Below are positions 1-64,000 of a stretch of DNA of 64,000 bases, one piece after another. Origin of the DNA: Natrialba sp. SSL1 (lineage in GTDB: Archaea; Halobacteriota; Halobacteria; Halobacteriales; Natrialbaceae); assembly GCF_001861355.1 (NCBI RefSeq), contig NZ_MASN01000052.1, positions 124,001 through 188,000 of the forward strand, read 5' to 3'. A model generated the notes under the pieces. That model had not been told where the DNA came from. It searched no databases and was given only the letters and a program-made list of their open reading frames with translations. How positions within the stretch are numbered: the stretch's first letter is position 1; each line of letters starts with the position of its first letter. A program made the translations under genes and the position numbers.

Positions 1-644
1 GGCACGTCGGTCGCGAGCCGGTAGTAGTTGTACGCGCCGGCGACGAAGACGACTGCGCCGACGAGCACGTTGTTCCAGAAGGCGGCTTCTGATGCGTCGT
101 AGATGAGCAGCGAGGCGGCGACCCAGAGCCCGAGGACGGCGATGACGGCGCTAATAAGCGAGGTGTTTCGGCGCCGCTCCTCGCTGACGATCCGTGTGTT
201 CTGATCCCGCGGGTCGCGGTCATCTGGGTTGTCGCCAACGCCGGTTCCGGAGTCGACCTCGGAGACTGGCTCGGCGTCGGCCTCGACGGCTGTACTCGAG
301 TCCGTGCTGCTGGTGGTTCTCGAGTCCGTGTTTGTGTTCGTGTCCGCGTCCGTATCCCTGTCCATGTCTGTCTCTGTGCCTGTGCTCGTGTCCGGATCTG
401 GATCTGGATCTGGGTCTGGGTCTGGATCTGAATCCGAGTTCGCCGTTATCGCTGCATCCGCCGCCGACTCCTGGTCGGACTGGTGGGACTCGCTCTCGTT
501 CTGGTTCTTGCGCTCACGCTCGTGGTCCGATGCGTGGACGTCGTCTGGACCGGAATCTGCAGGAGGACGTTCTCGATCCGACGACTGGTCCGCGTTCGAC
601 TCGGACCGGTCGGTGTCGGATGGATCTTGGTCGGGGTCACTCAT
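1..644 (-). CDS. SPW-repeat membrane protein, partial (C-terminus beyond window)
   Basis: The reading frame opens at ATG 644 on the minus strand and runs off the left edge. About the first 155 residues are a hydrophilic, very acidic low-complexity region with a run of alternating Asp-Pro/Ser-Asp and many Asp-Thr pairs. Then come a basic segment and two hydrophobic stretches (about residues 165-182 and 190-205) with the W...Y...WN...VGA pattern of SPW-repeat membrane proteins. The family has no known reaction. The long acidic N-terminus is unusual for the family and is built from hexamer-like DNA repeats near positions 385-430, so its length probably varies between strains. The assignment rests only on the first membrane pair. 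Confidence 0.6.
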   Translation of the reverse strand, partial: MSDPDQDPSDTDRSESNADQSSDRERPPADSGPDDVHASDHERERKNQNESESHQSDQESAADAAITANSDSDPDPDPDPDPDPDTSTGTETDMDRDTDADTNTNTDSRTTSSTDSSTAVEADAEPVSEVDSGTGVGDNPDDRDPRDQNTRIVSEERRRNTSLISAVIAVLGLWVAASLLIYDASEAAFWNNVLVGAVVFVAGAYNYYRLATDV

Positions 645-902
645 CGTCACTGTCGACTCGGTCGACGGGCAAAAGCGGTCACGACCGTTTCGATTTTGCA
701 GGTTCGACTCGTCGCGAGTAAGCTACTCTTACGGTGACGGCGGCCGGATCCGCGTTCGACGAGACACCTAAATTGGGGTAAATTGACGGTCACCCCGTGT
801 CTTCGGGAGCCGGTAAAAGGGAGTGGTGCGTCGTACGCGGAGCGGACCGACACCGAGTCGCGACCGATAGCGTTTTTGATCGTTCGGTACTGCTAGAGAG
901 CC

Positions 903-3900
903 GTGCACGTACGCGGAACCGTCGCGGGTGAGGTCGAGGTGCGAACGGTATCGACCAGTTACGGCGAAAGTGATCTCGCCGAGGTCCCCGTTCGACTGGC
1001 GACAGCGGCCGACGGACTCGACGATGGGAACGATGAGAACGACAGAGACAGCGGAAGCGACGCGACGACGCCCGAAGAGAATCGCGCGCAGATCACAGAG
1101 CGCAGCGGGCAGGTAACGCTCGGGGAACTCGAGTCCGAGCCTGCGTCTGGCTCCGGCCTCGATTCGAGTTCCGACTCCGATACTGACGCCGATCTCGGTG
1201 CAGCCACGGGCGCAGACGCCGATTCTGACGCCGACGGTGACATCGAGCCAACCACCGTCACGCTCTGGAACAAGTGGACCGAATCCGCGGAGCTACTCGA
1301 GCCCGGGATGGAACTGCTCGTGACGAACGCCGCGGAAGACGAGTACCAGGGCGAGCAGCGATACAAGACGACCGGCGACTCCTACGTCGTCGTCGAGCCG
1401 AGCTTTCACGTCAACGTCACCTCGATCCGCAACTGGGTCGAGTGTCCGCGTCTGTACTTCCTGAACAAGCTCTCCGGCGTGCCGCTGAACTACCCCGTGG
1501 TGAAGGGGACCCTCGTCCACGAGGTGTTCGGCGACCTGCTTCGCGGGCGCGACCTGGAGGAGTCCATCGACGCCCGCGTCGACGAGCGCGGCCTCGAACT
1601 CGGCCTGCTCGGTGAGACAGCTGACGGTGCTGCCGAGGACGTCCGCGAGAACGCGAAGGCGATCGAGGGCTGGCTCGAGCAAGGCCGCCTTACAGACGAG
1701 GATAGGGCGGCGACAGCCGCCGACAACCCGGAGCGGGCGTTCGAGCCCGCGGAGGGGAGCTGGCGTTCCGAGCAGCTGCTCATCAGCGAGACGTTCGGCA
1801 TCCGCGGGCGCGCCGACGCCATCCGCCGCGGCGCGCCGGTCGAACTCAAGACCGGGAAGAACCTCAAGAAAGAACCCCGGTTCAAGGACAAGGTGCAGGC
1901 CGCCTGCTACGCGCTGCTCCTCGAGGAGCACGGCAGCGACGTCGACACCGGCACGCTTCTCTACACCAAGAACTCCGCGCTCGACCGCAACGAGGAAACC
2001 GGCGACCTCACGCCCGCAAAGGAGTTCTCGATGGGCAGCGGGCTGCTCAAGTTCGTCGTCCGCCTGCGTAACGAAATCGCCGCGATGGAGGTCAAGGGCG
2101 ACATTCCGACCGGCTACGAGGGCAGCGCGAAGTGTGAGTACTGCTTCGAGCAGGACACCTGCATGGTCGTCTCGGGCCGGCTCGATCAGGAGTCGAAAGC
2201 CGGCCAGATCGGGCAGCCACTCCCCGCGGAGGAACGCGAGTTCTTCGAGCGCTTCTATCACGCTATCGAAGAGGAGCGTCGAGAAGTCCACCGCGAGTTC
2301 GCCAAACTCTGGGAACAGGACGCTCAGGAACGGGCCGACGACGACCGCGCGCTGATCGACCTCGCGTTCGAAGAGAGTCGGGCACTCGAGGAGGGCCGCT
2401 GGGAACTCCACGCGCGCCGGACGGGAAGTGCGACCTCGAAGCTCCGTGAGGGTGATCTGGTATTGGCGAGCGACGGGCACCCGGTTCGCGGGAGTTCCGA
2501 ACTCGCCCGAATCGAACGACTGGGGGAGCACGAGGTGGTCCTCACGGCCGACGAGCGGGTCGAAGTTACCCGCCTCGATGTCTATCCATCCGAACTCACT
2601 ACTGACCGCCTTCTCGCCGCGCTCCACGACGCGCTCCTGAAGGGAGACAAGCGGCGCAAAGACGTGCTGTTCGGCCGGGAAGAACCCGAGTTTGACGCGC
2701 CAGACGAGGTGTTCATCGACAACAACGAGGCCCAGGACGAGGCCGTGCGGAAGGCTGTCGGCGCGGAGGACTGCGCGCTGATCCATGGCCCACCCGGTAC
2801 CGGAAAGACCTACACCATCGCTCGCGCGATCCGCGCGATGGTCGAACGTGGCGAGCGCGTCCTCCTCTCGGCGTTTACGAACCGCGCGGTCGACAACGCG
2901 CTGGAGGCGCTGCTCGACCAACTCGAGGGCGTCATCGACGAGGATCGGATTATCCGCGTCGGCTCCGAGAGCGGCGTCCGCGAGGACATGCAGCCTTACC
3001 GGTTCGACCGCTCGGGCGACCCCGGCGACCGCGCCGCCGCGTTGCAGAACGCACAGGTCGTCGCCGCGACCACCGCAACCTGCGGCTCGCGAGTGATGAA
3101 GGAGCAGGCCTTCGATGTGGCGCTGGTCGACGAGGCCGCGCAGTTGACGGAGCCGGGGACCTTCGCGGCGGTCAACCTCGCGGATCGGTTCGTGCTCGTC
3201 GGGGATCACGAACAGCTTCCGCCGGTGGTTCGGGCTGAGGGCGGGACGCAAGGCGTCCCGGAGAAGGCGAGCGGCGACGAGCCGCGAGTAGCCGATCTCA
3301 CGGAGTCGCTGTTCGAGCGCCTCGTCGAACTCCACCCCGAGGCCGGCGTCATGCTCACCCAGCAGTACCGGATGAACCAGCGCATCCAGGCGTTCGCCTC
3401 GCAGGAGTTCTACGACGGCAAGCTCCGGCCCGCAGACGGCGAGGTCGCGGGGCGGACGCTCGACGACCTTGCCGGAGTCTCACGCGAGGACCTGCCAGCC
3501 AGCATTCGGGACGCCGTCTCGTTCGTCGCAGTCGAGGGCGAGGGCAGTCGGTACACGGATAGCGCCGAAGCCGCTCGAATCGCAGATCTGATCGAAGACT
3601 ATCGTGCCGCCGGCCTCGACCCGTCTGATATCGGTGTCATCGCCCCCTTCCGCGCACAGGTCTCGGAAATCTCGAGACACGTCCCCGAGGCAGTCGCTGT
3701 TGACACCGTCGACCGCTTCCAGGGCTCGAGTCAAGAGGTCATCATCGTCTCGTTCACCGCGACGGGGACGCTCGAGGGCCCCATCTTCGACGACTACCGG
3801 CGGATCAACGTCGCCCTCACCCGGCCGAAGCGCGCGCTCGTGCTCGTCGGCGATCCGAACGCACTCGAGACGGACCCGGTGTACGCACGGATGCTCGAGT

Positions 3901-3914
3901 GGGCGCGGCGCTGA
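903..3914 (+). CDS. Dna2-like nuclease/superfamily I DNA helicase
   Basis: A protein of 1003 residues starting at GTG 903. An N-terminal OB-like region (residues 1-40 and 115-170) is interrupted by an acidic low-complexity insertion (about 40-115). A RecB/Cas4-type nuclease domain follows. Its four likely 4Fe-4S cysteines are C181 (in ECPRLYF), C411, C414 and C420. The C-terminal half is a superfamily I helicase with Walker A GPPGTGKT at 629-636 and Walker B DEAAQ starting at D743. This architecture matches eukaryotic/archaeal Dna2, which trims flaps and resects DNA ends using ATP. An AT-rich TATA-like stretch about 25-30 nt upstream suggests a nearly leaderless mRNA. Family and domains are well supported; the exact cellular role is inferred. 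Confidence 0.9.
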   Translation: MHVRGTVAGEVEVRTVSTSYGESDLAEVPVRLATAADGLDDGNDENDRDSGSDATTPEENRAQITERSGQVTLGELESEPASGSGLDSSSDSDTDADLGAATGADADSDADGDIEPTTVTLWNKWTESAELLEPGMELLVTNAAEDEYQGEQRYKTTGDSYVVVEPSFHVNVTSIRNWVECPRLYFLNKLSGVPLNYPVVKGTLVHEVFGDLLRGRDLEESIDARVDERGLELGLLGETADGAAEDVRENAKAIEGWLEQGRLTDEDRAATAADNPERAFEPAEGSWRSEQLLISETFGIRGRADAIRRGAPVELKTGKNLKKEPRFKDKVQAACYALLLEEHGSDVDTGTLLYTKNSALDRNEETGDLTPAKEFSMGSGLLKFVVRLRNEIAAMEVKGDIPTGYEGSAKCEYCFEQDTCMVVSGRLDQESKAGQIGQPLPAEEREFFERFYHAIEEERREVHREFAKLWEQDAQERADDDRALIDLAFEESRALEEGRWELHARRTGSATSKLREGDLVLASDGHPVRGSSELARIERLGEHEVVLTADERVEVTRLDVYPSELTTDRLLAALHDALLKGDKRRKDVLFGREEPEFDAPDEVFIDNNEAQDEAVRKAVGAEDCALIHGPPGTGKTYTIARAIRAMVERGERVLLSAFTNRAVDNALEALLDQLEGVIDEDRIIRVGSESGVREDMQPYRFDRSGDPGDRAAALQNAQVVAATTATCGSRVMKEQAFDVALVDEAAQLTEPGTFAAVNLADRFVLVGDHEQLPPVVRAEGGTQGVPEKASGDEPRVADLTESLFERLVELHPEAGVMLTQQYRMNQRIQAFASQEFYDGKLRPADGEVAGRTLDDLAGVSREDLPASIRDAVSFVAVEGEGSRYTDSAEAARIADLIEDYRAAGLDPSDIGVIAPFRAQVSEISRHVPEAVAVDTVDRFQGSSQEVIIVSFTATGTLEGPIFDDYRRINVALTRPKRALVLVGDPNALETDPVYARMLEWARR

Positions 3915-4005
3915 CAGCGGACCGGTCACTGATCCCGATCAGCATCACGAACGTCGAACCGGGACGCAGGACTAGTTTTACCGCCCCCGCCGGTGTGCGA
4001 TTGCT

Positions 4006-5172
4006 ATGCTCGATCGGACGCGCCGTTCCATTCGGCGGGCGACCACACAGCACCAACCCAGTGCACGGGTCGTCGTCTGGCTCGTCACCGCCATCGCGGT
4101 GGTCTCTATTGCGACTGGCCTGCTCGCGATCATCACGCAGCCGTCGGTCGATGCCGGCGGCACGGTCGGTCTCCTTCAGTCGGCCGCCGAGTTCAGCGGC
4201 ACCGTCCTCGGCTTCGCACTGCTCGTGACCGCCTGGGGGATGCGCCGAGGCTACCGGCTGGCCTACCTCGCTGCGGCAGCACTCATCCTCCTCGCTGCTG
4301 CACACGGCGTCGTCCAGTCACGGTGGCTATCGGTGCCGCTCGTCATCCTCTCGATCGGCGGGCTGGTCGTGTTGGCCTTTACGAGCGCGCGATTCACCCG
4401 CTCGAGTGCACTCACACCGACCCAGATGGGGAGTCTCGTCGCCATCGTCGGCGTCGGCTGTTACGGCATCGCCGGCGCGTACGCGCTCCGACACGAGTTC
4501 AGCGAACTGCACACCGTCGTCGACGCGACGTATTTTACAGTCGTAACGGCGAGCACGGTCGGCTACGGCGACGTCCACCCGACGAGCGAGGCCGGCCGCC
4601 TGTTCGCCATCTCGCTCGCTATCCTCGGCCCGACGACCGTCGCCGTCGCCGCCGGCAGTCTGTTTGGGCCCGGTCTGCAGGCCCGACTCACGAGGACCGG
4701 TCAGCGGGCGGCGGCACACACGAGAGAACAGACCCCTCACGAGCGCGTCGTCGTCCTCGGAACCGCCGGCCCGGTCTCGAACGTCGTGGCCGAACTCGCG
4801 AGTCGCAAGTCATCGGTGCTCGTGGTGACGGCCGACGACGAGAACGGGGCTGAGCAGACAACTGAGGACCGAACAGGTGAAACTACCGTCCGCATCGGCG
4901 ACCCAACCGATGAAGAGGTACTCGAGTCCGCCCGTCTTGACGAGGCCGATGCAGTGCTTGTGGCGACGGGTGAGCCCGCCCAGGATAGCTACGCCGTGTT
5001 GCTGGCGCGCGACAGAACGGACGCGAGAATCGTTGCGATTACCGAGGACGCGTCGGCGGGAGCACTCGATCGGGCCGGCGCTGACGTGGTCCTCTCTCCC
5101 GCGCAGGTACTGACGAACGCAGCGGTTGACGCGACGCTCGGGGCAGGAGAAAACGAGGGTTACTCGTCCTGA
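4006..5172 (+). CDS. Voltage-gated-type potassium channel with NAD-binding-like C-terminal domain
   Basis: A 388-residue membrane protein. Roughly six hydrophobic segments occupy residues 20-225. A pore loop with the K+ selectivity filter TVGYGD (184-189) lies between the last two. The cytoplasmic C-terminus (about 245-385) resembles a TrkA-N/RCK Rossmann domain, starting at RVVVLGTAGPVSNV, but the usual GxGxxG is replaced by GTAGPV, so nucleotide binding may be altered. Expected role: K+ flux control at the plasma membrane, important for a salt-in halophile. The 3' end overlaps the convergent AIR-synthase-like gene by 13 bp. Confidence 0.88.
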   Translation: MLDRTRRSIRRATTQHQPSARVVVWLVTAIAVVSIATGLLAIITQPSVDAGGTVGLLQSAAEFSGTVLGFALLVTAWGMRRGYRLAYLAAAALILLAAAHGVVQSRWLSVPLVILSIGGLVVLAFTSARFTRSSALTPTQMGSLVAIVGVGCYGIAGAYALRHEFSELHTVVDATYFTVVTASTVGYGDVHPTSEAGRLFAISLAILGPTTVAVAAGSLFGPGLQARLTRTGQRAAAHTREQTPHERVVVLGTAGPVSNVVAELASRKSSVLVVTADDENGAEQTTEDRTGETTVRIGDPTDEEVLESARLDEADAVLVATGEPAQDSYAVLLARDRTDARIVAITEDASAGALDRAGADVVLSPAQVLTNAAVDATLGAGENEGYSS

Positions 5173-6173
5173 GCGGCGTCGGCAGCCTCCCAGAGCGGAT
5201 AGAGGTCGTCCTGAATTGGCTCCGTAATCGTCTCGCCGTCGAGGTGGAGCGCCGGTTCGCTGTCGGCGTCGGCGTCGGTATCGCTGCCGGGATCCCGAAC
5301 GACACCGATCGATTCGGCCTCGATACCCGCCTCCGAGAGCGTTTGCAGGCACTCCGCGGCTGACTCGTCCGGAACGGTCGCGAGCAGCGCACCAGACCCG
5401 AAGATCCGCAGTGGATCGACGCCTGCGGCTTCACACAGCGTCACCGTCTCCTCGCGAACCGGAATCGCGTCCGCGTCCACCTCGAGTCGAACGTCCGATG
5501 CACGGGCGAGCTCGAGTAGCCCCGCAGCGACGCCGCCCTCGGTCGGGTCGTGCATCGCCGTCGCGAACTCGCGGACGATGCGGGCGTCGGGGACGACGCT
5601 GATCTCCTCGAGGAACGACTCGGCGCGGGTTCGGGTCTCTTCGTCCACGCCGAGTTCGTCGCCGAAGTCGGCGGTGAGAATCGCGGTGCCCTCGACGCCG
5701 GCGGCTTTCGTGATGATGACGCGGTCGCCGGGTTCGGCACCGCCGGTCGGGACGAACCGCTCGGCGGCACCCATCGCGGTCAGCGAGACCAGCGGGCGCT
5801 CGAGTTGGTCGACGTATTCGGAGTGGCCACCGACGATGGATGCGCCGACTTCGCTGGCGGCGGTGTCCAGATCAGTCGTGATCGTCTCGATCGACACGCT
5901 CTCGTCGGGCAGCAGGATGACGACGGTCAGCCAGCGCGGGTCCGCGCCGGAGGCGGCGACATCGTTGCAGGCGACGTAGACGCCGAGCGAGCCGACCTGC
6001 GAGGCCGCGAGCGAGATCGGGTCGGAGCTGACGACCAGCGTGCCGCCGGGCCAATCGACGGCAGCGGCGTCCTCGCCATCTGCAGGTCCCTGCATGACTG
6101 TTTCGTCCGCGTCGGCCCCCGTCCGATCGAAGACGTGTGCGAGCAAGTCGTCCGGCGACACCTTCCCGGGCAT
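5160..6173 (-). CDS. AIR synthase-related (HypE/PurM-like) protein
   Basis: 337 residues with the two-domain fold of AIR synthase-related proteins. The N-terminal half has the conserved DPIS...GVYVACNDVAASGADPRW segment (substrate/ATP-binding side). The C-terminal half begins around GDRVIITKAAGVEGTAIL and includes MHDPTEGGV. These motifs are shared by PurM, HypE, SelD and ThiL; which reaction this paralogue performs cannot be told from sequence. No hydrogenase maturation genes lie nearby, so a HypE role is unlikely. A short acidic repeat (DTDADADSEP) lies near the C-terminus. It is convergent with the K+ channel gene. Confidence 0.82.
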   Translation of the reverse strand: MPGKVSPDDLLAHVFDRTGADADETVMQGPADGEDAAAVDWPGGTLVVSSDPISLAASQVGSLGVYVACNDVAASGADPRWLTVVILLPDESVSIETITTDLDTAASEVGASIVGGHSEYVDQLERPLVSLTAMGAAERFVPTGGAEPGDRVIITKAAGVEGTAILTADFGDELGVDEETRTRAESFLEEISVVPDARIVREFATAMHDPTEGGVAAGLLELARASDVRLEVDADAIPVREETVTLCEAAGVDPLRIFGSGALLATVPDESAAECLQTLSEAGIEAESIGVVRDPGSDTDADADSEPALHLDGETITEPIQDDLYPLWEAADAAQDE

Positions 6174-6338
6174 ATCACGGAATGAGAGGAAGGGCGGCTT
6201 GTACCTGTCGACGGTTGCAAACGAGTTCGTTTCCCGGCTGCAGTCAGAACCTGAGACAACAGTCGCCCGGAAGTCAGGAGACTGACCGAACCGGAGAGCA
6301 GTTACAGTAACAGGTCAGTGAACAGTTACAGCGACAGC

Positions 6339-7349
6339 TCAGTGCACGCTTTCTGCGGGCGCAAGCACGTCCATCGTCTGTGTCACGTCCGCTTCGTCGG
6401 CCTCGCGCGGGAAACTCACTGCGACCGCGTCGATACCGTCGACCGCCTCGTAGCGCTCAACCTGTTCGCGGACTTCCGCCGGAGTGCCGGCCGCACACAG
6501 ATCGTCCAGAATCGCCTCGTCGACGAGTTCGAGTGCCCGCTCGCGGTCACCCGCCTGCCAGGCGTCGTGAATCTCGGGTGCCTCATCGTACCCCTGGCGC
6601 TCGAGTGCATCCCGATAGAACGTCCCCATTCCGCCGATGTAGAACGCGGTGTGCTGGCGCGCGAGGTCGCGGGCGCGGTCGGCGTCCTCGAGTGCACAGC
6701 AGGTGACACCGATCGTGACCTGCACGTCGTCGGGGTCGCGGTCGCCGAGGTCTGCACCGCGCTCGATGTCTTCGATCCGATCCGACACGCCCTCGGGGGT
6801 GAGCATGATGCCGTGCCAGCCGTCGGCGAAGCGGCCAGCGAGTTCGACGGCCTTGGGGCCCATGCCGGTTACCTCGACGGGAGGCGACGGGTCGGGCACC
6901 TCGCAGCGAAGCCGGAAGCCGGACAGCGAGAAGTAGTCACCGTCGTACTCGACTGGCTCGCCCGAGAGCACCGCACGGACGATATCAACCGTCTCGCGCG
7001 TTCGCTTGAGCGGGTTGCCGTACTCGATGCCGTGCCAGTTCTCGATCACGACGGGGCCGCTCGGCCCGAGTCCGAGGCGGAAGCGGCCGTCGGAGACCTC
7101 CTGCAGCGTGGCAGCGGTCTGGCCGAGCAGCGCGGGTGATCGCGAGTAGGTGTTGACGATACTCGAGCCGAGGTCGATTTCGTCAGTACGCTCGGCGATC
7201 GAGGTCAGGACGGTGACTGCGTCCCGTCCCCAGGTTTCGGGGAGCCAGGCGCAGTCGTAGCCGCCCGCTTCGGCTGTCTGGGCGTACTCGACGAGTGAAT
7301 CGACGCTGGGCTGGGCAGCGACCGGCAGGTGGACGTCTCGCTCAGTCAT
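6339..7349 (-). CDS. LLM-class F420-dependent oxidoreductase (TIGR04024-like)
   Basis: 336 residues of the luciferase-like monooxygenase TIM barrel family. The N-terminus (LPVAAQPSVDSLVEYAQTAE...AWLPETWG) and the GRFRLGLGPSGPVVIENWHG segment are typical of haloarchaeal F420-dependent members. The cofactor is probably F420 rather than FMN, from family knowledge, and the substrate is unknown. It lies on the minus strand just downstream of an SDR oxidoreductase, at the edge of the aromatic/acyl-CoA catabolic island, so an oxidation or reduction in that catabolism is plausible but unproven. Confidence 0.82.
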   Translation of the reverse strand: MTERDVHLPVAAQPSVDSLVEYAQTAEAGGYDCAWLPETWGRDAVTVLTSIAERTDEIDLGSSIVNTYSRSPALLGQTAATLQEVSDGRFRLGLGPSGPVVIENWHGIEYGNPLKRTRETVDIVRAVLSGEPVEYDGDYFSLSGFRLRCEVPDPSPPVEVTGMGPKAVELAGRFADGWHGIMLTPEGVSDRIEDIERGADLGDRDPDDVQVTIGVTCCALEDADRARDLARQHTAFYIGGMGTFYRDALERQGYDEAPEIHDAWQAGDRERALELVDEAILDDLCAAGTPAEVREQVERYEAVDGIDAVAVSFPREADEADVTQTMDVLAPAESVH

Positions 7350-7420
7350 ACAGGATCTAGTTCATAATCGGCTGACAGTGATTTGAGTGTGTGGGAACTG
7401 GTGGCGATAGCGAGGGTGGT

Positions 7421-8221
7421 TTAGATTTCGCGATCCTCGCTAAGCTGTGGGACGCCCTGTGCGGTGATCGTCTCGCCGACGACGTAGGAGGCGGCCGGAC
7501 TGGCGAGGAACTGCGTAATGTCGGCGATCTCGTCGACGGTGCCGATACGCCGCGCGACCTCCTCGCGGTCGATGTTCTCGGCGGAGACGCCCATCTGGCT
7601 CTCGACGCCCGGCGTCGCGACGAAGCCCGGCGCGATGCAGTTGACGCGCACGTCGTCGTGAGCCCACTCGTAGGACAGCGTCGACGTGAGGTTGACGACC
7701 GCCGCCTTGGCCGCGCCGTAGGGACTCATCAGCGGCGAGCCGCGCTGGCCCGCAACGCTCGCGAAGTTGATGACGGAGCCGCCGCCATCCTTCAGATACT
7801 CTTCTGCCGCGTGAGTGCAGTGGTAGGTCCCGTGAAGGTTGATATCGACGATGGTCTTCCAGCCGTTCGGCGAAATATCGTCGAAGTCGGCCATGAACGA
7901 CGCACCCGCGTTGTTCACCAGCACGTCGAGACCACCGAACTGCTCGACAGTCGCCTCGACGAGCGCCTCGACAGCCTCGCGGTCGGTCACGTCGCACTCG
8001 AGTGCCAGCGCCTCGCCGGGCAGTTCGCTCTCGTTGATCGCCTCGGCGACCGGGTCGACGTTTGCCTGCTCGCGCGAGCAGACCACCACGTCGACGCCGT
8101 CCGCAGCGAACCGCTTTGCGATTCCCTTGCCGATGCCACTCGAGGAGCCGGTGATGATGGCGACATCGCCGTCGACGCTGAACTGTGCCGTGCTCGCGTC
8201 GGTTTCCGGTCTCGTACTCAT
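7421..8221 (-). CDS. SDR family NAD(P)-dependent oxidoreductase
   Basis: 266 residues from ATG 8221; an in-frame GTG at 8227 is less likely. It is a classical short-chain dehydrogenase: cofactor motif TGSSSGIG near the N-terminus, NNAG in the middle, catalytic Ser in NFASVAG and the YGAAK Tyr-Lys pair, then the PG...TP substrate loop. It probably oxidises or reduces a hydroxyacyl or alcohol group. It is followed by the F420-type oxidoreductase on the same strand with about 70 bp between them. Upstream, the promoter region shared with the divergent HAD gene holds three evenly spaced ATTGTTA repeats. Confidence 0.9.
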   Translation of the reverse strand: MSTRPETDASTAQFSVDGDVAIITGSSSGIGKGIAKRFAADGVDVVVCSREQANVDPVAEAINESELPGEALALECDVTDREAVEALVEATVEQFGGLDVLVNNAGASFMADFDDISPNGWKTIVDINLHGTYHCTHAAEEYLKDGGGSVINFASVAGQRGSPLMSPYGAAKAAVVNLTSTLSYEWAHDDVRVNCIAPGFVATPGVESQMGVSAENIDREEVARRIGTVDEIADITQFLASPAASYVVGETITAQGVPQLSEDREI

Positions 8222-8254
8222 ACGCACTCACCCGCTTGTCGCAGTTTCGCTACC

Positions 8255-8321
8255 ATTGTTAGCAACATCAACCGATATGCAGACATTGTTAATAAAGATA
8301 GGGTCATAACCCGTATTGTTA
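8255..8321. promoter_or_regulatory. Triple ATTGTTA direct repeat, 30-bp period, between SDR and HAD genes
   Basis: ATTGTTA occurs at 8255-8261, 8285-8291 and 8315-8321, each exactly 30 bp apart, in the AT-rich promoter region between the divergent SDR (start 8221) and HAD (start 8484) genes. Three helical turns of spacing would place the repeats on one face of the DNA, as expected for an operator bound cooperatively. No cognate regulator is identified. Confidence 0.5.
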
Positions 8322-8483
8322 AGTAAGCACCACGACAGTGTGAAGCAGAGACAGCGACCGGAACCAGGCGGCCACAGGAGACTCCACCGATGAGAGGAAT
8401 ACGGACACGACGGCACAGCAGACGGTCGGCCAGTACGCATCGACAGTCGGGCGCTCCCGCTGCTCATCACATGGTGCGGTCCC

Positions 8484-9239
8484 ATGGCGATCAGTCCACA
8501 ATCCACCACAACGGAGGAGAGCAGCGTGAGTAGCGGCGTTGACGAAGAACCCAACGAGTGGGAGGCCGTCTTCTGGGACATCGGCGGCGTCATCCTCGAC
8601 CTCGAGTCCGTTCAGGCAGCCCACGCCGCGGCCATCGAGGAGTTCTGTGAGCGACGCGAACTCGAGACACCGACCGACGAGGCGGTCGAGACCTGGCGAA
8701 CGGCGGTTGGCGAGCACTTTCGCGAACGAGACGGCACTGAGTTCAGAGCCGCGCGCGAGGCCTACGCGGTGGGATTCGAGGCCGTCGCCGGCGAACCCGT
8801 CCCGCGCGAGACGTGGCAGCCCGCGTTCGAGAAAACCGTCCAGGAGACCATCGAACCAGTGCCGGGAGTCGTCGAGGCAATCGAGGGCCTCGCCGACCGT
8901 GACCTCCACGTCGGCGTCATCAGCGACGTGGACGACGAGGCCGGCCGCGAGATGCTCGCCCAGTTCGACCTCCGCGAACAGTTCGATTCGATCACGACCT
9001 CGGAGGAAGTGGGCCGAACCAAACCCGACCCCGATATTTTCGAGACCGCACTCGAGAAGGCCAACGTGTCGCCTGAGCGGTCGCTGATGATCGGTGACCG
9101 GTACGACCACGACGTGAAGGGGGCCGCTGAGGTGGGGATGCACGGCGTCGCGTTCGGGGCCGAGGAGGGACCTGCGGTTTCCTATCGGATCGCTTCGCCG
9201 CTGGAGGTACTCGAGATCGTCGGCACTGCGGAGCGGTAG
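8484..9239 (+). CDS. HAD-superfamily hydrolase
   Basis: 251 residues. After a disordered N-terminus of about 26 residues comes HAD motif I, FWDIGGVI, with nucleophile D32. The usual second Asp (+2) is a Gly, as in several dehalogenase/YihX-like HADs. Motif II is near ISDVDD, motif III is the Lys of GRTKPDPD and motif IV is GDRYDHDVKGA. A helical cap lies between motifs I and II. Substrate unknown. It is divergent from the SDR gene and probably shares its regulatory region. The start at 8484 gives a longer N-terminus than needed; no better ATG lies before the catalytic Asp. Confidence 0.85.
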   Translation: MAISPQSTTTEESSVSSGVDEEPNEWEAVFWDIGGVILDLESVQAAHAAAIEEFCERRELETPTDEAVETWRTAVGEHFRERDGTEFRAAREAYAVGFEAVAGEPVPRETWQPAFEKTVQETIEPVPGVVEAIEGLADRDLHVGVISDVDDEAGREMLAQFDLREQFDSITTSEEVGRTKPDPDIFETALEKANVSPERSLMIGDRYDHDVKGAAEVGMHGVAFGAEEGPAVSYRIASPLEVLEIVGTAER

Positions 9240-9355
9240 GGGTCGGTACTGCGAAACAGGAGGGAGTCAGCACTGCGGAACGGGAGGGAGTCGGACGTGG
9301 GCTGGGCGTGGGCGTGAGCAGCCCATTCTGGTGACGGCCGATTCGGGGTTTGTGT

Positions 9356-9673
9356 CTATTGGGTCCCAGCGTACAGCAACGAGCCCAGACTGAGCCCCGC
9401 AGCGAAAGACTGCAGTGTCGCCTCGTCGTCGGCCGTCCAGACGAGTGCGGCTCCGATCGGCCACCAGCTGACCGTGAGAAGTGCGTACCGGCCCGGATGA
9501 TCGCGAATCCGGCCGACGTAGCGTCGTTGTAGCCCGCGGTACAGGAAGCCGGCACCGAGTCCAATCAAAAAGTAACTGCTCACGAGACCGCGCTCGGAGC
9601 GGGCGGCGACCGCGAGGTTCCAGACTGCCGTCGCGCCGTCGATGATGCGACTGAGTGTCCTGAGACGACCCAT
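9356..9673 (-). CDS. Small membrane protein, unknown function
   Basis: 105 residues from ATG 9673; the open frame extends further upstream but that part is not protein-like. Hydrophobic segments lie at about 35-50 (SSYFLIGLGAGFLY), 65-80 (ALLTVSWWPIGAALVW) and 88-103. A short amphipathic N-terminus precedes them. I do not recognise a family. It sits in convergent orientation to the HAD gene and upstream of a phosphotransferase on the other strand. Confidence 0.55.
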   Translation of the reverse strand: MGRLRTLSRIIDGATAVWNLAVAARSERGLVSSYFLIGLGAGFLYRGLQRRYVGRIRDHPGRYALLTVSWWPIGAALVWTADDEATLQSFAAGLSLGSLLYAGTQ

Positions 9674-9957
9674 AGCGGATCGTCCAGTACGAGCAACATA
9701 TTTCTTCGGTCGGGCGGCGAACGACTCGCTGTGGCCGTGTTGCCGACGATTTCGGCCACAGCGATGGCCGTACTGCCTCAAAAGTAGCGAACAATGTAAA
9801 TTATACTGTGTGGCGTAACTATTTTCGTTAAGAAGAACGAGGGTAGGGTCGTACCGATAATGTCGAGCGCGACCAGCAATTCCACATCCACACCCGCGGC
9901 CGTACCGACCAGCGAGCCAGACCGCAGCACAGACCGACAGCACGATCCACGTCTCCC

Positions 9958-11019
9958 ATGAGCGAAACCTACTACGAGCGACTCGTCGACGAAGACGCGC
10001 TGGCGGCCTACCTGACGGACGAACTCGGTCCGGTCGAGACCTACGAGATCAGCCGCCACCAGGAGGGCCACTCGAACGAAACGCTGTTCGTCGCCTGGGG
10101 CGACCGCGACCTCGTCATCCGCCGGCCGCCGCCGGGCGAAACCGCCGACACCGCACACGACGTCCTTCGAGAATACCGCGTCACGAACGCCATCGTCGAC
10201 ACCGACGTGCCCGTCCCCGAACCGCTGCTCGCCTGCGACGACCACGACGTCATCGGCAGCGACTTCTATGTCATGGACCAACTCGAGGGCGACGTGCTCC
10301 GGGCGGACGAGCCAGAGCGGTTCGCCGACCCTGACAGGCGGGCACGGATCGGCGAGGAACTGGTCGACACGCTGGCGTCGATCCACGCAGTCGACTACGA
10401 GGCTGTCGGTCTCGAGGAGTTCGGCTATCCAGAGGGGTACACCGACCGGCAGGTCGAACGCTGGGGCCAGCAGCTGATGTGGGCCTTCGAGGTGACGGCT
10501 GAAGAGCGCGAGGTACCGACCCTCTACGAGGTCGGCTCGTGGCTTCAGGAGAACGCGCCCGACGAGCACCCGCACACGCTCGTCCACGGCGACTACAAGC
10601 TCGACAACGTGATGTTCGGCCCCGGCGATTCGCCGGAGCTGATCGGCGTCTTCGACTGGGAGATGTCGACGCTCGGCGACCCGCGAGCCGACCTGGGCTG
10701 GATGCTCTCCTACTGGCGGGACGCGAAGGACCCCGATCCGGCGATTCCAGAGCTGACGACCCGGTTTATGGAACGCGAAGGATACTCAACACGCCGAGAA
10801 CTCGTCGACCGCTGGGAGGACCAGACCGGCTTCGAGTTCGAGCACGAGCGGTTCTACCGGGCGCTCGCGGTGTACAAGCTCGCCGGCCTCGGCGAGATGT
10901 TCTTCCGAAGATTCCTCGAGGGGAACAGCGACGATCCAATGTATCCACAGATGGAAGAGCGCGTTCCCGCACTTGCAGCGCGCGCACAGCGGATTATCGA
11001 CGGAGAGGAACCGCTCTGA
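9958..11019 (+). CDS. Phosphotransferase (aminoglycoside-kinase-like, ACAD10-type) family protein
   Basis: 353 residues. The APH/choline-kinase fold is shown by the catalytic loop HGDYKLDNVMF (residues about 208-218), the metal-binding FDWEMSTLGDPRADLGW, and an N-lobe beginning EISRHQEGHSNETLFV. In bacteria and animals this subfamily (ACAD10/11 N-terminus) accompanies acyl-CoA dehydrogenases and acts in fatty-acid catabolism. Here it precedes the acyl-CoA dehydrogenase/hydratase fusion gene on the same strand, so a role in 4-hydroxy acyl-CoA or similar catabolism is plausible. Confidence 0.87.
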   Translation: MSETYYERLVDEDALAAYLTDELGPVETYEISRHQEGHSNETLFVAWGDRDLVIRRPPPGETADTAHDVLREYRVTNAIVDTDVPVPEPLLACDDHDVIGSDFYVMDQLEGDVLRADEPERFADPDRRARIGEELVDTLASIHAVDYEAVGLEEFGYPEGYTDRQVERWGQQLMWAFEVTAEEREVPTLYEVGSWLQENAPDEHPHTLVHGDYKLDNVMFGPGDSPELIGVFDWEMSTLGDPRADLGWMLSYWRDAKDPDPAIPELTTRFMEREGYSTRRELVDRWEDQTGFEFEHERFYRALAVYKLAGLGEMFFRRFLEGNSDDPMYPQMEERVPALAARAQRIIDGEEPL

Positions 11020-11172
11020 TCGCCCCGTCGGTCAGCCCGTTCTCCCAGGACAGTCTTACTTGAGTTTACACCAGCGCGACGACAGCGAACAGCTGTTACA
11101 CTGGCCTGCTTGAACTTAACGATGGTAACTTTCGTCGGTGGAGTTAAGGCGCTCCCGGCCGACGAATCGCGT

Positions 11173-13131
11173 ATGTCATTCGACAGCATCGACCGCGTCG
11201 CCGTCCTCGGCGCGGGGAACATGGGACACGGCATCACCGAAGTCACCGCCATGGGCGGCTACGAGGTCACGATGCGCGACATCGAACAGGACCTCGTCGA
11301 CGACGGCTACGAGCAGATCGCCTGGAGCCTCGAGAAACTCGAGGAGAAAGACTTGCTCGGCGAGTCGGCCGACACCGTCCTCGACCGGATCGACACGACG
11401 ACCGACCTGAAAGAAGCAGTCGTGGACGCGGATCTCGTCATCGAGGCGGCACCCGAGAACCTCGAACTGAAACACGACATCTTCAGCGATCTGGAGGAGT
11501 TCACGACGGACGACACGCTACTCGCGACGAACACCTCGAGTCTGCCGATTTCGGACATCGCGGAAGTCCTCGACACACCCGAGCGCGTGCTCGGCCTGCA
11601 CTTTTTCAACCCGCCGGTGAAGATGGACCTGGTCGAGGTAATCTACGGCCAGGAGACGACCGACGAGGTCGCCGACGCCGGCTACGAGTGGGTCGAATCG
11701 ATCGACAAGACGCCGATCTACGTCCGCAAGGACGTTCGCGGCTTCGTCGTCAACACCATCGTCGGTCCGTTCGGCGGCGAGCCCGCGTTCATGGTCTCAG
11801 AAGGCGAGGCGACCATCCGCGAGGCCGACGCCACGATGGCCCACGATCGGGGCTACCCGATGGGGCCGTTCGAACTCGGTGACCTGACCGGGATCGACGT
11901 GGGCTACCACGTTCGCAAGGAGGGCGGGAGCCCGATCCCACCGATTACCGAGGAGAAAGTCGAGGCCGAGGAACTCGGCCAGAAGACCGGGAAGGGGTTC
12001 TACGACTACGAAGACGGCGACGGCGCGGATTACCAGCCCGAGGACGCGGGCGACTTCGACTGGCTCCGCGTCGAAGCGCGCATGATCAACCGCGCCGCGT
12101 TCCTCGTCGGCGAGGGCGTCGCCAAACCCGAGGAGGTCGACACCGGCGTCCAGCTCGGCCTCGGCTTCCCTGAGGGCATCTGCCGCCGCGCGGACAAGAT
12201 CGGACTGGACACCGTCCTCGAGAAACTCGAGACGCTCCACGAGGAGACCGGCGCAGACCGATTCGAACCACACTCCTATCTCGAGGAGCTCGTCGAGGAG
12301 GACAAAACCGGCGAAGACGCCGGACAGGGCTTCTACGAGTACGACACCGACGACGGCGCGCTGGATTCGTACCACAACATCAACGTCGACCTCGCGGACG
12401 GCGTGCTCGCAATCGAACTCGATCGCCCCTCCCGAATGAACGCCATCTCGGGCGACCTACTCGAGGAGGTCGACGACCTGTTCTCGACGGTCGACACCGA
12501 CGACGTGCGCTGTGTCACTATCGAGGGCGTCGGCGACCGCGCGTTCAGCGCCGGTGCGGACATCGGCGGCTTCGGCGGGACGGAGCCAACTGACATGATG
12601 GACGTGACGCCCGCCTTCGAGACGGTCAACGACTTCCCGCGGCCCGTCGTGGCCAAGATCGACGGCTACTGTCTCGGGGCCGGACTCGAGCTCGCGCTGG
12701 CCTGTGATCTGCGCCTTGCGACCGAGCGGTCGTCGTTCGGCGCGCCGGAGATCGGCCTCGGGCTGATCCCCGGCGGGGGCGGCACGCAGCGGCTCATGCG
12801 CGTACTCGGCGAAACGCGGGCGAAGGAGCTCGTCTTCCGCGGGAACCACATCGACGCCGAGCGCGCCGAGCAGTGGGGACTGGTCAACCGTGCAGTCGAC
12901 CGCGACGAGTTCGACGACGTGGTCGGCGAGTTCGTCGACGATCTGCGCAACGGCCCGCCGATCGGCCTCAAGGTCGCAAAGAAGGTGATGAACGAGGGCC
13001 AGGACGCGAGTCTGGAGGCTGCCCTCGCGATGGAGAGCCAGGGCTTCGGACTCCTGTTTACGACCGAGGATATGCGCGAGGGGACGGCTGCGTTCGCGGA
13101 GGACCGCGAGCCAGAGTTCGACGGAAAGTAA
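11173..13131 (+). CDS. 3-hydroxyacyl-CoA dehydrogenase / enoyl-CoA hydratase fusion
   Basis: 652 residues from ATG 11173, just before the Rossmann motif VAVLGAGNMGHG (residues 8-19). Domain order: NAD-binding domain (1-185, with the conserved NTSSLPISDIA and HFFNPP), two C-terminal dimerisation domains (190-395), then an enoyl-CoA hydratase/crotonase domain (about 400-650) with SAGADI and the oxyanion-hole region LGAGLELALACDLRLA and GGGGTQRL. It would hydrate enoyl-CoA and oxidise the 3-hydroxyacyl-CoA: beta-oxidation, or the PaaF/PaaH-like late steps of phenylacetate breakdown. The order is the reverse of bacterial FadB and is common in Halobacteria. Confidence 0.92.
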   Translation: MSFDSIDRVAVLGAGNMGHGITEVTAMGGYEVTMRDIEQDLVDDGYEQIAWSLEKLEEKDLLGESADTVLDRIDTTTDLKEAVVDADLVIEAAPENLELKHDIFSDLEEFTTDDTLLATNTSSLPISDIAEVLDTPERVLGLHFFNPPVKMDLVEVIYGQETTDEVADAGYEWVESIDKTPIYVRKDVRGFVVNTIVGPFGGEPAFMVSEGEATIREADATMAHDRGYPMGPFELGDLTGIDVGYHVRKEGGSPIPPITEEKVEAEELGQKTGKGFYDYEDGDGADYQPEDAGDFDWLRVEARMINRAAFLVGEGVAKPEEVDTGVQLGLGFPEGICRRADKIGLDTVLEKLETLHEETGADRFEPHSYLEELVEEDKTGEDAGQGFYEYDTDDGALDSYHNINVDLADGVLAIELDRPSRMNAISGDLLEEVDDLFSTVDTDDVRCVTIEGVGDRAFSAGADIGGFGGTEPTDMMDVTPAFETVNDFPRPVVAKIDGYCLGAGLELALACDLRLATERSSFGAPEIGLGLIPGGGGTQRLMRVLGETRAKELVFRGNHIDAERAEQWGLVNRAVDRDEFDDVVGEFVDDLRNGPPIGLKVAKKVMNEGQDASLEAALAMESQGFGLLFTTEDMREGTAAFAEDREPEFDGK

Positions 13132-13170
13132 CGGACTCGGATATTCGATTTCCGTTCCGCTGGGTACTCG

Positions 13171-13710
13171 TTACTCGTCGTCTTGTTCTTCGCCCAGATC
13201 CTCGTAGATTCGTGGATCCGTTTTGAACTTGAGGACGTTGTGCACCGCCGAGTTGCGCACGTTCGCGATTACGTCGCCGTACTCCGTGTAACACTCGTGG
13301 ATCCACCGGGAGACCTCCTCGCGGTTGCGGAACATCATCACCGTCTTCCACTGGTACTCGCCGTCCGAGAGGAAGAAAAACAGCGTGTGCTTGTCCTGCT
13401 TGATGTGCTCCATCGCGTCCCGCCAGCGGTCGGCGAAGTTCTCCGCGTTGAACTTGAACTCGAACAGTGCGAAGATGTAGTACTCCTCGTTCGGGATGAT
13501 TGCCTCCCGAAACACGCCCTCGTCGCGCATCCGACGAATGGACTCGCTGACGGTGACGTGAGAAACGTCGATATCGTACTGCTCCTCGAGAACAGTCGTG
13601 AGTTCGCGCGAGGAGAGTTGCGGGTCGTTCGAGAGTTCACAGAGGATGGCGATGTCGCGGTCTTTGAACTCCCAGCTCGGTGCGTCGTCGTTCGTGGATT
13701 CGTATGTCAT
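13171..13710 (-). CDS. Winged-helix transcriptional regulator (AsnC-like HTH)
   Basis: 179 residues. The N-terminal part (about 13-65) reads as a winged helix: FKDRDIAILCELSNDPQLSSRELT, then a recognition helix around DVSHVTVSESIRRMRDEGV. The C-terminal part (70-165) is an alpha/beta domain of unknown ligand with many aromatic residues, ending in a charged tail. It is convergent with the dehydrogenase/hydratase fusion gene and may control the acyl-CoA catabolic genes around it. That role is inferred from position only. Confidence 0.75.
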   Translation of the reverse strand: MTYESTNDDAPSWEFKDRDIAILCELSNDPQLSSRELTTVLEEQYDIDVSHVTVSESIRRMRDEGVFREAIIPNEEYYIFALFEFKFNAENFADRWRDAMEHIKQDKHTLFFFLSDGEYQWKTVMMFRNREEVSRWIHECYTEYGDVIANVRNSAVHNVLKFKTDPRIYEDLGEEQDDE

Positions 13711-14268
13711 CTGTGGTCTGTGTCGTGAGTTGTTGGGGTCGTTGGGATTGTGGGGGCCGACCGTACCGGCTATGTCGTCCGCGTCGGCTGTGACTGCAGT
13801 CGAAGGCTGGCCCAGGGTGTCGTGTGCCCCCGAATGGCTCCGCAGTCGCCCGTCGACCAGTCGGATCGTTCAGACAGTGACTCTGTTTCGTTTCCATTGT
13901 AAAGTCACTTTGGGAGTAGCCAAGAATAGACTCCAAGCTGAGAGGTCACCGAATAGATAAGGAATATTGTAGAAAGAGTGGCGAACCCAGAAACTGCAGC
14001 GAAGGGTAACATGAGCCAAACGAACGCCACGTGGTGTGAAATGCAGACGGTCTGTGACAGGCCAGGGCCTGCTCTGTTCTGGGTGAGTGCTCCACCGAAA
14101 ACCGGACACGGCCGCAGATATAAGAGATAACGGTCGTGATTTGTCCCGATGAACGAATCACTACGCAGTGGTTTCGGCTCACTCGAGATCCGTTCCCAGA
14201 GCGAGTGTCACTGCCGCTCGTTCAGCCGGTATCGGCATGAACAATCAGATGGGAATGTATATCAGAAT
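13711..14268. other. Intergenic region without a recognisable gene (558 bp)
   Basis: Less GC-rich than its neighbours, especially 13870-14000. I see no credible coding frame. A 7-bp inverted repeat AGTGACT/AGTCACT (13876-13882 and 13903-13909) lies within it. It must hold the promoter of the winged-helix gene (start 13710); the enoyl-CoA hydratase ends at its right side. Confidence 0.4.
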
Positions 14269-15066
14269 TCAGTTATCTTGGCCCGAGTCCTCACGACCAC
14301 TGCCATCGAACGACGGCGTCCGTCGATTCAGGAACGCATCCACGCCCTCCTCGTGGGCCGGCGTCCCGTACGCCAGCGATTGCGTGAGTGCCTCGTACTC
14401 GAGTCCATCCGACCACGACCGGCCCAGATTGTCGTGGATGGCGCGCTTTGCGAGGCCAATGTTGGCGGTCGGCTTTGCAGCGAGCGTCTCGATGCAATCC
14501 CCAACGCGGTCGTCGAGATCGTCGTCGGGCACGGTCTCGTTGACCAGATCGAGTTCGGCGGCTGTCTCGGCGTCGATCAGTCGGCCGGTGAGCACGAGGT
14601 CCTTCGCAGTGCGCAGCCCGACGAGTTGCGGGAGCGTGACCGAGCCGCCCATGTCGGGGACGAGGCCGACGTTGATGAACGTCGCGCCGAATCTGGCGGA
14701 GTCGGCGGCGTAGGCGAAGTCCGCGGCGGCGACGAGCGAGAGACCCGCGCCGACGGCGTCGCCGTTAACCTTCGCGATGATTGGCACCGAACTCGTCAGC
14801 AGTTGTTCGGCGACCCGGCCGACGGTTTCCCGAACCCGGTCGGCGGCCTGCTGTGGCGTCTCGTCGCGCTCGGCCATCGCCTCGATGTCGCCGCCGGCGC
14901 TGAAGGCCTGCCCCTCGCCAGTCAGGACCGCGGCGTCGAGGTCGCCTGGGTCGAGGGACTCGAGTTCGGCTGCCAGCTCGCGGGCGACCTCGGCGGTGAA
15001 CGCGTTCCGGCTGTCGGGGCGGTCGAACGTGAGGTAACGGACGCCGTTGTCGTCGTGAACCCGCAT
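14269..15066 (-). CDS. Enoyl-CoA hydratase/isomerase family protein (PaaG/PaaF-like)
   Basis: 265 residues of the crotonase fold. Oxyanion-hole segments: AFSAGGDIEAMAE and NGDAVGAGLSLVAAADFAYA; the catalytic-region segment is FINVGLVPDMGGSVTLPQL, with Asp where hydratases often have Glu. Predicted to act on an enoyl-CoA or the oxepin/2,3-didehydroadipyl-CoA intermediates of phenylacetate degradation. It directly follows maoC and paaK on the same strand, in the order paaK-maoC-this gene, supporting a shared pathway. Hydratase versus isomerase cannot be settled from sequence. Confidence 0.87.
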   Translation of the reverse strand: MRVHDDNGVRYLTFDRPDSRNAFTAEVARELAAELESLDPGDLDAAVLTGEGQAFSAGGDIEAMAERDETPQQAADRVRETVGRVAEQLLTSSVPIIAKVNGDAVGAGLSLVAAADFAYAADSARFGATFINVGLVPDMGGSVTLPQLVGLRTAKDLVLTGRLIDAETAAELDLVNETVPDDDLDDRVGDCIETLAAKPTANIGLAKRAIHDNLGRSWSDGLEYEALTQSLAYGTPAHEEGVDAFLNRRTPSFDGSGREDSGQDN

Positions 15067-15072
15067 TTGATG

Positions 15073-15546
15073 TTAGGCTGACTCGTCGCTCTTGGTCTTG
15101 ATGAGGAACTTCATGTCGCCCTCGAAGACGACGGTGTCGTCCTGGTTCGTCATCACGGTATCGAGAACGACGAGGCCGGCGTCGTCGCGGCTGCTGACGT
15201 CCTTCTTCTCGGTGACCTCCATCTCGAGCGAGAGCGTGTCGCCGATGTAGACCGGGTTCGGGAGGTCCATATAGTTCATCCCGAGGAAGGCGAAGGCGGT
15301 CCGCTCGACGATGCCGGTCCGGTAGACGAAGCCGGTCGCCTGGACGAACGTCATCGGGCCGTGGGCGATGCGCCCCTCGAAGGGGCCGTCTTCGGCGTAG
15401 TGTTTGTTCGTGTGCAGCTCCGTCCAGTCGCCCGACAGCGCCGAGTGCATGACGAAATCCGCTTCCGTGACGGTCCGACCGACGCTTTCGAACTCCTGAC
15501 CCGCTTCGAAGTCCTCGAAGTAGTGTGGCTCGTAACTGTATGCCAT
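15073..15546 (-). CDS. MaoC-like (R)-specific hydratase / hotdog dehydratase
   Basis: 157 residues with the hotdog fold. The MaoC signature is visible as SALSGDWTELHTNKHYAE and RIAHGPMTFVQATG, containing the Asp/His hydratase dyad. It ends 7 bp before the start of the downstream enoyl-CoA hydratase. In bacteria the hydrolase half of PaaZ is a MaoC domain that opens the oxepin ring; here no aldehyde-dehydrogenase half is present, so this could be a stand-alone oxepin-CoA hydrolase or an ordinary enoyl hydratase. Confidence 0.85.
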   Translation of the reverse strand: MAYSYEPHYFEDFEAGQEFESVGRTVTEADFVMHSALSGDWTELHTNKHYAEDGPFEGRIAHGPMTFVQATGFVYRTGIVERTAFAFLGMNYMDLPNPVYIGDTLSLEMEVTEKKDVSSRDDAGLVVLDTVMTNQDDTVVFEGDMKFLIKTKSDESA

Positions 15547-15725
15547 ACCTAGAGCTTCGAACCAGTCTACAAATAGTTTGTCACGAAGACGGATCGGCGC
15601 AACGCACCGGTGGATTGATAGCGCCGACGGCGACGGCTTTGGCTTCGGTTGTGGGTGTGACTGTGGGGTTAGTTATGGTCGCGGCTTCAACGCCAACCGA
15701 AACGCCCCACCCGAGGGTTGGAACG

Positions 15726-17015
15726 CTACCGGTGGTCGTACACCCGTTTCACCTTCCCGACCTCCGTCCGTTCGATCTCACCAGGCCCGACGAGCGTCAA
15801 CTCGTCCGGCGTGAACGAAAGCACGTTCTCGAGTCGGGTCAGCAGTCGGTCACGTAACGTCTCGCGCTCAGCCGCACTCAGTCCAGCCTCGTGCTCGACC
15901 GTCACCGCCATCCTGTCGAGTTCGTCCTCCCGTGTGAGGTCGATCCGATAGTACGGCTCGACAGCATCGAACTCGAGTACCACGTCCTCGATTTCGCTCG
16001 GGTAACAGTTGACGCCGCGGATAATGATGAGGTCGTCGGCGCGGCCGGTGACGTTGTCCATACGGACCATCGTTCGGCCACAGTCACAGTCGTCGGTGGT
16101 CAGCGTCGTCAGATCGCCCGTCCGATAGCGCAATACTGGGAGCGCCTCTTTCGAGAGCGTCGTGAGCACGAGTTCCCCCTCCTCACCCTCGGGCAGCACC
16201 TCGCCGGTCTTCGGGTCGATCACTTCGGGGTAGAAGTGGTCCTCCCAGATGTGCAGGCCGTCCTGGGCCTCGTGGCACTCAATCGAGACACCGGGGCCGA
16301 CTATTTCAGAGAGCCCGTAGAGGTCGATACCGGTGACACCAAGGCGCTCCTCGATCTCCTCGCGCATCGGATCGGTACAGGGTTCGGCACCGAAGATAAC
16401 CGTCGAAACGGGGAGGTCTGCCACGTCGATGCCCATCTCGGCCGCTGTCTCCGCGAGGTACAGCGAGTACGACGGCGTACAGCAGAGCGAGTCGCTCTCG
16501 AGATCCTGCAACAGTTCGATCTGGCGCTGGGTCTGGCCGCCGCCGACCGGGATCACCGTTGCACCGAGTTCCTCGATACCGTAGTGGAGGCCGAGACCGC
16601 CGGTGAACAGCCCGTAGCCGTACCCGTTCTGGACGGTGTCGCCCGGTTCGATGCCCGCTGCGGCGAGCGAGCGGGCGACGACCTCGCTCCAGACGTCGAT
16701 ATCGGCGTCGGTGTAGGGGACGATTTTCGGCTTCCCGGTCGTCCCTGAGGAGGCGTGAATTCGCTGTACATCCGCATCGTCGACGGCAAAGAGGCCGTCC
16801 GGGTACTCGGCGCGGAAGTCCTCCTTCGTGGTAAACGGCAGGGCGTGAATGTCTTCGACGGTCTGGATATCCGCTGGCGCGACACCGGCCGCATCGAGTT
16901 CGTCGCGGTAGAAGTCGACATTCTCGTAGGCGGTTCGAACCGTTTCTTGGAGCCGTTCGTTCTGTAACTCCCTGATATCCGTCCGCGGAGCCGTCTCTCG
17001 CTGCGTGTAACCCAT
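15726..17015 (-). CDS. paaK: Phenylacetate-CoA ligase
   Basis: 429 residues, the usual size for PaaK. The adenylate-forming P-loop is IHASSGTTGKP (about 87-97). YGYGLFTGGLGLHYG and YGLSEIVGPGVSIEC are diagnostic of phenylacetate-CoA ligases. The C-terminal AMP-binding domain includes GRADDLIIIRGVNCYPSEIE. It converts phenylacetate, ATP and CoA to phenylacetyl-CoA, the entry step of the pathway. Upstream of its TATA-like box is an inverted repeat similar to the one in the paaA promoter. Confidence 0.93.
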   Translation of the reverse strand: MGYTQRETAPRTDIRELQNERLQETVRTAYENVDFYRDELDAAGVAPADIQTVEDIHALPFTTKEDFRAEYPDGLFAVDDADVQRIHASSGTTGKPKIVPYTDADIDVWSEVVARSLAAAGIEPGDTVQNGYGYGLFTGGLGLHYGIEELGATVIPVGGGQTQRQIELLQDLESDSLCCTPSYSLYLAETAAEMGIDVADLPVSTVIFGAEPCTDPMREEIEERLGVTGIDLYGLSEIVGPGVSIECHEAQDGLHIWEDHFYPEVIDPKTGEVLPEGEEGELVLTTLSKEALPVLRYRTGDLTTLTTDDCDCGRTMVRMDNVTGRADDLIIIRGVNCYPSEIEDVVLEFDAVEPYYRIDLTREDELDRMAVTVEHEAGLSAAERETLRDRLLTRLENVLSFTPDELTLVGPGEIERTEVGKVKRVYDHR

Positions 17016-17049
17016 ATCTGATCAAACATCTACGGCGGCCGATAAAAGT

Positions 17050-17073
17050 AGTGGGGTGTGGGAACACACCACT
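17050..17073 (-). promoter_or_regulatory. paaK promoter inverted repeat, same motif as at paaA
   Basis: The core GGTGTG-GGAA-CACACC (17055-17070) extends imperfectly to AGTG/CACT. On the minus strand it reads GTGGTGT, then six bases, then ACACC. It lies immediately upstream of a TATA-like CTTTTATC (about 17041-17049), some 35 bp before the paaK ATG. The matching repeat at 17786-17804 lies next to the paaA TATA box. Confidence 0.6.
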
Positions 17074-17133
17074 ATTTTGGGAGCGAAGGAGCCGATGATG
17101 ACCGACAGTACAGCAACGAATCGACACCGGAGT

Positions 17134-17778
17134 TCAACTGAAAATCTGGCGAAACAGCGCCTCTTCTGCCCGCCGAAGCCGTTCTAGAAATGCCGACTTG
17201 CTGATCCCCAGTTCCGCCGCAACCGACTCCGAGGATGTCTCGCGCGGAATCGCGAAGTAGCCCATCTCGAGTGCCGTCCGAATACACTCCTCCTGGGCGG
17301 GGGTGAGATCCCAGCGCTGGGTCGGCGTCTCCCTGGCCTCGGCCTGCAGCGGGTAGACGCGCTCGAGTCGAACACCCACCGTCTCGCCCGCGGCTTCCAT
17401 GACGCCCTTGAGGACGTCCCGACCGACCACGGCGCCGAAGATCATGGCCGCACCGTCGCGATACTGCAGGGTCTCGACGATGAGGCCGGCGTCGACGAGC
17501 CGGTGGACCACGCAGGGCTGTTTCGAGAGACACCGATACCGGGAGCGCCCGTTCGTTCTGGAGACGTGGAGGTAGCGAATGCGGTCGTCGGACTCGAGTT
17601 GGTCGACGAGCGCGTCGGACTGGGCGGAACTGAACTGGAGGAGGTCGTAGCCGTCGTCGCGTCGCTGTGGTGGACGGGCGTCGATGTCGATCCCGTCGCC
17701 GACGGCGCGGGTTGCCTCGGCGAGCGGGCAGTCGTCGTGGTGGACGCGAAATTCGACGGCGAGGCACTCCTCTATCAT
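17134..17778 (-). CDS. HTH_10 (bacterio-opsin activator-type) regulator of the paa genes
   Basis: 214 residues. The C-terminal 55 residues form an HTH_10 domain (LTPAQEECIRTALEMGYFAIPRE, then SVAAELGISKSAFLERLRRAEE). The N-terminal 150 residues are the variable sensor half usual for this haloarchaeal family. Divergent from paaA with 92 bp between starts; a palindrome at 17786-17804 lies just ahead of its start codon, where its own transcription should begin. The arrangement suggests autoregulation and control of paaABCD. Ligand unknown; phenylacetyl-CoA is the natural guess. Confidence 0.82.
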   Translation of the reverse strand: MIEECLAVEFRVHHDDCPLAEATRAVGDGIDIDARPPQRRDDGYDLLQFSSAQSDALVDQLESDDRIRYLHVSRTNGRSRYRCLSKQPCVVHRLVDAGLIVETLQYRDGAAMIFGAVVGRDVLKGVMEAAGETVGVRLERVYPLQAEARETPTQRWDLTPAQEECIRTALEMGYFAIPRETSSESVAAELGISKSAFLERLRRAEEALFRQIFS

Positions 17779-17785
17779 GGTAGCT

Positions 17786-17804
17786 GTGGTGTACCGGACA
17801 CCAC
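17786..17804. promoter_or_regulatory. Palindromic operator candidate in the paaA/regulator divergent promoter
   Basis: GTGGTGT-ACCGG-ACACCAC is a perfect 7-5-7 inverted repeat. A central TATA-like ATTTAAAA (17811-17818) could serve both directions: for paaA the palindrome is just upstream of the TATA box, and for the regulator gene it falls where transcription should start. A related repeat precedes paaK. Confidence 0.65.
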
Positions 17805-17870
17805 TGTAGTATTTAAAACCCGTGTATATGGCAGTTAACCGCTAAGGGCGTTTCCGGCCACTAGTGTGGT

Positions 17871-18815
17871 ATGATGGATCTTAACACAGTGAAGGAACGC
17901 GCGGGGCCGCGGGAGTTCAGCCCCGCGGACGACCTTCCCAGGGAGTACCGGGAGGCGGCAACCCGGATGATCGAGTTCCACGCCAACAGCGAGATTATGG
18001 GGGCGTACCTCGAGCGGCCGTTCATCCGCCAGTCGCCGAGTATCGACCGCAAACTGGCGTTCTCCGCGAAAGTACAGGACGAGATCGGCCACGGACAGTT
18101 GCTCTACCGCGCGGCGGAATCGCTCGGCGTGAAGACCCGCGAGGAGATGCTCGACGACCTCGCAAACGGCGACGGCAAGTTCCTCAACTGCTTCCACTAT
18201 CCGCTGAAGAGCTGGGTCGAGGTGCCGATGATCTCGTTCTTCGTCGACGGAGCCGCAATGCGTCGGCAGGCGACCCTGCGCCGGACCAGTTGGGAGCCTT
18301 ACGCCCACGCCATGGATAAGGTATGCTTCGAGGAAGGCTTCCACGTCAAACACGGCGAGGATATCCTGAAGGAGCTGATGACGGGGTCGCGAAAGGAACA
18401 GCAGATGACCCAGGACGCGTTCGAGGAGTGGTGGCCGCGCATCATCCAGTTCTTCGGACCGACGGACGACAAGAGCACACACCACGACTTTGCAGCCGCG
18501 GTCGGGCTGAAACAGCAGTCTAACGACGACCTGCGAAACGCCTTCCTCGATCAGTACATCCCGAAGGCCAGAAAGTACGGCCTCGAAATTCCCGACGAGC
18601 CGCGCATTCGCGAGCGCGACGACGGCACCTACGCCGTCGAGGAAGACGACCTCGACTGGGACGAGTTCTTCACCATCGCGAAGAACGAGTACGAGCCAGG
18701 ACTGGGCCAGATCAACGGCCGCAAGCAAGCGCAGGAGGCCGTCGACTGGGTCCGTGAGACGATCGAAGCAGACGCACCTACCGCCGGTGGCCACGAGCCA
18801 CAGGCGGCCGACTGA
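17871..18815 (+). CDS. paaA: 1,2-phenylacetyl-CoA epoxidase, catalytic subunit A
   Basis: 314 residues, very similar in layout to bacterial PaaA. Diiron-ligand helices are visible: MIEFHANSEIMGAYLERPF, KVQDEIGHGQLLYRAAESLG and DKVCFEEGFHVKHGEDI. PaaA binds phenylacetyl-CoA and, with PaaC, forms the oxygenase that makes ring-1,2-epoxyphenylacetyl-CoA. First gene of paaABCD; paaB starts 2 bp after its stop. ATG 17871 is followed directly by a second ATG, so the start may be one codon later. Confidence 0.95.
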   Translation: MMDLNTVKERAGPREFSPADDLPREYREAATRMIEFHANSEIMGAYLERPFIRQSPSIDRKLAFSAKVQDEIGHGQLLYRAAESLGVKTREEMLDDLANGDGKFLNCFHYPLKSWVEVPMISFFVDGAAMRRQATLRRTSWEPYAHAMDKVCFEEGFHVKHGEDILKELMTGSRKEQQMTQDAFEEWWPRIIQFFGPTDDKSTHHDFAAAVGLKQQSNDDLRNAFLDQYIPKARKYGLEIPDEPRIRERDDGTYAVEEDDLDWDEFFTIAKNEYEPGLGQINGRKQAQEAVDWVRETIEADAPTAGGHEPQAAD

Positions 18816-18817
18816 CC

Positions 18818-19135
18818 ATGATCTGGGAAGTCTTCCGCCAGGCGAAGACCGGGGAGTACCACACCCACTGCGGCAACGTCCACGCGCCCGACCGTGAGAT
18901 GGCCAAACAGTTCGCCGCCATCCAGCACGGCCGACGAAAGCCCACGAACAGCCTCTGGGTCGTTCCCCGCCATGAAATCGGCGAGATCGACGCCGAGGAC
19001 GTCTCCTTCGGCGGCACAACGGACAAAAGCTACCGCTGGGCGACCGCCTACAACACGACCGGCAGCGACGCCCGCGAGGTCGTCGAATCCGAAGACGAGC
19101 AGGCAACCGCCGAGAAGCAGCAAGGTGATGACTGA
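18818..19135 (+). CDS. paaB: 1,2-phenylacetyl-CoA epoxidase subunit B
   Basis: 105 residues. Family signature IWEVFRQAKTGEYHTHCGNVHAPDREMA followed by ARxxYGRR-like QHGRRKPTNSLWVVPR. PaaB bridges PaaAC heterodimers and is needed for electron transfer from the reductase. Its TGA overlaps the paaC ATG by one base (TGATG), showing translational coupling. A charged C-terminal tail extends slightly beyond bacterial homologues. Confidence 0.94.
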   Translation: MIWEVFRQAKTGEYHTHCGNVHAPDREMAKQFAAIQHGRRKPTNSLWVVPRHEIGEIDAEDVSFGGTTDKSYRWATAYNTTGSDAREVVESEDEQATAEKQQGDD

Positions 19136-20076
19136 TGGCGACACCAGATTTCAGTGATCCCGAGGAGCTGAGCGCTCGCGAACGGCAGGCACTCGAGTGC
19201 CTGATCAAACGGCTCGCCGACGACGAGTTCGTCCTCGCCGAGCGCTACACCGAGTGGCAGGTTCGCGCGCCGACACTCGAGTCCGACCTCGCGCTGGCGA
19301 ACAACGCGCAGGACGAACTCGGACACGCCCGGCTCTGGTACGACGTGCTGGGCGACCTCGGATACACGGAGCGAGAACTCGTCTACGAGCGTGAGCCGGC
19401 GGAGTTCCGCCACAGTACGCTCGTTGAACTCCCCTTCGAAGAAGGCGACTGGGCTGACGCAGTGCTCCGGTCGTATCTCTACGACGTGGCCGAAGAGCTT
19501 CGACTGGAGGCACTCGAAGACTCGTCGTCACCGACAATCGCGAATCGAGTTGCGAAGATTCAGCAAGAAGAAGGGTATCACCGCGAGCACGCCCAGAACT
19601 GGCTCGAACGGCTGGCCGAGGGTGAGAGCGGCAGTGGAGAAGGCCACGAGCGACTGCAGGCGGTGCTCGACCGGCTGTTTCCGCATGCGCTGACGATCTT
19701 TGAGTCGTGCGCGCCGCCACGCGGCGCGAACGACGCAAACGACGCGAGCGGCGACGAGCCGCGAGCAGCCGGCTCCGACGTCGAGGCAGACATCGTCGAC
19801 TTCGGCCTCCGAACCGCGACACTCGAGGAACTCGGTGAGGAGTGGCTCGCGATCGTCGTTCCATACCTCGAGTCGCTCGGCCTCGACGTTCCCGAGAGCG
19901 GGCAGACAGGTGACGGCGAGTTCGAATTCGAGGTCACCCAGGAGATGCTCCCCCCCGAACGCGGCCGGGACGGCACCCACACCGACGCGTGGGTCGACCT
20001 CTACGACGACTTCACGCACACCTACCGCGAACTGGGGCGGAGCGAGCCGACGAAGATCATGGACACCCCGGAGTGA
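19135..20076 (+). CDS. paaC: 1,2-phenylacetyl-CoA epoxidase structural subunit C
   Basis: 313 residues. Ferritin-like helices include ALANNAQDELGHARLWYDVLGDLGY and KIQQEEGYHREHAQNWLERLAEG. PaaC is the non-catalytic partner of PaaA. Compared with bacterial PaaC (about 250 residues) it carries an insertion near residues 195-215 (alternating Ala/Asn/Asp), another case of simple acidic insertion in this genome. Ends 6 bp before paaD. Confidence 0.93.
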   Translation: MATPDFSDPEELSARERQALECLIKRLADDEFVLAERYTEWQVRAPTLESDLALANNAQDELGHARLWYDVLGDLGYTERELVYEREPAEFRHSTLVELPFEEGDWADAVLRSYLYDVAEELRLEALEDSSSPTIANRVAKIQQEEGYHREHAQNWLERLAEGESGSGEGHERLQAVLDRLFPHALTIFESCAPPRGANDANDASGDEPRAAGSDVEADIVDFGLRTATLEELGEEWLAIVVPYLESLGLDVPESGQTGDGEFEFEVTQEMLPPERGRDGTHTDAWVDLYDDFTHTYRELGRSEPTKIMDTPE

Positions 20077-20082
20077 ATCAGA

Positions 20083-20511
20083 ATGAGTAGCAATCGTCCA
20101 GAACCGACCGAGACCGATGCAACGCCCTGTGCCTACACCGAGTACCAATCAGCCGACGGCGACGTTGCTTCGGAGCTCCCAGCGACTGGTGCAAACGCGA
20201 CCGGACTCGAGTCCGATGTCTGGGGTGCCCTCTACGAAATCGAAGATCCGGAGATGCCGATCAGCATCGTCGATCTCGGGCTGATCTACGGCGTCAGCGT
20301 TTCTGAGGGCGTCGCGACCGTCGACATGACGCTCACCTACTCGGGCTGTCCGGCACGAGAAATGCTAACCGAGGAGGTCGAGGAGACGGCAGCGGCGGTC
20401 GAGGGTGTCGACGACGCCGAGCTTCGGCTCGTCTGGAATCCGCCGTGGACGGTCGATCTGGTAACCGAACAGGGGAAAGAAGATCTGCGGGAGTTCGGAC
20501 TGAGTATCTGA
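20083..20511 (+). CDS. paaD: PaaD, MIP18/DUF59-domain protein (N-terminal part of bacterial PaaD)
   Basis: 142 residues. The MIP18/DUF59 domain covers about 45-140: YEIEDPEMPISIVDLGLIYGV, then TYSGCPAREML with the conserved Cys, and ending VWNPPWTVDLVTEQGKEDLREFG. Bacterial PaaD continues into a zinc ribbon after this point; here the protein stops and the ribbon is a separate gene 17 bp downstream. PaaD is thought to help insert or repair the metal centre of PaaA. An N-terminal tail of about 40 residues is extra. Confidence 0.92.
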   Translation: MSSNRPEPTETDATPCAYTEYQSADGDVASELPATGANATGLESDVWGALYEIEDPEMPISIVDLGLIYGVSVSEGVATVDMTLTYSGCPAREMLTEEVEETAAAVEGVDDAELRLVWNPPWTVDLVTEQGKEDLREFGLSI

Positions 20512-20528
20512 CCAGTGAGCGTGAACCC

Positions 20529-20705
20529 ATGAGGAGACACACCAATCCGGACCCGAGCACGACGACGAGCGGCGAGACGGCGGGCGCGACGTGTCCGTAC
20601 TGCGACTCGACGAACACCGTCCGCGAGCACCCGAAGGGGCCGTCGCTCTGTCGGTCGATGCACTACTGTAACGAGTGCGAGCAGCCCTTCGAAGCGTTCG
20701 GGTGA
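20529..20705 (+). CDS. Zinc-ribbon miniprotein equivalent to the C-terminal domain of PaaD
   Basis: 58 residues from ATG 20529. Cysteines at 22, 25, 41, 47 and 50 in the arrangement CPYC...GPSLCRSMHYCNECEQPFEAF. This matches the zinc-binding tail of bacterial PaaD, where a similar CPxCGS...G(S)TLCKAxYxCxxCxEPFxYF sequence follows the DUF59 domain. It sits directly after the truncated paaD on the same strand, so the two probably act together. Assignment is from motif likeness and position; I cannot run an alignment. Confidence 0.85.
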   Translation: MRRHTNPDPSTTTSGETAGATCPYCDSTNTVREHPKGPSLCRSMHYCNECEQPFEAFG

Positions 20706-20843
20706 GTGGCAAAGGCTGCCCGTCCACGCCGTCCGTTCGAACCCGTTCGCTGGCAGTGCGAGCGGTGCGAGTCGCCGTCAACGACCTGCAGAACTAGCCA
20801 CCCGACTGCCACATTTATTATCGATCGTGCGACACTGTGAGGC

Positions 20844-21230
20844 ATGGACACCGAAGCCTTCTTCGAGGGCATGCCCTTCGCATCGCTGCTTGGGATCACC
20901 ATCACCGAGTGCGCCGACGGCCACGCCGAAGGGGAACTCGAGATGACCGAGGACCTCTCCTGGAACGAAGACCAGTTGATGGCCCACGGTGGGGTCACGT
21001 TCACGCTAGCGGACACCGTTGGCGGGGCTGCACTTGTCTCGCTGGTCGACCAGCCGGTGCCGACGATCGACATGCGAATCGACTACCTGTCGGCCGGGAC
21101 GGGCGATCTCTACGCCGAGGCCGAGGTCGTCCGCTGTGGGAGCGACGTCGGCGTGGTCGACGTCGACGTCTACGCGGTCGACGACGAGACACACGTCGCG
21201 GACGCGCGCGGTGTGTACAAAACAGGGTAA
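20844..21230 (+). CDS. paaI: Hotdog thioesterase, PaaI family
   Basis: 128 residues. Hotdog fold with the catalytic region MAHGGVTFTLADTVGGAALVS and IDMRIDYLSA. PaaI hydrolyses hydroxyphenylacetyl-CoA and other dead-end CoA thioesters, freeing CoA. A TATA-like TTTATTA lies about 30 bp before the ATG, so it probably has its own promoter and a leaderless mRNA rather than depending on paaA. Confidence 0.88.
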   Translation: MDTEAFFEGMPFASLLGITITECADGHAEGELEMTEDLSWNEDQLMAHGGVTFTLADTVGGAALVSLVDQPVPTIDMRIDYLSAGTGDLYAEAEVVRCGSDVGVVDVDVYAVDDETHVADARGVYKTG

Positions 21231-21268
21231 CGCACGACAGCAGAAACAGCAAAATCGAGCTCGGAGAC

Positions 21269-22243
21269 TCAGACCGACTCGAGTCCGTTCTCTTCCCGGA
21301 GCACGTTGATGTACTGTCGGAAGCCGGACTCGAGATCGTACTCGGGATCGTACCCCAGATCGGACTGGGCCGCCGTCATATCCAGATTCTGGGTCCAGGG
21401 GAGTTCGCCGTCGTCGGAGACGTCGATGTCGGCGTCTGGAAGCACGGTTTCGACCGCCTCGGCGGCCTCGCGAACCGTTGCGAGCACGCCGCGAACGTTG
21501 TACACGCGCTGGGTGAGCTCGTCCTCGGGTGCAAAGGCCGCCTTCCGGAACGCCTGCGCGATATCCGCGACGTGTTGCCAGTCGATGGCCTGATCGCCGT
21601 AGTCGACGCTGTAGGGCTCGCCGAGCGCCGGCTTCTCGATGATGTTCGCGAGGAACGCCGAGCCGCCGGTTTCGCGGTACGGACCGTAGGCGACGGTCGG
21701 CCGGAGTGCGACGTGGTCGAGGCCGTACTCCTCGTGGTAGACCCGCGCCTGGTGCTCGTTGTACTCCTTCGTCGCGCCGTAGAGCGTGTCCGGGTAGACG
21801 AGTTCGTCTTCGTCGACCCAGTCGGCGTCGTAGTTGTGCGGCGGGGCGTAGGCCGCCGCGGAAGAGGCCCAGGCGACGCGCTCGACTTGATCGTCAAGTG
21901 TGCGTGCAGCCTCGAAGACGTTGTTCGTTCCCAGGATATTCACGTCGGCCGCCGCGCGCGGATTCTCGCGCGCCGTCGTCGTCAGAAGTGCGGCGAGGTG
22001 GATGATGTGCGTCGCACCGGTCTCCTTGACCGCTCGGATGACCTCCGTCGGCTCCGAGATGTCGCCGCGGCGGACCTCGACGTCATCCGCGACGCCGAGA
22101 TTCTCGAGTATCTCCGTGTCCGTCGAGAGATCGTAGGCGACCACGTCGTGGCCGTACTCGAGTAGGTCGCGAGCGACGTAGGAGCCGATAAAGCCGGTGC
22201 CGCCGGTCACCAGGACGGTGGCGTCGGCGTGCTCGCTCGTCAT
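21269..22243 (-). CDS. NAD-dependent epimerase/dehydratase
   Basis: 324 residues from ATG 22243; the longer open frame upstream is Arg-rich and unlikely. Extended SDR: VLVTGGTGFIGSYVAR at the N-terminus, HLAALLTT, a catalytic YGATK-type Tyr-Lys and RPTVAYGPY. Such enzymes act on nucleotide sugars, but haloarchaea also use relatives in other carbon metabolism. It is convergent with paaI and interrupts the paa region; no sugar genes are adjacent, so the substrate is open. Confidence 0.87.
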   Translation of the reverse strand: MTSEHADATVLVTGGTGFIGSYVARDLLEYGHDVVAYDLSTDTEILENLGVADDVEVRRGDISEPTEVIRAVKETGATHIIHLAALLTTTARENPRAAADVNILGTNNVFEAARTLDDQVERVAWASSAAAYAPPHNYDADWVDEDELVYPDTLYGATKEYNEHQARVYHEEYGLDHVALRPTVAYGPYRETGGSAFLANIIEKPALGEPYSVDYGDQAIDWQHVADIAQAFRKAAFAPEDELTQRVYNVRGVLATVREAAEAVETVLPDADIDVSDDGELPWTQNLDMTAAQSDLGYDPEYDLESGFRQYINVLREENGLESV

Positions 22244-22474
22244 CGCTCGCTCACCACGGCGTCTCGAGTGCGGTCGCTGCGGAGTGGCCCACGAACGGAA
22301 CAGCCGCTGTGCGCGAGGGGTTCTGTCATACGGTCTCACTGTCGCTGGCTAGTGACTTTGCTCTACCGGTGGGGTGCACCCGGAGAGACCTGGGCCGACG
22401 ATCGACCAGTGGTGAAGCCCAACCGCGAGACGAAACGCGCCGGTACGATTTATGACACTGTATGTGAAAACGAA

Positions 22475-22486
22475 ACGTGATCACGT
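22475..22486. promoter_or_regulatory. 12-bp perfect palindrome before the EthD gene
   Basis: ACGTGATCACGT is fully self-complementary and ends 1 bp before ATG 22488. A TATA-like GATTTATGA lies about 27 bp upstream of it, placing the palindrome at the expected transcription start. A repressor site there would block initiation. The motif is short, so chance occurrence is possible. Confidence 0.4.
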
Positions 22487-22487
22487 G

Positions 22488-23204
22488 ATGTACAAGCACG
22501 TCGCACTCCTGGTCCGGCAGGATGACCTCTCTCACGAGGAGTTCGTCGACTACTGGCAGACCAATCATACCCCCATCGCGAAGGAAATCGAGGGCGTCGT
22601 TCGCTACCAGCAGGTGCTCCCGACGGACCCCGAAAACGCCGAGTTCGACGGCATCGCCGAACTCTACTTCGAGACACTCGAGGACCTACACGCCGCGCTT
22701 GGCAGTCCAGGCTCGCGCGACTACGACCCGACAAAGGATGTTGCCGCAGAGGCCCGGCGAGACGTGAACAATTTCCTCGCGATCGACGAGCGCCCGCGGC
22801 TCATCGGCGAGGAGATCGTCCAGAAAGACGAGGTCGACGGCGATACTGACGGCCTCTACAAGCACTCGGCGTTCCTCGTCCGCCAGGACGGGATGAGCCA
22901 CGAGGAGTTCGTCGACTACTGGCAGGAGAACCACACCCCCATCGCCCGCGAGATCGAGGGCGTCGTGAAGTACAACACGGTGCTCCCAACCGACCCCGAA
23001 AACGCCGAGTTCGACGGCGTGGCCGAACTCTACTTCGACGATCTGGAGAAGCTGTACGACGCGCTCGGCAGCGAGGGCTCACGGGACTACGACCCGGACC
23101 GGGGCAAGGCGAAGGAAGCCCGCGAAGACGTGAACAACTTCCTCGCGATCGACGAGCGACCGCGGCTCATCGGCCGCGAACGACTCGTCACAGACGAGGG
23201 GTGA
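22488..23204 (+). CDS. Tandem-duplicated EthD-domain protein
   Basis: 238 residues from ATG 22488. Two copies of a roughly 110-residue EthD (dimeric alpha/beta barrel) domain. Each starts YKH.A.LVRQD..SHEEFVDYW and has NHTPIA.EIEGVV.Y, VLPTDPENAEFDG.AELYF and DVNNFLAIDERPRLIG. EthD-like proteins are usually homodimers; the duplication would make a single-chain dimer. Members degrade or isomerise aromatic and ether compounds. It is followed after 7 bp by the HD gene, so the two are likely cotranscribed. Confidence 0.85.
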   Translation: MYKHVALLVRQDDLSHEEFVDYWQTNHTPIAKEIEGVVRYQQVLPTDPENAEFDGIAELYFETLEDLHAALGSPGSRDYDPTKDVAAEARRDVNNFLAIDERPRLIGEEIVQKDEVDGDTDGLYKHSAFLVRQDGMSHEEFVDYWQENHTPIAREIEGVVKYNTVLPTDPENAEFDGVAELYFDDLEKLYDALGSEGSRDYDPDRGKAKEAREDVNNFLAIDERPRLIGRERLVTDEG

Positions 23205-23211
23205 CGAGACG

Positions 23212-23799
23212 ATGACTGACTTCGAAACACAGGTCCGCGACGCCTTTCCCGAACTCGAGTCCATCGAGGACGAGGACCTCCGTGAGCGAGTCGTCGAAGC
23301 GTGGATGCTCGGACTCGAGCGCGGCGGCTGGCAAGATATTTCGGATATTCCCTACGCCTGGAACATCGACGAGGTGACCAACGTCGATCACGTCCGCGGC
23401 GTGACGCGGATCGCAATCGACTCGGCGACCCAGCAACGCGAGTTCCACGGCGCTGGCCCCGATCTGGACACCATCGTCGCGGCATGTCTCCTCCACGACG
23501 TGGGGAAGTGCTACGAGTATCCGCCGTTTGTCGCAGACGACCTGCTCGACGACCCCGATCCGCGCTACGTCAGCGAGGAGATTCCCCACTCGATTTCGGG
23601 CTACGCGCTCGCCCACGAGGTCGGCTGTCCGCTCGCGGTGCAGCGGGCGATTCCGCACTTCCTGGGCGAAGTTCCGACGCGGACGCTCGAGGCCGAACTC
23701 GTCAAAAGCGCCAACTCGGCGTCCTCGAACGCGATCACGCAGTCCGCGATGGGGATCACGCTGCAGGAGTGGGTCGAGGAGTACTCGCAAACGTCCTGA
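23212..23799 (+). CDS. HD-domain metal-dependent phosphohydrolase-like protein
   Basis: 195 residues. The metal-binding HD core includes NVDHVRGVTRIA, ACLLHDVGK and ISGYALAHEVG, in the order expected for HD hydrolases. Substrate unknown; HD proteins range from nucleotide phosphohydrolases to regulators. Starts 7 bp after the EthD gene and is followed by iclR on the same strand after about 90 bp, which contains a candidate operator. Confidence 0.85.
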   Translation: MTDFETQVRDAFPELESIEDEDLRERVVEAWMLGLERGGWQDISDIPYAWNIDEVTNVDHVRGVTRIAIDSATQQREFHGAGPDLDTIVAACLLHDVGKCYEYPPFVADDLLDDPDPRYVSEEIPHSISGYALAHEVGCPLAVQRAIPHFLGEVPTRTLEAELVKSANSASSNAITQSAMGITLQEWVEEYSQTS

Positions 23800-23834
23800 C
23801 GGCGTCATAGCGGCACATGACCGGACAGACAGCT

Positions 23835-23857
23835 TGTGTTCGAATAGCGGGAACACA
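23835..23857. promoter_or_regulatory. Candidate IclR operator in its own promoter
   Basis: TGTGTTC-N9-GAACACA, directly upstream of a TATA-like CTTTTTA and about 30 bp ahead of the iclR ATG. Two more TGTTC-N9-GAACA sites follow the gene. Spacing and symmetry fit a dimeric winged-helix protein such as IclR. Confidence 0.55.
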
Positions 23858-23887
23858 CTTTTTACAGTTCCACGTGAGAGTGAACTC

Positions 23888-24661
23888 ATGACAGCACACA
23901 CGGATCACCGCCCCGTCGAAACCGTCGAGACGGCGATTGACCTGCTCGGCGTGCTCAAACAGGCCGGACGGACAGGGATGGGCGTTACCGAGGTCGCAAC
24001 CGAACTGGGACTCGCAAAGAGCACCGCACACCGCCACCTCCAGACGCTCGCCGACCGTGGCCTGATCGTCCGGACGGGTGACAACTACCGTCTCAGTTCC
24101 TGGTTTCTCGACTACGGCGTTCACGTCCGGAACCAACACCCGCTGTACGACCTCGCCAGGCCGAAGGTGGACGAACTCGCCGCCGAAACCGACGAGAAGG
24201 TCTGGTGTGTGATCGAGGAGGACGACATCGGTGTCCACCTCTACGGCGCAACGGGAAAACACTCGGTCACGACCCACGCTCGCGTCGGCAATCGCACGCC
24301 TCTACACCAGTTCGCCGCCGGCAAAGCGATCCTCGCGAACCTCCCCGACGGACAGGTCGACCGGATCATCGATGGCCACGGGCTGAACGAACGGACGCCC
24401 CAGACAATTACTGACCCTGGCGAATTGCGGGCCGAACTCGAGTCCATCCGCGAGCAGGGCTATGCACTCAACCGAGAGGAGTCCGTTCCGGGCGTCCACG
24501 CGGTGGGTGCGCCGGTCCGAGGCGAAGACGGGCACGCCATAGGGGCCATCAGCATCGCCGGTCCCGCAAACCGGCTTCGCGGTGAGTTGCTCACGCAGGA
24601 CCTGCCGGATCTCCTGCTCGGTGCGGTCAACGAGGTCGAGGTCAATCTGGCTCACGCCTGA
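23888..24661 (+). CDS. IclR-family transcriptional regulator
   Basis: 257 residues from ATG 23888; the frame is open far upstream but overlaps the HD gene. N-terminal winged helix (residues 10-75): AIDLLGVLKQAGR, TEVATELGLAKSTAHRHLQTLADRGL. C-terminal GAF-like effector domain (85-250) with HQFAAGKAILANL and GVHAVGAPV. Members of this family often respond to aromatic catabolites. Candidate self-recognition sites lie before and after the gene. It probably controls the EthD-HD genes and perhaps the neighbouring amidohydrolase. Confidence 0.9.
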   Translation: MTAHTDHRPVETVETAIDLLGVLKQAGRTGMGVTEVATELGLAKSTAHRHLQTLADRGLIVRTGDNYRLSSWFLDYGVHVRNQHPLYDLARPKVDELAAETDEKVWCVIEEDDIGVHLYGATGKHSVTTHARVGNRTPLHQFAAGKAILANLPDGQVDRIIDGHGLNERTPQTITDPGELRAELESIREQGYALNREESVPGVHAVGAPVRGEDGHAIGAISIAGPANRLRGELLTQDLPDLLLGAVNEVEVNLAHA

Positions 24662-24743
24662 CCGGGCCTCCCCAGGGAGTCTGCTTCGTCACTACCCAGA
24701 ATAAAATCGGTTTAGCAACCCACTGGCGCCAATTCTGAGACTG

Positions 24744-24762
24744 TGTTCGAACAAATCGAACA
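24744..24762. promoter_or_regulatory. TGTTC-N9-GAACA site 2
   Basis: Perfect 5-9-5 inverted repeat downstream of iclR, in a stretch with no gene start. Confidence 0.45.
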
Positions 24763-24898
24763 GGAGTCTACGCGCGAGAATTGACGGTTAATCGCCCACG
24801 TATTACAGATGTACACCCGTAATATGCTGTGCTGTTCCGTGCACGTAACTGGAACTGTGTACCGACACTGACGGTTACCCATGATTTCGCCATATTGT

Positions 24899-24917
24899 TG
24901 TTCCCACTATTCGAACA
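24899..24917. promoter_or_regulatory. TGTTC-N9-GAACA site 3
   Basis: Third copy of the 5-9-5 inverted repeat, 155 bp after site 2 and about 75 bp past the 3' end of the amidohydrolase gene. Confidence 0.45.
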
Positions 24918-24991
24918 GAGCGGGATGGTGTGGTGGTGAGTGAGATAGAGGGGGATGGGGTAGAGGGGACTCGAGTACCCCTACCACAACC

Positions 24992-25873
24992 TCACTCATC
25001 CAGTCCGAGGAATTCTTCTGCGTTTTCCCAGAGAATCTTGCGCTGGGTCTCCTCGTCAAAGTCCAGTTCGGCGAACTGCTCGAGCCACGGTTTCGGTTCG
25101 AGCATCGGGTAGTCGGTGCCGAACATGACTTTGTCCGAGAGCAGCGTCTTGGCGTAGTGCAGCACCTGATCGTCGATGTACCGCGGCATCCAGCCCGAGA
25201 GGTCCATGTAGACGTTGCCCTTCTGCTGGCAGATAGCGAGCTGTTCTTTCTCCCAGGGGTAGGCCGGGTGAGCGATGAGAATCTGCAGGTCGGGGTACTC
25301 GGCCGCGACGTCGTCGATCAACATCGGATTGCCGTACTTGATCTTCAGTCCGCGGCCGCCGGGCGAGCACGCGCCGAGTGTCGAGTTCCCGCCGTGGAAG
25401 ACGACGGGGACGCCGAGATCCTCGATGGTTGCCCAGAGCTCCTCGTATTCGGGGTCGGAGGGGTCGAATCCCTGGGCGATTTGCTGGAACTTGAACCCCG
25501 ACAGTTCGAGGTCCTCGACGCAACGGATCGCCTCCTCGACGCAGTCGTCCTTGAGCGGGTCGACGGAGCCGAAGCCGATGAAGAAGTCATTGAACTCGTC
25601 ACGGATCTCGGCGACGTAGTCGTTCGGAACGGGCGGGTTGCCGGTGTTCGTCTCGGCGTCCCAGCCGAGCAAAATTGCCTTCCAGACGCCGGCCTCGCGG
25701 TACTCCGCGCGCATGTTCTCGTAGGTGTCCGTCTCGAGATCAGCGCCGAAGCGGTCGGCGGCGTCGCGCATCATCTGGCCGCCGGCGTCGTGGAGGAACT
25801 CGCTGGTCGGCTGGTGGGCGTGCATGTCGATTGCGCGTGGCTCGTCGGAATCGAGCACCGTCGGCAAGTCCAT
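24992..25873 (-). CDS. Amidohydrolase family protein (ACMSD-like TIM barrel)
   Basis: 293 residues. Metal-binding motif IDMHAHQP at the N-terminus, VPVVFHGG in the middle, LIAHPAYPWEKEQL and MFGTDYPML with the catalytic Asp near the C-terminus. This is the amidohydrolase-2 (ACMSD/decarboxylase) group, which often decarboxylates or hydrolyses ring-cleavage products. Together with IclR, HD and EthD genes it suggests an aromatic side pathway. Specific substrate unknown. Confidence 0.87.
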   Translation of the reverse strand: MDLPTVLDSDEPRAIDMHAHQPTSEFLHDAGGQMMRDAADRFGADLETDTYENMRAEYREAGVWKAILLGWDAETNTGNPPVPNDYVAEIRDEFNDFFIGFGSVDPLKDDCVEEAIRCVEDLELSGFKFQQIAQGFDPSDPEYEELWATIEDLGVPVVFHGGNSTLGACSPGGRGLKIKYGNPMLIDDVAAEYPDLQILIAHPAYPWEKEQLAICQQKGNVYMDLSGWMPRYIDDQVLHYAKTLLSDKVMFGTDYPMLEPKPWLEQFAELDFDEETQRKILWENAEEFLGLDE

Positions 25874-26225
25874 GTGTGGATTGACAACGTGCGTCTACAT
25901 GTAGCTTCGGACGAATGTGCTGCCGTCGACTGTGAAGTGTGAAATCCGACAGTATCAAATTCATTCCTGCAAGTTGCATTGTCAGCCACCTTCACTACTC
26001 CAAATCCCATTTCAAGGAAATAGTTCGTATAATGGTCGTTTACAGTCCGAGAGTGTCGTTCTATACTCAGGTCTGTCCTGTGGTTCACTACCACTGGAAA
26101 ATGAGTGAATCCGCCGACCTTACGGCATCTATTGTCGATGTACTAGCATGCTCGGAGTATTCATTATCGAATGTTCCTCACCTAACTAATACTATACCAG
26201 ACATACCTGTTGATCGGACATGTAG
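25874..26225. other. 352-bp AT-richer intergenic region
   Basis: Visibly lower in GC than both neighbours. Contains a 10-bp palindrome CTACATGTAG (25893-25902) 20 bp from the amidohydrolase start and a 5-5-5 inverted repeat GTGGT-TCACT-ACCAC (26080-26094). No frame has protein-like composition. Probably promoter sequence plus the 3' flank of the helicase gene; a decayed mobile element is possible. Confidence 0.4.
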
Positions 26226-29216
26226 CTACGAACCGGACGAGAGTTCCCGAATCGACTCGTCCCCAATCTCGTCGATGACGTGCTCGTGAAACGCCTGGAG
26301 TGCCGCACTCTCGTCCTCCGCGAGCACCACGTCGCTCGCCGAAAGCGTCGCCAGTCCGAACGCCCGCGGCGTCGGCGAGTCGAGCAGCGTGCGCTCGACA
26401 GTGATCTCGTCCGATGCGAGTGCAGCGACGAACGACTCGAGTGCGTCCACGTTGAGTTTGTCCTCGAGAATTTCGCGGTAGGTCTCCTCGATGACGGCAA
26501 ACTCCTCCAGATCCTGCGCGAATCCGAGCAGCATCTCGCTCGAGACCTGCTGTTCGCTGGCGGACTTCTCGTAGCCCTTGTAGCGTTTGAGGATCATCAG
26601 CGCTCGGGTTGCGTTGATTCGGAAGTAGCGCTGGAGGAGGTCGGTGCCGTCGATGGCAGCGCGCAGGTCTTCGCGGACCCGCTCGGGCTCTAAATCGTCG
26701 AAGATGCCCTCCACGTCGACCTTCCGGTTGAGCGGCATCGAGAGCACGAAGCCGTTGTCCGCGACCGCGACGCGGACATTGGCCGTCGCCTCCTGGGCGC
26801 AGTAGTAGGCGAGCAGCCGCGAGAGGCCGTCGTTGAATTTGCGCCCATACGTGGAGTGCACGTAGTAGTGGCGCTCGTACTCCTCGCGGTCGCGTTCGAC
26901 CTCGATCGCGAGCCGGTCCGGTGTGCTCACACTCTCCGCGCCGGCGTACCGAAGCTGGTGGTCGAACAGCCGTGCAATCGCGCGGACGCTGTCGTCGTCC
27001 AGCGGGAACTCGCGGAGCCAGGCGCGAACGCGCGGCGGGCCGCCCGCCTCGTAGTGGGCGAGCAGTTCTGCCTGAAAGTTGAGAATCTCACAGCCGAGGT
27101 CGTAGGAGAGCGGGAGTCGTTCGGAGTACCACGACGGAACCGTCGGCCGGGCGCTCGTGCGGTCGACGTAGACCTTCGAGCCGCGCCGATAGCGGAACTC
27201 GAAGTGGTCGCCGCCGAGGACGAAGACGTCGCCCTTCTCTAAGGTGTCGAGGTAGTTCTCGTCGAGTTGGCCGACCCACTCGTCGCCGGCACGGGTGGAG
27301 ACGTCGCAGGTGAACGAGTCCGGAATCGTCCCGATGTTGGTCATGTAGATCACCCGCGCGAGCCGGCCGCGCTTGCCGATCAGTGGTTTGCCGACGGGGA
27401 ACTCCTCGTAGTGGTGCTCGCCGTCGGGCGCGTCGTTCGTATCACGCCAGACTTTCGCGTAGACGTTCTTCTCCTCCATGCCGGCGTACTCGGCGGTCAG
27501 ATAGCGCATGAGCGACTCGAACTCGGCTTCGGAGTAGTTGCGGTACGGGTAGGCCCGGCGGAGGATCTCTGTGATTTCGGACTCCGGTCGAATCTCCGCG
27601 ATCGCCATCCCGTAGACGTGCTGGGCCGCCACGTCCTGGGCGTTCTCGGGAATCGAGACGGAGTCGACGAACCCGTCTTCGGCCTTCTTCAGCATGACCG
27701 CGCACTCGAGTAGCTCGTCCCGGTCGAGGGCGATCACCCGACCCGTCACGGTCTGGCCGACGCGGTGGCCCGCGCGGCCGACGCGCTGGAGAAGTGCGGC
27801 GACGGATTTGGGCGAGCCGACCTGCACGACGAGGTCGACGTGGGGCATGTCGATCCCCAACTCGAGACTCGTCGAAGAGGTGACGACGTCGAGGCTGCCC
27901 TCCTTCAGTCGGGCCTCGATATCCTGTCGGACGTCCTTCGAGAGGCTGCCGTGGTGACAGCCCGAGTTGTCCTCGTCGTAGGCGTCGAATCGCTCGCGGA
28001 GGGTATGGAGCACCCGTTCCGCGCCGGATCTGGTGTTGGTGAAAACGAGGGTGTTCGTGTGGTTCTGAATGTGGTCGTGAAGCTGTCGGTAGAATCGCTC
28101 CTGGACGACCTCGCGGGAGGTGTTGATCAGGTCGTCAGTGGGGCACTCGAGTTCGATGTCGAACTCGCGGGCGAAGCGGGCGTCGACGATGTCGTAGTTG
28201 CGTGGTTCGCTTTTCGGTTCGGCTTCGGAAGGCGCTGGTGCTGCGTCGCCAGCCGCTGCGTCGCCGCCCGCTGGCATGCTCGGCTCCTCGCGCCCGACAA
28301 GAAACTCCGCAACCTCCGAGAGCGGTTCGATGGTCGCCGAGCAGCCGATTCTGGTGATTTCGTGGTCGGTCATCGCCGCGAGTCGTTCGAGGCTGACCGA
28401 CAGGTGGGTGCCCCGCTTGCCCGCTGCGAGTGAGTGAATTTCGTCGACAATGACGTACTCCACCGTCCGAAGCTTCTCGCGGAATTTCGGCGAGTTCAGC
28501 AGGATGGCCAGCGTCTCGGGCGTCGTATTGAGGATGTGTGGCGTTTCCTCGAGCATCTTCTGGCGGTCACTCGAGGACGTGTCACCGTGGCGGATGGCGT
28601 GGCGTATGTCGCCCATCGATTCCCCGTCGTCCCGTTCGTCGACGATCGATTCGATCCCCTCGAGTGGCACCTCGAGATTGCGATGGATGTCGTTGGCGAG
28701 GGATTTGAGCGGGGAGATGTAGAGACAGTAGACGGAGTTTTCGAGGCCACAGGTGGTGTCGCTGTTGGTGGTGACGTCGCCGGTGGTGCCGTTGCTAGTG
28801 TTGGCGTTGTCGGTGGTGTCGGTGTTGGCGGTGGCCTCGTCGGTGGTGTCAACACCAGCGGCGGTCGTGGTGTCAGTATCAGCGTCGGCGTTGTCGGCAT
28901 CAGGGACCGCCTCGCGCTCGCGTCGATAGAGTTCGTTGATGATCGCTGCAAATGACGCTAACGTCTTTCCCGCTCCCGTCGGCGCACAGATGAGCGTGTT
29001 CGTCCCGTCGTGGATGTTCGGGATCGCGCCGCGTTGCGGTGGCGTAAAGAAACCGTCGTTCTCGGGGACGAACTCGCCGAACTCCGCGAGCCACCACTCC
29101 TGAACAGCGGGTTCGAGCAGGTCGAAGACGTCCCGGTCGTCGATCGTCGCAGTCTCGGGATCGAAGGGGAGAGCGTCGTCGTCGATCGGCAACTCGCGGC
29201 GCGCGGTCCCATCCAT
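26226..29216 (-). CDS. Lhr-type ATP-dependent DEAD/DEAH-box helicase
   Basis: 996 residues from ATG 29216. Walker A is APTGAGKT near residue 80, DEIH (motif II) is in VIVDEIHSLAAGKRG, and motif VI is QRVGRAGHRVGQ. The C-terminal half carries the winged-helix and Lhr-specific core. Lhr-like enzymes translocate 3'-5' on DNA and act in repair. Between Walker A and motif Ia an extra 50-residue Asp/Thr/Asn/Ala-rich segment (about residues 105-155) is encoded by near-repetitive DNA at 28750-28900; it should loop out of the fold. Confidence 0.9.
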   Translation of the reverse strand: MDGTARRELPIDDDALPFDPETATIDDRDVFDLLEPAVQEWWLAEFGEFVPENDGFFTPPQRGAIPNIHDGTNTLICAPTGAGKTLASFAAIINELYRREREAVPDADNADADTDTTTAAGVDTTDEATANTDTTDNANTSNGTTGDVTTNSDTTCGLENSVYCLYISPLKSLANDIHRNLEVPLEGIESIVDERDDGESMGDIRHAIRHGDTSSSDRQKMLEETPHILNTTPETLAILLNSPKFREKLRTVEYVIVDEIHSLAAGKRGTHLSVSLERLAAMTDHEITRIGCSATIEPLSEVAEFLVGREEPSMPAGGDAAAGDAAPAPSEAEPKSEPRNYDIVDARFAREFDIELECPTDDLINTSREVVQERFYRQLHDHIQNHTNTLVFTNTRSGAERVLHTLRERFDAYDEDNSGCHHGSLSKDVRQDIEARLKEGSLDVVTSSTSLELGIDMPHVDLVVQVGSPKSVAALLQRVGRAGHRVGQTVTGRVIALDRDELLECAVMLKKAEDGFVDSVSIPENAQDVAAQHVYGMAIAEIRPESEITEILRRAYPYRNYSEAEFESLMRYLTAEYAGMEEKNVYAKVWRDTNDAPDGEHHYEEFPVGKPLIGKRGRLARVIYMTNIGTIPDSFTCDVSTRAGDEWVGQLDENYLDTLEKGDVFVLGGDHFEFRYRRGSKVYVDRTSARPTVPSWYSERLPLSYDLGCEILNFQAELLAHYEAGGPPRVRAWLREFPLDDDSVRAIARLFDHQLRYAGAESVSTPDRLAIEVERDREEYERHYYVHSTYGRKFNDGLSRLLAYYCAQEATANVRVAVADNGFVLSMPLNRKVDVEGIFDDLEPERVREDLRAAIDGTDLLQRYFRINATRALMILKRYKGYEKSASEQQVSSEMLLGFAQDLEEFAVIEETYREILEDKLNVDALESFVAALASDEITVERTLLDSPTPRAFGLATLSASDVVLAEDESAALQAFHEHVIDEIGDESIRELSSGS

Positions 29217-29375
29217 CACCACCGTCTGGGGGACCGGCGTGTAAGAGGGTTTGCCCACCGGAGCGAAAGTGAAGCAGTGGCTGGATGTCGGTTGACGACT
29301 GGTTGGCAGCGGTGGACGACTGCAGAACCTGCAACGATCGGCAGATTCATTGGAACCGCCGGACAGAGAGTGCCT

Positions 29376-29534
29376 ATGTTCGAACTACCACTCCACGCCG
29401 GCAGCGGGCACCCGAACCTCTTCTGGATTCTCGTCCCCAGTTTCCTCACGTTCCTCGCCGGACTCGGTCTCGGCGCGCGTTCAGAGCGCGTTCTCGAGGT
29501 GCTGCGACCGAACGACGCGTCCTCCAGCGAGTAA
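29376..29534 (+). CDS. Small single-span membrane protein
   Basis: 52 residues from ATG 29376. One strong hydrophobic helix (about residues 14-33, LFWILVPSFLTFLAGLGLGA) followed by a charged cytoplasmic tail. Divergent from the helicase and convergent with the methyltransferase. No family recognised. The single clean helix and correct GC pattern make it more than chance, but confidence is moderate. Confidence 0.55.
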   Translation: MFELPLHAGSGHPNLFWILVPSFLTFLAGLGLGARSERVLEVLRPNDASSSE

Positions 29535-29546
29535 GTCGGTCGCGAA

Positions 29547-30194
29547 TTATCGGTGCCGACGACGTCGCAGCGTCCCACGAACGATCGGCGTCGCCGGGAA
29601 GACGCCGCGGTCGATCCGCTCGATCTGTTCGACGGCGAACTCGTCGTGGCAGACGAACCGCTCAACGGTGTCGCGAGTGAGTTGACAGCCGCCGGCAACC
29701 CGCTCCCAGAGCGGGTTCAGGACGTGTTGTCCAGTTGCGCGCCAGCCGTCGGCGTGAACGTGCTCGAGGAACCGAAACTCACCGTCGGGTTTGAGCACGC
29801 GTGCGACCTCCTCGAGTGCGGCGTCAGGATCCTGGATCGTACAGAAGACGAGACTGGCGAGCACGACGTCGAAAGCGTCGTCTGGATACGGAAGCGATTC
29901 GGCGCGGGCGTCGCGAAGGTCGACTGCACAGCCGTACTCTCTGGCCTTGGTAACTGCCTGGCGGCGCATGTGTTGGTCCGGTTCGATTGCATGGATCTCG
30001 ACCGTCGAATCCGCTTCCGCGAGATACGGAACGTTCGCACCCGTTCCCGCACCGATGTCGAGCACGCGACCCGAGAGGTCTCGCGTCAGGTAGTGTCGAT
30101 GCGGCTCGAACAGGAGCCGATCCGGGACGACGAGGTCGTAGACTGTCGCGACCAGCGGATGCGAGATTTCGTTCGTGTCAGCGGGTGCGCCCAT
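29547..30194 (-). CDS. Class I SAM-dependent methyltransferase
   Basis: 215 residues from ATG 30194. Motif I GRVLDIGAGTGANVPYLAE, post-I acidic residue in IHAIEPDQHMRRQA, motif II region FDVVLASLVFCTIQDPDAALEE and motif III VLKPDGEFRFLEHVHA. The overall look is of the UbiE/phospholipid or thiol methyltransferase group (Methyltransf_11). Substrate unknown. It ends 12 bp from the small membrane protein gene, convergent. Confidence 0.88.
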   Translation of the reverse strand: MGAPADTNEISHPLVATVYDLVVPDRLLFEPHRHYLTRDLSGRVLDIGAGTGANVPYLAEADSTVEIHAIEPDQHMRRQAVTKAREYGCAVDLRDARAESLPYPDDAFDVVLASLVFCTIQDPDAALEEVARVLKPDGEFRFLEHVHADGWRATGQHVLNPLWERVAGGCQLTRDTVERFVCHDEFAVEQIERIDRGVFPATPIVRGTLRRRRHR

Positions 30195-30288
30195 ATTACG
30201 GTCTACGACGTGGCGTGTGTTATCGGTTCGGCCAACGCGTCGGTCGGTTTCGGCCAACGCATCGGTCGGTCGTCGAAACACATCCTAC

Positions 30289-31065
30289 TTAGCGGATCGT
30301 CTTCGGAATACACTCGATCACGTCCGTGGCAATCACGCCCGGCCCGTACTCGGCCGTCGCGAGTTCACCGCTCTTGCCGAGAATCCAGGCACCGAGCTCC
30401 GCCGCTTCCTGGCGATCCATTCCCTGACCCAGCAACGACGCTGTGATCCCGGCCAGCGTATCGCCCGTTCCCGCAACAGTCAGCGCCGACGTCCCGGTGT
30501 CGTTCTCGAGTCGCTCACCCGCCGTCACGATCTCGTCCACGCCACCGGTCAGCGTAATCACAGCGTCTGTCTCCTCGGTAAACGCTTCGAGCGAGCCGTA
30601 GGCCTCGTAGATCGGATCGTCCTCTGACCCACTCGGTGTGAGCACGGCCGTCGAGAGATCCGACTCGAGTGCGGGTTCGATTGCGAGTGCGTCGACAACG
30701 ACGGGGATGTCGGTTCGCTCGAGAACGTCACGGATCGCGTCCACCTCGGCGTCGACGAGACCGGGGCCGATGACGAGTGCGTCGGCCCACTCACAGACGT
30801 TGACTGTGTTGTCTGCTGCGTCCTGATCGAACTGATCGCCGTCGTAGGGGCTCACGAGCAGATTCGGTGACGAGCCGGCGACGGGAGCGTAGAGCGGGTC
30901 CGGGACGAGCACGCGGACGTGGTCCGTGCCGGTCCGAAGCGCTGCGCGTCCGACGAGCGCGGGCTGGTTTGGATAGTCGATGCTCCCGCCGACGACGGCG
31001 ACACGGCCGTTGTCCGTGTCACTCTCTTCGGAAATGTTCGAGAGTGTTCGTTGCAGGCGACCCAT
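30289..31065 (-). CDS. ADP-dependent NAD(P)H-hydrate dehydratase domain protein
   Basis: 258 residues of the ribokinase-like YjeF C-terminal domain: GGSIDYPNQPALVGRAALRTG at the N-terminus, ALVIGPGL, and the catalytic/anion-hole segment VAGTGDTLAGITASLLGQG. It repairs damaged NAD(P)H (NADHX, NADPHX) by ATP- or ADP-dependent dehydration. The epimerase half (YjeF N-terminus) of the usual fusion is absent here, so it must be encoded elsewhere or is replaced. Confidence 0.85.
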   Translation of the reverse strand: MGRLQRTLSNISEESDTDNGRVAVVGGSIDYPNQPALVGRAALRTGTDHVRVLVPDPLYAPVAGSSPNLLVSPYDGDQFDQDAADNTVNVCEWADALVIGPGLVDAEVDAIRDVLERTDIPVVVDALAIEPALESDLSTAVLTPSGSEDDPIYEAYGSLEAFTEETDAVITLTGGVDEIVTAGERLENDTGTSALTVAGTGDTLAGITASLLGQGMDRQEAAELGAWILGKSGELATAEYGPGVIATDVIECIPKTIR

Positions 31066-31179
31066 ACGAGCGGTAGGGCAGCCTCGCGGGAGTGGATTCG
31101 GCAGGCGTGTTCCGGTTTGGACGCAGTCGCCCTCGACGTGGGTAGAAGTGATCGGTGCGAGACGCCAGTCAGGACCTCG

Positions 31180-31320
31180 TTATTCGATGGGGGTTCCGCG
31201 ATTTCGCATGTCCGCGCCGCAGTCGGGACAGGAGCCGGGTGCAATCGCTGTTACGACGGTTCCGCAGGCGAAACACTCGTATACCGATTCCTCGCTTGGG
31301 TCGAGTTTGACGTCTTTCAT
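31180..31320 (-). CDS. Rubrerythrin-like zinc-ribbon/rubredoxin-type miniprotein
   Basis: 46 residues from ATG 31320. Two CxxC knuckles, C16-x2-C19 and C31-x2-C34, in a compact sequence YECFACG...GSCPDCGADMRN, matching the small rubrerythrin-like domain proteins common in Halobacteria. It could bind Zn or a single Fe. Stop TAA; no overlapping gene. Same strand as the NAD(P)HX dehydratase. Confidence 0.8.
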   Translation of the reverse strand: MKDVKLDPSEESVYECFACGTVVTAIAPGSCPDCGADMRNRGTPIE

Positions 31321-31425
31321 CGTGGTGGACACCGTGACGCACCGGTCGTCACATTCAGGAATATTAGGGATATTAGGTTGAAGCTGTCCGTTGAGTATCT
31401 AGCGTCGGTAATAAAACATGGTTCA

Positions 31426-34400
31426 CTATTCAACCATGGCGTGAGACGGTACGCCAAGCTCGTCGAAAATCACCGAGAAGAGCTTTCGCTGAACCGTCCG
31501 GTGGTGTCGATAGAACGCCGCCGGTGAAATCGAGAGCATCGACGCGATATCTTCACCAGAGCGCTCGCGCGGTGACTCGAAGTAGCCACTGTAGTACGCG
31601 AGTTGGACTACCTCGAGTTGCCTGTCAGTCAGCCGATCGAGCAGTTCGGCACGCAGATCTCGCGGCGTCGTCCGATCGACCCGCCGCTTCGAACGGAGTT
31701 CGATGTCTGGGAAGGCTGTCGTCACGATATCGGTGCTGGCACCGGTGTCGGCACCGCGACCGACACCGGCAGTGCCAACAGTGTTATCAGCGCCACCAGC
31801 GCCACCACCACCGTCTACATCTGCTGGCACGTCGACGACGACGCGAGTCGAATCGGGCGTCGCCCGAACGCTGCGAAGGATGGCACCGTGGTCCGCGAGC
31901 GTGAGCGCCGGGAACGGCCGCGCGAGTTCGAGTTTGATCGTCCCGCCGTTCTTACCACCTGCGTTCGCGGTCGCACTTCCACTCCCGTTCGCGTTCTCGT
32001 ATCCGTGCCCACCGCGTCGATGGTCGCTGACGACCTGTGCGTCGGTGACCGCGACGAGTTCAGTCGCGGCGGCGGCCACGTCGGCTGCCGGTGCGCCCTC
32101 GACCGAGGCGAACACCGTCGCGCCGTCTTCGTGCTGGCGAACACCGCCGTCGAACGAGAGCGTACAGTCTGCCCGCGTCGCGAGGCGAGTGAAAACGAAG
32201 CTCTCGTCTGCGACGTCGAACTCGAGTCGCGTGTTCGCGTTCGAGAGGAGTGCGCGCTTGCGGTCGACCGCGGCGATGGCCGAGGCGATCGTCTCGCCGA
32301 GTTCGGTGAGGACGGCGCGGGTGACGTCGTCGAAGGCGTCGGGGCGGTCCGCGTAGACGGTCAACACGCCGTAGGAGAACTCGTCGTAGGAGAGCGGGAC
32401 GCTGATGACCGACTGATACTCGCGAGCGAGCGCCTCGCTCCGCCAGGGCTGCTCGCGCAGGTTGTCGACGACGTTGGAGACGACCGTTCCCTCACGTGTG
32501 AGGGCGGTTCTAACGGCGGGTTCGCAGTCGTGGAGGGACGTTTCGGTTGCAGTTGCAGTCTCCGCTGTCGCTACCGACTCGTCTCCCGTGGCACCGTCAC
32601 CCGGCTCTGCTGGCTGTGCGGGGAGCGAGAACGACACGCTGTCGAGGTAGTCCCGCCCGCCATCCGTTCCGCCGTGGGCACGGGACTCGAGTCGCTCCCC
32701 GGACGGATCGTCGGTGCCGATCCAGGCGAACGAGAAACGATCGGTGGCCGTCAGCCGGTCGCAGACGCCGTGTTCGATCTCCTCGCGCGTTTCGGCCTGG
32801 ACGAGTTCCTGGTCGATTTCACGGATGATCTCGTTGATCTGGTTGAGACTGGTGAGTTGGCGGTTCTGGCGCTTGAGTTCGCGGTCGCGCTCCCGAAGCG
32901 TGCGCTCGCGTTCGACGCGGTCGAGTGCGGCCTCCGCCGTCGCCGCCAGCAGGTCAGTCACCTCGCCGGAGACCTCATCGAAGACGTCCGCCTCGGCCGA
33001 GCCGGCGACGAAGACGCCGTGATCGCCGAGCGGGACGAACGCGGCGCTTCTGATCTCCGTCGTCGGATCGGCGAGCAGCGGCGAGTCGTGGACATCCGCC
33101 AGGAACCGGCTCTCGCCGTCGACAAAGACATCGCCGACGATACTCTCGCCGACCTGTTTGGCAGAGAGCGGGCCGTGGAGCGCCGTCATCGAGTCCGAGC
33201 GGGCAGCCGGACGAAGCACGTTCTCGTCGGTATCGAACAGGTAGACCGCACTCGCCTCGAGGTCGAGCACGTCCGTCGCGTCGTCGACGGTGACAGCCGC
33301 GATTTCGCGATCCGTCTCGGCGTACAGCAGTTCGCGAGCAGTCCGGTGGAGCGCCGTCAGCGCTTCCTCACGACGCTTGCGAGTCGTAATATCGCGACAG
33401 CTGTAGAGGAGCGTCCCGTCCTGGATCGAGACTTCGCGAACGTTGACCAGCAGAGTATGCTCGCGGCCCGCCTTGTCCGTCGCCGTACACTCGATATTCG
33501 TGAGGACGCCGTCCTCGGCGAGCTCCGCGCGGTCGAACAGGTCCGCACCGAGGAGTTCGTCGATCGACCCCATCTCGTGGATTTCCTCGTCCGTATAGCC
33601 GAAGATGAAGTGCACGTTCGGACAGACGTAGGTGAACTCGCCCTCGTCGTTCGTGATGAGGACTGTGTCGGTCATGTGGTTGAGCGTCACCCGGTGGAGT
33701 TCCTCGGACTCGCGCAGGTCGGACTCGAGTGCCGCGCGCTCGGTGACGTCCGTCGCGCGGACGAGAATCGTCGTGACGCGGTCGCCGTCGGTGACCGGCC
33801 GGACGGTGAGATCGAGGGTTTGGCGGGTACTTTCCGCTGTCTCACCAGTGCCCGCCGGTCTGTTAGCCCCATTGTTCGGCCACTTGCGCGTTATCTCCTG
33901 TCGCACAACCTGGCCGTTCGCAGCTTCTTCGACGGCCTGGTGGATCGTATCGCGACAGTTCTCGAGTTGGTCCCACGAGCCGAGCGACCAGAGGTCGCGT
34001 CCGCGAACGTCGGAGAGCGTCGCATCGAGGTCGGCGAGCGCAGCCTCGTTCGCCCGTCGAACCGTTCCGTTGGGGTCGAGCACCCAGCCGTACGCCGACG
34101 GATCGTCGAAGATAGCCTCGAACTGCCGGGCCTGCTCTCGGCGTCGGTCTCGTCTCTCAGCCTGCGAGAGGACTCGCTCGACGACCGCTGGGAGCACGTC
34201 GTCCACGGGAGCAGTATCGGAGTCGCCGTCGACAGCCGTGTCCGTGTCTGTCCCCGCCTCACAACCGCGTGGAACGTACTCAACACCCCCGACTGCGGCT
34301 GTCGCCCGTGCGAGTGCAGCATCCCCGTCACCCGCCTCGGGTGAGAGAACGACCGGAATCTCCTCGCACTCACCAGCGACGATGTCATCCTCGCGAATCG

Positions 34401-34653
34401 ACTCGAGTAGCTCCAGCCCTGACCCGTCGGGAAGGATGGCTGACGTCACGACGCAATCGACACAATCGACGCCGCTGGCCGCGCGCTGGTCGAGCCACTC
34501 GAGTGCAGCGGCCGCCGACGGGACTGACTCGATGGTGGCGTCGGCGAGTCGCCCGTCCCATGTGGAGACGAGCGAGTCGAACTCGGTTGCGAGCGCCGAG
34601 CCGACGACGAGGAGCCGTGGCGGGGGCGCGTCGACAGTCCGTGCGGTATGCAT
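31426..34653 (-). CDS. PAS/GAF sensor-regulator with HTH_10 domain (bacterio-opsin activator family)
   Basis: 1075 residues from ATG 34653. Domain order: degenerate receiver-like domain (about 10-135), PAS domain (170-300) and PAS domain (315-430, RVTLNHMTDTVLITNDEGEF), GAF (450-585), GAF (620-800), a bacterio-opsin-activator-type domain (820-985) and HTH_10 (about 1010-1065). The receiver site reads VDCVVTSAILPDGSG, with Thr-Ser where the phospho-accepting LD usually stands, so it is probably not phosphorylated. No kinase domain is present. It likely senses light, redox or a small ligand and activates genes directly. Confidence 0.87.
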   Translation of the reverse strand: MHTARTVDAPPPRLLVVGSALATEFDSLVSTWDGRLADATIESVPSAAAALEWLDQRAASGVDCVDCVVTSAILPDGSGLELLESIREDDIVAGECEEIPVVLSPEAGDGDAALARATAAVGGVEYVPRGCEAGTDTDTAVDGDSDTAPVDDVLPAVVERVLSQAERRDRRREQARQFEAIFDDPSAYGWVLDPNGTVRRANEAALADLDATLSDVRGRDLWSLGSWDQLENCRDTIHQAVEEAANGQVVRQEITRKWPNNGANRPAGTGETAESTRQTLDLTVRPVTDGDRVTTILVRATDVTERAALESDLRESEELHRVTLNHMTDTVLITNDEGEFTYVCPNVHFIFGYTDEEIHEMGSIDELLGADLFDRAELAEDGVLTNIECTATDKAGREHTLLVNVREVSIQDGTLLYSCRDITTRKRREEALTALHRTARELLYAETDREIAAVTVDDATDVLDLEASAVYLFDTDENVLRPAARSDSMTALHGPLSAKQVGESIVGDVFVDGESRFLADVHDSPLLADPTTEIRSAAFVPLGDHGVFVAGSAEADVFDEVSGEVTDLLAATAEAALDRVERERTLRERDRELKRQNRQLTSLNQINEIIREIDQELVQAETREEIEHGVCDRLTATDRFSFAWIGTDDPSGERLESRAHGGTDGGRDYLDSVSFSLPAQPAEPGDGATGDESVATAETATATETSLHDCEPAVRTALTREGTVVSNVVDNLREQPWRSEALAREYQSVISVPLSYDEFSYGVLTVYADRPDAFDDVTRAVLTELGETIASAIAAVDRKRALLSNANTRLEFDVADESFVFTRLATRADCTLSFDGGVRQHEDGATVFASVEGAPAADVAAAATELVAVTDAQVVSDHRRGGHGYENANGSGSATANAGGKNGGTIKLELARPFPALTLADHGAILRSVRATPDSTRVVVDVPADVDGGGGAGGADNTVGTAGVGRGADTGASTDIVTTAFPDIELRSKRRVDRTTPRDLRAELLDRLTDRQLEVVQLAYYSGYFESPRERSGEDIASMLSISPAAFYRHHRTVQRKLFSVIFDELGVPSHAMVE

Positions 34654-34726
34654 TCGATGGGAATACGTGACAGGGATGAGTGAAAGCATCGGTTCCGAAG
34701 CCCGAAGCACGGATTGGGGAGAGCGC

Positions 34727-35377
34727 TTAGACGAACCGGAACAGTCCCGCGAGAACGACCAGCAAGAGAAGTACCGGAACCACTCTGAGTGCCACGTTCC
34801 GAACCGGTAGTAGCCGCGCCTTGTTCGACCAGTTGACGAGCGAACAGCCGATCTGTACCGGTCCGAGGATATCGCGCCGCCGGAGTTTGGTCGCGTTCGC
34901 CGTTAGCTCGGTGGCCCACTCGAGGAACGGTCGAAGATCCGGATGGTCGATGCTGTCCCGGACGAGTTCGGCGCTCAACTCGATGTTGTACTCGAAGGCG
35001 ACCTGTGTGATGTTCGCAGAGCCGATGATGCAGACCGGGTCCGGCCCGTCGCGAAGGTAGAGCTTTGCGTGGAGGCCGCGTGGGCGCTTGTACAGCGACA
35101 CCTGGTCGTGCTCGTCGTTCGTCCAGAGGTCGTCGGCAATCCGTGCAGAGAACTGATCCGAGGCAGGGCCGACGACGACGATCAGTTCGTTCTCCCGCGA
35201 GCGCTCGAGAAACGAGATGACGTCGTCTCGGATCCGGCGATAGCCCTGGTACGTGAAGTAGCCGCTGATGAGATAGACCGTGCCGTCGGCGGCGAAGAGG
35301 TCGGCCAGCGCATCCTCGAACCGGCGCGTGCCGTCGACCGTTCCCAGCAACCGGACGGCAGGTTCGGCGTCGATCAT
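34727..35377 (-). CDS. Phospholipase D-like domain protein with C-terminal membrane anchor
   Basis: 216 residues. One HKD motif: H103-x-K105-x4-D110 followed by GSANIT (119-124), as in Nuc-type PLD nucleases that work as dimers. The C-terminus is a hydrophobic helix (about 195-215, VVPVLLLLVVLAGLF) that would anchor the protein to the membrane. It is followed upstream on the same strand by an EEP-family phosphodiesterase, with 70 bp between. Nuclease, phospholipase or effector role cannot be told apart. Confidence 0.82.
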   Translation of the reverse strand: MIDAEPAVRLLGTVDGTRRFEDALADLFAADGTVYLISGYFTYQGYRRIRDDVISFLERSRENELIVVVGPASDQFSARIADDLWTNDEHDQVSLYKRPRGLHAKLYLRDGPDPVCIIGSANITQVAFEYNIELSAELVRDSIDHPDLRPFLEWATELTANATKLRRRDILGPVQIGCSLVNWSNKARLLPVRNVALRVVPVLLLLVVLAGLFRFV

Positions 35378-35447
35378 TACCAGCCGTCACGACGCGCGGA
35401 CGTATTGAACTCGGGGTGTCACGCGCTGTCAGTTTCGGCTGGCGGGG

Positions 35448-36233
35448 TCAGCGATCCAGTTCCAGGACGACCGGCCGATGATCCGACAACTGCACATCGA
35501 GCACGTCACAGCGCGCCACGTCGAGCGACGGCGAGCAACAGAACAGATCGAGCTGTCGCGAGCTAACGAGCCAGTCGTCGAACGGGCGCGCCGGCACCGT
35601 CTCGCCCGGCACCTGTAACTCGAGTGCTGTTCGTTGCGTGAACTCACGCAGTTCCTCGGTCGCGGCGAAGGTGTTGAAATCGCCGGTGACGACGACCTGC
35701 CGCCCGTCAGCGCGGTCGCGGATTAGGGCTGCAAGTTCCGAGAGCTGGCGCGCTCTGCTCCGCGCGCCCAGCGAAAGGTGGACCATGAACAGGACCACGT
35801 CGGCGGCGGCTTCGATCTCGAGGACCAGTCGCTTGCGACCGACAGAGAGGTAGTGGGGAACGATCGTGGGATTGCGGTCGGCGCGTGAGAGCACGCCGTT
35901 GCCGAGCTGGCCGAAGAACGGCAGCGACTGGACGAGTCCGCTGTCGCCGTACTTGTTCGCGATTTCGCCGCCATAGGAGAGGCCGCGTCGGCGGAGTGAG
36001 TCACGTAGCGTCTGGAACTGTCCGTCCGTAATCGTGCGGTGAGAGCCACGGTCGATCTCGAGTAGCGAGACGACGTCGGGGCGTTCGCGCTCGATGAGCG
36101 AGACGAGTTGCTCGAACGCCTGTCGCTCGGCGACGGTGTCGCCAAGGGTGGCACCGATCGGTGGCGGGACGTAGCCGCCGAGGACGTTCTGGTAGCCGAG
36201 CAGATAGCCAGCGTTGCAAGAGAGGATTTTCAT
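35448..36233 (-). CDS. Endonuclease/exonuclease/phosphatase (EEP) family protein
   Basis: 261 residues from ATG 36233. EEP signatures: MKILSCNAGY at the N-terminus, SLLEIDRG (catalytic Glu), VVTGDFNTF and LSDHRPVVLEL (Asp-His). The family includes DNase I, AP endonucleases and sphingomyelinases. Same strand as the PLD-family gene downstream, so a two-gene unit acting on nucleic acid or lipid is possible. Confidence 0.85.
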   Translation of the reverse strand: MKILSCNAGYLLGYQNVLGGYVPPPIGATLGDTVAERQAFEQLVSLIERERPDVVSLLEIDRGSHRTITDGQFQTLRDSLRRRGLSYGGEIANKYGDSGLVQSLPFFGQLGNGVLSRADRNPTIVPHYLSVGRKRLVLEIEAAADVVLFMVHLSLGARSRARQLSELAALIRDRADGRQVVVTGDFNTFAATEELREFTQRTALELQVPGETVPARPFDDWLVSSRQLDLFCCSPSLDVARCDVLDVQLSDHRPVVLELDR

Positions 36234-36429
36234 TTGTATAGCAGCGAGCGGATGACGGATCAGAGGCCAGGGGAACGAGTGCAACGTGTGAATCACAACC
36301 CGGCGGATGCAGGTCGTCAGATCGTGACGCCATTCAGGTAGTGGTGCATATAACGATTACCCCGAGCACGGCCGACTCGTATGTGGACAGACGGAGACCG
36401 ACGGAGAGGACGATCGAGGACAGCGACCA

Positions 36430-37341
36430 CTACACGTCGGCTGGCACTGCGTCCTGTACAGGTTCCCACTCCTCGTCAGGATCGACTCGACCAGCACGGA
36501 CGGCGTTAAGAATAGCCCCGAGCAGCAAGCAAAAACCACCGAAGTAGACCCACGTCAGGATCAACAGCACGGCCCCTGCGATGCCGAACAGCGCGACACT
36601 CTCCGATGTCGCGACGTAGAGCCGGAAGCCAAGCGCCAGCACCGTCCAGGAGAGCGCCGCGAAGGCCGTCCCCGGGAGGACCTCGCGGGCCGAAACGTCC
36701 GCCTGCGGGAAGAGATAGTACATCGGGAAGAAGAGTACGGTGAGAAGCCCCAGGAGGATGACGCCGCTGACAAGCGTCGCCACCACGCCGCCGACAAAGA
36801 CCGAGACGCTGACACCGACGACGCTGACCAGCGCGACCCCGAGTGCAAGCGTCACGGTCAGCAACGCGGTGTTGAGCGCCGTCACGATCGTCACCGTCAT
36901 CACACTCCCGACGTACGACTGGTTCTTTCGAGAGCCGTAAATTCCCGTAAACGCGCTGTTGACCGCTTGAAAGAGCCGTGCGCCACTCCACAGCAAGATT
37001 GCCAGCGCGAGCACACCTGCCCGGGCCAGATCGACGCCTGCGCCGCCAGTCACCTCGCTTGCATCGGACGTGAGCATCCCCTCGAGTCCGGCTGCCTCCT
37101 CAATGGTCTCGAGGAGCGGTTCGAGTGCGTCGACGAGCGTCATACCGACGAGCAGGAGGATGACCAGCGGGACGAGCGTGTTGAACGCGTGGTAGGCAAG
37201 TCCCGCAGCGGTGACGCTGATCTGGCGTTGGCGCGCGACTGCAGCGACGGAGCGAGCGAGCGGGAGGAGAGCCGTCGGTCCGGGGGCGGGTGGTGGGTCG
37301 GATGTGGATTCAGGTGCACTCGAGTCGCTGCCAGAGGTCAT
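36430..37341 (-). CDS. YihY/BrkB family inner-membrane protein
   Basis: 303 residues with six hydrophobic helices. The family-typical AGLAYHAFNTLVPLVILLLVG is near the N-terminus, FQAVNSAFTGIYGSRKNQ mid-protein and AALSWTVLALGFRLYVA late. The N-terminal 30 residues are Ser/Pro-rich. It belongs to the UPF0761/BrkB group, membrane proteins without a firm function. A Thr/Pro minisatellite lies directly upstream. Confidence 0.88.
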   Translation of the reverse strand: MTSGSDSSAPESTSDPPPAPGPTALLPLARSVAAVARQRQISVTAAGLAYHAFNTLVPLVILLLVGMTLVDALEPLLETIEEAAGLEGMLTSDASEVTGGAGVDLARAGVLALAILLWSGARLFQAVNSAFTGIYGSRKNQSYVGSVMTVTIVTALNTALLTVTLALGVALVSVVGVSVSVFVGGVVATLVSGVILLGLLTVLFFPMYYLFPQADVSAREVLPGTAFAALSWTVLALGFRLYVATSESVALFGIAGAVLLILTWVYFGGFCLLLGAILNAVRAGRVDPDEEWEPVQDAVPADV

Positions 37342-37393
37342 GGCTGTCAGAAGGAGACAACGGTGGGGCAGAAGTGGTTGGTGGTGGTGACAG

Positions 37394-37532
37394 CGGGTGC
37401 TGGTGTTGCTGTTGGTGCTGGTGCCGGTGTTGCTGTTTCCGTTGGTGCCGGTGTTGCTGTTTCCGTTGGTGCCGGTGTCGCTGTTGATGTTGCTGTCGGT
37501 GTCGGTGTCGGTGCTGTCAGTATCGGTGCTGT
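37394..37532. repeat. Minisatellite based on a 24-bp GTTGGTGCCGG... unit
   Basis: An exact unit (37441-37464) is preceded by a 30-bp variant (37411-37440) and followed by degenerate copies ending in GGTGTC steps. On the minus strand the repeat would encode Thr-Ala-Thr-Pro-Ala-Pro-Thr-Glu units in a frame (37347-37625) that opens with GTG overlapping the ywbE stop. All three frames of the plus strand are also open because of the repeat. I treat coding as unproven. Confidence 0.6.
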
Positions 37533-37621
37533 CGCAACTGTTGTCGCTGCTAACAAGGCTGGTGCAGATGGTCGCACCGGTGCTGGTGGGGTGACTAGCC
37601 GTCCGTAGCTGAAGACGACGC

Positions 37622-37828
37622 TCACTCGTCGTGAACGACCGACTGGACGTGGCCGACGACGCCGCTTTTCAGTTCGACCTTCGGACCGGCCGGATCGTCC
37701 TCATAGATCGTGCCGATCTCGCCGATGATCGGCTCCTGGTCCTCCGATTCAACGTCTTGATCGCCCTGGACGATTTCGACGGTGATCCCCTGGCGGAGTT
37801 CCTCCGCGGTTGGTCGATCGCTGGACAT
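37622..37828 (-). CDS. YwbE family (DUF2196) protein
   Basis: 68 residues. Pattern ELRQGITVEIVQGDQDVE...GEIGTIYEDDPAGPKVELKSGVVGHVQSVV fits the YwbE family, a small beta-barrel-like fold found in bacteria and haloarchaea. Biochemical role unknown. Located between msrB and brkB on the same strand. Confidence 0.85.
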   Translation of the reverse strand: MSSDRPTAEELRQGITVEIVQGDQDVESEDQEPIIGEIGTIYEDDPAGPKVELKSGVVGHVQSVVHDE

Positions 37829-37959
37829 AGACGTTGGTGGGACAGGTCGCTCGAAAAGGGTGGTGCCTGCGTTTGCGTTTGCGTTCGCGGTGGCAGGGTG
37901 GAGTGAAACGGCTCAGGGTCCAGGTTTCGGTTTCGTCCTCGGACCTCAATTCACAGTCC

Positions 37960-38403
37960 TTAGTCCTCAGTCTCTTCGTCCTCGAAATCCAGCGCAACGG
38001 AGTTGATACAGTAGCGCTTGCCGGTCGGCTCCGGCCCGTCCTCAAAGACGTGGCCGAGGTGGCCGTCGCAGTTGGCACAGAGGACCTCCGTGCGTTGCAT
38101 CCCGTGGCTGGTGTCGCGTCGCGTCTCGATCCGGTCGTCGTCGACGTCGTAGAAGCTCGGCCAGCCGCAGCCGGAGTCGTACTTCGTGTCGCCGTCGAAC
38201 AGTTCGGCCCCGCAGCCGGCACACTCGTAGCTGCCGTCGGCCTTGTGGTCGACGTACTCGCCGCTGAAGGGAGCCTCGGTGCCCGCCTCACGAAGGACTC
38301 GGTACTCCTCCTCGTCGAGTTCTGCGCGCCACTCCGCGTCGCTCTTGTCGTTCGCCGGTCGCTGTTCCGACGCTGCTGCGCGCTCGCGGTCGTCGTTTCC
38401 CAT
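37960..38403 (-). CDS. msrB: Peptide-methionine (R)-S-oxide reductase
   Basis: 147 residues from ATG 38403. Zn-binding pairs C61-x2-C64 and C109-x2-C112, catalytic Cys C132 in [13 protein letters not shown], and GWPSFYD for substrate binding. It reduces methionine-R-sulfoxide in proteins, an oxidative-damage defence in the cytoplasm. The second resolving Cys found in many MsrBs is not obvious, so regeneration may rely on another thiol. Confidence 0.94.
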
Positions 38404-38535
38404 GCGTCTAGCAAGAACTGAGACGGCCAAGAGTCTGTTGTAACACGACGTCGGTACGCCGGTTCGATGCCTCGCAAGTAGGTCGGTTCTCAGTCGGCTG
38501 TTGGGTGCCCCAGCGTTCGTCCACGACTTCCACGA

Positions 38536-38697
38536 CTACCTGCTCGTAATGACGTCCGTGCTCTCGCAGTCCGGACACTGCGTCATGCGACCGAGTTTCG
38601 GGACGGTGATTCGATGCCACTGGTCGTCCCCGCCGGGGGCTTCGAAGCCACACCGCCGGCACCGCGACTGGCCACGGGATGTTGGTGTGCTGGCCAT
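38536..38697 (-). CDS. Small zinc-ribbon protein
   Basis: 53 residues from ATG 38697. Two CxxC knuckles, CRRCGF and CPDC, frame a central segment with WHRITVPKLGRMTQ. Conserved in style with many small haloarchaeal zinc-finger proteins. Divergent from the downstream TIGR00300 gene. Function unknown. Confidence 0.65.
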   Translation of the reverse strand: MASTPTSRGQSRCRRCGFEAPGGDDQWHRITVPKLGRMTQCPDCESTDVITSR

Positions 38698-38849
38698 GTG
38701 TGACAGTATGGCAAAAGCGGGCATATAGGTTGGTACTCTCACGCACACTGATACGCGCGAGGATGGGGGTGCGACAGTGATAACACAAACCGGCACAACA
38801 CTGGCCGAAGACACACACCTTGACGGTGATCGCCCGCCAACTCGTCCCA

Positions 38850-40178
38850 ATGACTGTTTCCCAGACCGTCGAACTCGAGGGCCACATCATCGACTCCGGG
38901 TCGATGGGCCACTGTTTCGGGGCCGTCATGGAGATGGGCGGCGAGTTCGAAGTCGAGGAGTTCGAAGTCGGCCGTCACAAGCACGACGAGACGTACTGCC
39001 GGATGACCGTCACCGCGGAGACGCCGGCGGACCTCCGCGCGATCCTCCACGAACTCAACCAGCAGGGCGCGACCGTGACCGACCCACGGGACGCGACCAT
39101 CGAGCCTGCGCCGGACGACCAGGTCGTCCCGGTCGACTTCTACTCGACGACGAACCACCCTACTTACGTCCGCGTCAACGGCGACTGGGTGGAGGTCGAG
39201 GATATCGAGATGGATTGTGCGCTCGTCGTCGAGAAAAATGGTGGTGAGAGTGACGGCGATGGCGGTGACAGCAGCGACGACGATGGCAGCGACAGCAGCG
39301 ATAGCAATACCGACAGCGCCGAACCACGAGTCTACACCAAAGTCTTAAACGCCGTCGAGGAAGGCGACCTCGTCGTCACCGGCGAGAGCGGCATCCGCGT
39401 CGAACCGCCCGAGCGCCCGCGCAACGGCGGCGGCTCCTTCGGCTTCATGCAAGGCGGCGTCTCCAGCGAACGACCGTCCAAATCGCTGATCGAGGAAATC
39501 GCCGACGAGATGCGCGACGTACGCGAGAACGACGGCACCGTGCTCGCCGTCTGCGGCCCCGCGATCGTCCACTCGGGAGGACGCAACGCCCTCGCCGAAC
39601 TCGTTCGAGAGGGGTACGTCGACGCGATCAGCGCGGGCAACGGCTTCGCCGTCCACGACCTGGAGCGAGACCTCTACGGTACCTCCCTCGGCGTCGACAC
39701 CGAGAGCCTCGAACACCCACGGAAGGGACACAAACACCACATCTACACGATCAGCGAAATCGTCCGCCACGGCGGCATCCCCGAGGCCGTCGACGCCGGC
39801 GTCGTCGACGAGGGCGTGATGTACGAGTGTGTCCAAAACGACGTCCCCTACGTGCTTGCTGGCTCGATCCGCGACGACGGCCCGTTGCCCGATACCATCA
39901 CGGACGCGATCGAGGCACAGGATGCAATCCGCAAGCAGGCCCAGGACGCCGACCTCGTGCTCATGCTCTCGACGCTCTTGCACTCCGTCGCCGTCGGCAA
40001 CTGCCTGCCGTCGACGACCAAAACCGTCTGCGTCGACATCAACCCCGCAACCGTCACCCAACTGCTCGACCGCGGCAGCGCACAGGCCATCGGCCTCGTC
40101 ACCGACATCGGCGCGTTCCTCCCGATGCTCACCGACGAGTTACTCGAGTCCGACTCGAGTGAGTCCAGTTCGAATTGA
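38850..40178 (+). CDS. TIGR00300/LOR-SDH family protein (archaeal ornithine cyclodeaminase type)
   Basis: 442 residues from ATG 38850. N-terminal domain SQTVELEGHIIDSGSMGHCFGAVMEMGG (about 1-110) is the LOR/SDH bifunctional-enzyme conserved region. The C-terminal part (about 150-420) has the NAD-binding fold with AVCGPAIVHSGGRNALAELV and VCVDINPATVTQLLDRGSAQA. Characterised methanogen members convert ornithine to proline using NAD+; that is the best guess here. An inserted acidic Gly/Ser/Asp stretch (about 130-165) separates the two parts. Confidence 0.83.
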   Translation: MTVSQTVELEGHIIDSGSMGHCFGAVMEMGGEFEVEEFEVGRHKHDETYCRMTVTAETPADLRAILHELNQQGATVTDPRDATIEPAPDDQVVPVDFYSTTNHPTYVRVNGDWVEVEDIEMDCALVVEKNGGESDGDGGDSSDDDGSDSSDSNTDSAEPRVYTKVLNAVEEGDLVVTGESGIRVEPPERPRNGGGSFGFMQGGVSSERPSKSLIEEIADEMRDVRENDGTVLAVCGPAIVHSGGRNALAELVREGYVDAISAGNGFAVHDLERDLYGTSLGVDTESLEHPRKGHKHHIYTISEIVRHGGIPEAVDAGVVDEGVMYECVQNDVPYVLAGSIRDDGPLPDTITDAIEAQDAIRKQAQDADLVLMLSTLLHSVAVGNCLPSTTKTVCVDINPATVTQLLDRGSAQAIGLVTDIGAFLPMLTDELLESDSSESSSN

Positions 40179-40274
40179 ACTCCCAGAGAGCCAGCTGGCG
40201 ATTCCATCCGAGTTCGCTCGTCCGTCAATTCGTTGGCCCGCGATCTGACGCTCCGTCGAACTGCAGTCAGGGCA

Positions 40275-40284
40275 AGGTATTTTA
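40275..40284 (+). promoter_or_regulatory. Strong TATA box upstream of crtB
   Basis: ATTTTATATC at about 40275-40284, 85 bp ahead of the crtB ATG, is the clearest TATA element in this region. It predicts a transcript start near 40305 and a leader of about 65 nt. Confidence 0.5.
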
Positions 40285-40369
40285 TATCGTACTGTGGTAC
40301 CTCGTATCCATCACCTGTCAGCGGCCAGTGGGTCGGAACCGACGCCTGTGATCGTGACACGGAGGGAGG

Positions 40370-41326
40370 ATGCAACAGGAACACATCGACGCCAGCAAGC
40401 AGATTCAGCGACGGACCGGAAAGACGTTTTACCTCGCAACCAAATTCCTGCCCCAGCGCGTCCGCCACGCGACGCACGTCCTGTACGCCTTCTTCCGCAT
40501 CGCCGACGAAATCGTCGACGACGCAGAGGGCGTACCTCCCGAAACCCAGCGCGCCGAACTCGAGTCCCTCCGCGCACAGGCACTCGGCGAGACCGACCCC
40601 GAGGACCCGGTTCTCGAGGCGTTCCAGACGCTCTGTGAGCGCTACGAGATTTCGAACGAAGAGATCAACGTCTTCATCGACGCGATGGCGACCGACATCA
40701 CGAAGAGCCGTTACGAAACCGCCGCCGAACTCGATGACTATATGCGCGGCTCCGCGGCCGCCGTCGGCGTCATGATGACCGCGATCATGAAACCCGAGTT
40801 CCCCGAAACCGCCCGTCCGCACGCCATCAAACTCGGCGAAGCCTTCCAGTTGACCAACTTTCTGCGCGACGTACGCGAGGATATCCTCGACCGCGACCGG
40901 ATCTACCTCCCGCAAGAAACGCTCCACAAACACGGTGTCGCGGACGAGCAGATCGCGGCACTCGAGTTCGACGAGTCGTTCGCGGCGGCGATGGCAGCGG
41001 AGTTACAGCGGACGGAGGCGCGGTACCGGGCGGGGGTGGCGGGGATTCGCTACCTACCGGACGATTGCCAGTTCCCGGTGCTCGTCGCGGCGGTGCTCTA
41101 CGCGGAGCACCACGCGCTGATTCGTGCGCAGGGCTACGACGTGCTCACGTCGGAGCCGTCGCTGTCGACGGCGCGAAAGCTTCGGTGCGTCCTCCAGACG
41201 CGCTGGCACTGGCAGTGGAATCGCGATCCGGAGGCGGTGTTTCAGCGCGTTTCAGCCGTTCCCGCTGCTGACGCGAGCAGGGAGATGCGACACACCGAAC
41301 ACGGTGAGCGTACGCCGATTCAGTGA
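40370..41326 (+). CDS. crtB: Phytoene synthase
   Basis: 318 residues. The two Asp-rich motifs of squalene/phytoene synthases are visible: ADEIVDDAEG (first) and LRDVREDILDRDRIYLP (second). RGSAAAVGVMM and AFQLTNFLRD are also typical. It joins two geranylgeranyl diphosphates into phytoene, the first committed step of carotenoid synthesis. Convergent with the bacterioruberin genes to the right. Confidence 0.92.
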   Translation: MQQEHIDASKQIQRRTGKTFYLATKFLPQRVRHATHVLYAFFRIADEIVDDAEGVPPETQRAELESLRAQALGETDPEDPVLEAFQTLCERYEISNEEINVFIDAMATDITKSRYETAAELDDYMRGSAAAVGVMMTAIMKPEFPETARPHAIKLGEAFQLTNFLRDVREDILDRDRIYLPQETLHKHGVADEQIAALEFDESFAAAMAAELQRTEARYRAGVAGIRYLPDDCQFPVLVAAVLYAEHHALIRAQGYDVLTSEPSLSTARKLRCVLQTRWHWQWNRDPEAVFQRVSAVPAADASREMRHTEHGERTPIQ

Positions 41327-41349
41327 CGGCCGGATGACCCCAGGTCGGT

Positions 41350-42321
41350 TCAGGTAGGAACTGCCGTCCGGAGCAGATCACGATCGTACCGGCCTGTGCT
41401 GAACAGTCCAAGGCAGAACAGGCCAGCGATGGCAGCGGGGACCCAGTTGCCGTAGAGCAGGTTGATCGACCCCCACAGCAGGACGAAGCTCACCAGATCG
41501 TCGAGGATGAACTCACAGGAGCGGACGCGATCGAGTAGTGCCTCGCGGTCGAACGCGAGGTCGACGAGCACGACCGCGATGGTCCCAGAGAGCAGCCAGC
41601 CGAGGTAGTTCGACACCGGAACGCCGTAGTAGACCCCTGCTGGGATAAACTCCCAGAAGCCAATCGCGACGGCCGCAGGATCGAGCACGAGGTCGACGGC
41701 GATCACCGCCGTGACGGCACCAGCCAGCCTGAGGACAGGATTGTGGTGTCGCTCACCGAGCACCAGTAGCGTCAACAGATAGGCGTTGAGCACCAGCGGG
41801 ATGAAAAACAGCGGTAGCGCCAGTGGTACCTCGCCGAGGAGCATCGGCCCGAGCTGGATCGTATACTCGAACGCGCCGTAGGGCCAGTCGGTCCGCACGC
41901 CGACGATTTCGATCGCGTACGTGTACGCAGTTAACAGACCGAGACAGCCGAGCGCCCACCAGCCGATCCGAGGCAAAAGCCCGACGAGCAGCGGCGAGCG
42001 CATCACGGCGGTCCCGAAGAGCAACAGCAGCGGGTTGTACGCGAGGGGTTCCGGCAACAGCCCGAGATCACTCGCCACGAGCGTCACCGCACCGATGACC
42101 GGGAATACCACCGCGATGGTGAATCGGTTCTCACGGATGATGGACTCGAGTCGGTGCTGGAGCACAGCGCGCGAGCCCTCGCCGGCTCGAGTTGGAGTGG
42201 TTGGGGTCGAGGGGGACGAGGAGGGAGAGCCAGGAGTAGCGGTCGAGCCAGATTCAGAGCCAGAGGTCGAGGGAGACTCCGGCGACGTGCTCGCTTCCGA
42301 GCCCGAGTCCGGACTATCCAT
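41350..42321 (-). CDS. cruF: Bisanhydrobacterioruberin hydratase
   Basis: 323 residues, multi-spanning membrane protein of the CruF/DUF422 carotenoid-hydratase family. GVRTDWPYGAFEYTIQLGPMLLGEVPLALPLFFIPLVLNAYLL is characteristic. It adds water to the ends of bisanhydrobacterioruberin to give bacterioruberin. The N-terminal 45 residues are a Ser/Thr/Pro/Glu low-complexity tail not expected for the family. Starts within the end of lyeJ (8-bp overlap). Confidence 0.9.
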   Translation of the reverse strand: MDSPDSGSEASTSPESPSTSGSESGSTATPGSPSSSPSTPTTPTRAGEGSRAVLQHRLESIIRENRFTIAVVFPVIGAVTLVASDLGLLPEPLAYNPLLLLFGTAVMRSPLLVGLLPRIGWWALGCLGLLTAYTYAIEIVGVRTDWPYGAFEYTIQLGPMLLGEVPLALPLFFIPLVLNAYLLTLLVLGERHHNPVLRLAGAVTAVIAVDLVLDPAAVAIGFWEFIPAGVYYGVPVSNYLGWLLSGTIAVVLVDLAFDREALLDRVRSCEFILDDLVSFVLLWGSINLLYGNWVPAAIAGLFCLGLFSTGRYDRDLLRTAVPT

Positions 42322-43336
42322 AGAGCATCACCCAGAGGCCGCCCATAGTCATCGCCGCGCCGACGACAGTGTTGATCGCCGGAAACCACCAGTAGGCGCG
42401 GTCGACGTCGATTCTGGTCGCGACGATAGTGGCGACGAGTGCCGGATAGACCAGTAACAGCGCACCGAGGCGCACGTCGAGCGCGGCGAACGCGCCCGCG
42501 CTGCCCAGCCAGCAGGCAGCACAGTAGCCGTACGTCCACGTTTCACCGAGGACGGTCGCAGTCGTACGGATCCCGGTCTCCCGGTCGGGTGCGATATCGG
42601 GAATCGCAGAGAACGTGTGCATTCCCATCGCCCAGAGCCAGGCACCTACAACGGCGAGCACTGGAGGCTGCGTGCCAGCGACCGCAGCATAGGCTGCCGC
42701 TCCCGGCGCGATGTAGAGCCCGTTCGAGACCGAGTCGAGGAACGGCGTTGTCTTGAACCGAACCGGCGGCGCGCTGTAGGCTGCGCCGAGAACGAGGAAG
42801 ACGGCGATCCAGGGCCACGCCGCGCTCGGCACGAGCGGAACGAGGACGACTGCCAGCGCCGCACAGAGCGCAACGGCGACCGGCACGTACCCCTGGCCGC
42901 GGTAGCGCGCTTCCCGTTCGTCGGCCGCTTTCTTCGGGTTCTTCGCGTCTATCTCGCGGTCGTAGATGTCGTTGATTCCGTAGAGGAACACGTTCGCCGG
43001 TACGAGGAAGTACGCGAACAGCGCGACCGTCGCGAGCGTGACCAGGTCACCTGTGCCCTCAGCCGCGTAGGCGATGCCCACCAGCACGGGTCCGGCGAGG
43101 TAGAACCAGAATCGCGGGCGCGAGAGCGTGAACAGGTACGAGAGCGACTCGAAACCGCCTCGGCCAGCGGTCTCGCTGGCTCCGCTGGTATTCCCGTTGT
43201 CAGCACTGGCTGAAGGGGTGCTGTCGTCCGATACGTCGTCCGCACGAGAGGATGGAGAAAGCAGAGCGGTACTCGAGTCCCCCTCCACACGCAATCCCAT
43301 CCTCGCAAGTCCAAGTATGCTCTCAGGCACTCCCAT
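42314..43336 (-). CDS. lyeJ: Lycopene elongase/hydratase (UbiA prenyltransferase)
   Basis: 340 residues. UbiA-type Asp-rich motif NDIYDREIDAKNPKKA for Mg-diphosphate binding, a second Asp cluster around IPDIAPDRETGI, and about eight hydrophobic helices. It transfers C5 dimethylallyl units onto lycopene, giving the C50 skeleton of bacterioruberin. The first 50 residues are a polar extension. It overlaps crtD by 14 bp and cruF by 8 bp, so the three are translated as one unit. Confidence 0.92.
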   Translation of the reverse strand: MGVPESILGLARMGLRVEGDSSTALLSPSSRADDVSDDSTPSASADNGNTSGASETAGRGGFESLSYLFTLSRPRFWFYLAGPVLVGIAYAAEGTGDLVTLATVALFAYFLVPANVFLYGINDIYDREIDAKNPKKAADEREARYRGQGYVPVAVALCAALAVVLVPLVPSAAWPWIAVFLVLGAAYSAPPVRFKTTPFLDSVSNGLYIAPGAAAYAAVAGTQPPVLAVVGAWLWAMGMHTFSAIPDIAPDRETGIRTTATVLGETWTYGYCAACWLGSAGAFAALDVRLGALLLVYPALVATIVATRIDVDRAYWWFPAINTVVGAAMTMGGLWVMLYG

Positions 43337-44906
43337 GATCCTCCAGTACGGCCTCAGCCGTCAGCTCGCCGCTGATCAGACACATCGGGACGCCGATTCC
43401 CGGCGTGGTATCGGCCCCGGTGAAATAGAGCCCGTCGACCTGCTTCGAGCGGTGTGGCGGACGGAACAGGGCCGTCTGTCTGAGCGTGTGGGCGAGCCCG
43501 AGTGCGGTCCCGTCGTAGCTGTTGTACCGACTGGCGAAGTCGGAGACACAGAAGTCCTCCTCGAAGACGATCCGATCGCGGAGGCTGGTTCCCGTGTACG
43601 TCTCGATATCGTCGAGGATGAGATCCCGATACTGGTCGCGCATTTCGGGGGTGTCCTCGAGTCCCGGTGCGATCGGGACGAGGACGAACAGCGCGCTGTG
43701 GCCGTCGGGCGCGACGGTGTCGTCGGTTTCGGAGGGGACACAGAGGTAGTACGCCGGGTCCTCGGGCCACTGCGGATCATCGAAGATCTGGCCGAAGTGC
43801 TCCTCCCAGTCGGTCGGGAGGACGAGCGTGTGGTGGGCAAGCTCGTCGACATCGCCCTCGACACCGAGATAGAGCAAGAACGCAGAGGGGGCGTAAGTTC
43901 GGGACTCCCAGTAGTCGGCGTCGTAGCCGCGCCGTTCGGGCGTGAGCAGTTCCTGTTCGGCATGCGCGTAATCGGTGTTGCTCACCACCAGATCCGGCCG
44001 GAGCGGCCCGTCGGTCGTCTCGACGAGGAACGCCCCTGTCCGGCCCTTGATTGTCGTCACCGGTCGCCCGGTATCGTACTGGACACCGAGTTCGCGGCCG
44101 AGCTCGACGAAGGCGTCGATGACGGCACCGATCCCGCCCTCGGGATACCAGACGCCGAGGTTGAAATCGACGTGGCTCATCAGGTTGTACAGCGCCGGCG
44201 TGTTCGACGGCGAGCCGCCGAGGAAGACCAGCGTGTACTGCATGATCTGTTGTAACTGTGGATGGTCGAAGTAGTCCTCGACGTGGCCCTGCATCGATCC
44301 GAGCAACGAGAGCCCGCGTGCCTGCCGCGCAACGGCCGGGTCGATGTAATCTCGCAGCCGCGGCCGATCCTCGTAGACGAAGTGCTCCATACCAACCTCG
44401 TAATTCTCTCGAGATTTCTCGAGGTAACGCTCGAGTGCCTCACCAGCGCCGTCTTCGTACATCTCGAACAGTTCCTTCGTTCGCTCCAGTTCCGGTGTGA
44501 TGTCGATTCGGTCGCCCGGAATCTGGGCCGAGGCCGTCATCGCGGTTGTCGCTGGGGGGCTTCCATCTGTTCGTACTCGAGTCCCGTCTGATTCGAGACC
44601 CGGGCTTGTGTTCTCTTTGAAGAAAATTCGGTAGTGGGGATCGAGGTGCGTAAGGTCGTAGTAGTCCGTTGGCGTTCGATCGAAGGTGGCGAAGAATCGC
44701 TCGAAGACATCGGGCATCAGATACCAGGATGGACCCATGTCGAACCGGAAGCCGTCGCGTTCGAGGCGGCTCGCACGGCCGCCGAGTTGGTCGTTTTTTT
44801 CGACGACGCGAACGTCAGCGCCGGCGTCGGCGAGGTAGCAAGCGGTAGAGAGGCCGCCGACACCGGCTCCGACGACGACGACGGAGCTCCCGGAGAGTGG
44901 TTGCAT
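43323..44906 (-). CDS. crtD: Carotenoid 3,4-desaturase (CrtI/CrtD family)
   Basis: 527 residues. FAD-binding motif VVVGAGVGGLSTACYLADAGADVRVVE at the N-terminus, FDMGPSWYLMPDVF and a C-terminal GADTTPGIGVPMCLISGELTAE. Position first in the crtD-lyeJ-cruF order known from Haloarcula japonica bacterioruberin synthesis points to the 3,4-desaturase rather than phytoene desaturase, though CrtI activity cannot be excluded. A Ser/Thr/Ala stretch near residue 120 is inserted. Confidence 0.88.
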   Translation of the reverse strand: MQPLSGSSVVVVGAGVGGLSTACYLADAGADVRVVEKNDQLGGRASRLERDGFRFDMGPSWYLMPDVFERFFATFDRTPTDYYDLTHLDPHYRIFFKENTSPGLESDGTRVRTDGSPPATTAMTASAQIPGDRIDITPELERTKELFEMYEDGAGEALERYLEKSRENYEVGMEHFVYEDRPRLRDYIDPAVARQARGLSLLGSMQGHVEDYFDHPQLQQIMQYTLVFLGGSPSNTPALYNLMSHVDFNLGVWYPEGGIGAVIDAFVELGRELGVQYDTGRPVTTIKGRTGAFLVETTDGPLRPDLVVSNTDYAHAEQELLTPERRGYDADYWESRTYAPSAFLLYLGVEGDVDELAHHTLVLPTDWEEHFGQIFDDPQWPEDPAYYLCVPSETDDTVAPDGHSALFVLVPIAPGLEDTPEMRDQYRDLILDDIETYTGTSLRDRIVFEEDFCVSDFASRYNSYDGTALGLAHTLRQTALFRPPHRSKQVDGLYFTGADTTPGIGVPMCLISGELTAEAVLEDHGSA

Positions 44907-45202
44907 AGTCGACCTGACTCTCGGTGGAGTGAAAAACCTAGGTCCTGACAGTGTGGGGCGCGAGGCGATAACGGGACGCCTTCTGGAGAAATAGCTGCTG
45001 CTGTGGTCGATCCGATTGGGTAACTCGAGGGCCGGAAACAGCTACGGTGTGATGGTATCGACCCTATTGCAAGACACGTTCGCGAGTGGGGGAGCGGCGG
45101 CTCTGTGGGGTGTAAGGGCGGATGTGAACGTGGCTGGAGCTATGGGTCCAACGCGGATATGGGTATAGAGATCAGCGCAGCGCTACTGCCACCGAAGTAT
45201 AA

Positions 45203-45487
45203 TTAGTCGATGTGGCCTTCGCGACGGAGCTGGTCGGCGTCCTGGCTGGTGTAGCGCCACTCGATCGTGGCCTTCTCGTCCTGCCAGTCCCAGGGCTCGG
45301 CGACGACAATGTCGTCTTGCTCGATCCAGGTTCGGTACTTCATTCGGCCTGGAATACGGCCGAGACGTTCCTCGCCGTCCTCACACCGCAGTTGCACGTG
45401 GTTGCCACCGAGGTGTTCGGTTACGACGGCGAATACTTCATCGCTGTTGGGCATACGGAGGTTCCGTCGCCCGGAGTCTTCTGTCAC
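45203..45487 (-). CDS. eif1A: Translation initiation factor eIF-1A
   Basis: 94 residues. S1-like OB fold: [63 protein letters not shown], nearly textbook for archaeal aIF1A. It binds the small ribosomal subunit A site to help start translation. Genomes of this group often have two copies; only one lies here. Confidence 0.95.
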
Positions 45488-45596
45488 ACCTGACCTACGT
45501 TCGGCAGACGTTTAAATCATCGGAAAGTCGTGGTACCACGCACCACAGCCCTGGTACGGGGAAATCAGCTATTTCAGTGAATACATATCAGTTGTG

Positions 45597-46109
45597 TTAT
45601 AACTCGCGCTCTGAATCGGGGTTCTCGAGTTCCCACAACAGTTCTGGCAGGAAAGCCTCGAGGTTGTCAATGACGCGGCGTTCGCTGACGTTCAGGCCGT
45701 CACAGTGGTCGTGGGCAGACTCGCGGATGTCGACGTGGAGGTCGCCGTCCTCGAGCCAGACGCCGAGCGGGAAGACAGAACACCGCGCCGGTTTCCAGTC
45801 CTCTTCCAGATGTAACGAGCAGAGGCCATCCTCGCGGAGAAACGCGCAGGCGGCGCCGTCGTCTGCGACGTGTTCCTCTCGGTCTTTCTCCTCGCGCGTG
45901 ACGAACTTCTCGCCGCGGAAGTCGGTCGTCGTCTCGGCGAGGTTCGCTCGCTGAGCGAGCTCGAGAAGGTCCCGATCGTAGAGGAGGACGCCGTGGTGAC
46001 AGCACCAAGTGCAGTCGTCGACGCACTCGAAGGTGAGATCGGGATCGAACTCGACGACGGCCTCGCGGTCGGGGTAGACTTCGACACGTCGTGTCGCGTC
46101 AGCGCTCAC
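45597..46109 (-). CDS. YkgJ-like cysteine-cluster protein
   Basis: 170 residues taken from GTG 46109; the open frame is longer, but the sequence before this point is basic and would cross the divergent promoter. Cysteine cluster: CVDDCTWCCHHGVLL, then ACAFLREDGLCSLH and KPARCSVFPLGVWL. This pattern is the CxxxCCx..C..C zinc/iron-chelating domain of UPF0153/YkgJ proteins. Function unknown. Start choice is uncertain. Confidence 0.82.
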   Translation of the reverse strand: MSADATRRVEVYPDREAVVEFDPDLTFECVDDCTWCCHHGVLLYDRDLLELAQRANLAETTTDFRGEKFVTREEKDREEHVADDGAACAFLREDGLCSLHLEEDWKPARCSVFPLGVWLEDGDLHVDIRESAHDHCDGLNVSERRVIDNLEAFLPELLWELENPDSEREL

Positions 46110-46247
46110 GTGTTCGTGGAGATGGTTCGCGCTGAAGTGCCTTTCTACCTTCCGACCGGAACCGATTGTGGACCGGAGTCGTCTGCGGACGACTGTTCGA
46201 GACGAACAGTTATACTCGTCGATAGAAAACCGTACAGCAAGCAACGG

Positions 46248-46664
46248 ATGCCCGACCAACCGCACAACGAGCAAGAGATACCCGACCGATTCACCGAAAT
46301 TCTCGGCGGTGCTGGCTTCGTCTTCCTCGTCTCGTACGTCCTCACGGTGCCAGCGCGTGATGCCTGGTCGACGGTCGATGCCTGGGTCGGCGAACCGGGA
46401 CTAATCCTCTCGCTGGTACTCGTCTGCGCCGTCTCCGGGGCGCTGTTCTCGCGGCTCACCGGGGTGCGCACCGACTCTCTCCTTGCCGGGGGATTTCCCG
46501 TCTACGTCGCTTGGTGGGGCTACCTCGAGGTGACCGCGGGGCCGTTCGACAGCCCCGTACACATTCTCCTCGGTGCCTTCTTCCTGATCGGATTTGGTCT
46601 CGGTGCGAAGGGTGGCGAACGCCTCGGTAATGGGAGCGGTTGGCGGGCGAACACCGCCGGATGA
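46248..46664 (+). CDS. Four-helix membrane protein of unknown function
   Basis: 138 residues from ATG 46248. Helices at about 20-38, 50-70, 78-98 and 102-120, ending GLGAKGGERLGNGSG. I do not recognise a family. Divergent from the YkgJ-like gene with 138 bp between starts; convergent with the FAH-family gene, 6 bp from its stop. Confidence 0.62.
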   Translation: MPDQPHNEQEIPDRFTEILGGAGFVFLVSYVLTVPARDAWSTVDAWVGEPGLILSLVLVCAVSGALFSRLTGVRTDSLLAGGFPVYVAWWGYLEVTAGPFDSPVHILLGAFFLIGFGLGAKGGERLGNGSGWRANTAG

Positions 46665-46670
46665 GAGTGG

Positions 46671-47411
46671 CTACCGGCTCGTCTCGGCAACCGTATTCCG
46701 CAGCGTTCCGACACCCTCGTAGGTTATTTCGACCGTGTCACCAGGTTCGACGAGGCCGGGGTTGGCGGGACTGCCGAAGGCGACGACGTCGCCCGGGCGG
46801 AACGTAAACCGCTTCGAGAGGTACGAGATGATTTCGGCAACATCGAACAGCATCAGATCCGTCGTCGCTTCCTGGCGGCGTTCGCCCGCCACGTCGGTGT
46901 GCATCTCGATTTCTGTGTCCGTCGCGTCGAGTTCGGTTTCAATCCACGGTCCGAGCGGGCCTGAGCCGTCGAACGCCTTCCGCGCGGTGCGACCCTGCTG
47001 GTCGAGTGCGTCCACGTCGTTCATGATCGTGTAGCCGCGGACGACCTCAGATACTTCGTCCTCGGTCACGTCGTGGCACTCCTCGTCGATGACGGCCGCG
47101 AGTTCACCTGCGTACGTGAGTTCGTCGGTGAACGCAGGGTAGGGAATCGGCTCCTCGTGGGCCAGTAACGATGCCGGCGGTTTGATGAAGAAATCCGGCT
47201 CCTCGGGACGCTCGTACTCCATCTGCTCGAGCGTCTCGGCGTAGTTTCGACCGACGCAGTAGAGCGCCGTCGGCTCGCAGGGTGGGAGCAGGTCGCCGTC
47301 GACGCCGACCTCGTACGTGCTGTCGTCGGTGTCGTCCGTCGGGTGAACGACGCCGTCCTCGTACCGCCCAACCACCGGCCCGTCCTCGGTCTCGATCCGT
47401 GCGAGTCGCAT
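46671..47411 (-). CDS. Fumarylacetoacetate hydrolase family protein
   Basis: 246 residues. FAH fold: YCVGRNYAETLEQ, EEPDFFIKPPASLLAHEEPI, the metal site around YAGELAAVIDEECHDV, and FRPGDVVAFGSPANPGLVEPGDTVEITYEGVG. Members include acylpyruvases, ring-cleavage product hydrolases and decarboxylases. Which of these applies is unknown; the region has no clear partner gene. Divergent from the sulfurtransferase. Confidence 0.9.
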   Translation of the reverse strand: MRLARIETEDGPVVGRYEDGVVHPTDDTDDSTYEVGVDGDLLPPCEPTALYCVGRNYAETLEQMEYERPEEPDFFIKPPASLLAHEEPIPYPAFTDELTYAGELAAVIDEECHDVTEDEVSEVVRGYTIMNDVDALDQQGRTARKAFDGSGPLGPWIETELDATDTEIEMHTDVAGERRQEATTDLMLFDVAEIISYLSKRFTFRPGDVVAFGSPANPGLVEPGDTVEITYEGVGTLRNTVAETSR

Positions 47412-47516
47412 ACAGGGGGTCGTGAACCGATCGAAGTAGGCCTACCGGTTCGATTTCGGACGTGTCCGACAGCCGCGTGTTACGTTTTTGACGGTGCTCG
47501 TCGGAGTGGCCTCCGC

Positions 47517-48407
47517 ATGTCCGACCACGACAGCGACGTATTAGTTTCGGCGGATTGGGTCGAAGACCACCTAGATGAGTTTCAGGCGGACGAGCCGGAC
47601 TACCGGCTCGTGGAGGTCAACAGCCCCGAGTCTCCCGACGAAGGCGATTTCCCCTCGCGGTACGACGAAGGCCACATCCCCGGAGCGATCGGGATGCAGT
47701 GGGACGAAGACCTCTCCGATCAGGACCAGCGAGACATCCTAAAGAAGGACGACTTCGAGGCGACAGTCGGCGAACATGGTATCAGTGAGGACTCCACGGT
47801 CGTCTTCTACGGCAACGGTTGGATTCCGAACTGGTTCGCGCTCTTTGCCTACTGGGAGTTCAAATACTACGGCCACGACGACGCGCGCGTTCTCGACGGC
47901 GGCAAGGACTACTGGGTGAACGAGGACTATCCGCTAACCGACGAGGTGCCCGACTTCGATTCCGTCGAGTACACCGCGAAGGGACCGTTCGAGAGCATCC
48001 GCGCCTACAAAGACGACGTGGACAAGGCCCGCGAGGCCGGCATCCCGATGGTCGACGTTCGCTCACCGGAGGAGTTCTCCGGCGAACTTATCGCCCCCGA
48101 GGGACTGCAGGAAACCGCCCAGCGTGGCGGCCACATCCCCGGCGCGTCGAACGTCCCGGTGAAGACCAACCTGCGCGACGACGGCCGATTCAAGGAGCCG
48201 GACGAGCTCGAGGAACTGTACGCAGACGAGGGCATCGACGGCGACGAATCCGTCGTCACCTACTGTCGCGTCGGCGAGCGCTCCGCAATCGCGTGGTTCG
48301 CGCTCCACGAGTTACTCGAGTACGACGACGTGCACAACTACGACGGCTCTTGGACAGAGTGGGGGAATCTCGTTCGCGCGCCGATCGAGCGGGGTGAGGC
48401 GGAGTGA
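47517..48407 (+). CDS. Thiosulfate sulfurtransferase (two-domain rhodanese)
   Basis: 296 residues from ATG 47517. Two rhodanese domains: N-terminal inactive copy (SADWVEDHLD...EGHIPGAIGMQWDEDL) and C-terminal catalytic copy with C250 in YCRVGERSAIAW. It moves sulfur from thiosulfate or similar donors to acceptors such as cyanide or thiols, probably in sulfur trafficking. Same family as haloarchaeal TssA-type proteins. Confidence 0.92.
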   Translation: MSDHDSDVLVSADWVEDHLDEFQADEPDYRLVEVNSPESPDEGDFPSRYDEGHIPGAIGMQWDEDLSDQDQRDILKKDDFEATVGEHGISEDSTVVFYGNGWIPNWFALFAYWEFKYYGHDDARVLDGGKDYWVNEDYPLTDEVPDFDSVEYTAKGPFESIRAYKDDVDKAREAGIPMVDVRSPEEFSGELIAPEGLQETAQRGGHIPGASNVPVKTNLRDDGRFKEPDELEELYADEGIDGDESVVTYCRVGERSAIAWFALHELLEYDDVHNYDGSWTEWGNLVRAPIERGEAE

Positions 48408-48532
48408 AGTGTGGTGGTATGGGTGGTGTGGTCGGTGTGGGTTGAGTAGTTGACTAGCGGTGTGACGTGACTGCGGGTGGCTTCGCCAGAGCCGTTTCTG
48501 CTGTGGCCGAGGGTCGACGGGAGACAGTCGGC

Positions 48533-48751
48533 TTACTCCTCGAGAACGAGGTACGTACGCGCACCCCGGTGCTCGAGTGAGACCTGGTCGGTGTCGACGT
48601 CAGTCCGATCGTGGATGAACTCCTCGACGCCAGCCGCGTGCAGTTCGGTGACTTCGATTCGTTCGCGCTGAGCGGCTGCGCTGTGGCCGGCTTCGTCCTC
48701 GGTGAGCTCGCCTCGGGAGCGGTCATCACTTCGGTCGACGATCAGTGTCAT
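48533..48751 (-). CDS. Small acidic conserved-looking protein
   Basis: 72 residues from ATG 48751. Sequence MTLIVDRSDD... is rich in Glu/Asp with a central amphipathic helix and a C-terminal beta-strand (ARTYLVLEE). No motif recognised. Lies at the end of the cobamide gene row, on the same strand but about 140 bp after the next gene, so it may be independent. Confidence 0.55.
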   Translation of the reverse strand: MTLIVDRSDDRSRGELTEDEAGHSAAAQRERIEVTELHAAGVEEFIHDRTDVDTDQVSLEHRGARTYLVLEE

Positions 48752-48893
48752 ACGCATCACTTGGACTGACAGTATGTCAATCCGATCCGTCCGTGGTGAA
48801 AGTGAAAGTGGTCGGTATCGAACCTCTCTCGTTCGAATTCTCCCGGGTGAAATTCACTGTCGACACGCTATACTGGTCGGCAACGCTCTCCGC

Positions 48894-49397
48894 TCAGCCG
48901 AGCGACTTGACATCGACCGTTCGCTGGCCATTCTCTGTATCAATCTGAACTGACTCAAGAATTGCCTCACGCGCCTGTGCCTGCCACTCCTCGACAGCTT
49001 CTGCATGGCGCTTACGGCGGTTGGCGGAGCCAGTATCGGTAGCAATAGCAGAATCAGTCTCATTCTCCGCATTATCCGCATCATCCGCACCGCCCTCGCT
49101 TCTCCCCTCACCGGCTGGCCCTCCACCGGCCGCCACCTCGTCGAACGCCGGATAGGCCTCGAGCACGTCGGACTCGAGTACGTTCGCCGGCCGAACGTGA
49201 ACCGCACCGGTCAGTTCGGCATCGTCGTGTCGGTAGACGTGGATACGAGCGCGCATCCGGCCGTGGAACGGGGGCGTGATCCGGAGGACGGCCTCGCCGG
49301 GATTCTCCTGTGTATAGGCGTAGGCGTCGACGACATCGGCTGGCGAGACGGCGATCGATCGAATCGCTGCCGGATCCAAGTCGGAGTCGTCAGCCAT
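48894..49397 (-). CDS. Uncharacterised protein downstream of cbiZ
   Basis: 167 residues from ATG 49397. N-terminal part: AVSPADVVDAYAYTQENPGEAVLRITPPFHGRMRARIHVY and an HVRPANVLESDVLEAYPAFDEV segment, then a low-complexity Gly/Asp/Glu insertion (about 95-125), and a C-terminal helix with QAREAILESVQID. It follows cbiZ by 25 bp in the cobamide operon, so a role in corrinoid handling is possible. No family recognised. Confidence 0.65.
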   Translation of the reverse strand: MADDSDLDPAAIRSIAVSPADVVDAYAYTQENPGEAVLRITPPFHGRMRARIHVYRHDDAELTGAVHVRPANVLESDVLEAYPAFDEVAAGGGPAGEGRSEGGADDADNAENETDSAIATDTGSANRRKRHAEAVEEWQAQAREAILESVQIDTENGQRTVDVKSLG

Positions 49398-49422
49398 CGG
49401 TGTGGCTTCGGTTCGGAGGGAG

Positions 49423-50295
49423 TTAATCCTGGCCGTCGTGGCCAATCTCTGCGTTCTGACTGGGAACGGGATCAACGTCCTGAGCGTCAGCCCCCGGCGG
49501 TTCGAACACCGTCGCCTCAACGTCGGTCGAAACACCGTACGCCGCGTCCGCAACGGAAGCAGGGAGCGCGTACTCGTCTCCCTCGTAGTGGACGCGGAGC
49601 GACGATTGAACCGCCTCACGGACACAGGCCCGTGTCGCCGCGCCAACGCGAGTCGCGCTGCCGGTGAACTCGTCTGAGTCGCCCGCCGGATCGTGGCCGA
49701 CGATCACCGCGTCGGTCGTCGTTCCCGGGAAACCGGTTTCGGCGAGCAGCGTCGCGGTCTTGGCCTCGACGGCGACCGCCAGAAGGTTCGCGAGCGCGCC
49801 GGACTCGAGTGCGCGCGTGGTTCCGACGATGACGTTAACGGTGCCGATGGTGGTCGCTGTGTCATCCGTCTCGCTAGTCTGAGCGTCTGTGGGAGGCAGC
49901 GAACCACCCGCGGGATCCATCGGAAGCGCGGCGGGGTTCGAGATGCCGGCGGTTGCGTACGCCGTGACGGGACCGCAGTGTGCGCCGCGGGCGTCGGCCA
50001 TATCCACGCCGGTGAGGAGCGCCGGTCCTGGTTGCCGTTGCTGTTGGTTGGCGTCCGATCGACCATCGCGGCCGGGAGACGCCCCTTCCTGAAACCCCGC
50101 CCGTTCGAGTCGCGACGCGACGTACGCGCCGAGTTCCTGGCGGCCCCAGCCGTCTGGAACCGAGATGTTGTACGCAGCCTCGGACTGCCAGCGGCCGCCG
50201 TTCCAGCCACTCGAGAGCCACTCGGTTCCGGGTCGGGACACCCGAAGCACGCCGGCGCGGCGAACGGCCTGATAGGCGGGCTCGTCGGCGGTCAT
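49423..50295 (-). CDS. cbiZ: Adenosylcobinamide amidohydrolase
   Basis: 290 residues. CbiZ signatures: VLRVSRPGTEWLSSGWNGG, LLTGVDMADA, GPVTAYATAGISNPAA, VNVIVGTTRALESGALANLLAVAVEAKTATLLAE. CbiZ hydrolyses adenosylcobinamide to adenosylcobyric acid, letting archaea salvage bacterial corrinoids that have other side chains. Its ATG overlaps the cobD stop by 4 bp. Confidence 0.92.
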   Translation of the reverse strand: MTADEPAYQAVRRAGVLRVSRPGTEWLSSGWNGGRWQSEAAYNISVPDGWGRQELGAYVASRLERAGFQEGASPGRDGRSDANQQQRQPGPALLTGVDMADARGAHCGPVTAYATAGISNPAALPMDPAGGSLPPTDAQTSETDDTATTIGTVNVIVGTTRALESGALANLLAVAVEAKTATLLAETGFPGTTTDAVIVGHDPAGDSDEFTGSATRVGAATRACVREAVQSSLRVHYEGDEYALPASVADAAYGVSTDVEATVFEPPGADAQDVDPVPSQNAEIGHDGQD

Positions 50296-51380
50296 CGGTC
50301 ACCGTCGCCGTCCGTATCCTCCGGCTCGCCAGCGCCGAGCGCCGCGAGCACCCGATCGTTCGTCTCCCGATCTTTGATTGCGATTCGGATGTGCGAGTCG
50401 AGCGCCCGGAACGTACGGGCATCGCGGATGGCCACCCCGCGCTCGCGCGCCGTCTCGATCACGTCGGTGACGTTGTGCTCTCCAACGTCACACAGCAGAT
50501 ACGGCGCGTCCGACGGCGCAACGTCGAACCCGAGTTCGGTCTCCACCCGCTCGCGAACTCGCGCGCGCTCCTCGGTGACTCGCTCGCGTGTCTCGTGGAC
50601 GAACTCGTCCTGTCGGAGACAGTACGCACCGACGCGCGCGGCCGGCGTTCCGAGAGACCACGCGCGACGGGCCGACTCGAGTGCCCGACGATTCTCACCG
50701 AACCCGATGGCGAAGCCGGCGCGTAGACCCGGCAGGCCGAACAGCTTGGTGAGTGAGCGGGCAACGATGACGTGTTCGCGGCCGTGCGCGTAGTCGGACT
50801 CGAGTGCAGCGGCTGCCGCGGAGGGTAAGTCGGTAAAGCCGAGAAACGCCTCGTCGACGAGCAGCGTCGTTCCCGCCTCCGCACAGCGGTTCGCGAACGC
50901 GACGAGGTCGGCCACCTCGACCGCGTCACCCGTCGGATTGTTCGGCGTGCAGATAATCGCGAGCGAGGTGGACTCGAGTGCAGCCGTGCGCAGCGACAGG
51001 AGGTCGTCGTAGCGGACGAACTGCGGCGTTGCACCTTGTAGGCGAACTTCGCGGGCGTACTCGCCAAAACTGGGGTACGGGACGAGCGCCTCGTCGCCGG
51101 GCTCAAGCGCGAGTTCCATCGCTAGTCGAATCGCGGCCAGCCCGCCGGGTGTTGGGATCACCTGATCGGAGTCACAGCCCACGAAGTCGGCTGCCGAAGC
51201 CCGAAACTCGGCGTACTCGTCGTCGGGATAGCGGCGGGACTCCTCGAGTGCACTGCGGTAGATTTCGCCGACGCCGTCGGGCGTGTTCGGGTTGGTGTTC
51301 GCCGAGGCATCGACGACGGCCGGGTCGGGTTCGCCGCCGTGGGGAACACGACCGATGGTGTGAATGGAGTTAGAGTCCAT
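50292..51380 (-). CDS. cobD: Threonine-phosphate decarboxylase-type aminotransferase
   Basis: 362 residues from ATG 51380. PLP fold type I: SANTNPNTPDGVGEIY at the N-terminus, IICTPNNPTGDAVEVADL, active-site Lys in VARSLTKLFGLPGLRAG. This subgroup includes CobD (makes (R)-1-amino-2-propanol phosphate) and histidinol-phosphate aminotransferase. Position between cobT and cbiZ, with overlaps, favours CobD. Confidence 0.9.
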   Translation of the reverse strand: MDSNSIHTIGRVPHGGEPDPAVVDASANTNPNTPDGVGEIYRSALEESRRYPDDEYAEFRASAADFVGCDSDQVIPTPGGLAAIRLAMELALEPGDEALVPYPSFGEYAREVRLQGATPQFVRYDDLLSLRTAALESTSLAIICTPNNPTGDAVEVADLVAFANRCAEAGTTLLVDEAFLGFTDLPSAAAAALESDYAHGREHVIVARSLTKLFGLPGLRAGFAIGFGENRRALESARRAWSLGTPAARVGAYCLRQDEFVHETRERVTEERARVRERVETELGFDVAPSDAPYLLCDVGEHNVTDVIETARERGVAIRDARTFRALDSHIRIAIKDRETNDRVLAALGAGEPEDTDGDGDR

Positions 51381-51396
51381 GGTCGGCTTCGGGTGC

Positions 51397-52494
51397 TTAT
51401 TCCGGTTCGCCGCTGGAAGGTGTGTCGGTGTTGGGGTCGGTGTCGGTGGCTGTATCCGAGCCAGAACGTTCTGCAAGCCCGTCAGACTCGATCCCCAGCC
51501 GCCGACAAACCGTCTCGAACCGGTCTCTGACCGCCGACAGCTCGCCCTCGGGAACCAGCGAGAGCGCACCGCCCATGGCGACGCCTTCCTTCGCCTCGCC
51601 GGCGCAGTAGCGGTCCATCGCGACGTGCTCGCGCTCGTGGTCGGCGAAGCCAGGATCGGTCACCGTCAGCTCGCAGTCGAGCGCAGCGCAGGCCGACTCG
51701 AGTTGGTCGCCCTGCTCGGCCGCGACGAACGAGGTCGTCGCAATTTCGAGCGGTGCGTCGACACCCGCGTGACGGAGGATCGCGGCTACGGCGACCATTT
51801 GCGTCCCGCCCGCGAGAGTGACGCTCGCAGCGGGGCTGGACTCGAGTACCCCTGCCGCGATGCCGGCGACGGTCGGCTGGACCGGGTCGCCGACGGCCCG
51901 AATCGCGTCGAAAGGTGCGGATTCGCAGTCGCCGGCCGCAAGGTCGCTCGCGGCGAGGGCCTCGTCGACGACGCGGCGCTTTCGCTCGACAGGGTTCTCC
52001 GGAAGCGACGAGGAGACGCTGGTCGGCTCGCCGAGGGCGGTGAGCACGCCGAGTGCGGTCGTCGTGCCGCCGGGAACCGTCTCGCCGATGACGATGTCGT
52101 CTTCGCCGTCGGGAAGGCTCGCTCCGTAGCCGTGTGCGCGGTCGAAAATCGCCGCTGCGTCCGGGACAGCCGCGGTCTCGCGGACATCGTTCCCCGGCTC
52201 GATACCGAGGTCGACCGTGGGGACGCTCGTCGGCTTGGCCAGCCCGGCGTCGACTACCGTCACGTCGAATCCGCACACCTCGCGGACGGCCCGCGTGACC
52301 GCCGCCGGCGTCGGACAGCCGTTCGGACTGACCGGCGTCACCGGCGAGCGCGCGGGCGCGCCGAACTCGAGTATCTCCACGTCGGCGGAGGGAGTGTGAG
52401 CCATCAGTTCGGGAGCCGCGCCGGCGGCGCTGATGCCGTCGATGAGCGCAGTTTCGGTGGTGCCGGCGGGAAGGATGATTCGCGGCTGTGTCAT
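51397..52494 (-). CDS. cobT: Nicotinate-nucleotide-dimethylbenzimidazole phosphoribosyltransferase-type CobT
   Basis: 365 residues of the archaeal UPF0284/CobT family: IILPAGTTETALIDGISAAGAAPELMAHTP, VVDAGLAKPT, DIVIGETVPGGTTTALGVLTALGE and ASVTLAGGTQMVAVAAILRHAG. It activates the lower-ligand base with NaMN. Starts with a 4-bp overlap with cobY. The C-terminus ends in an Asp/Thr-rich acidic tail. Confidence 0.92.
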   Translation of the reverse strand: MTQPRIILPAGTTETALIDGISAAGAAPELMAHTPSADVEILEFGAPARSPVTPVSPNGCPTPAAVTRAVREVCGFDVTVVDAGLAKPTSVPTVDLGIEPGNDVRETAAVPDAAAIFDRAHGYGASLPDGEDDIVIGETVPGGTTTALGVLTALGEPTSVSSSLPENPVERKRRVVDEALAASDLAAGDCESAPFDAIRAVGDPVQPTVAGIAAGVLESSPAASVTLAGGTQMVAVAAILRHAGVDAPLEIATTSFVAAEQGDQLESACAALDCELTVTDPGFADHEREHVAMDRYCAGEAKEGVAMGGALSLVPEGELSAVRDRFETVCRRLGIESDGLAERSGSDTATDTDPNTDTPSSGEPE

Positions 52495-53285
52495 CGCTCG
52501 TCACTCCGGCTGTCGTCCGTTTCTCGCGCCGCGCGCGTTGCTCGTGTTTCCGGGTCCCGGATGTGCGTGGCAGCAATGTGGGCGTCTTCGCGTCGGTTCA
52601 CGTTGATCGCGAGTCGTGGGTCGTCGGTTACGTAAGTCATGGATGGTGGGGTGTCGTCTGTCGTGTCGTGATCGGTCGTGTTGTTGTCCGTCGTAGTGTG
52701 GTCGGTTGTGTTGTGGGCAGTCGTATCGTTGTCAGTCGTAGTGTGGTCACTCGTGTCGTCAGCGGTCGTCTCGCCGACGACATTAATTCCGGTCGGGACA
52801 AGAGCAGTTTCGTCGGGGGCAGTGGCAGCGTCACCACCTGTCCGCTCGAGCCGCGAATCGACACTGACACCGAGTTCTCGCTTTCGGGATTCGGGAACGC
52901 AAACAGTCATCGACCCGGTTGCGCCGCGCTCGTCGTACGTCGCGAGCACCCGGTCGACGGCGGCTGCGGAGAGCAACGGGAGGTCCGCTGCGACTGTGAG
53001 TAGTGGCTGGGAAATCTCCGGCCGGTCGAGCGCAGCCAACAGGTCGGCAACGTACCCCTCGCCCGCGGTATCGACGAGACGGACATCTCGGTCTGATTCG
53101 GAAAGGTGTGCGTGCGTCTCCGGCGCATTGGGCGAGACTGCAGCGTAGATCGTCTCGATCTGGCTGGACTCGAGTGCACCCACGACGCGGTCGACCATCG
53201 CGACACCCGCGATGGGGTGGAGCGGCTTTTCGTGGTCGCTCTCGAGTCGGGTGCCCTTCCCGCCGCACATCACAAGAGCGTCCAC
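52491..53285 (-). CDS. cobY: Adenosylcobinamide-phosphate guanylyltransferase
   Basis: 264 residues from GTG 53285. NTP-transferase motif MCGGKGTRLESDHEKPLHPI at the N-terminus and VAADLPLLSAAAVD mid-protein match the archaeal CobY family, the replacement for bacterial CobU. It attaches GMP to cobinamide phosphate. A 40-residue insertion (about 172-212) of Asp/Thr/His/Asn, encoded by a tandemly varied DNA tract at 52650-52770, sits between the core and the C-terminal strand. It overlaps cobS by 16 bp. Confidence 0.9.
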   Translation of the reverse strand: MDALVMCGGKGTRLESDHEKPLHPIAGVAMVDRVVGALESSQIETIYAAVSPNAPETHAHLSESDRDVRLVDTAGEGYVADLLAALDRPEISQPLLTVAADLPLLSAAAVDRVLATYDERGATGSMTVCVPESRKRELGVSVDSRLERTGGDAATAPDETALVPTGINVVGETTADDTSDHTTTDNDTTAHNTTDHTTTDNNTTDHDTTDDTPPSMTYVTDDPRLAINVNRREDAHIAATHIRDPETRATRAARETDDSRSDER

Positions 53286-54031
53286 GCGATCACCCCCGCG
53301 TGCAGTCCTGCGATGCGGCCGAGTTCGTTCGCCGCGCCGAAGATATCGCCGTTGATGCCGCCGAGGTGGCGGGTCGCCCAGTACCAGGGGAGACAAACGC
53401 CGGCGATGCCCCCAACGACGGCGGGCGCGACCGGTTGCGGCCAGGCGAGCGCCGCCGCCGAGAGGACGAGCGCTGCCGGGACGAGCCAGTCACCGGGCGT
53501 CGACGCCTCGGTGAACTGCTGGCCCATGCCTTCGTACGGCGCGCGGCCGAAGCAGGCCATCGTCGCCATGCCGAGCTTCGAGCCGACTTCGGTGCCGATG
53601 GCGACCGTGACAGCCGTCAACGCTGGAAGTGCAGCGAGACCGAGTCCGCCGAGTGCGAGTCCCGAAATCGTGATTGCGACGGCGAGGATCGCACCGACGC
53701 CAGTCGTCGTATCCTTCAGGACCTCGCGCCGGCGGTCGGCGTCGCCGTGGACGACGAGCGCGTCGCCGAGGTCGGCGACGCCGTCGAGGTGGTGAATCCC
53801 GGTCACCGCGTAGACGGCGAGCAGGTAGCCGAAGGCGACGACCGGCGGTGTGAGCACGTCGACCGCGAGCAACGGCACTGCGGCGAGTGTGCCCGCGACG
53901 AGTCCGACGAGCGGGAACGCGGCCGGCGTGGATCGGAACGCATCCCAGTCGCCATCACGGTGGCGAACGGGCAGTCGCGTCAGGAAGCCGAGCGCGCCGC
54001 GGGTTGCGCGGAGCCAGCGTCTTACAGCCAC
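53270..54031 (-). CDS. cobS: Adenosylcobinamide-GDP ribazoletransferase
   Basis: 253 residues, six to seven hydrophobic helices. CobS motifs: LGFLTRLPV, FPLVGLVAG, GIHHLDGVADLGDALVVHGDADRRREVLKDTTTGVGA (the metal-binding DxDGxxD-type element), ending GDIFGAANELGRIAGL. It joins GDP-cobinamide with alpha-ribazole phosphate in the membrane. Overlaps cbiB by 10 bp. Confidence 0.94.
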   Translation of the reverse strand: MAVRRWLRATRGALGFLTRLPVRHRDGDWDAFRSTPAAFPLVGLVAGTLAAVPLLAVDVLTPPVVAFGYLLAVYAVTGIHHLDGVADLGDALVVHGDADRRREVLKDTTTGVGAILAVAITISGLALGGLGLAALPALTAVTVAIGTEVGSKLGMATMACFGRAPYEGMGQQFTEASTPGDWLVPAALVLSAAALAWPQPVAPAVVGGIAGVCLPWYWATRHLGGINGDIFGAANELGRIAGLHAGVIAWTLL

Positions 54032-55047
54032 TGTCCCGCCTCCGCGAGAGGCGGCTGTGGCTGCAGTAAGTGGATTTCAGCGATCAGTGGTCCGTCCACA
54101 ATGCCGAACTGGGCTGCGAGAACAGCGACCCCCGTCGCGAGAACCAGCGCAAGCACGGCCGAGACGACGGCAGCCGCACGGATCACGCTCGTCGCGCGCT
54201 CGCCGTCCTCGAGTGCCGGCAGTTCTGCGTCGGGGTTGAGGTCGTATACATCTCGTTTGCGCAGGCGAACCGAAAGCGCGCACGCGAGCGTCGCCATCGG
54301 CCACCCCGAGTTTGGCGACGGTGGCGTCCGAGCCCACGTGGCTGCACATCGGAGCGCGAGCGGTGCACCCGCACCGAGTGCGATCGCGACCGCCGAGAGA
54401 CGGGCGGGAACCCACATCACGAAATCGTCCAGCCGCGCGCTCGCGGTTCCGTGTGGCTTCGACGGGTAGCCGAGCATCGAATCGAGCGTGTTGACGCCCT
54501 TGACCCACGCGGCCGCCGCTGCGGCAGCGGGCAGCGAAAACGGAGCGAGGAGCGCGAACGGCAAGAGCGTCGCGACGAGACCGTCCGCGAGATTCTCCGC
54601 CGCGCTCTCGAGTGCCCCACTGCGGAGTTCGGCCGGCGAAAGCGAGGTCGTGTCACGTCCGACAAGGCCGCGTACGCGGTCGCGAGCCGTCTCGAGTGCC
54701 GCCGCAGACCCGGCCGTCGCGCGGACGACCTCGTCGGTCAACTCGAGTAACGAGCGCAAACTGATCGTCAGCCAAAGGACGAGTGCGGCGGCCCCGATGC
54801 CGGCGAGCGGTGACAGGACGGTTGCGGTGAGAACGAACCCGGCGGCCGCGGCGGCGGGGACGAGCGGCACGACGAGTGCGATCGGAATGCCGACGAGGCG
54901 TTGATACCGCTCGTGTTCGCTCCACTCGCGGTCGAACGGCGCGATGAGGCGGCCGAGCCAGGCGACCGGATGGAACGCATTTCGCGGCTCGCCAGCGACG
55001 TGATCGAGCGCAAGCGCGACCGCGAGGAGGATAGCCGTGGTCACCAT
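54022..55047 (-). CDS. cbiB: Adenosylcobinamide-phosphate synthase
   Basis: 341 residues from ATG 55047, integral membrane. CbiB features: LALDHVAGEPRNAFHPVAWLGRLI at the N-terminus, WLTISLRSLLELTDEV, RLDDFVMWVPARLSAVAIALGAG, and a nearly invariant VKGVNTLDSMLGYPSKPHGTASARLDDF. It attaches aminopropanol phosphate to adenosylcobyric acid. First recognised cobamide gene of the row; 46 bp separate it from the HAD gene upstream. Confidence 0.93.
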   Translation of the reverse strand: MVTTAILLAVALALDHVAGEPRNAFHPVAWLGRLIAPFDREWSEHERYQRLVGIPIALVVPLVPAAAAAGFVLTATVLSPLAGIGAAALVLWLTISLRSLLELTDEVVRATAGSAAALETARDRVRGLVGRDTTSLSPAELRSGALESAAENLADGLVATLLPFALLAPFSLPAAAAAAAWVKGVNTLDSMLGYPSKPHGTASARLDDFVMWVPARLSAVAIALGAGAPLALRCAATWARTPPSPNSGWPMATLACALSVRLRKRDVYDLNPDAELPALEDGERATSVIRAAAVVSAVLALVLATGVAVLAAQFGIVDGPLIAEIHLLQPQPPLAEAGQWL

Positions 55048-55093
55048 GAGTCTCCCCTCGCGCGTTCGGCCCGATGAGCTGGTACAGTGGTCG

Positions 55094-55840
55094 TCATTGC
55101 TGTCGCTCACCTTCGGACTCGAGTTCATCGACGTCGGCGAGGGAATCGAGTGCGTCGAGTGTGTCAGGAAATTCGGCGAGGGACTCGAGTACGTGTGTGT
55201 CTCCTAAGTCGTCACTCGTCTCCTCGCCTGGCGTACTGCTGTCGTCTGTCATCCGTTCGTCGGCGAGCAAAAGTGCGGTTCCCCCGACGGACACGATACC
55301 GCCGTCGGTTCGCGGATCGTCGCCGACGTGGACGAGGTCGGCGAGCGAGATACCGAGTTCGGTCGCGGTTTGCTCGAAGATTTCGGGTGCGGGTTTTCGC
55401 CAGCCGCAGCCGACGCTCGTGACGATGGTATCGAACTCATCGCGCGAGAGGGTAGATCGGACGAGTGTTCGTCCGACGAGTTCTGGAACGCTGCAGTTCG
55501 AGCAGAGCGCGACTTCGTGGCCGCGGTCGCGAGCGGCGTCGATCGCCGCCCGTGCACCCGGTCTGGTTTCGATGTCAGGGTCGAACGCGGCGACGACTGC
55601 TCGCCTGGCTGCGTTCCCCTGAACTGTGACACCGCGACTCGCGAGCGCGTGCGAGACGTGCGCGGGGAGCGGTACTTCCGCGCCGTCGGGAGCGTCGATG
55701 TGGATCTCCGTGTACGCGTCCGCCCAGTCGTCGGGCACCGAGACGCCGCGTTCGGCGAGTTCGGTTCCGACGGCTGCGGCGGGATCGGCCGGGTAGTCGG
55801 CGGTAACGAGCGTATCGAAGAGGTCGAACGAGACTCCCAC
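55094..55840 (-). CDS. HAD hydrolase at the head of the cobamide operon
   Basis: 248 residues. HAD motif I SFDLFDTLV with D6 as nucleophile (the +2 residue is F8, not Asp), motif II ALCSNCSVP, motif III CGWRKPAPEIFE and motif IV HVGDDPRTDGG. Its stop lies 46 bp before cbiB on the same strand. No dedicated alpha-ribazole or cobalamin phosphatase (CobC/CobZ) is visible in the row, so this enzyme is a candidate for that step. The missing +2 Asp argues for caution. Confidence 0.82.
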   Translation of the reverse strand: MGVSFDLFDTLVTADYPADPAAAVGTELAERGVSVPDDWADAYTEIHIDAPDGAEVPLPAHVSHALASRGVTVQGNAARRAVVAAFDPDIETRPGARAAIDAARDRGHEVALCSNCSVPELVGRTLVRSTLSRDEFDTIVTSVGCGWRKPAPEIFEQTATELGISLADLVHVGDDPRTDGGIVSVGGTALLLADERMTDDSSTPGEETSDDLGDTHVLESLAEFPDTLDALDSLADVDELESEGERQQ

Positions 55841-55920
55841 GTTCGTGTGATTACCCCAAGTTAACTTTATCTTCGCGGTTCTCGCGAATCGGCCAGAAGT
55901 GGTGTCGGTGTGCCAGAGCG

Positions 55921-56050
55921 TGAACTACCCCACCCTACCTCTCGCCTGACGGCTCGCGCTTGAGGGTGGGGCTTCCTGCTTCTACGACGCGCTTTGCAGA
56001 CACTGAATCGGTATCCACAGGAAGCGCAGTCTCCACAGGCGTTCGAAAAT
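55921..56050 (-). ncRNA. Predicted omega RNA scaffold at the tnpB 3' end
   Basis: On the minus strand AGCCCCACCCTC and AGGGTGGGG form a 9-bp stem (55963-55971 with 55928-55936) around a small inner GCC/GGC stem. This is the position and shape of omega RNA 3' scaffolds. The guide would be the flanking bases just outside: CGCTCTGGCACACCGACACC (minus strand, 55920 to 55901). The 5' limit is a guess. Confidence 0.6.
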
Positions 56051-57215
56051 CACTGAGTGATTTTCGCAGCCCATCAGAACCGACAGGTTCTGAGGACGTT
56101 GATTCGGAGTGTCCCTCTCCTAACTGCTTGATGCCGCGAGAAAGGATGTTCCACGCTGCGTTCGCGTCTCTATCCGCTTCAAACCCACAGGCAGGACACG
56201 AGTGTTCGCGCACCCACAGCGGTTTGTCCGTCGAAACGCCGCAGGACGCACATTCCTTGGTTGTGCCACTCGGGTCTACGGCAACAAAATACGTACCTTC
56301 GCGTTCGCACTTGTATTCGAGCATCCGCAGGAACGTTCCCCACGCCGCTCCTGCTCGGTTCCGTGAATTGCCCGGTAGTTCAACCAAGCCTTTCGCGTCT
56401 AAGTCCTCCACAGCTACTAAATCGTACTCGATAGCGTAGTAGTTCGACAACTTGTGGAGAAAGTCACGGCGCTTTCGCTTGAGGTCAGCGTAGCGTTGGG
56501 CCACAACTCGGCGTTGTTTCTCCCAATTCGCAGAGCCGTGTTCTTTTCGTGAAAGGGAACGCTGTGCCTGTTCCAAGCGTTCGCGCTTGTCGGATAAGGC
56601 GGGAGATTCAACGGCGGTTCCGTCCGTGTCGTGAGCGTACTTGAGAATCCCAACGTCAATACCGACGCACTTCTCGGGATTCTCAGGCTTCTCTGGTGGG
56701 GATTTGGCCGTTTCGATGCCGAGTATGGCGTACCACTCGCCGGTGGGTTCCTGCTTGATTGTGACCGTCTTGATTTCGGCGTCGTCGGGCAGGTCACGGT
56801 GGAAGGTAAGTGGGATTTCTCCGAGTTTCGAGAGCCACAGTCGCGTCCGACCGCTCTTGTTTTTGAGCTTGAAGCCGGATTGACTGTAAGTGAAACTGCG
56901 GAACTCCCCCGGAGCTTTCCAGTTGAGCGTGCCGACGTGGTATCCGTTCTCTTTGCGACCACGAAGCGTCGTGAGATTGTCATACAACCGTTGAACGACC
57001 TTCTGAAGAACCTTTGAGTGTACTTGTTTCAGGTCGTTCCACCATTTCTTGAGGCTGGGCAGGAGTTTCTGTTCGCTGTATGCCGAGGTGTCGTCGGTGC
57101 GGTTGAGGCGGTGAAGGAAATGGTTGTAGACCTGTCTACAGGTATCGACAGTCCACGCTAACTGTTCTTCGAGAGCGTCGGACGGTCGGAGCTGATACCT
57201 GTAGTTGTAGTTCAT
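55935..57215 (-). CDS. tnpB: RNA-guided endonuclease TnpB (IS200/IS605 family)
   Basis: 426 residues. The RuvC triad looks intact: D187 in GIDVG, E270 in VAVEDL and D350 in DRDANAAW. The zinc ribbon has C322/C325 and C340/C343. TnpB uses an RNA copied from the element's right end (omega RNA) to cut DNA at the donor site, which helps keep the element. The C-terminal 60 residues after the ribbon are a variable tail whose codons overlap the right-end hairpin. Directly follows the small gene (TAG-ATG). Confidence 0.93.
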   Translation of the reverse strand: MNYNYRYQLRPSDALEEQLAWTVDTCRQVYNHFLHRLNRTDDTSAYSEQKLLPSLKKWWNDLKQVHSKVLQKVVQRLYDNLTTLRGRKENGYHVGTLNWKAPGEFRSFTYSQSGFKLKNKSGRTRLWLSKLGEIPLTFHRDLPDDAEIKTVTIKQEPTGEWYAILGIETAKSPPEKPENPEKCVGIDVGILKYAHDTDGTAVESPALSDKRERLEQAQRSLSRKEHGSANWEKQRRVVAQRYADLKRKRRDFLHKLSNYYAIEYDLVAVEDLDAKGLVELPGNSRNRAGAAWGTFLRMLEYKCEREGTYFVAVDPSGTTKECASCGVSTDKPLWVREHSCPACGFEADRDANAAWNILSRGIKQLGEGHSESTSSEPVGSDGLRKSLSDFRTPVETALPVDTDSVSAKRVVEAGSPTLKREPSGER

Positions 57216-57338
57216 CTACGAGCGTTCTTCGATGTGTTCGTCAAGTTTCTCTTGGACAAACGAAGACAGACTCAGGTGGTTCTCCTGAATCCACTCGGCT
57301 TGGTCGTCGCGGATAGAGATGTTCTTGCGTGTTGCCAC
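57216..57338 (-). CDS. Ribbon-helix-helix-like miniprotein preceding tnpB
   Basis: 40 residues from GTG 57338. Sequence begins VATRKNISIRDDQAEWIQEN and ends in FVQEKLDEHIEERS: a short beta-strand followed by two helices, the layout of an RHH/CopG dimerising DNA-binding protein. Its TAG is directly joined to the tnpB ATG, so the two are translationally coupled. Probably binds the element's own promoter. No ATG start exists; an AT-rich promoter-like stretch lies just upstream. Confidence 0.72.
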   Translation of the reverse strand: MATRKNISIRDDQAEWIQENHLSLSSFVQEKLDEHIEERS

Positions 57339-57720
57339 ACTACAATATACACAAAATACACAAATAAGGGTTGCGATTGCGTGGGCCTGTGGGCCGAGCG
57401 TCGGACGTGCTTGATACTTGTGCGGCGTTGACGAGACGCTCCGCGTCTCGTTCGCACACCAGAAATCGGAGATTTCTGGGGACGCTGTATCCCCTCCCTA
57501 CTCGCTCCCTCCGGTCGCTCGTTGAGGAAGGGGCCTTAGCGCCTCAATTCAGGTAAGAGAGTGAGCGAGAGGGGACGAGAAGGAGTGAGAGAGAACAAAT
57601 CGAACACCAGTGGATGGCTCTCAGACGGTGTCGGAAAAACGAATGAAACAGGGGCAGCAGAGAGATCAGCAGGAGATGAACGGAGAGAAACCGCGCTATA
57701 CGTTCCGGTGAGCCAGCAAT

Positions 57721-58332
57721 TCAGTCGAGTCGCGCGAACGCGAGGTTGCCCGAGATATTCTTGATGTAGATATCGACGACGTCACCCTCCTGTGCGCCGG
57801 GGACGAAAATCGTGTACTCGCCCTTTTCGGCGACACCGTCGCCCTTGCGGCCGGTGCCGGTAATTTCGACGGTGTAGGTCTTGCCCTCCTCGACGGCTTC
57901 CTGCTGTTGCTGCTGTGCGGCGCTCGTCGAGCGCTTGGTGACCGGTCGGAACGCACCACAGGCGTCACAGCGCAGCATTGGCGTGCGGTCCTCGCGAACG
58001 AGGCGGGTGTCCGGCAGGCCACACTCCGTACAGAGGACGTACTCGTCGACGTAGGCGTCGACCGCCGCGTTGAAGTCCTGCTCGGAGAAGGTCCCGTTGT
58101 ACCGGCCGCGTCCGTCCTCGAACTTGCCGCTGGTTCCCATCTCTCGCTGAACGAACCGGTGAAGGTGCTCGTCCTCACGCGAGAGCACGTCGGCGATTTC
58201 GCCCAGGTTCGTAAACCGGGTGAACGCGCCGTCTTTCTGTGTCTGTGCGTCGGGGATCTGTAACCGTTCTTCGTCGCCCCCAATGTCGGGAACGTCCGCC
58301 ATCGCTCGGTCGAGACTCGACTCGTAATCCAT
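57721..58332 (-). CDS. Translation initiation factor aIF-2 subunit beta with TRAM domain
   Basis: 203 residues from ATG 58332. Central aIF2-beta fold (about 20-105) with HLHRFVQREMGTSGKFEDGRGRYNG, then the zinc ribbon (CTECGLPDTRL...CDACGAFRPV, four Cys at about 115-140), a Gln-rich linker and a C-terminal TRAM RNA-binding domain (about 155-203: EGKTYTVEITGTGRKGDGVAEKGEYTIFVPGAQEGD). Part of the initiator-tRNA delivery complex. The TRAM fusion is typical of Halobacteria. Confidence 0.95.
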   Translation of the reverse strand: MDYESSLDRAMADVPDIGGDEERLQIPDAQTQKDGAFTRFTNLGEIADVLSREDEHLHRFVQREMGTSGKFEDGRGRYNGTFSEQDFNAAVDAYVDEYVLCTECGLPDTRLVREDRTPMLRCDACGAFRPVTKRSTSAAQQQQQEAVEEGKTYTVEITGTGRKGDGVAEKGEYTIFVPGAQEGDVVDIYIKNISGNLAFARLD

Positions 58333-58423
58333 ATGCGAGGAAAGACGACGCTGACGTAAATCCGTTCTGCTATCACGATCCGGCGACGGAACCGGGACAG
58401 GAACCCGGTATCCTCCGGTATCC

Positions 58424-58855
58424 TCAGAGCGACTCGCTTCCCGCGTCGCTGGCCGACCCCTGCGTCTCGTCATCGAGACTGTCCAGATCCCGCTCCGGAT
58501 TCGCCTCTGCTCGACCAGCCGCTTCGCCCGTCACTTCGCCATAAATCGCCTCCCTCGCCGCCGCTTCGCTCTCGAACTCCTCGGTTGCAAGCCGGTCAAA
58601 CACACTGCCAAGCGACTCCGTCTCGTTCGGCATGTCGATCGGGTCGCTCCCGTACTCGGTCGCGATCTCCTCGCCAGTGACTGGGTACTCGAGTTCCCCG
58701 AGATGCCGCTCGACATCCTCAAGGACGGATTCGGTGGTCTCGGCGCGCTGGGACTGTCGTTGTTCGGCCTGGTCCTGGACGCGATCGACATCAGGGTCCG
58801 GGCCGCTTCCGTTCTCGCTGCCGTCGTTGCTCCCGCCGGGGCCGTTTTCACTCAT
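58424..58855 (-). CDS. DUF5789 family protein
   Basis: 143 residues from ATG 58855. Conserved middle: VERHLGELEYPVTGEEIATEYGSDPIDMPNETESLGSVFDRLATEEFESEAAAREAIYGEVTGEAAGR, the DUF5789 pattern of haloarchaea. Flanks are Gly/Asp/Ser-rich. Function unknown. Same strand as aIF2-beta, 91 bp upstream of it. Confidence 0.85.
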   Translation of the reverse strand: MSENGPGGSNDGSENGSGPDPDVDRVQDQAEQRQSQRAETTESVLEDVERHLGELEYPVTGEEIATEYGSDPIDMPNETESLGSVFDRLATEEFESEAAAREAIYGEVTGEAAGRAEANPERDLDSLDDETQGSASDAGSESL

Positions 58856-59367
58856 ACGCGGCGCTATCATCACGTCGACCAAAAGCCGTCGGCCAGCGCG
58901 TGCGTGCACGACTACGATGACCTAGAGACGCAGACGATGACGCAGAGCCACGTAATCACGGTCAACCACAGCCGAAGAGTGACAATCGTAGGGGACTCGA
59001 GTAGACTACGGCCGGCAGGAAGACACCCTGTTCGCAATCGAACCTTCGACTTCGAAGTTATGCAAACGTCGTTTGCCACGTTCACAGGCACTTACTCCCG
59101 GGATCACTATGGGACCAATGCCCGCGGTAGTGTCAGTTACCACCGTCACCACCTACCACTACCGCAGGGCACACTGCGCTCTGCTGGCGATCACTGCGTT
59201 TTCCCGCTGTTTGCCCGCGGTAGGCAGCCAGGAGACAATAGACCATCGTGATAGACGCGTTACTGCACGCCGTCTACAGTAGCTGGAGGAGACGTCGGTT
59301 CGAACGGAAGTGACTGTCGGAAAGGCAGATCAATCGTCAGTCAACTACGAAGCGGCTGGAAAACGAG
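58856..59367. other. 512-bp gene-free region with an inverted repeat
   Basis: No convincing coding frame. GCCCGCGGTAGTG (59120-59132) faces a near-complementary copy CACTACCGCAGGGC (59157-59170, one bulged base), and a third copy GCCCGCGGTAG lies at 59213-59223. This could be a stem-loop RNA of about 50 nt or an operator. It sits beside tRNA-Tyr, whose transcript reads leftward into it. Confidence 0.45.
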
Positions 59368-59441
59368 TCCGCCCTCCCCGATTTGAACGGGGGGCAAGTC
59401 GATCTACAGTCGACTGCTCTACCAGTCTGAGCTAAGGGCGG
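59368..59441 (-). tRNA. tRNA-Tyr (GTA anticodon)
   Basis: 74 nt. Acceptor stem CCGCCCT/AGGGCGG is fully paired with discriminator A (no CCA encoded). The anticodon loop CTGTAGA carries GTA. The T arm has CCCCG/CGGGG with loop TTCAAAT. No intron is visible. Confidence 0.95.
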
Positions 59442-59523
59442 TCGCACTCAAACGTAGTCGCCGAGGTAGACATAAGGGTTATTATTTCTGCGCCGACCCA
59501 ACTATGGTACCACGTAACAGCAT

Positions 59524-59568
59524 GATTGATATAGGAGGCGTATCAATATGCCTGTATATCGGCCATGA
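59524..59568 (+). promoter_or_regulatory. cdrL leader: SD inside an inverted repeat and a 6-codon upstream ORF
   Basis: ATTGATA-N9-TATCAAT (59525-59531, 59541-59547) encloses GGAGG (59534-59538). Nine bases on, ATG 59548 opens a six-codon frame MPVYRP whose TGA (59566-59568) overlaps the cdrL ATG (59565) as ATGA. This could couple or gate cdrL translation; alternatively the repeat is an operator. Confidence 0.45.
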
Positions 59569-60377
59569 GCAAGATCACGTTCCGCGCTGACGACGACCTC
59601 GTCGAGGAACTCGAGTCCCTCGAACTCTCCAAGAGCGAGGCGATGCGTCAGGCCCTTCGGTCCTATCTCGGCCACGACGATGCCGAGCGACGGACCGCCG
59701 ACGAGGCGCGTGCGGAACGAGCAGCGGCATCGACACCCACCGAAGAACCATCACTCGGCACGCAACTCGAGTGCATGCTCGAGGAGTTCGTCTGCGAGCA
59801 TGTCGACGAACGGCTCGATGAGCGACTCGAGTCCCAAGCGGACGAGAGTCGCGGTCGTCGAGTCAGAGCGGTGGAAACGACGTCAGACACCGGGCGTCGC
59901 GGTGAGAGTCGGATGCGGAGGCAGCCGCCAGCACGTGACCCACAGGATGTAAACGTCAGTATTTCGCTGACTGGCGTTGCCGAGGGTATCCCCAGGCAGT
60001 CCTCGGCTGAACAGGAGCAAGCGCCGAGCGTGCAGACGCGTGAGACAACACGGACGAACAGTCCACAACCGGGCACTCAGACAGACAGTGGTCAGGCTAG
60101 CCCAACCGATCGCAGTGCTGTCGGACAGGATCGATCGGCACCCACTCGGACCAACGAGCAGTCACAGATGAACACACAGACAGCGTCGACAGAGAGCCAC
60201 ACCTGTGATCAGTGTGGTGAAGCCGTCGACGCAGACCACGTCCACTGTCCGAACTGTGGCGAGAAGTCCTCGCGACGGCTGTTCTGTGAGTGTGGCGATG
60301 AGTACCGGTCAGACTGGTCGTTCTGCCCCGGTTGTGGACGGCGGACGCCGGCAGCAGACGTCTTAGAGCCCCGATAG
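59565..60377 (+). CDS. cdrL: CdrL-type regulator: RHH domain with C-terminal double zinc ribbon
   Basis: 270 residues. N-terminal ribbon-helix-helix (1-45: SKITFRADDDLVEELESLELSKSEAMRQALRSYLG), long disordered middle (about 60-205), then a C-terminal double zinc ribbon with four Cys pairs (CDQCGEAV, CPNCGEKS, CECGDEY, CPGCGRR). In Halobacterium and Haloferax the CdrL protein upstream of cdrS-ftsZ2 binds the cdrS promoter and CdrS controls division genes. Domain order and neighbours match; I infer the same role here. Confidence 0.85.
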   Translation: MSKITFRADDDLVEELESLELSKSEAMRQALRSYLGHDDAERRTADEARAERAAASTPTEEPSLGTQLECMLEEFVCEHVDERLDERLESQADESRGRRVRAVETTSDTGRRGESRMRRQPPARDPQDVNVSISLTGVAEGIPRQSSAEQEQAPSVQTRETTRTNSPQPGTQTDSGQASPTDRSAVGQDRSAPTRTNEQSQMNTQTASTESHTCDQCGEAVDADHVHCPNCGEKSSRRLFCECGDEYRSDWSFCPGCGRRTPAADVLEPR

Positions 60378-60407
60378 CTGTCTGACAGTCACAGCTGACG
60401 AACAGTT

Positions 60408-60579
60408 GTAAGACACTGAAACTCCGGCTCGCCGATAGTTTTATTATGAAGGACGGTATTCTGTTTATTCGCGTAAGACGATTGTCTTACACCGGGCAGG
60501 AACTGCCCAAAATCGCCCGATTGTGGGCGATCGCGGTGTAAGACACGGCGCGTCTGACAGGGGCGCGCCATCGTCTTAC
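60408..60579 (+). promoter_or_regulatory. Structured cdrS-ftsZ2 promoter/leader with five GTAAGAC half-sites
   Basis: GTAAGAC occurs at 60408, 60473 and 60538 (65 bp apart each); GTCTTAC at 60484 and 60573. 60473-60490 is a 7-4-7 palindrome. Stem-loops GGGCA/TGCCC (60494-60508), TCGCCC/GGGCGA (60513-60530) and GGCGCG/CGCGCC (60547-60569) follow, the last enclosed by a GTAAGAC/GTCTTAC pair. TATA-like TTTTATTA lies at 60439-60446. The palindrome is placed near the expected transcription start, fitting an operator for CdrL or CdrS. Confidence 0.7.
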
Positions 60580-60597
60580 CCAACGGGGAATACAACA

Positions 60598-60777
60598 ATG
60601 GAGCGTGTGACACTGCGAATTCCGAAACAGCAGATCGATGAGGTAGAGCAGCTGGTTGACTCGGGCGAGTTCCCGAACCGGAGTGAAGCGATCCGGTCGG
60701 CCGTCCGCGAGATGATCAACGAGCAGTACGACGGCCACAGCGAACAGGCCGGGAAACACAACTGGGCAAAGGTCTAA
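60598..60777 (+). CDS. cdrS: CdrS, small RHH regulator of cell division
   Basis: 59 residues from ATG 60598. Pure ribbon-helix-helix: [20 protein letters not shown], then [16 protein letters not shown]. In model haloarchaea CdrS controls ftsZ2 and other genes of the division cycle. Only 2 bp separate its stop from the ftsZ2 ATG, so they form one operon. The leader carries repeated GTAAGAC elements. Confidence 0.9.
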
Positions 60778-60779
60778 CA

Positions 60780-61967
60780 ATGCAGGATATTGTTCAGGAC
60801 GCCCTTGAGAACGCGGAACAGGAAGCCCGAGAGATGGACGCCACGATGGACGACGACGAGTTCGGTGACCCCCGAATCGTCATCGTCGGCTGTGGCGGTG
60901 CCGGCAACAACACCATCAACCGGCTGTATAACATTGGCGTCGACGGCGCTGACACCGTGGCGATCAACACGGACAAACAGCACCTGAAGATGATCGAAGC
61001 CGACACGAAGATCCTCGTCGGCAAGTCGCTCACGAACGGGCTCGGCGCTGGCGGTGACCCGTCGATGGGCGAACGCGCAACGGAAATGGCCCAGAGCACG
61101 GTCAAAGAGGTCCTCGGTGACGCAGACCTCGTCTTCGTGACAGCAGGTATGGGCGGTGGCACCGGCACGGGTGCCGCCCCCGTCGTCTCGAAGATCGCCA
61201 AAGAGCAGGGTGCGATCGTCGTCGGCATGGTCTCGACGCCGTTCAACGTCGAGCGTGCCCGCACGGTCAAGGCTGAGGAAGGACTCGAGAAGCTCCGCGA
61301 TCAGGCGGACTCGATCATCGTCCTCGACAACAACCGACTGCTCGATTACGTCCCGAACCTTCCGATCGGCAAGGCGTTCTCGGTGATGGACCAGATCATC
61401 GCCGAAACCGTCAAGGGAATCTCGGAGACGATCACCCAGCCGTCGCTGATCAATCTGGACTACGCAGACATGTCCACGATCATGAATCAGGGCGGCGTCG
61501 CGGTGATGCTCGTCGGCGAGACACAGGATAAGAACAAGACCGACGAGGTCGTCAAGGACGCGATGAACCACCCGCTACTGGACGTCGACTACCGTGGTGC
61601 ATCCGGTGGTCTCGTCCACATTACGGGTGGCCCGGACCTCACACTCAAAGAGGCCGAGGGCATCGCGGACAACATCACGGAGCGCCTCGAGGCGTCTGCA
61701 AACGTCATCTGGGGCGCCCGGATTCAAGAGAACTACAAGGGCAAGGTCCGCGTCATGGCGATCATGACCGGTGTTCAGAGCGCGCAGGTGCTGGGCCCGA
61801 CGACGCAGAAGCAGGCCGACAAGTCCCGTGCGAGCATCGAGGGACTCAACGACGGCGACTTCGACGCGAGCAACAACGTCGAACAGTCCGGCCAGAGCTT
61901 CGGTGCCCAGAGCGACGGCGGCCGAAGCGAACTCGACAAGCAAAACGGCGTCGACGTTATCCGTTAA
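60780..61967 (+). CDS. ftsZ2: Cell division protein FtsZ2
   Basis: 395 residues. Tubulin-type GTP-binding loop GGGTGTG (residues 125-131), VGCGGAGNN near 36-44, and a T7 catalytic loop region NLDYAD at 225-230. FtsZ2 drives ring constriction in haloarchaea while FtsZ1 recruits; the cdrS-ftsZ2 pairing identifies this paralogue. The C-terminal 60 residues are a variable tail rich in Ser/Asn/Gly that may bind partners. A GACTGC-GGC-GCAGTC hairpin (61977-61991) follows the stop. Confidence 0.95.
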
Positions 61968-61976
61968 CTGACGCCA

Positions 61977-61991
61977 GACTGCGGCGCAGTC
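61977..61991 (+). terminator. Hairpin just after ftsZ2
   Basis: 6-bp stem GACTGC/GCAGTC with loop GGC, beginning 10 nt after the ftsZ2 stop. A T-rich stretch follows only about 35 nt later, so it is either a 3'-end stabiliser or an imperfect terminator. Confidence 0.45.
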
Positions 61992-62181
61992 ACTGCAGTA
62001 CGGTTGCGGTTCGATTTCGATTTTGTGTGGACCGCTTCGTTTCGTTTCATCTCGTTTCCGAGTGTCTTACTTGACGTGAGACTGTGTGCGGACAGCGCCT
62101 CGTATTCGATACCACCGGTTCGTGCGGTATTCGACCGGAATGTACAACAGGCCCCACGAAGACAGTGTGAGACGACCAGCG

Positions 62182-63060
62182 ATGCACGCACTCGTCTTTG
62201 CTGCCGGGCGTGGCACGCGGCTCCAGCCGTACACCGACGACACGCCGAAGCCGCTGCTCGAGGTCGGTGGCGAGCCGTTGCTCCGCCGAACGCTGCAGAC
62301 GGTCACTGACACCGTTCCCGGGATCGAGCAGTTCACCATCGTCGTCGGCTACCGGGGTGACAAAATCGTCGACTGCATCGGGAGCACGGTCGACGGCGTG
62401 CCAGTGTCTTACGCGTGGCAACGCAATCGGAAAGGACTCGCACACGCTGTCTGCCGGGCGGCCGAGGATGGCTACGGTGTCACACTCGCACCTGATGACG
62501 AGAACGTGAACGTGAACGTGAACGAAAACGAGAACGAGAACGAGGACGGAGAGGAGGACAAAGACGCAAACGTGTCAGACACCGCCTTTCCGGACGACGT
62601 ACTGACGATCAACGGCGACAACGCCCTCGACTGTGACCTCTCGGCGCTCGTCGACCGTCACCGCGAACCCGGCGTCGACGGGACACTCCTACTCGACCGC
62701 GTCTCGCGAAACGAAGCCGAAGCGACAGCACTGTGTTCGCTCGCAGCCGACGGCCGTATTCGATCCGTCGAGTCGACACTCGAACGTGGGCAGACGACGG
62801 GCTACATGGCCGCCGGCGTCCAGACCCACGACGGGCCCGACCTGCTCGACGCCTGTCGGACACTCGACCGCGCCGACAGCGGCGAGTTCGAACTCACGGC
62901 TGCACTCGAGTCCCTGCTCGCTGACGGTGCCCAGTACGTCGGGGTCGAACTCGATGGCTGGCATCGAAACGTGAATACGCCGACTGATCTCGAGCGGGCG
63001 CGAGAACGGTTCGAAGGGAGCGCGGTTCGGAGCGAGCGCGGTTCGGAGCGAACGAAGTGA
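62182..63060 (+). CDS. Sugar nucleotidyltransferase (NDP-sugar pyrophosphorylase family)
   Basis: 292 residues from ATG 62182. NTP-transferase motif VFAAGRGTRLQPYTDDTPKPLLEV and NGDNALDCDLSALV. Likely activates a hexose-1-phosphate with NTP. A region after residue 105 is a run of Asn/Val/Glu pairs (repeated GAACGT/GAACGA hexamers at 62505-62545), inserted before the metal site. The C-terminal 20 residues are encoded by the start of the 57-bp repeat array that follows. Confidence 0.87.
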   Translation: MHALVFAAGRGTRLQPYTDDTPKPLLEVGGEPLLRRTLQTVTDTVPGIEQFTIVVGYRGDKIVDCIGSTVDGVPVSYAWQRNRKGLAHAVCRAAEDGYGVTLAPDDENVNVNVNENENENEDGEEDKDANVSDTAFPDDVLTINGDNALDCDLSALVDRHREPGVDGTLLLDRVSRNEAEATALCSLAADGRIRSVESTLERGQTTGYMAAGVQTHDGPDLLDACRTLDRADSGEFELTAALESLLADGAQYVGVELDGWHRNVNTPTDLERARERFEGSAVRSERGSERTK

Positions 63061-63188
63061 GCGAGAACCGCGGAACAGCGAACGGGGAACAGCGTGACCC
63101 GTGAGCGAACGAAGTGAGTGAGAACCGCGGACGAGGAGCGGAGAACAACGTGACCCGCGAGCGAGTGAACTGGGTGAGAACCGCGAAA
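63046..63188 (+). repeat. Imperfect tandem repeat, about 57-bp unit, 2.5 copies
   Basis: Units start at 63046, 63103 and 63159 with GAGCGAACGAAGTGA-type sequence followed by GAGAACCGCGG and a GTGACCC near the end. Copies differ at several bases. The first copy is within the sugar nucleotidyltransferase gene and overlaps its stop. No spacers, so not CRISPR. Confidence 0.75.
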
Positions 63189-63303
63189 GTGCGATCAGTG
63201 TGTACCTAGTTGCAGTTGTTACTATAAGCCAGAACGGCGGCAGGTGGGAAGCATCCTGCCGATGACTACACGTGGCCGTGATCGTCCCTGAAACTTACGT
63301 GGC

Positions 63304-63837
63304 GTGAATCCGAACCCGGACGAAATGACGGTCTCGCTTGCGCTTCGGATCCTTGGCGTTCTCGCCGCCGGCTATCTGCTGTTCGTCACGCTGCTGGCGA
63401 TGGGCCCGATCGGGATGGCGGTGTTCGTGCCATTGCTCGTGATCGGGGCCGTCCAGGTGTATCGAACTCGAACCCGTCCCGAAAACGGCGGGCCAAGTGG
63501 CGAACTGCCGGACTACTGTCCGAACTGCGGCACGGCAATCGAGGCGGATGTATTCGACGCTACGGCTACGGACACTGCTGCTGGCGAGAAGGGCGATCAG
63601 GGTGACGAGCGTAATCGCCACGCGGACAGCAAGGGTTCCGATGAACAGCCGTGGCGCGTCCACTACTGTGCCGGCTGTGGTGCACCGCTTCAAGCCGGTG
63701 ACGACAGTGACTCGAGATTCGAGGCGGGCGAAACGGGCACCACCGGTCACACTGGCTCGACGAACTGCCCGAGCTGTGGCTCACCGAACGATGCGGGACG
63801 GGAGACGTGTGCGTACTGCGAGACGGTACTCGAGTAG
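63304..63837 (+). CDS. Membrane protein with C-terminal zinc ribbons
   Basis: 177 residues from GTG 63304; an ATG at 63325 (MTVSLALRIL) is equally possible. Two hydrophobic helices (about 10-28 and 33-50) are followed by a cytoplasmic part with three Cys pairs: YCPNCGTAIEA, YCAGCGAPLQA and CPSCGSPNDAGRETCAYC. The protein resembles small zinc-ribbon membrane proteins common in archaea, of unknown role. An acidic insertion separates the first two ribbons. Confidence 0.75.
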   Translation: MNPNPDEMTVSLALRILGVLAAGYLLFVTLLAMGPIGMAVFVPLLVIGAVQVYRTRTRPENGGPSGELPDYCPNCGTAIEADVFDATATDTAAGEKGDQGDERNRHADSKGSDEQPWRVHYCAGCGAPLQAGDDSDSRFEAGETGTTGHTGSTNCPSCGSPNDAGRETCAYCETVLE

Positions 63838-64000
63838 CTACACCAGCGCCTCGAGCAGGGAGCACTTCCGGCAGATATCACGGGTCGTCGTGGATCCACA
63901 CTCGGTACAGTCTTGAAGGTCTGCGCCGTCGTCGCCGCTGAACTCGTCGGACGTGATGCCCGCGAGTTCTTCGTATCCAGAGAGAATCGAGTGGCGGGTA
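63838..64000 (-). CDS. C-terminus of tRNA 2-thiolation protein (Ctu1/NcsA, TIGR00269 type), cut by window edge
   Basis: Visible 53 residues end with RHSILSGYEELAGITSDEF, then CTECGSTTTRDICRKC and LLEALV. This C-terminal zinc finger and the stop position match the TtcA/Ctu1 family that thiolates U34 in tRNA together with SAMP2 in haloarchaea. The catalytic PP-loop part lies outside the window. Confidence 0.75.
   Translation of the reverse strand, partial: TRHSILSGYEELAGITSDEFSGDDGADLQDCTECGSTTTRDICRKCSLLEALV

Follow-up and report, generated by a model that had tools for sequence, protein, structure and literature searches.

The window, i.e., the whole stretch of 64,000 nucleotides of Natrialba sp. 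SSL1 that was analyzed, contains the cell-division gene ftsZ2 directly behind the small RHH regulator gene cdrS, with the gene of another RHH protein, CdrL, lying upstream (Table 1). The leader that separates cdrL from cdrS bears the heptamer GTAAGAC three times, at steps of 65 bp, and its complement GTCTTAC twice, at the coordinates given by an earlier sequence-only reading of this DNA. The layout described by that reading was likewise confirmed: sites 2 and 3 form a 7-4-7 palindrome whose unit centers are 11 bp apart and which lies where transcription is expected to begin, with its first base 33 bp past that of the TATA hexamer; a GC-rich stem close to the cdrS ATG is flanked by sites 4 and 5; and two further stem-loops are found between sites 3 and 4. 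The motif GGGGAATA, a poor Shine-Dalgarno match, lies between site 5 and the cdrS ATG (60585-60592) and is kept, as such or as a near variant, in most Halobacteria leaders. A few kb upstream of cdrL-cdrS-ftsZ2, an ORF on the minus strand (55935-57215) resembles, by eye, IS200/IS605-type TnpB/OrfB.

Table 1. Features of the cdrL-cdrS-ftsZ2 locus (positions in the window; leader counts refer to distinct Halobacteria leaders).
Feature	Position	Strand	Remarks
cdrL, RHH domain (MSKITFRAD strand) and C-terminal double zinc ribbon	59565-60377	+	Pfam RHH_1 and DZR above cut-offs
Site 1, GTAAGAC	60408-60414	+	Upstream of TATA, outside expected transcript
TATA hexamer TTTATT	60440-60445	+	TATA-like hexamer recurs across leaders
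Core palindrome GTAAGAC-GATT-GTCTTAC (sites 2 and 3)	60473-60490		Predicted transcription start
Stem-loop a, GGGCAG/CUGCCC	60494-60508	+	Leader RNA fold
Stem-loop b, AUCGCCC/GGGCGAU	60512-60531	+	Leader RNA fold
Site 4, GTAAGAC	60538-60544	+	62-68 bp past palindrome start in 114 of 138 leaders
Stem-loop c, GC-rich, enclosed by sites 4 and 5	60547-60569	+	Leader RNA fold
GTCTGAC within stem c, CdrS-type unit	60552-60558	+	Frequent in Natrialbaceae
Site 5, GTCTTAC on + strand	60573-60579	-	At -19 to -32 from ATG in 134 of 138 leaders; ends 18 nt before ATG in the window
cdrS, 59 aa RHH regulator	60598-60777	+	NCBIfam NF058555 CdrS, 119.5 bits (cut-off 100)
ftsZ2, cell-division tubulin homologue	60780-61967	+	NCBIfam TIGR00065, Pfam PF00091/PF12327

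The whole genome holds 103 GTAAGAC/GTCTTAC words in 4,580,837 bases, so that five half-sites in 172 bp (Poisson P about 6e-15) are not a product of chance, and no second cluster of half-sites appeared among the genome-wide places listed. An imperfect copy of the palindrome, GTCTTACTTGACGTGAGAC, lies about 96 bp past the ftsZ2 stop (62064-62082); its GTCTTAC at 62064 is common only to some Natrialba and was discarded as a class-wide member of the array. At the distance usual in archaea between the TATA element and the start, the palindrome would cover the first transcribed bases.

The sequence-only reading had made loss of the GTAAGAC pairs in relatives the observation that would speak against it, and the array is in fact kept throughout the class. 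Leaders from 80 named loci, 30 loci from relatives and others were compared, yielding 138 distinct leaders with 623 exact half-sites, i.e., 4.5 per leader vs. 0.03 in shuffled sequences. The palindrome has a spacer of 4 in 107 of them, of 5 in 20 and of 2-3 in 11, and its distance to the TATA element is constant across leaders: a TATA-like hexamer precedes it by 30-33 bp in 118/138, and by 32-33 bp in 114 of these 118. A site upstream of the core was found in 104 leaders. The 65-bp period itself proved to be lineage-specific rather than a conserved feature, as site 1 is separated from the palindrome by 65 bp in 42 of these 104 leaders and by 52 bp, in opposite orientation, in 35. An 11-bp phase of the outlying half-sites was looked for in Halobacteria and not found; the core pair alone keeps step. 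When 391 Halobacteria genomes were scanned for the exact palindrome with a spacer of 2-8 bp, the reversed pattern serving as control, 380 genomes had it, 378 of them in single copy, and the control count was nearly always zero. A subset of the palindromes of these 380 genomes, among which relatives are not independent, was viewed in context, and all those fetched lie at cdrS apart from the extra copies of genomes G251 and G372, which are isolated, away from cdrS and devoid of an array and were set aside. Among the 11 genomes without an exact palindrome, eight have a variant differing by 1-2 letters at the same place at cdrS, and the assemblies of the other three contain no recognizable cdrS. 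The GTAAGAC repeat most likely serves as a switch site bound by protein, present once per genome in practically all Halobacteria. The viral-contig palindrome matches listed are scattered and chance-like, and they include no haloviral copy of the array. One viral contig, seemingly not haloarchaeal, has six GTAAGAC/GTCTTAC words in 215 bp of GA-rich sequence (L235:9563-9777), several of them as TTAGTAAGAC(GA).

Several observations bear on the identity of the protein that would read this site. In Halobacterium salinarum, ChIP-seq of CdrL gave a single reproducible site, which lies upstream of cdrS (Darnell et al., 2020; PMC7439475), and the one palindrome per genome upstream of cdrS would be the sequence counterpart of that site, the peak being placed only as "upstream of cdrS." The text of that article gives no motif for the site, and its authors found their cdrL deletion unusable owing to second-site mutations. 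The RHH N-terminus of CdrL is encoded upstream of cdrS in 154/154 Halobacteria loci, with a recognition strand that reads M-S-K-[IV]-T-F-R with few exceptions and M-S-K-I-T-F-R in nearly all 154; the CdrS strand reads M-E-R-V-T-L-R in this class, and most loci beyond it have M-E-R-[IV]-T-[IL]-R. The co-occurrence of CdrL and GTAAGAC in Halobacteria is weak evidence, since it amounts to one evolutionary event, and the half-site is asymmetric (GTA/GAC), an asymmetry that a simple symmetric CdrL homodimer would not require. No mention of GTAAGAC or GTCAGAC in connection with the cdrS-ftsZ2 operon was found in the literature searched, and no matches to the CdrL RHH were found in phage records.

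The promoters targeted by CdrS carry a different word. In Haloferax volcanii, the CdrS ChIP study reports 18 sites, including ftsZ1 at -50 and dacZ at -47, in a list from which cdrS is absent (Liao et al., 2021; PMC8406309). Upstream regions of ftsZ1 from 30 Halobacteria have GTCNGAC-N4-GTCNGAC just upstream of the promoter element, with a spacer of 4 in 29/30 (17 exact, 11 with one mismatch and one with two); a spacer of 5 was considered for this pair and abandoned, the ftsZ1 alignments having given 4. GTCNGAC also occurs in 19 of 30 dacZ upstream regions, and GTAAGAC is missing from both sets (0/30 each). The exact GTCNGAC pair is found 1-7 times per genome in 39/39 genomes, with a control of zero, and never (0/138, spacer 4-6) in the Halobacteria cdrS leaders, where the units are GTAAGAC; the single GTCNGAC word occurs in 59/138 of these leaders. 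The two words, which differ in a single letter of one half (GTC vs. GTA), are therefore separate as judged from the sequences, with GTCNGAC for the CdrS targets and GTAAGAC for the cdrS operator. The position and conservation of GTCNGAC suggest that it is CdrS that reads it. The idea that an RHH operator controls cdrS-ftsZ2 gained support from the conservation of the array, but CdrL and CdrS, named together in the sequence-only reading, are better kept apart, as CdrS target promoters have GTCNGAC and never GTAAGAC. For the same reason the candidate for contacting GTAAGAC is CdrL, by itself or together with CdrS, and we consider it probable that CdrL, which is specific to Halobacteria, controls the transcription of cdrS-ftsZ2 by way of this array as its DNA operator.

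Outside Halobacteria, CdrL is absent and the cdrS-ftsZ2 pair is present (PMC7439475); accordingly, in the 14 non-Halobacteria loci checked, ftsZ2 is directly downstream of cdrS and no CdrL is nearby. Twenty cdrS leaders from these organisms (L324-L343) contain 41 GTCNGAC and a single GTAAGAC, and each of the 29 pairwise distances that separate the GTCNGAC units is a multiple of 11 bp. The resulting tandem arrays, with the consensus GTCWGACAAWT, lie between the TATA element and the cdrS ATG, have degenerate units filling the register, and occur in some twelve families of the phylum. Such an array looks like a filament-type RHH operator by which CdrS acts on its own gene. The operator of Halobacteria seems to have arisen by rewiring of this older 11-bp array, with one letter converted per unit, and the conversion looks as if it had moved cdrS-ftsZ2 from self-control by CdrS to control by CdrL. 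Under the order of events that we infer, the ancestral GTCNGAC array would have been read by CdrS itself, an array of this kind persisting in present non-Halobacteria; in Halobacteria, GTC would have become GTA in each unit and CdrL would have taken over, while CdrS would have kept GTCNGAC at ftsZ1 and dacZ.

In the mechanism proposed for present-day Halobacteria, two CdrL RHH dimers would occupy GTAAGAC-N4-GTCTTAC over the predicted start as neighbors, offset by 11 bp or one helical turn, and further dimers could bind the half-sites upstream of the TATA element and immediately ahead of the cdrS ATG, these outlying half-sites adding dimers or permitting looping. Binding over the start would most likely impede RNA polymerase; from this position repression is the favored, and probable, sign of regulation, and the site would act as a repressor site or a rheostat that sets the level of CdrS and FtsZ2.

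Other readers of the array can be envisaged. CdrS itself might bind GTAAGAC and repress its own operon, with the letter change tuning its affinity and CdrL joining through protein contacts. Units of the CdrS type do occupy the same place at cdrS outside Halobacteria, the recognition strands of the two proteins are alike (R-x-T-x-R in CdrS vs. K-x-T-x-R in CdrL), the GAC half is common to both words, and GTCTGAC is found inside the array in Natrialbaceae. We nevertheless regard self-binding by CdrS as unlikely, because GTAAGAC never occurs at the CdrS target promoters examined and none of the 18 CdrS ChIP sites of Hfx. volcanii is at cdrS (PMC8406309). A related scheme would have CdrL-CdrS heterodimers bind a hybrid half-site, of which CdrL would take the GTA half and CdrS the GAC half. 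The half-sites do remain hybrid despite changes of the center base (623 GTAAGAC and 35 GTATGAC, with the symmetric GTANTAC at background), and the palindrome turns both GAC halves inward and both GTA halves outward. The nearest NCBI model of CdrL is that of aCcr1, whose box contains GTAATAC. However, RHH homodimers, Arc being one example, are likewise known to have asymmetric subsites, heterodimers between RHH paralogues are unusual, and the absence of cdrS from the CdrS ChIP list (PMC8406309) counts against this scheme too. We hold it to be quite improbable, and equally so its evolutionary form, in which the 11-bp symmetric GTCNGAC array was turned at the origin of Halobacteria into hybrid GTA/GAC units read jointly by the heterodimer; if it were true, the division operon would respond to the ratio of both regulators.

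The repeats might also act mainly as RNA, the leader folding into alternative stems (2:3 with 4:5, or 2:5 with 3:4) that control the translation of cdrS. The leader of the window has a predicted fold of -69.8 kcal/mol (z -6), and with the half-sites held fixed, leaders reach a mean z of -2.4 and -2.5 in two groups and -1.7 in the rest, vs. -1.1 for ftsZ2 coding DNA. The interval from site 3 to site 4 is clearly structured, 77 of its 109 distinct versions outperforming 95% of their shuffles in folding, the corresponding count for the segment between sites 4 and 5 (stem c) being 26 of 80, which is weak class-wide. A published comparison also suggests post-transcriptional control of the operon in Hbt. 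salinarum (PMC8303175). On the other hand, site 1 lies upstream of the TATA element and is conserved too, site 5 is invariant even in leaders that lack site 4 or stem c, and a search of Rfam gave only a chance-level match (E 0.87, 18 bits vs. a cut-off of 50). RNAalifold, applied to three clade alignments, found no covariation and no compensatory changes in the half-site stems; the half-sites are invariant, so covariation cannot be judged there, and the inner stems of these alignments vary mostly on one side. Given a site outside the predicted transcript and half-sites that never covary, the array would be primarily a DNA operator, and a mainly RNA-based role of the repeats is in our view very improbable. 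As to the second layer of control that the sequence-only reading attributed to leader RNA, the hairpins do fold better than chance, most of all in the interval from site 3 to site 4, but the half-site stems gain no support from covariation. Since site 1 is outside the expected transcript and site 5 is kept when its partner is lost, DNA recognition would be primary, with RNA hairpins as a possible, moderately supported second layer.

The timing and dosing of the FtsZ division ring in archaea are largely open questions. The analysis names a likely DNA word for the sole known direct regulator of cdrS-ftsZ2, a word that practically the whole class keeps once per genome, sets it apart from the word apparently read elsewhere by CdrS, and identifies the probable 11-bp-phased array that preceded it. 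If correct, it offers a small, naturally occurring example of a cell-division operon in which one regulator has replaced another through the change of a single letter per site.

Operators of RHH proteins of the Arc/MetJ/CopG type, such as that of Arc of phage P22, are made of inverted short subsites about 11 bp apart. The core of the array is alike in having inverted subsites one helical turn apart, for which two cooperative RHH dimers would be expected by analogy; it differs in the lack of sequence kinship, in its extra outlying half-sites and in its archaeal promoter. Among archaeal regulators, the RHH protein aCcr1 represses cdvA in Sulfolobales (Li et al., 2023; Yang et al., 2023; as cited in PMC7617429). 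CdrL resembles it as an RHH regulator of a division gene, and the aCcr1 model NF053762 is the best NCBIfam model in 15/15 CdrL members scanned, but at 25-31 bits the scores are far below the cut-off of 60 bits and do not place CdrL in the aCcr1 family; moreover, aCcr1 works with another division machinery and has several targets vs. one. The genome of the window carries a further RHH gene (G000:C35:350221-350331) that scores 33 bits on this model, above CdrL. The CdrS sites of Hfx. volcanii (PMC8406309) are similar in that they belong to an RHH regulator of division genes and have a symmetric motif; the units inferred here for CdrS likewise form pairs at 11 bp. They differ in that GTCNGAC lies upstream of the TATA element, in an activator-like position, whereas the GTAAGAC of the cdrS operator lies over the start, off the CdrS list. 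The closest counterpart is the CdrL region of Hbt. salinarum (PMC7439475), which matches the window in gene order, in the intergenic position of the site and in having a single site per genome; to the ChIP peak given in the text of that article, the present analysis adds a motif, the layout of the half-sites, their class-wide conservation and their relation to the CdrS sites.
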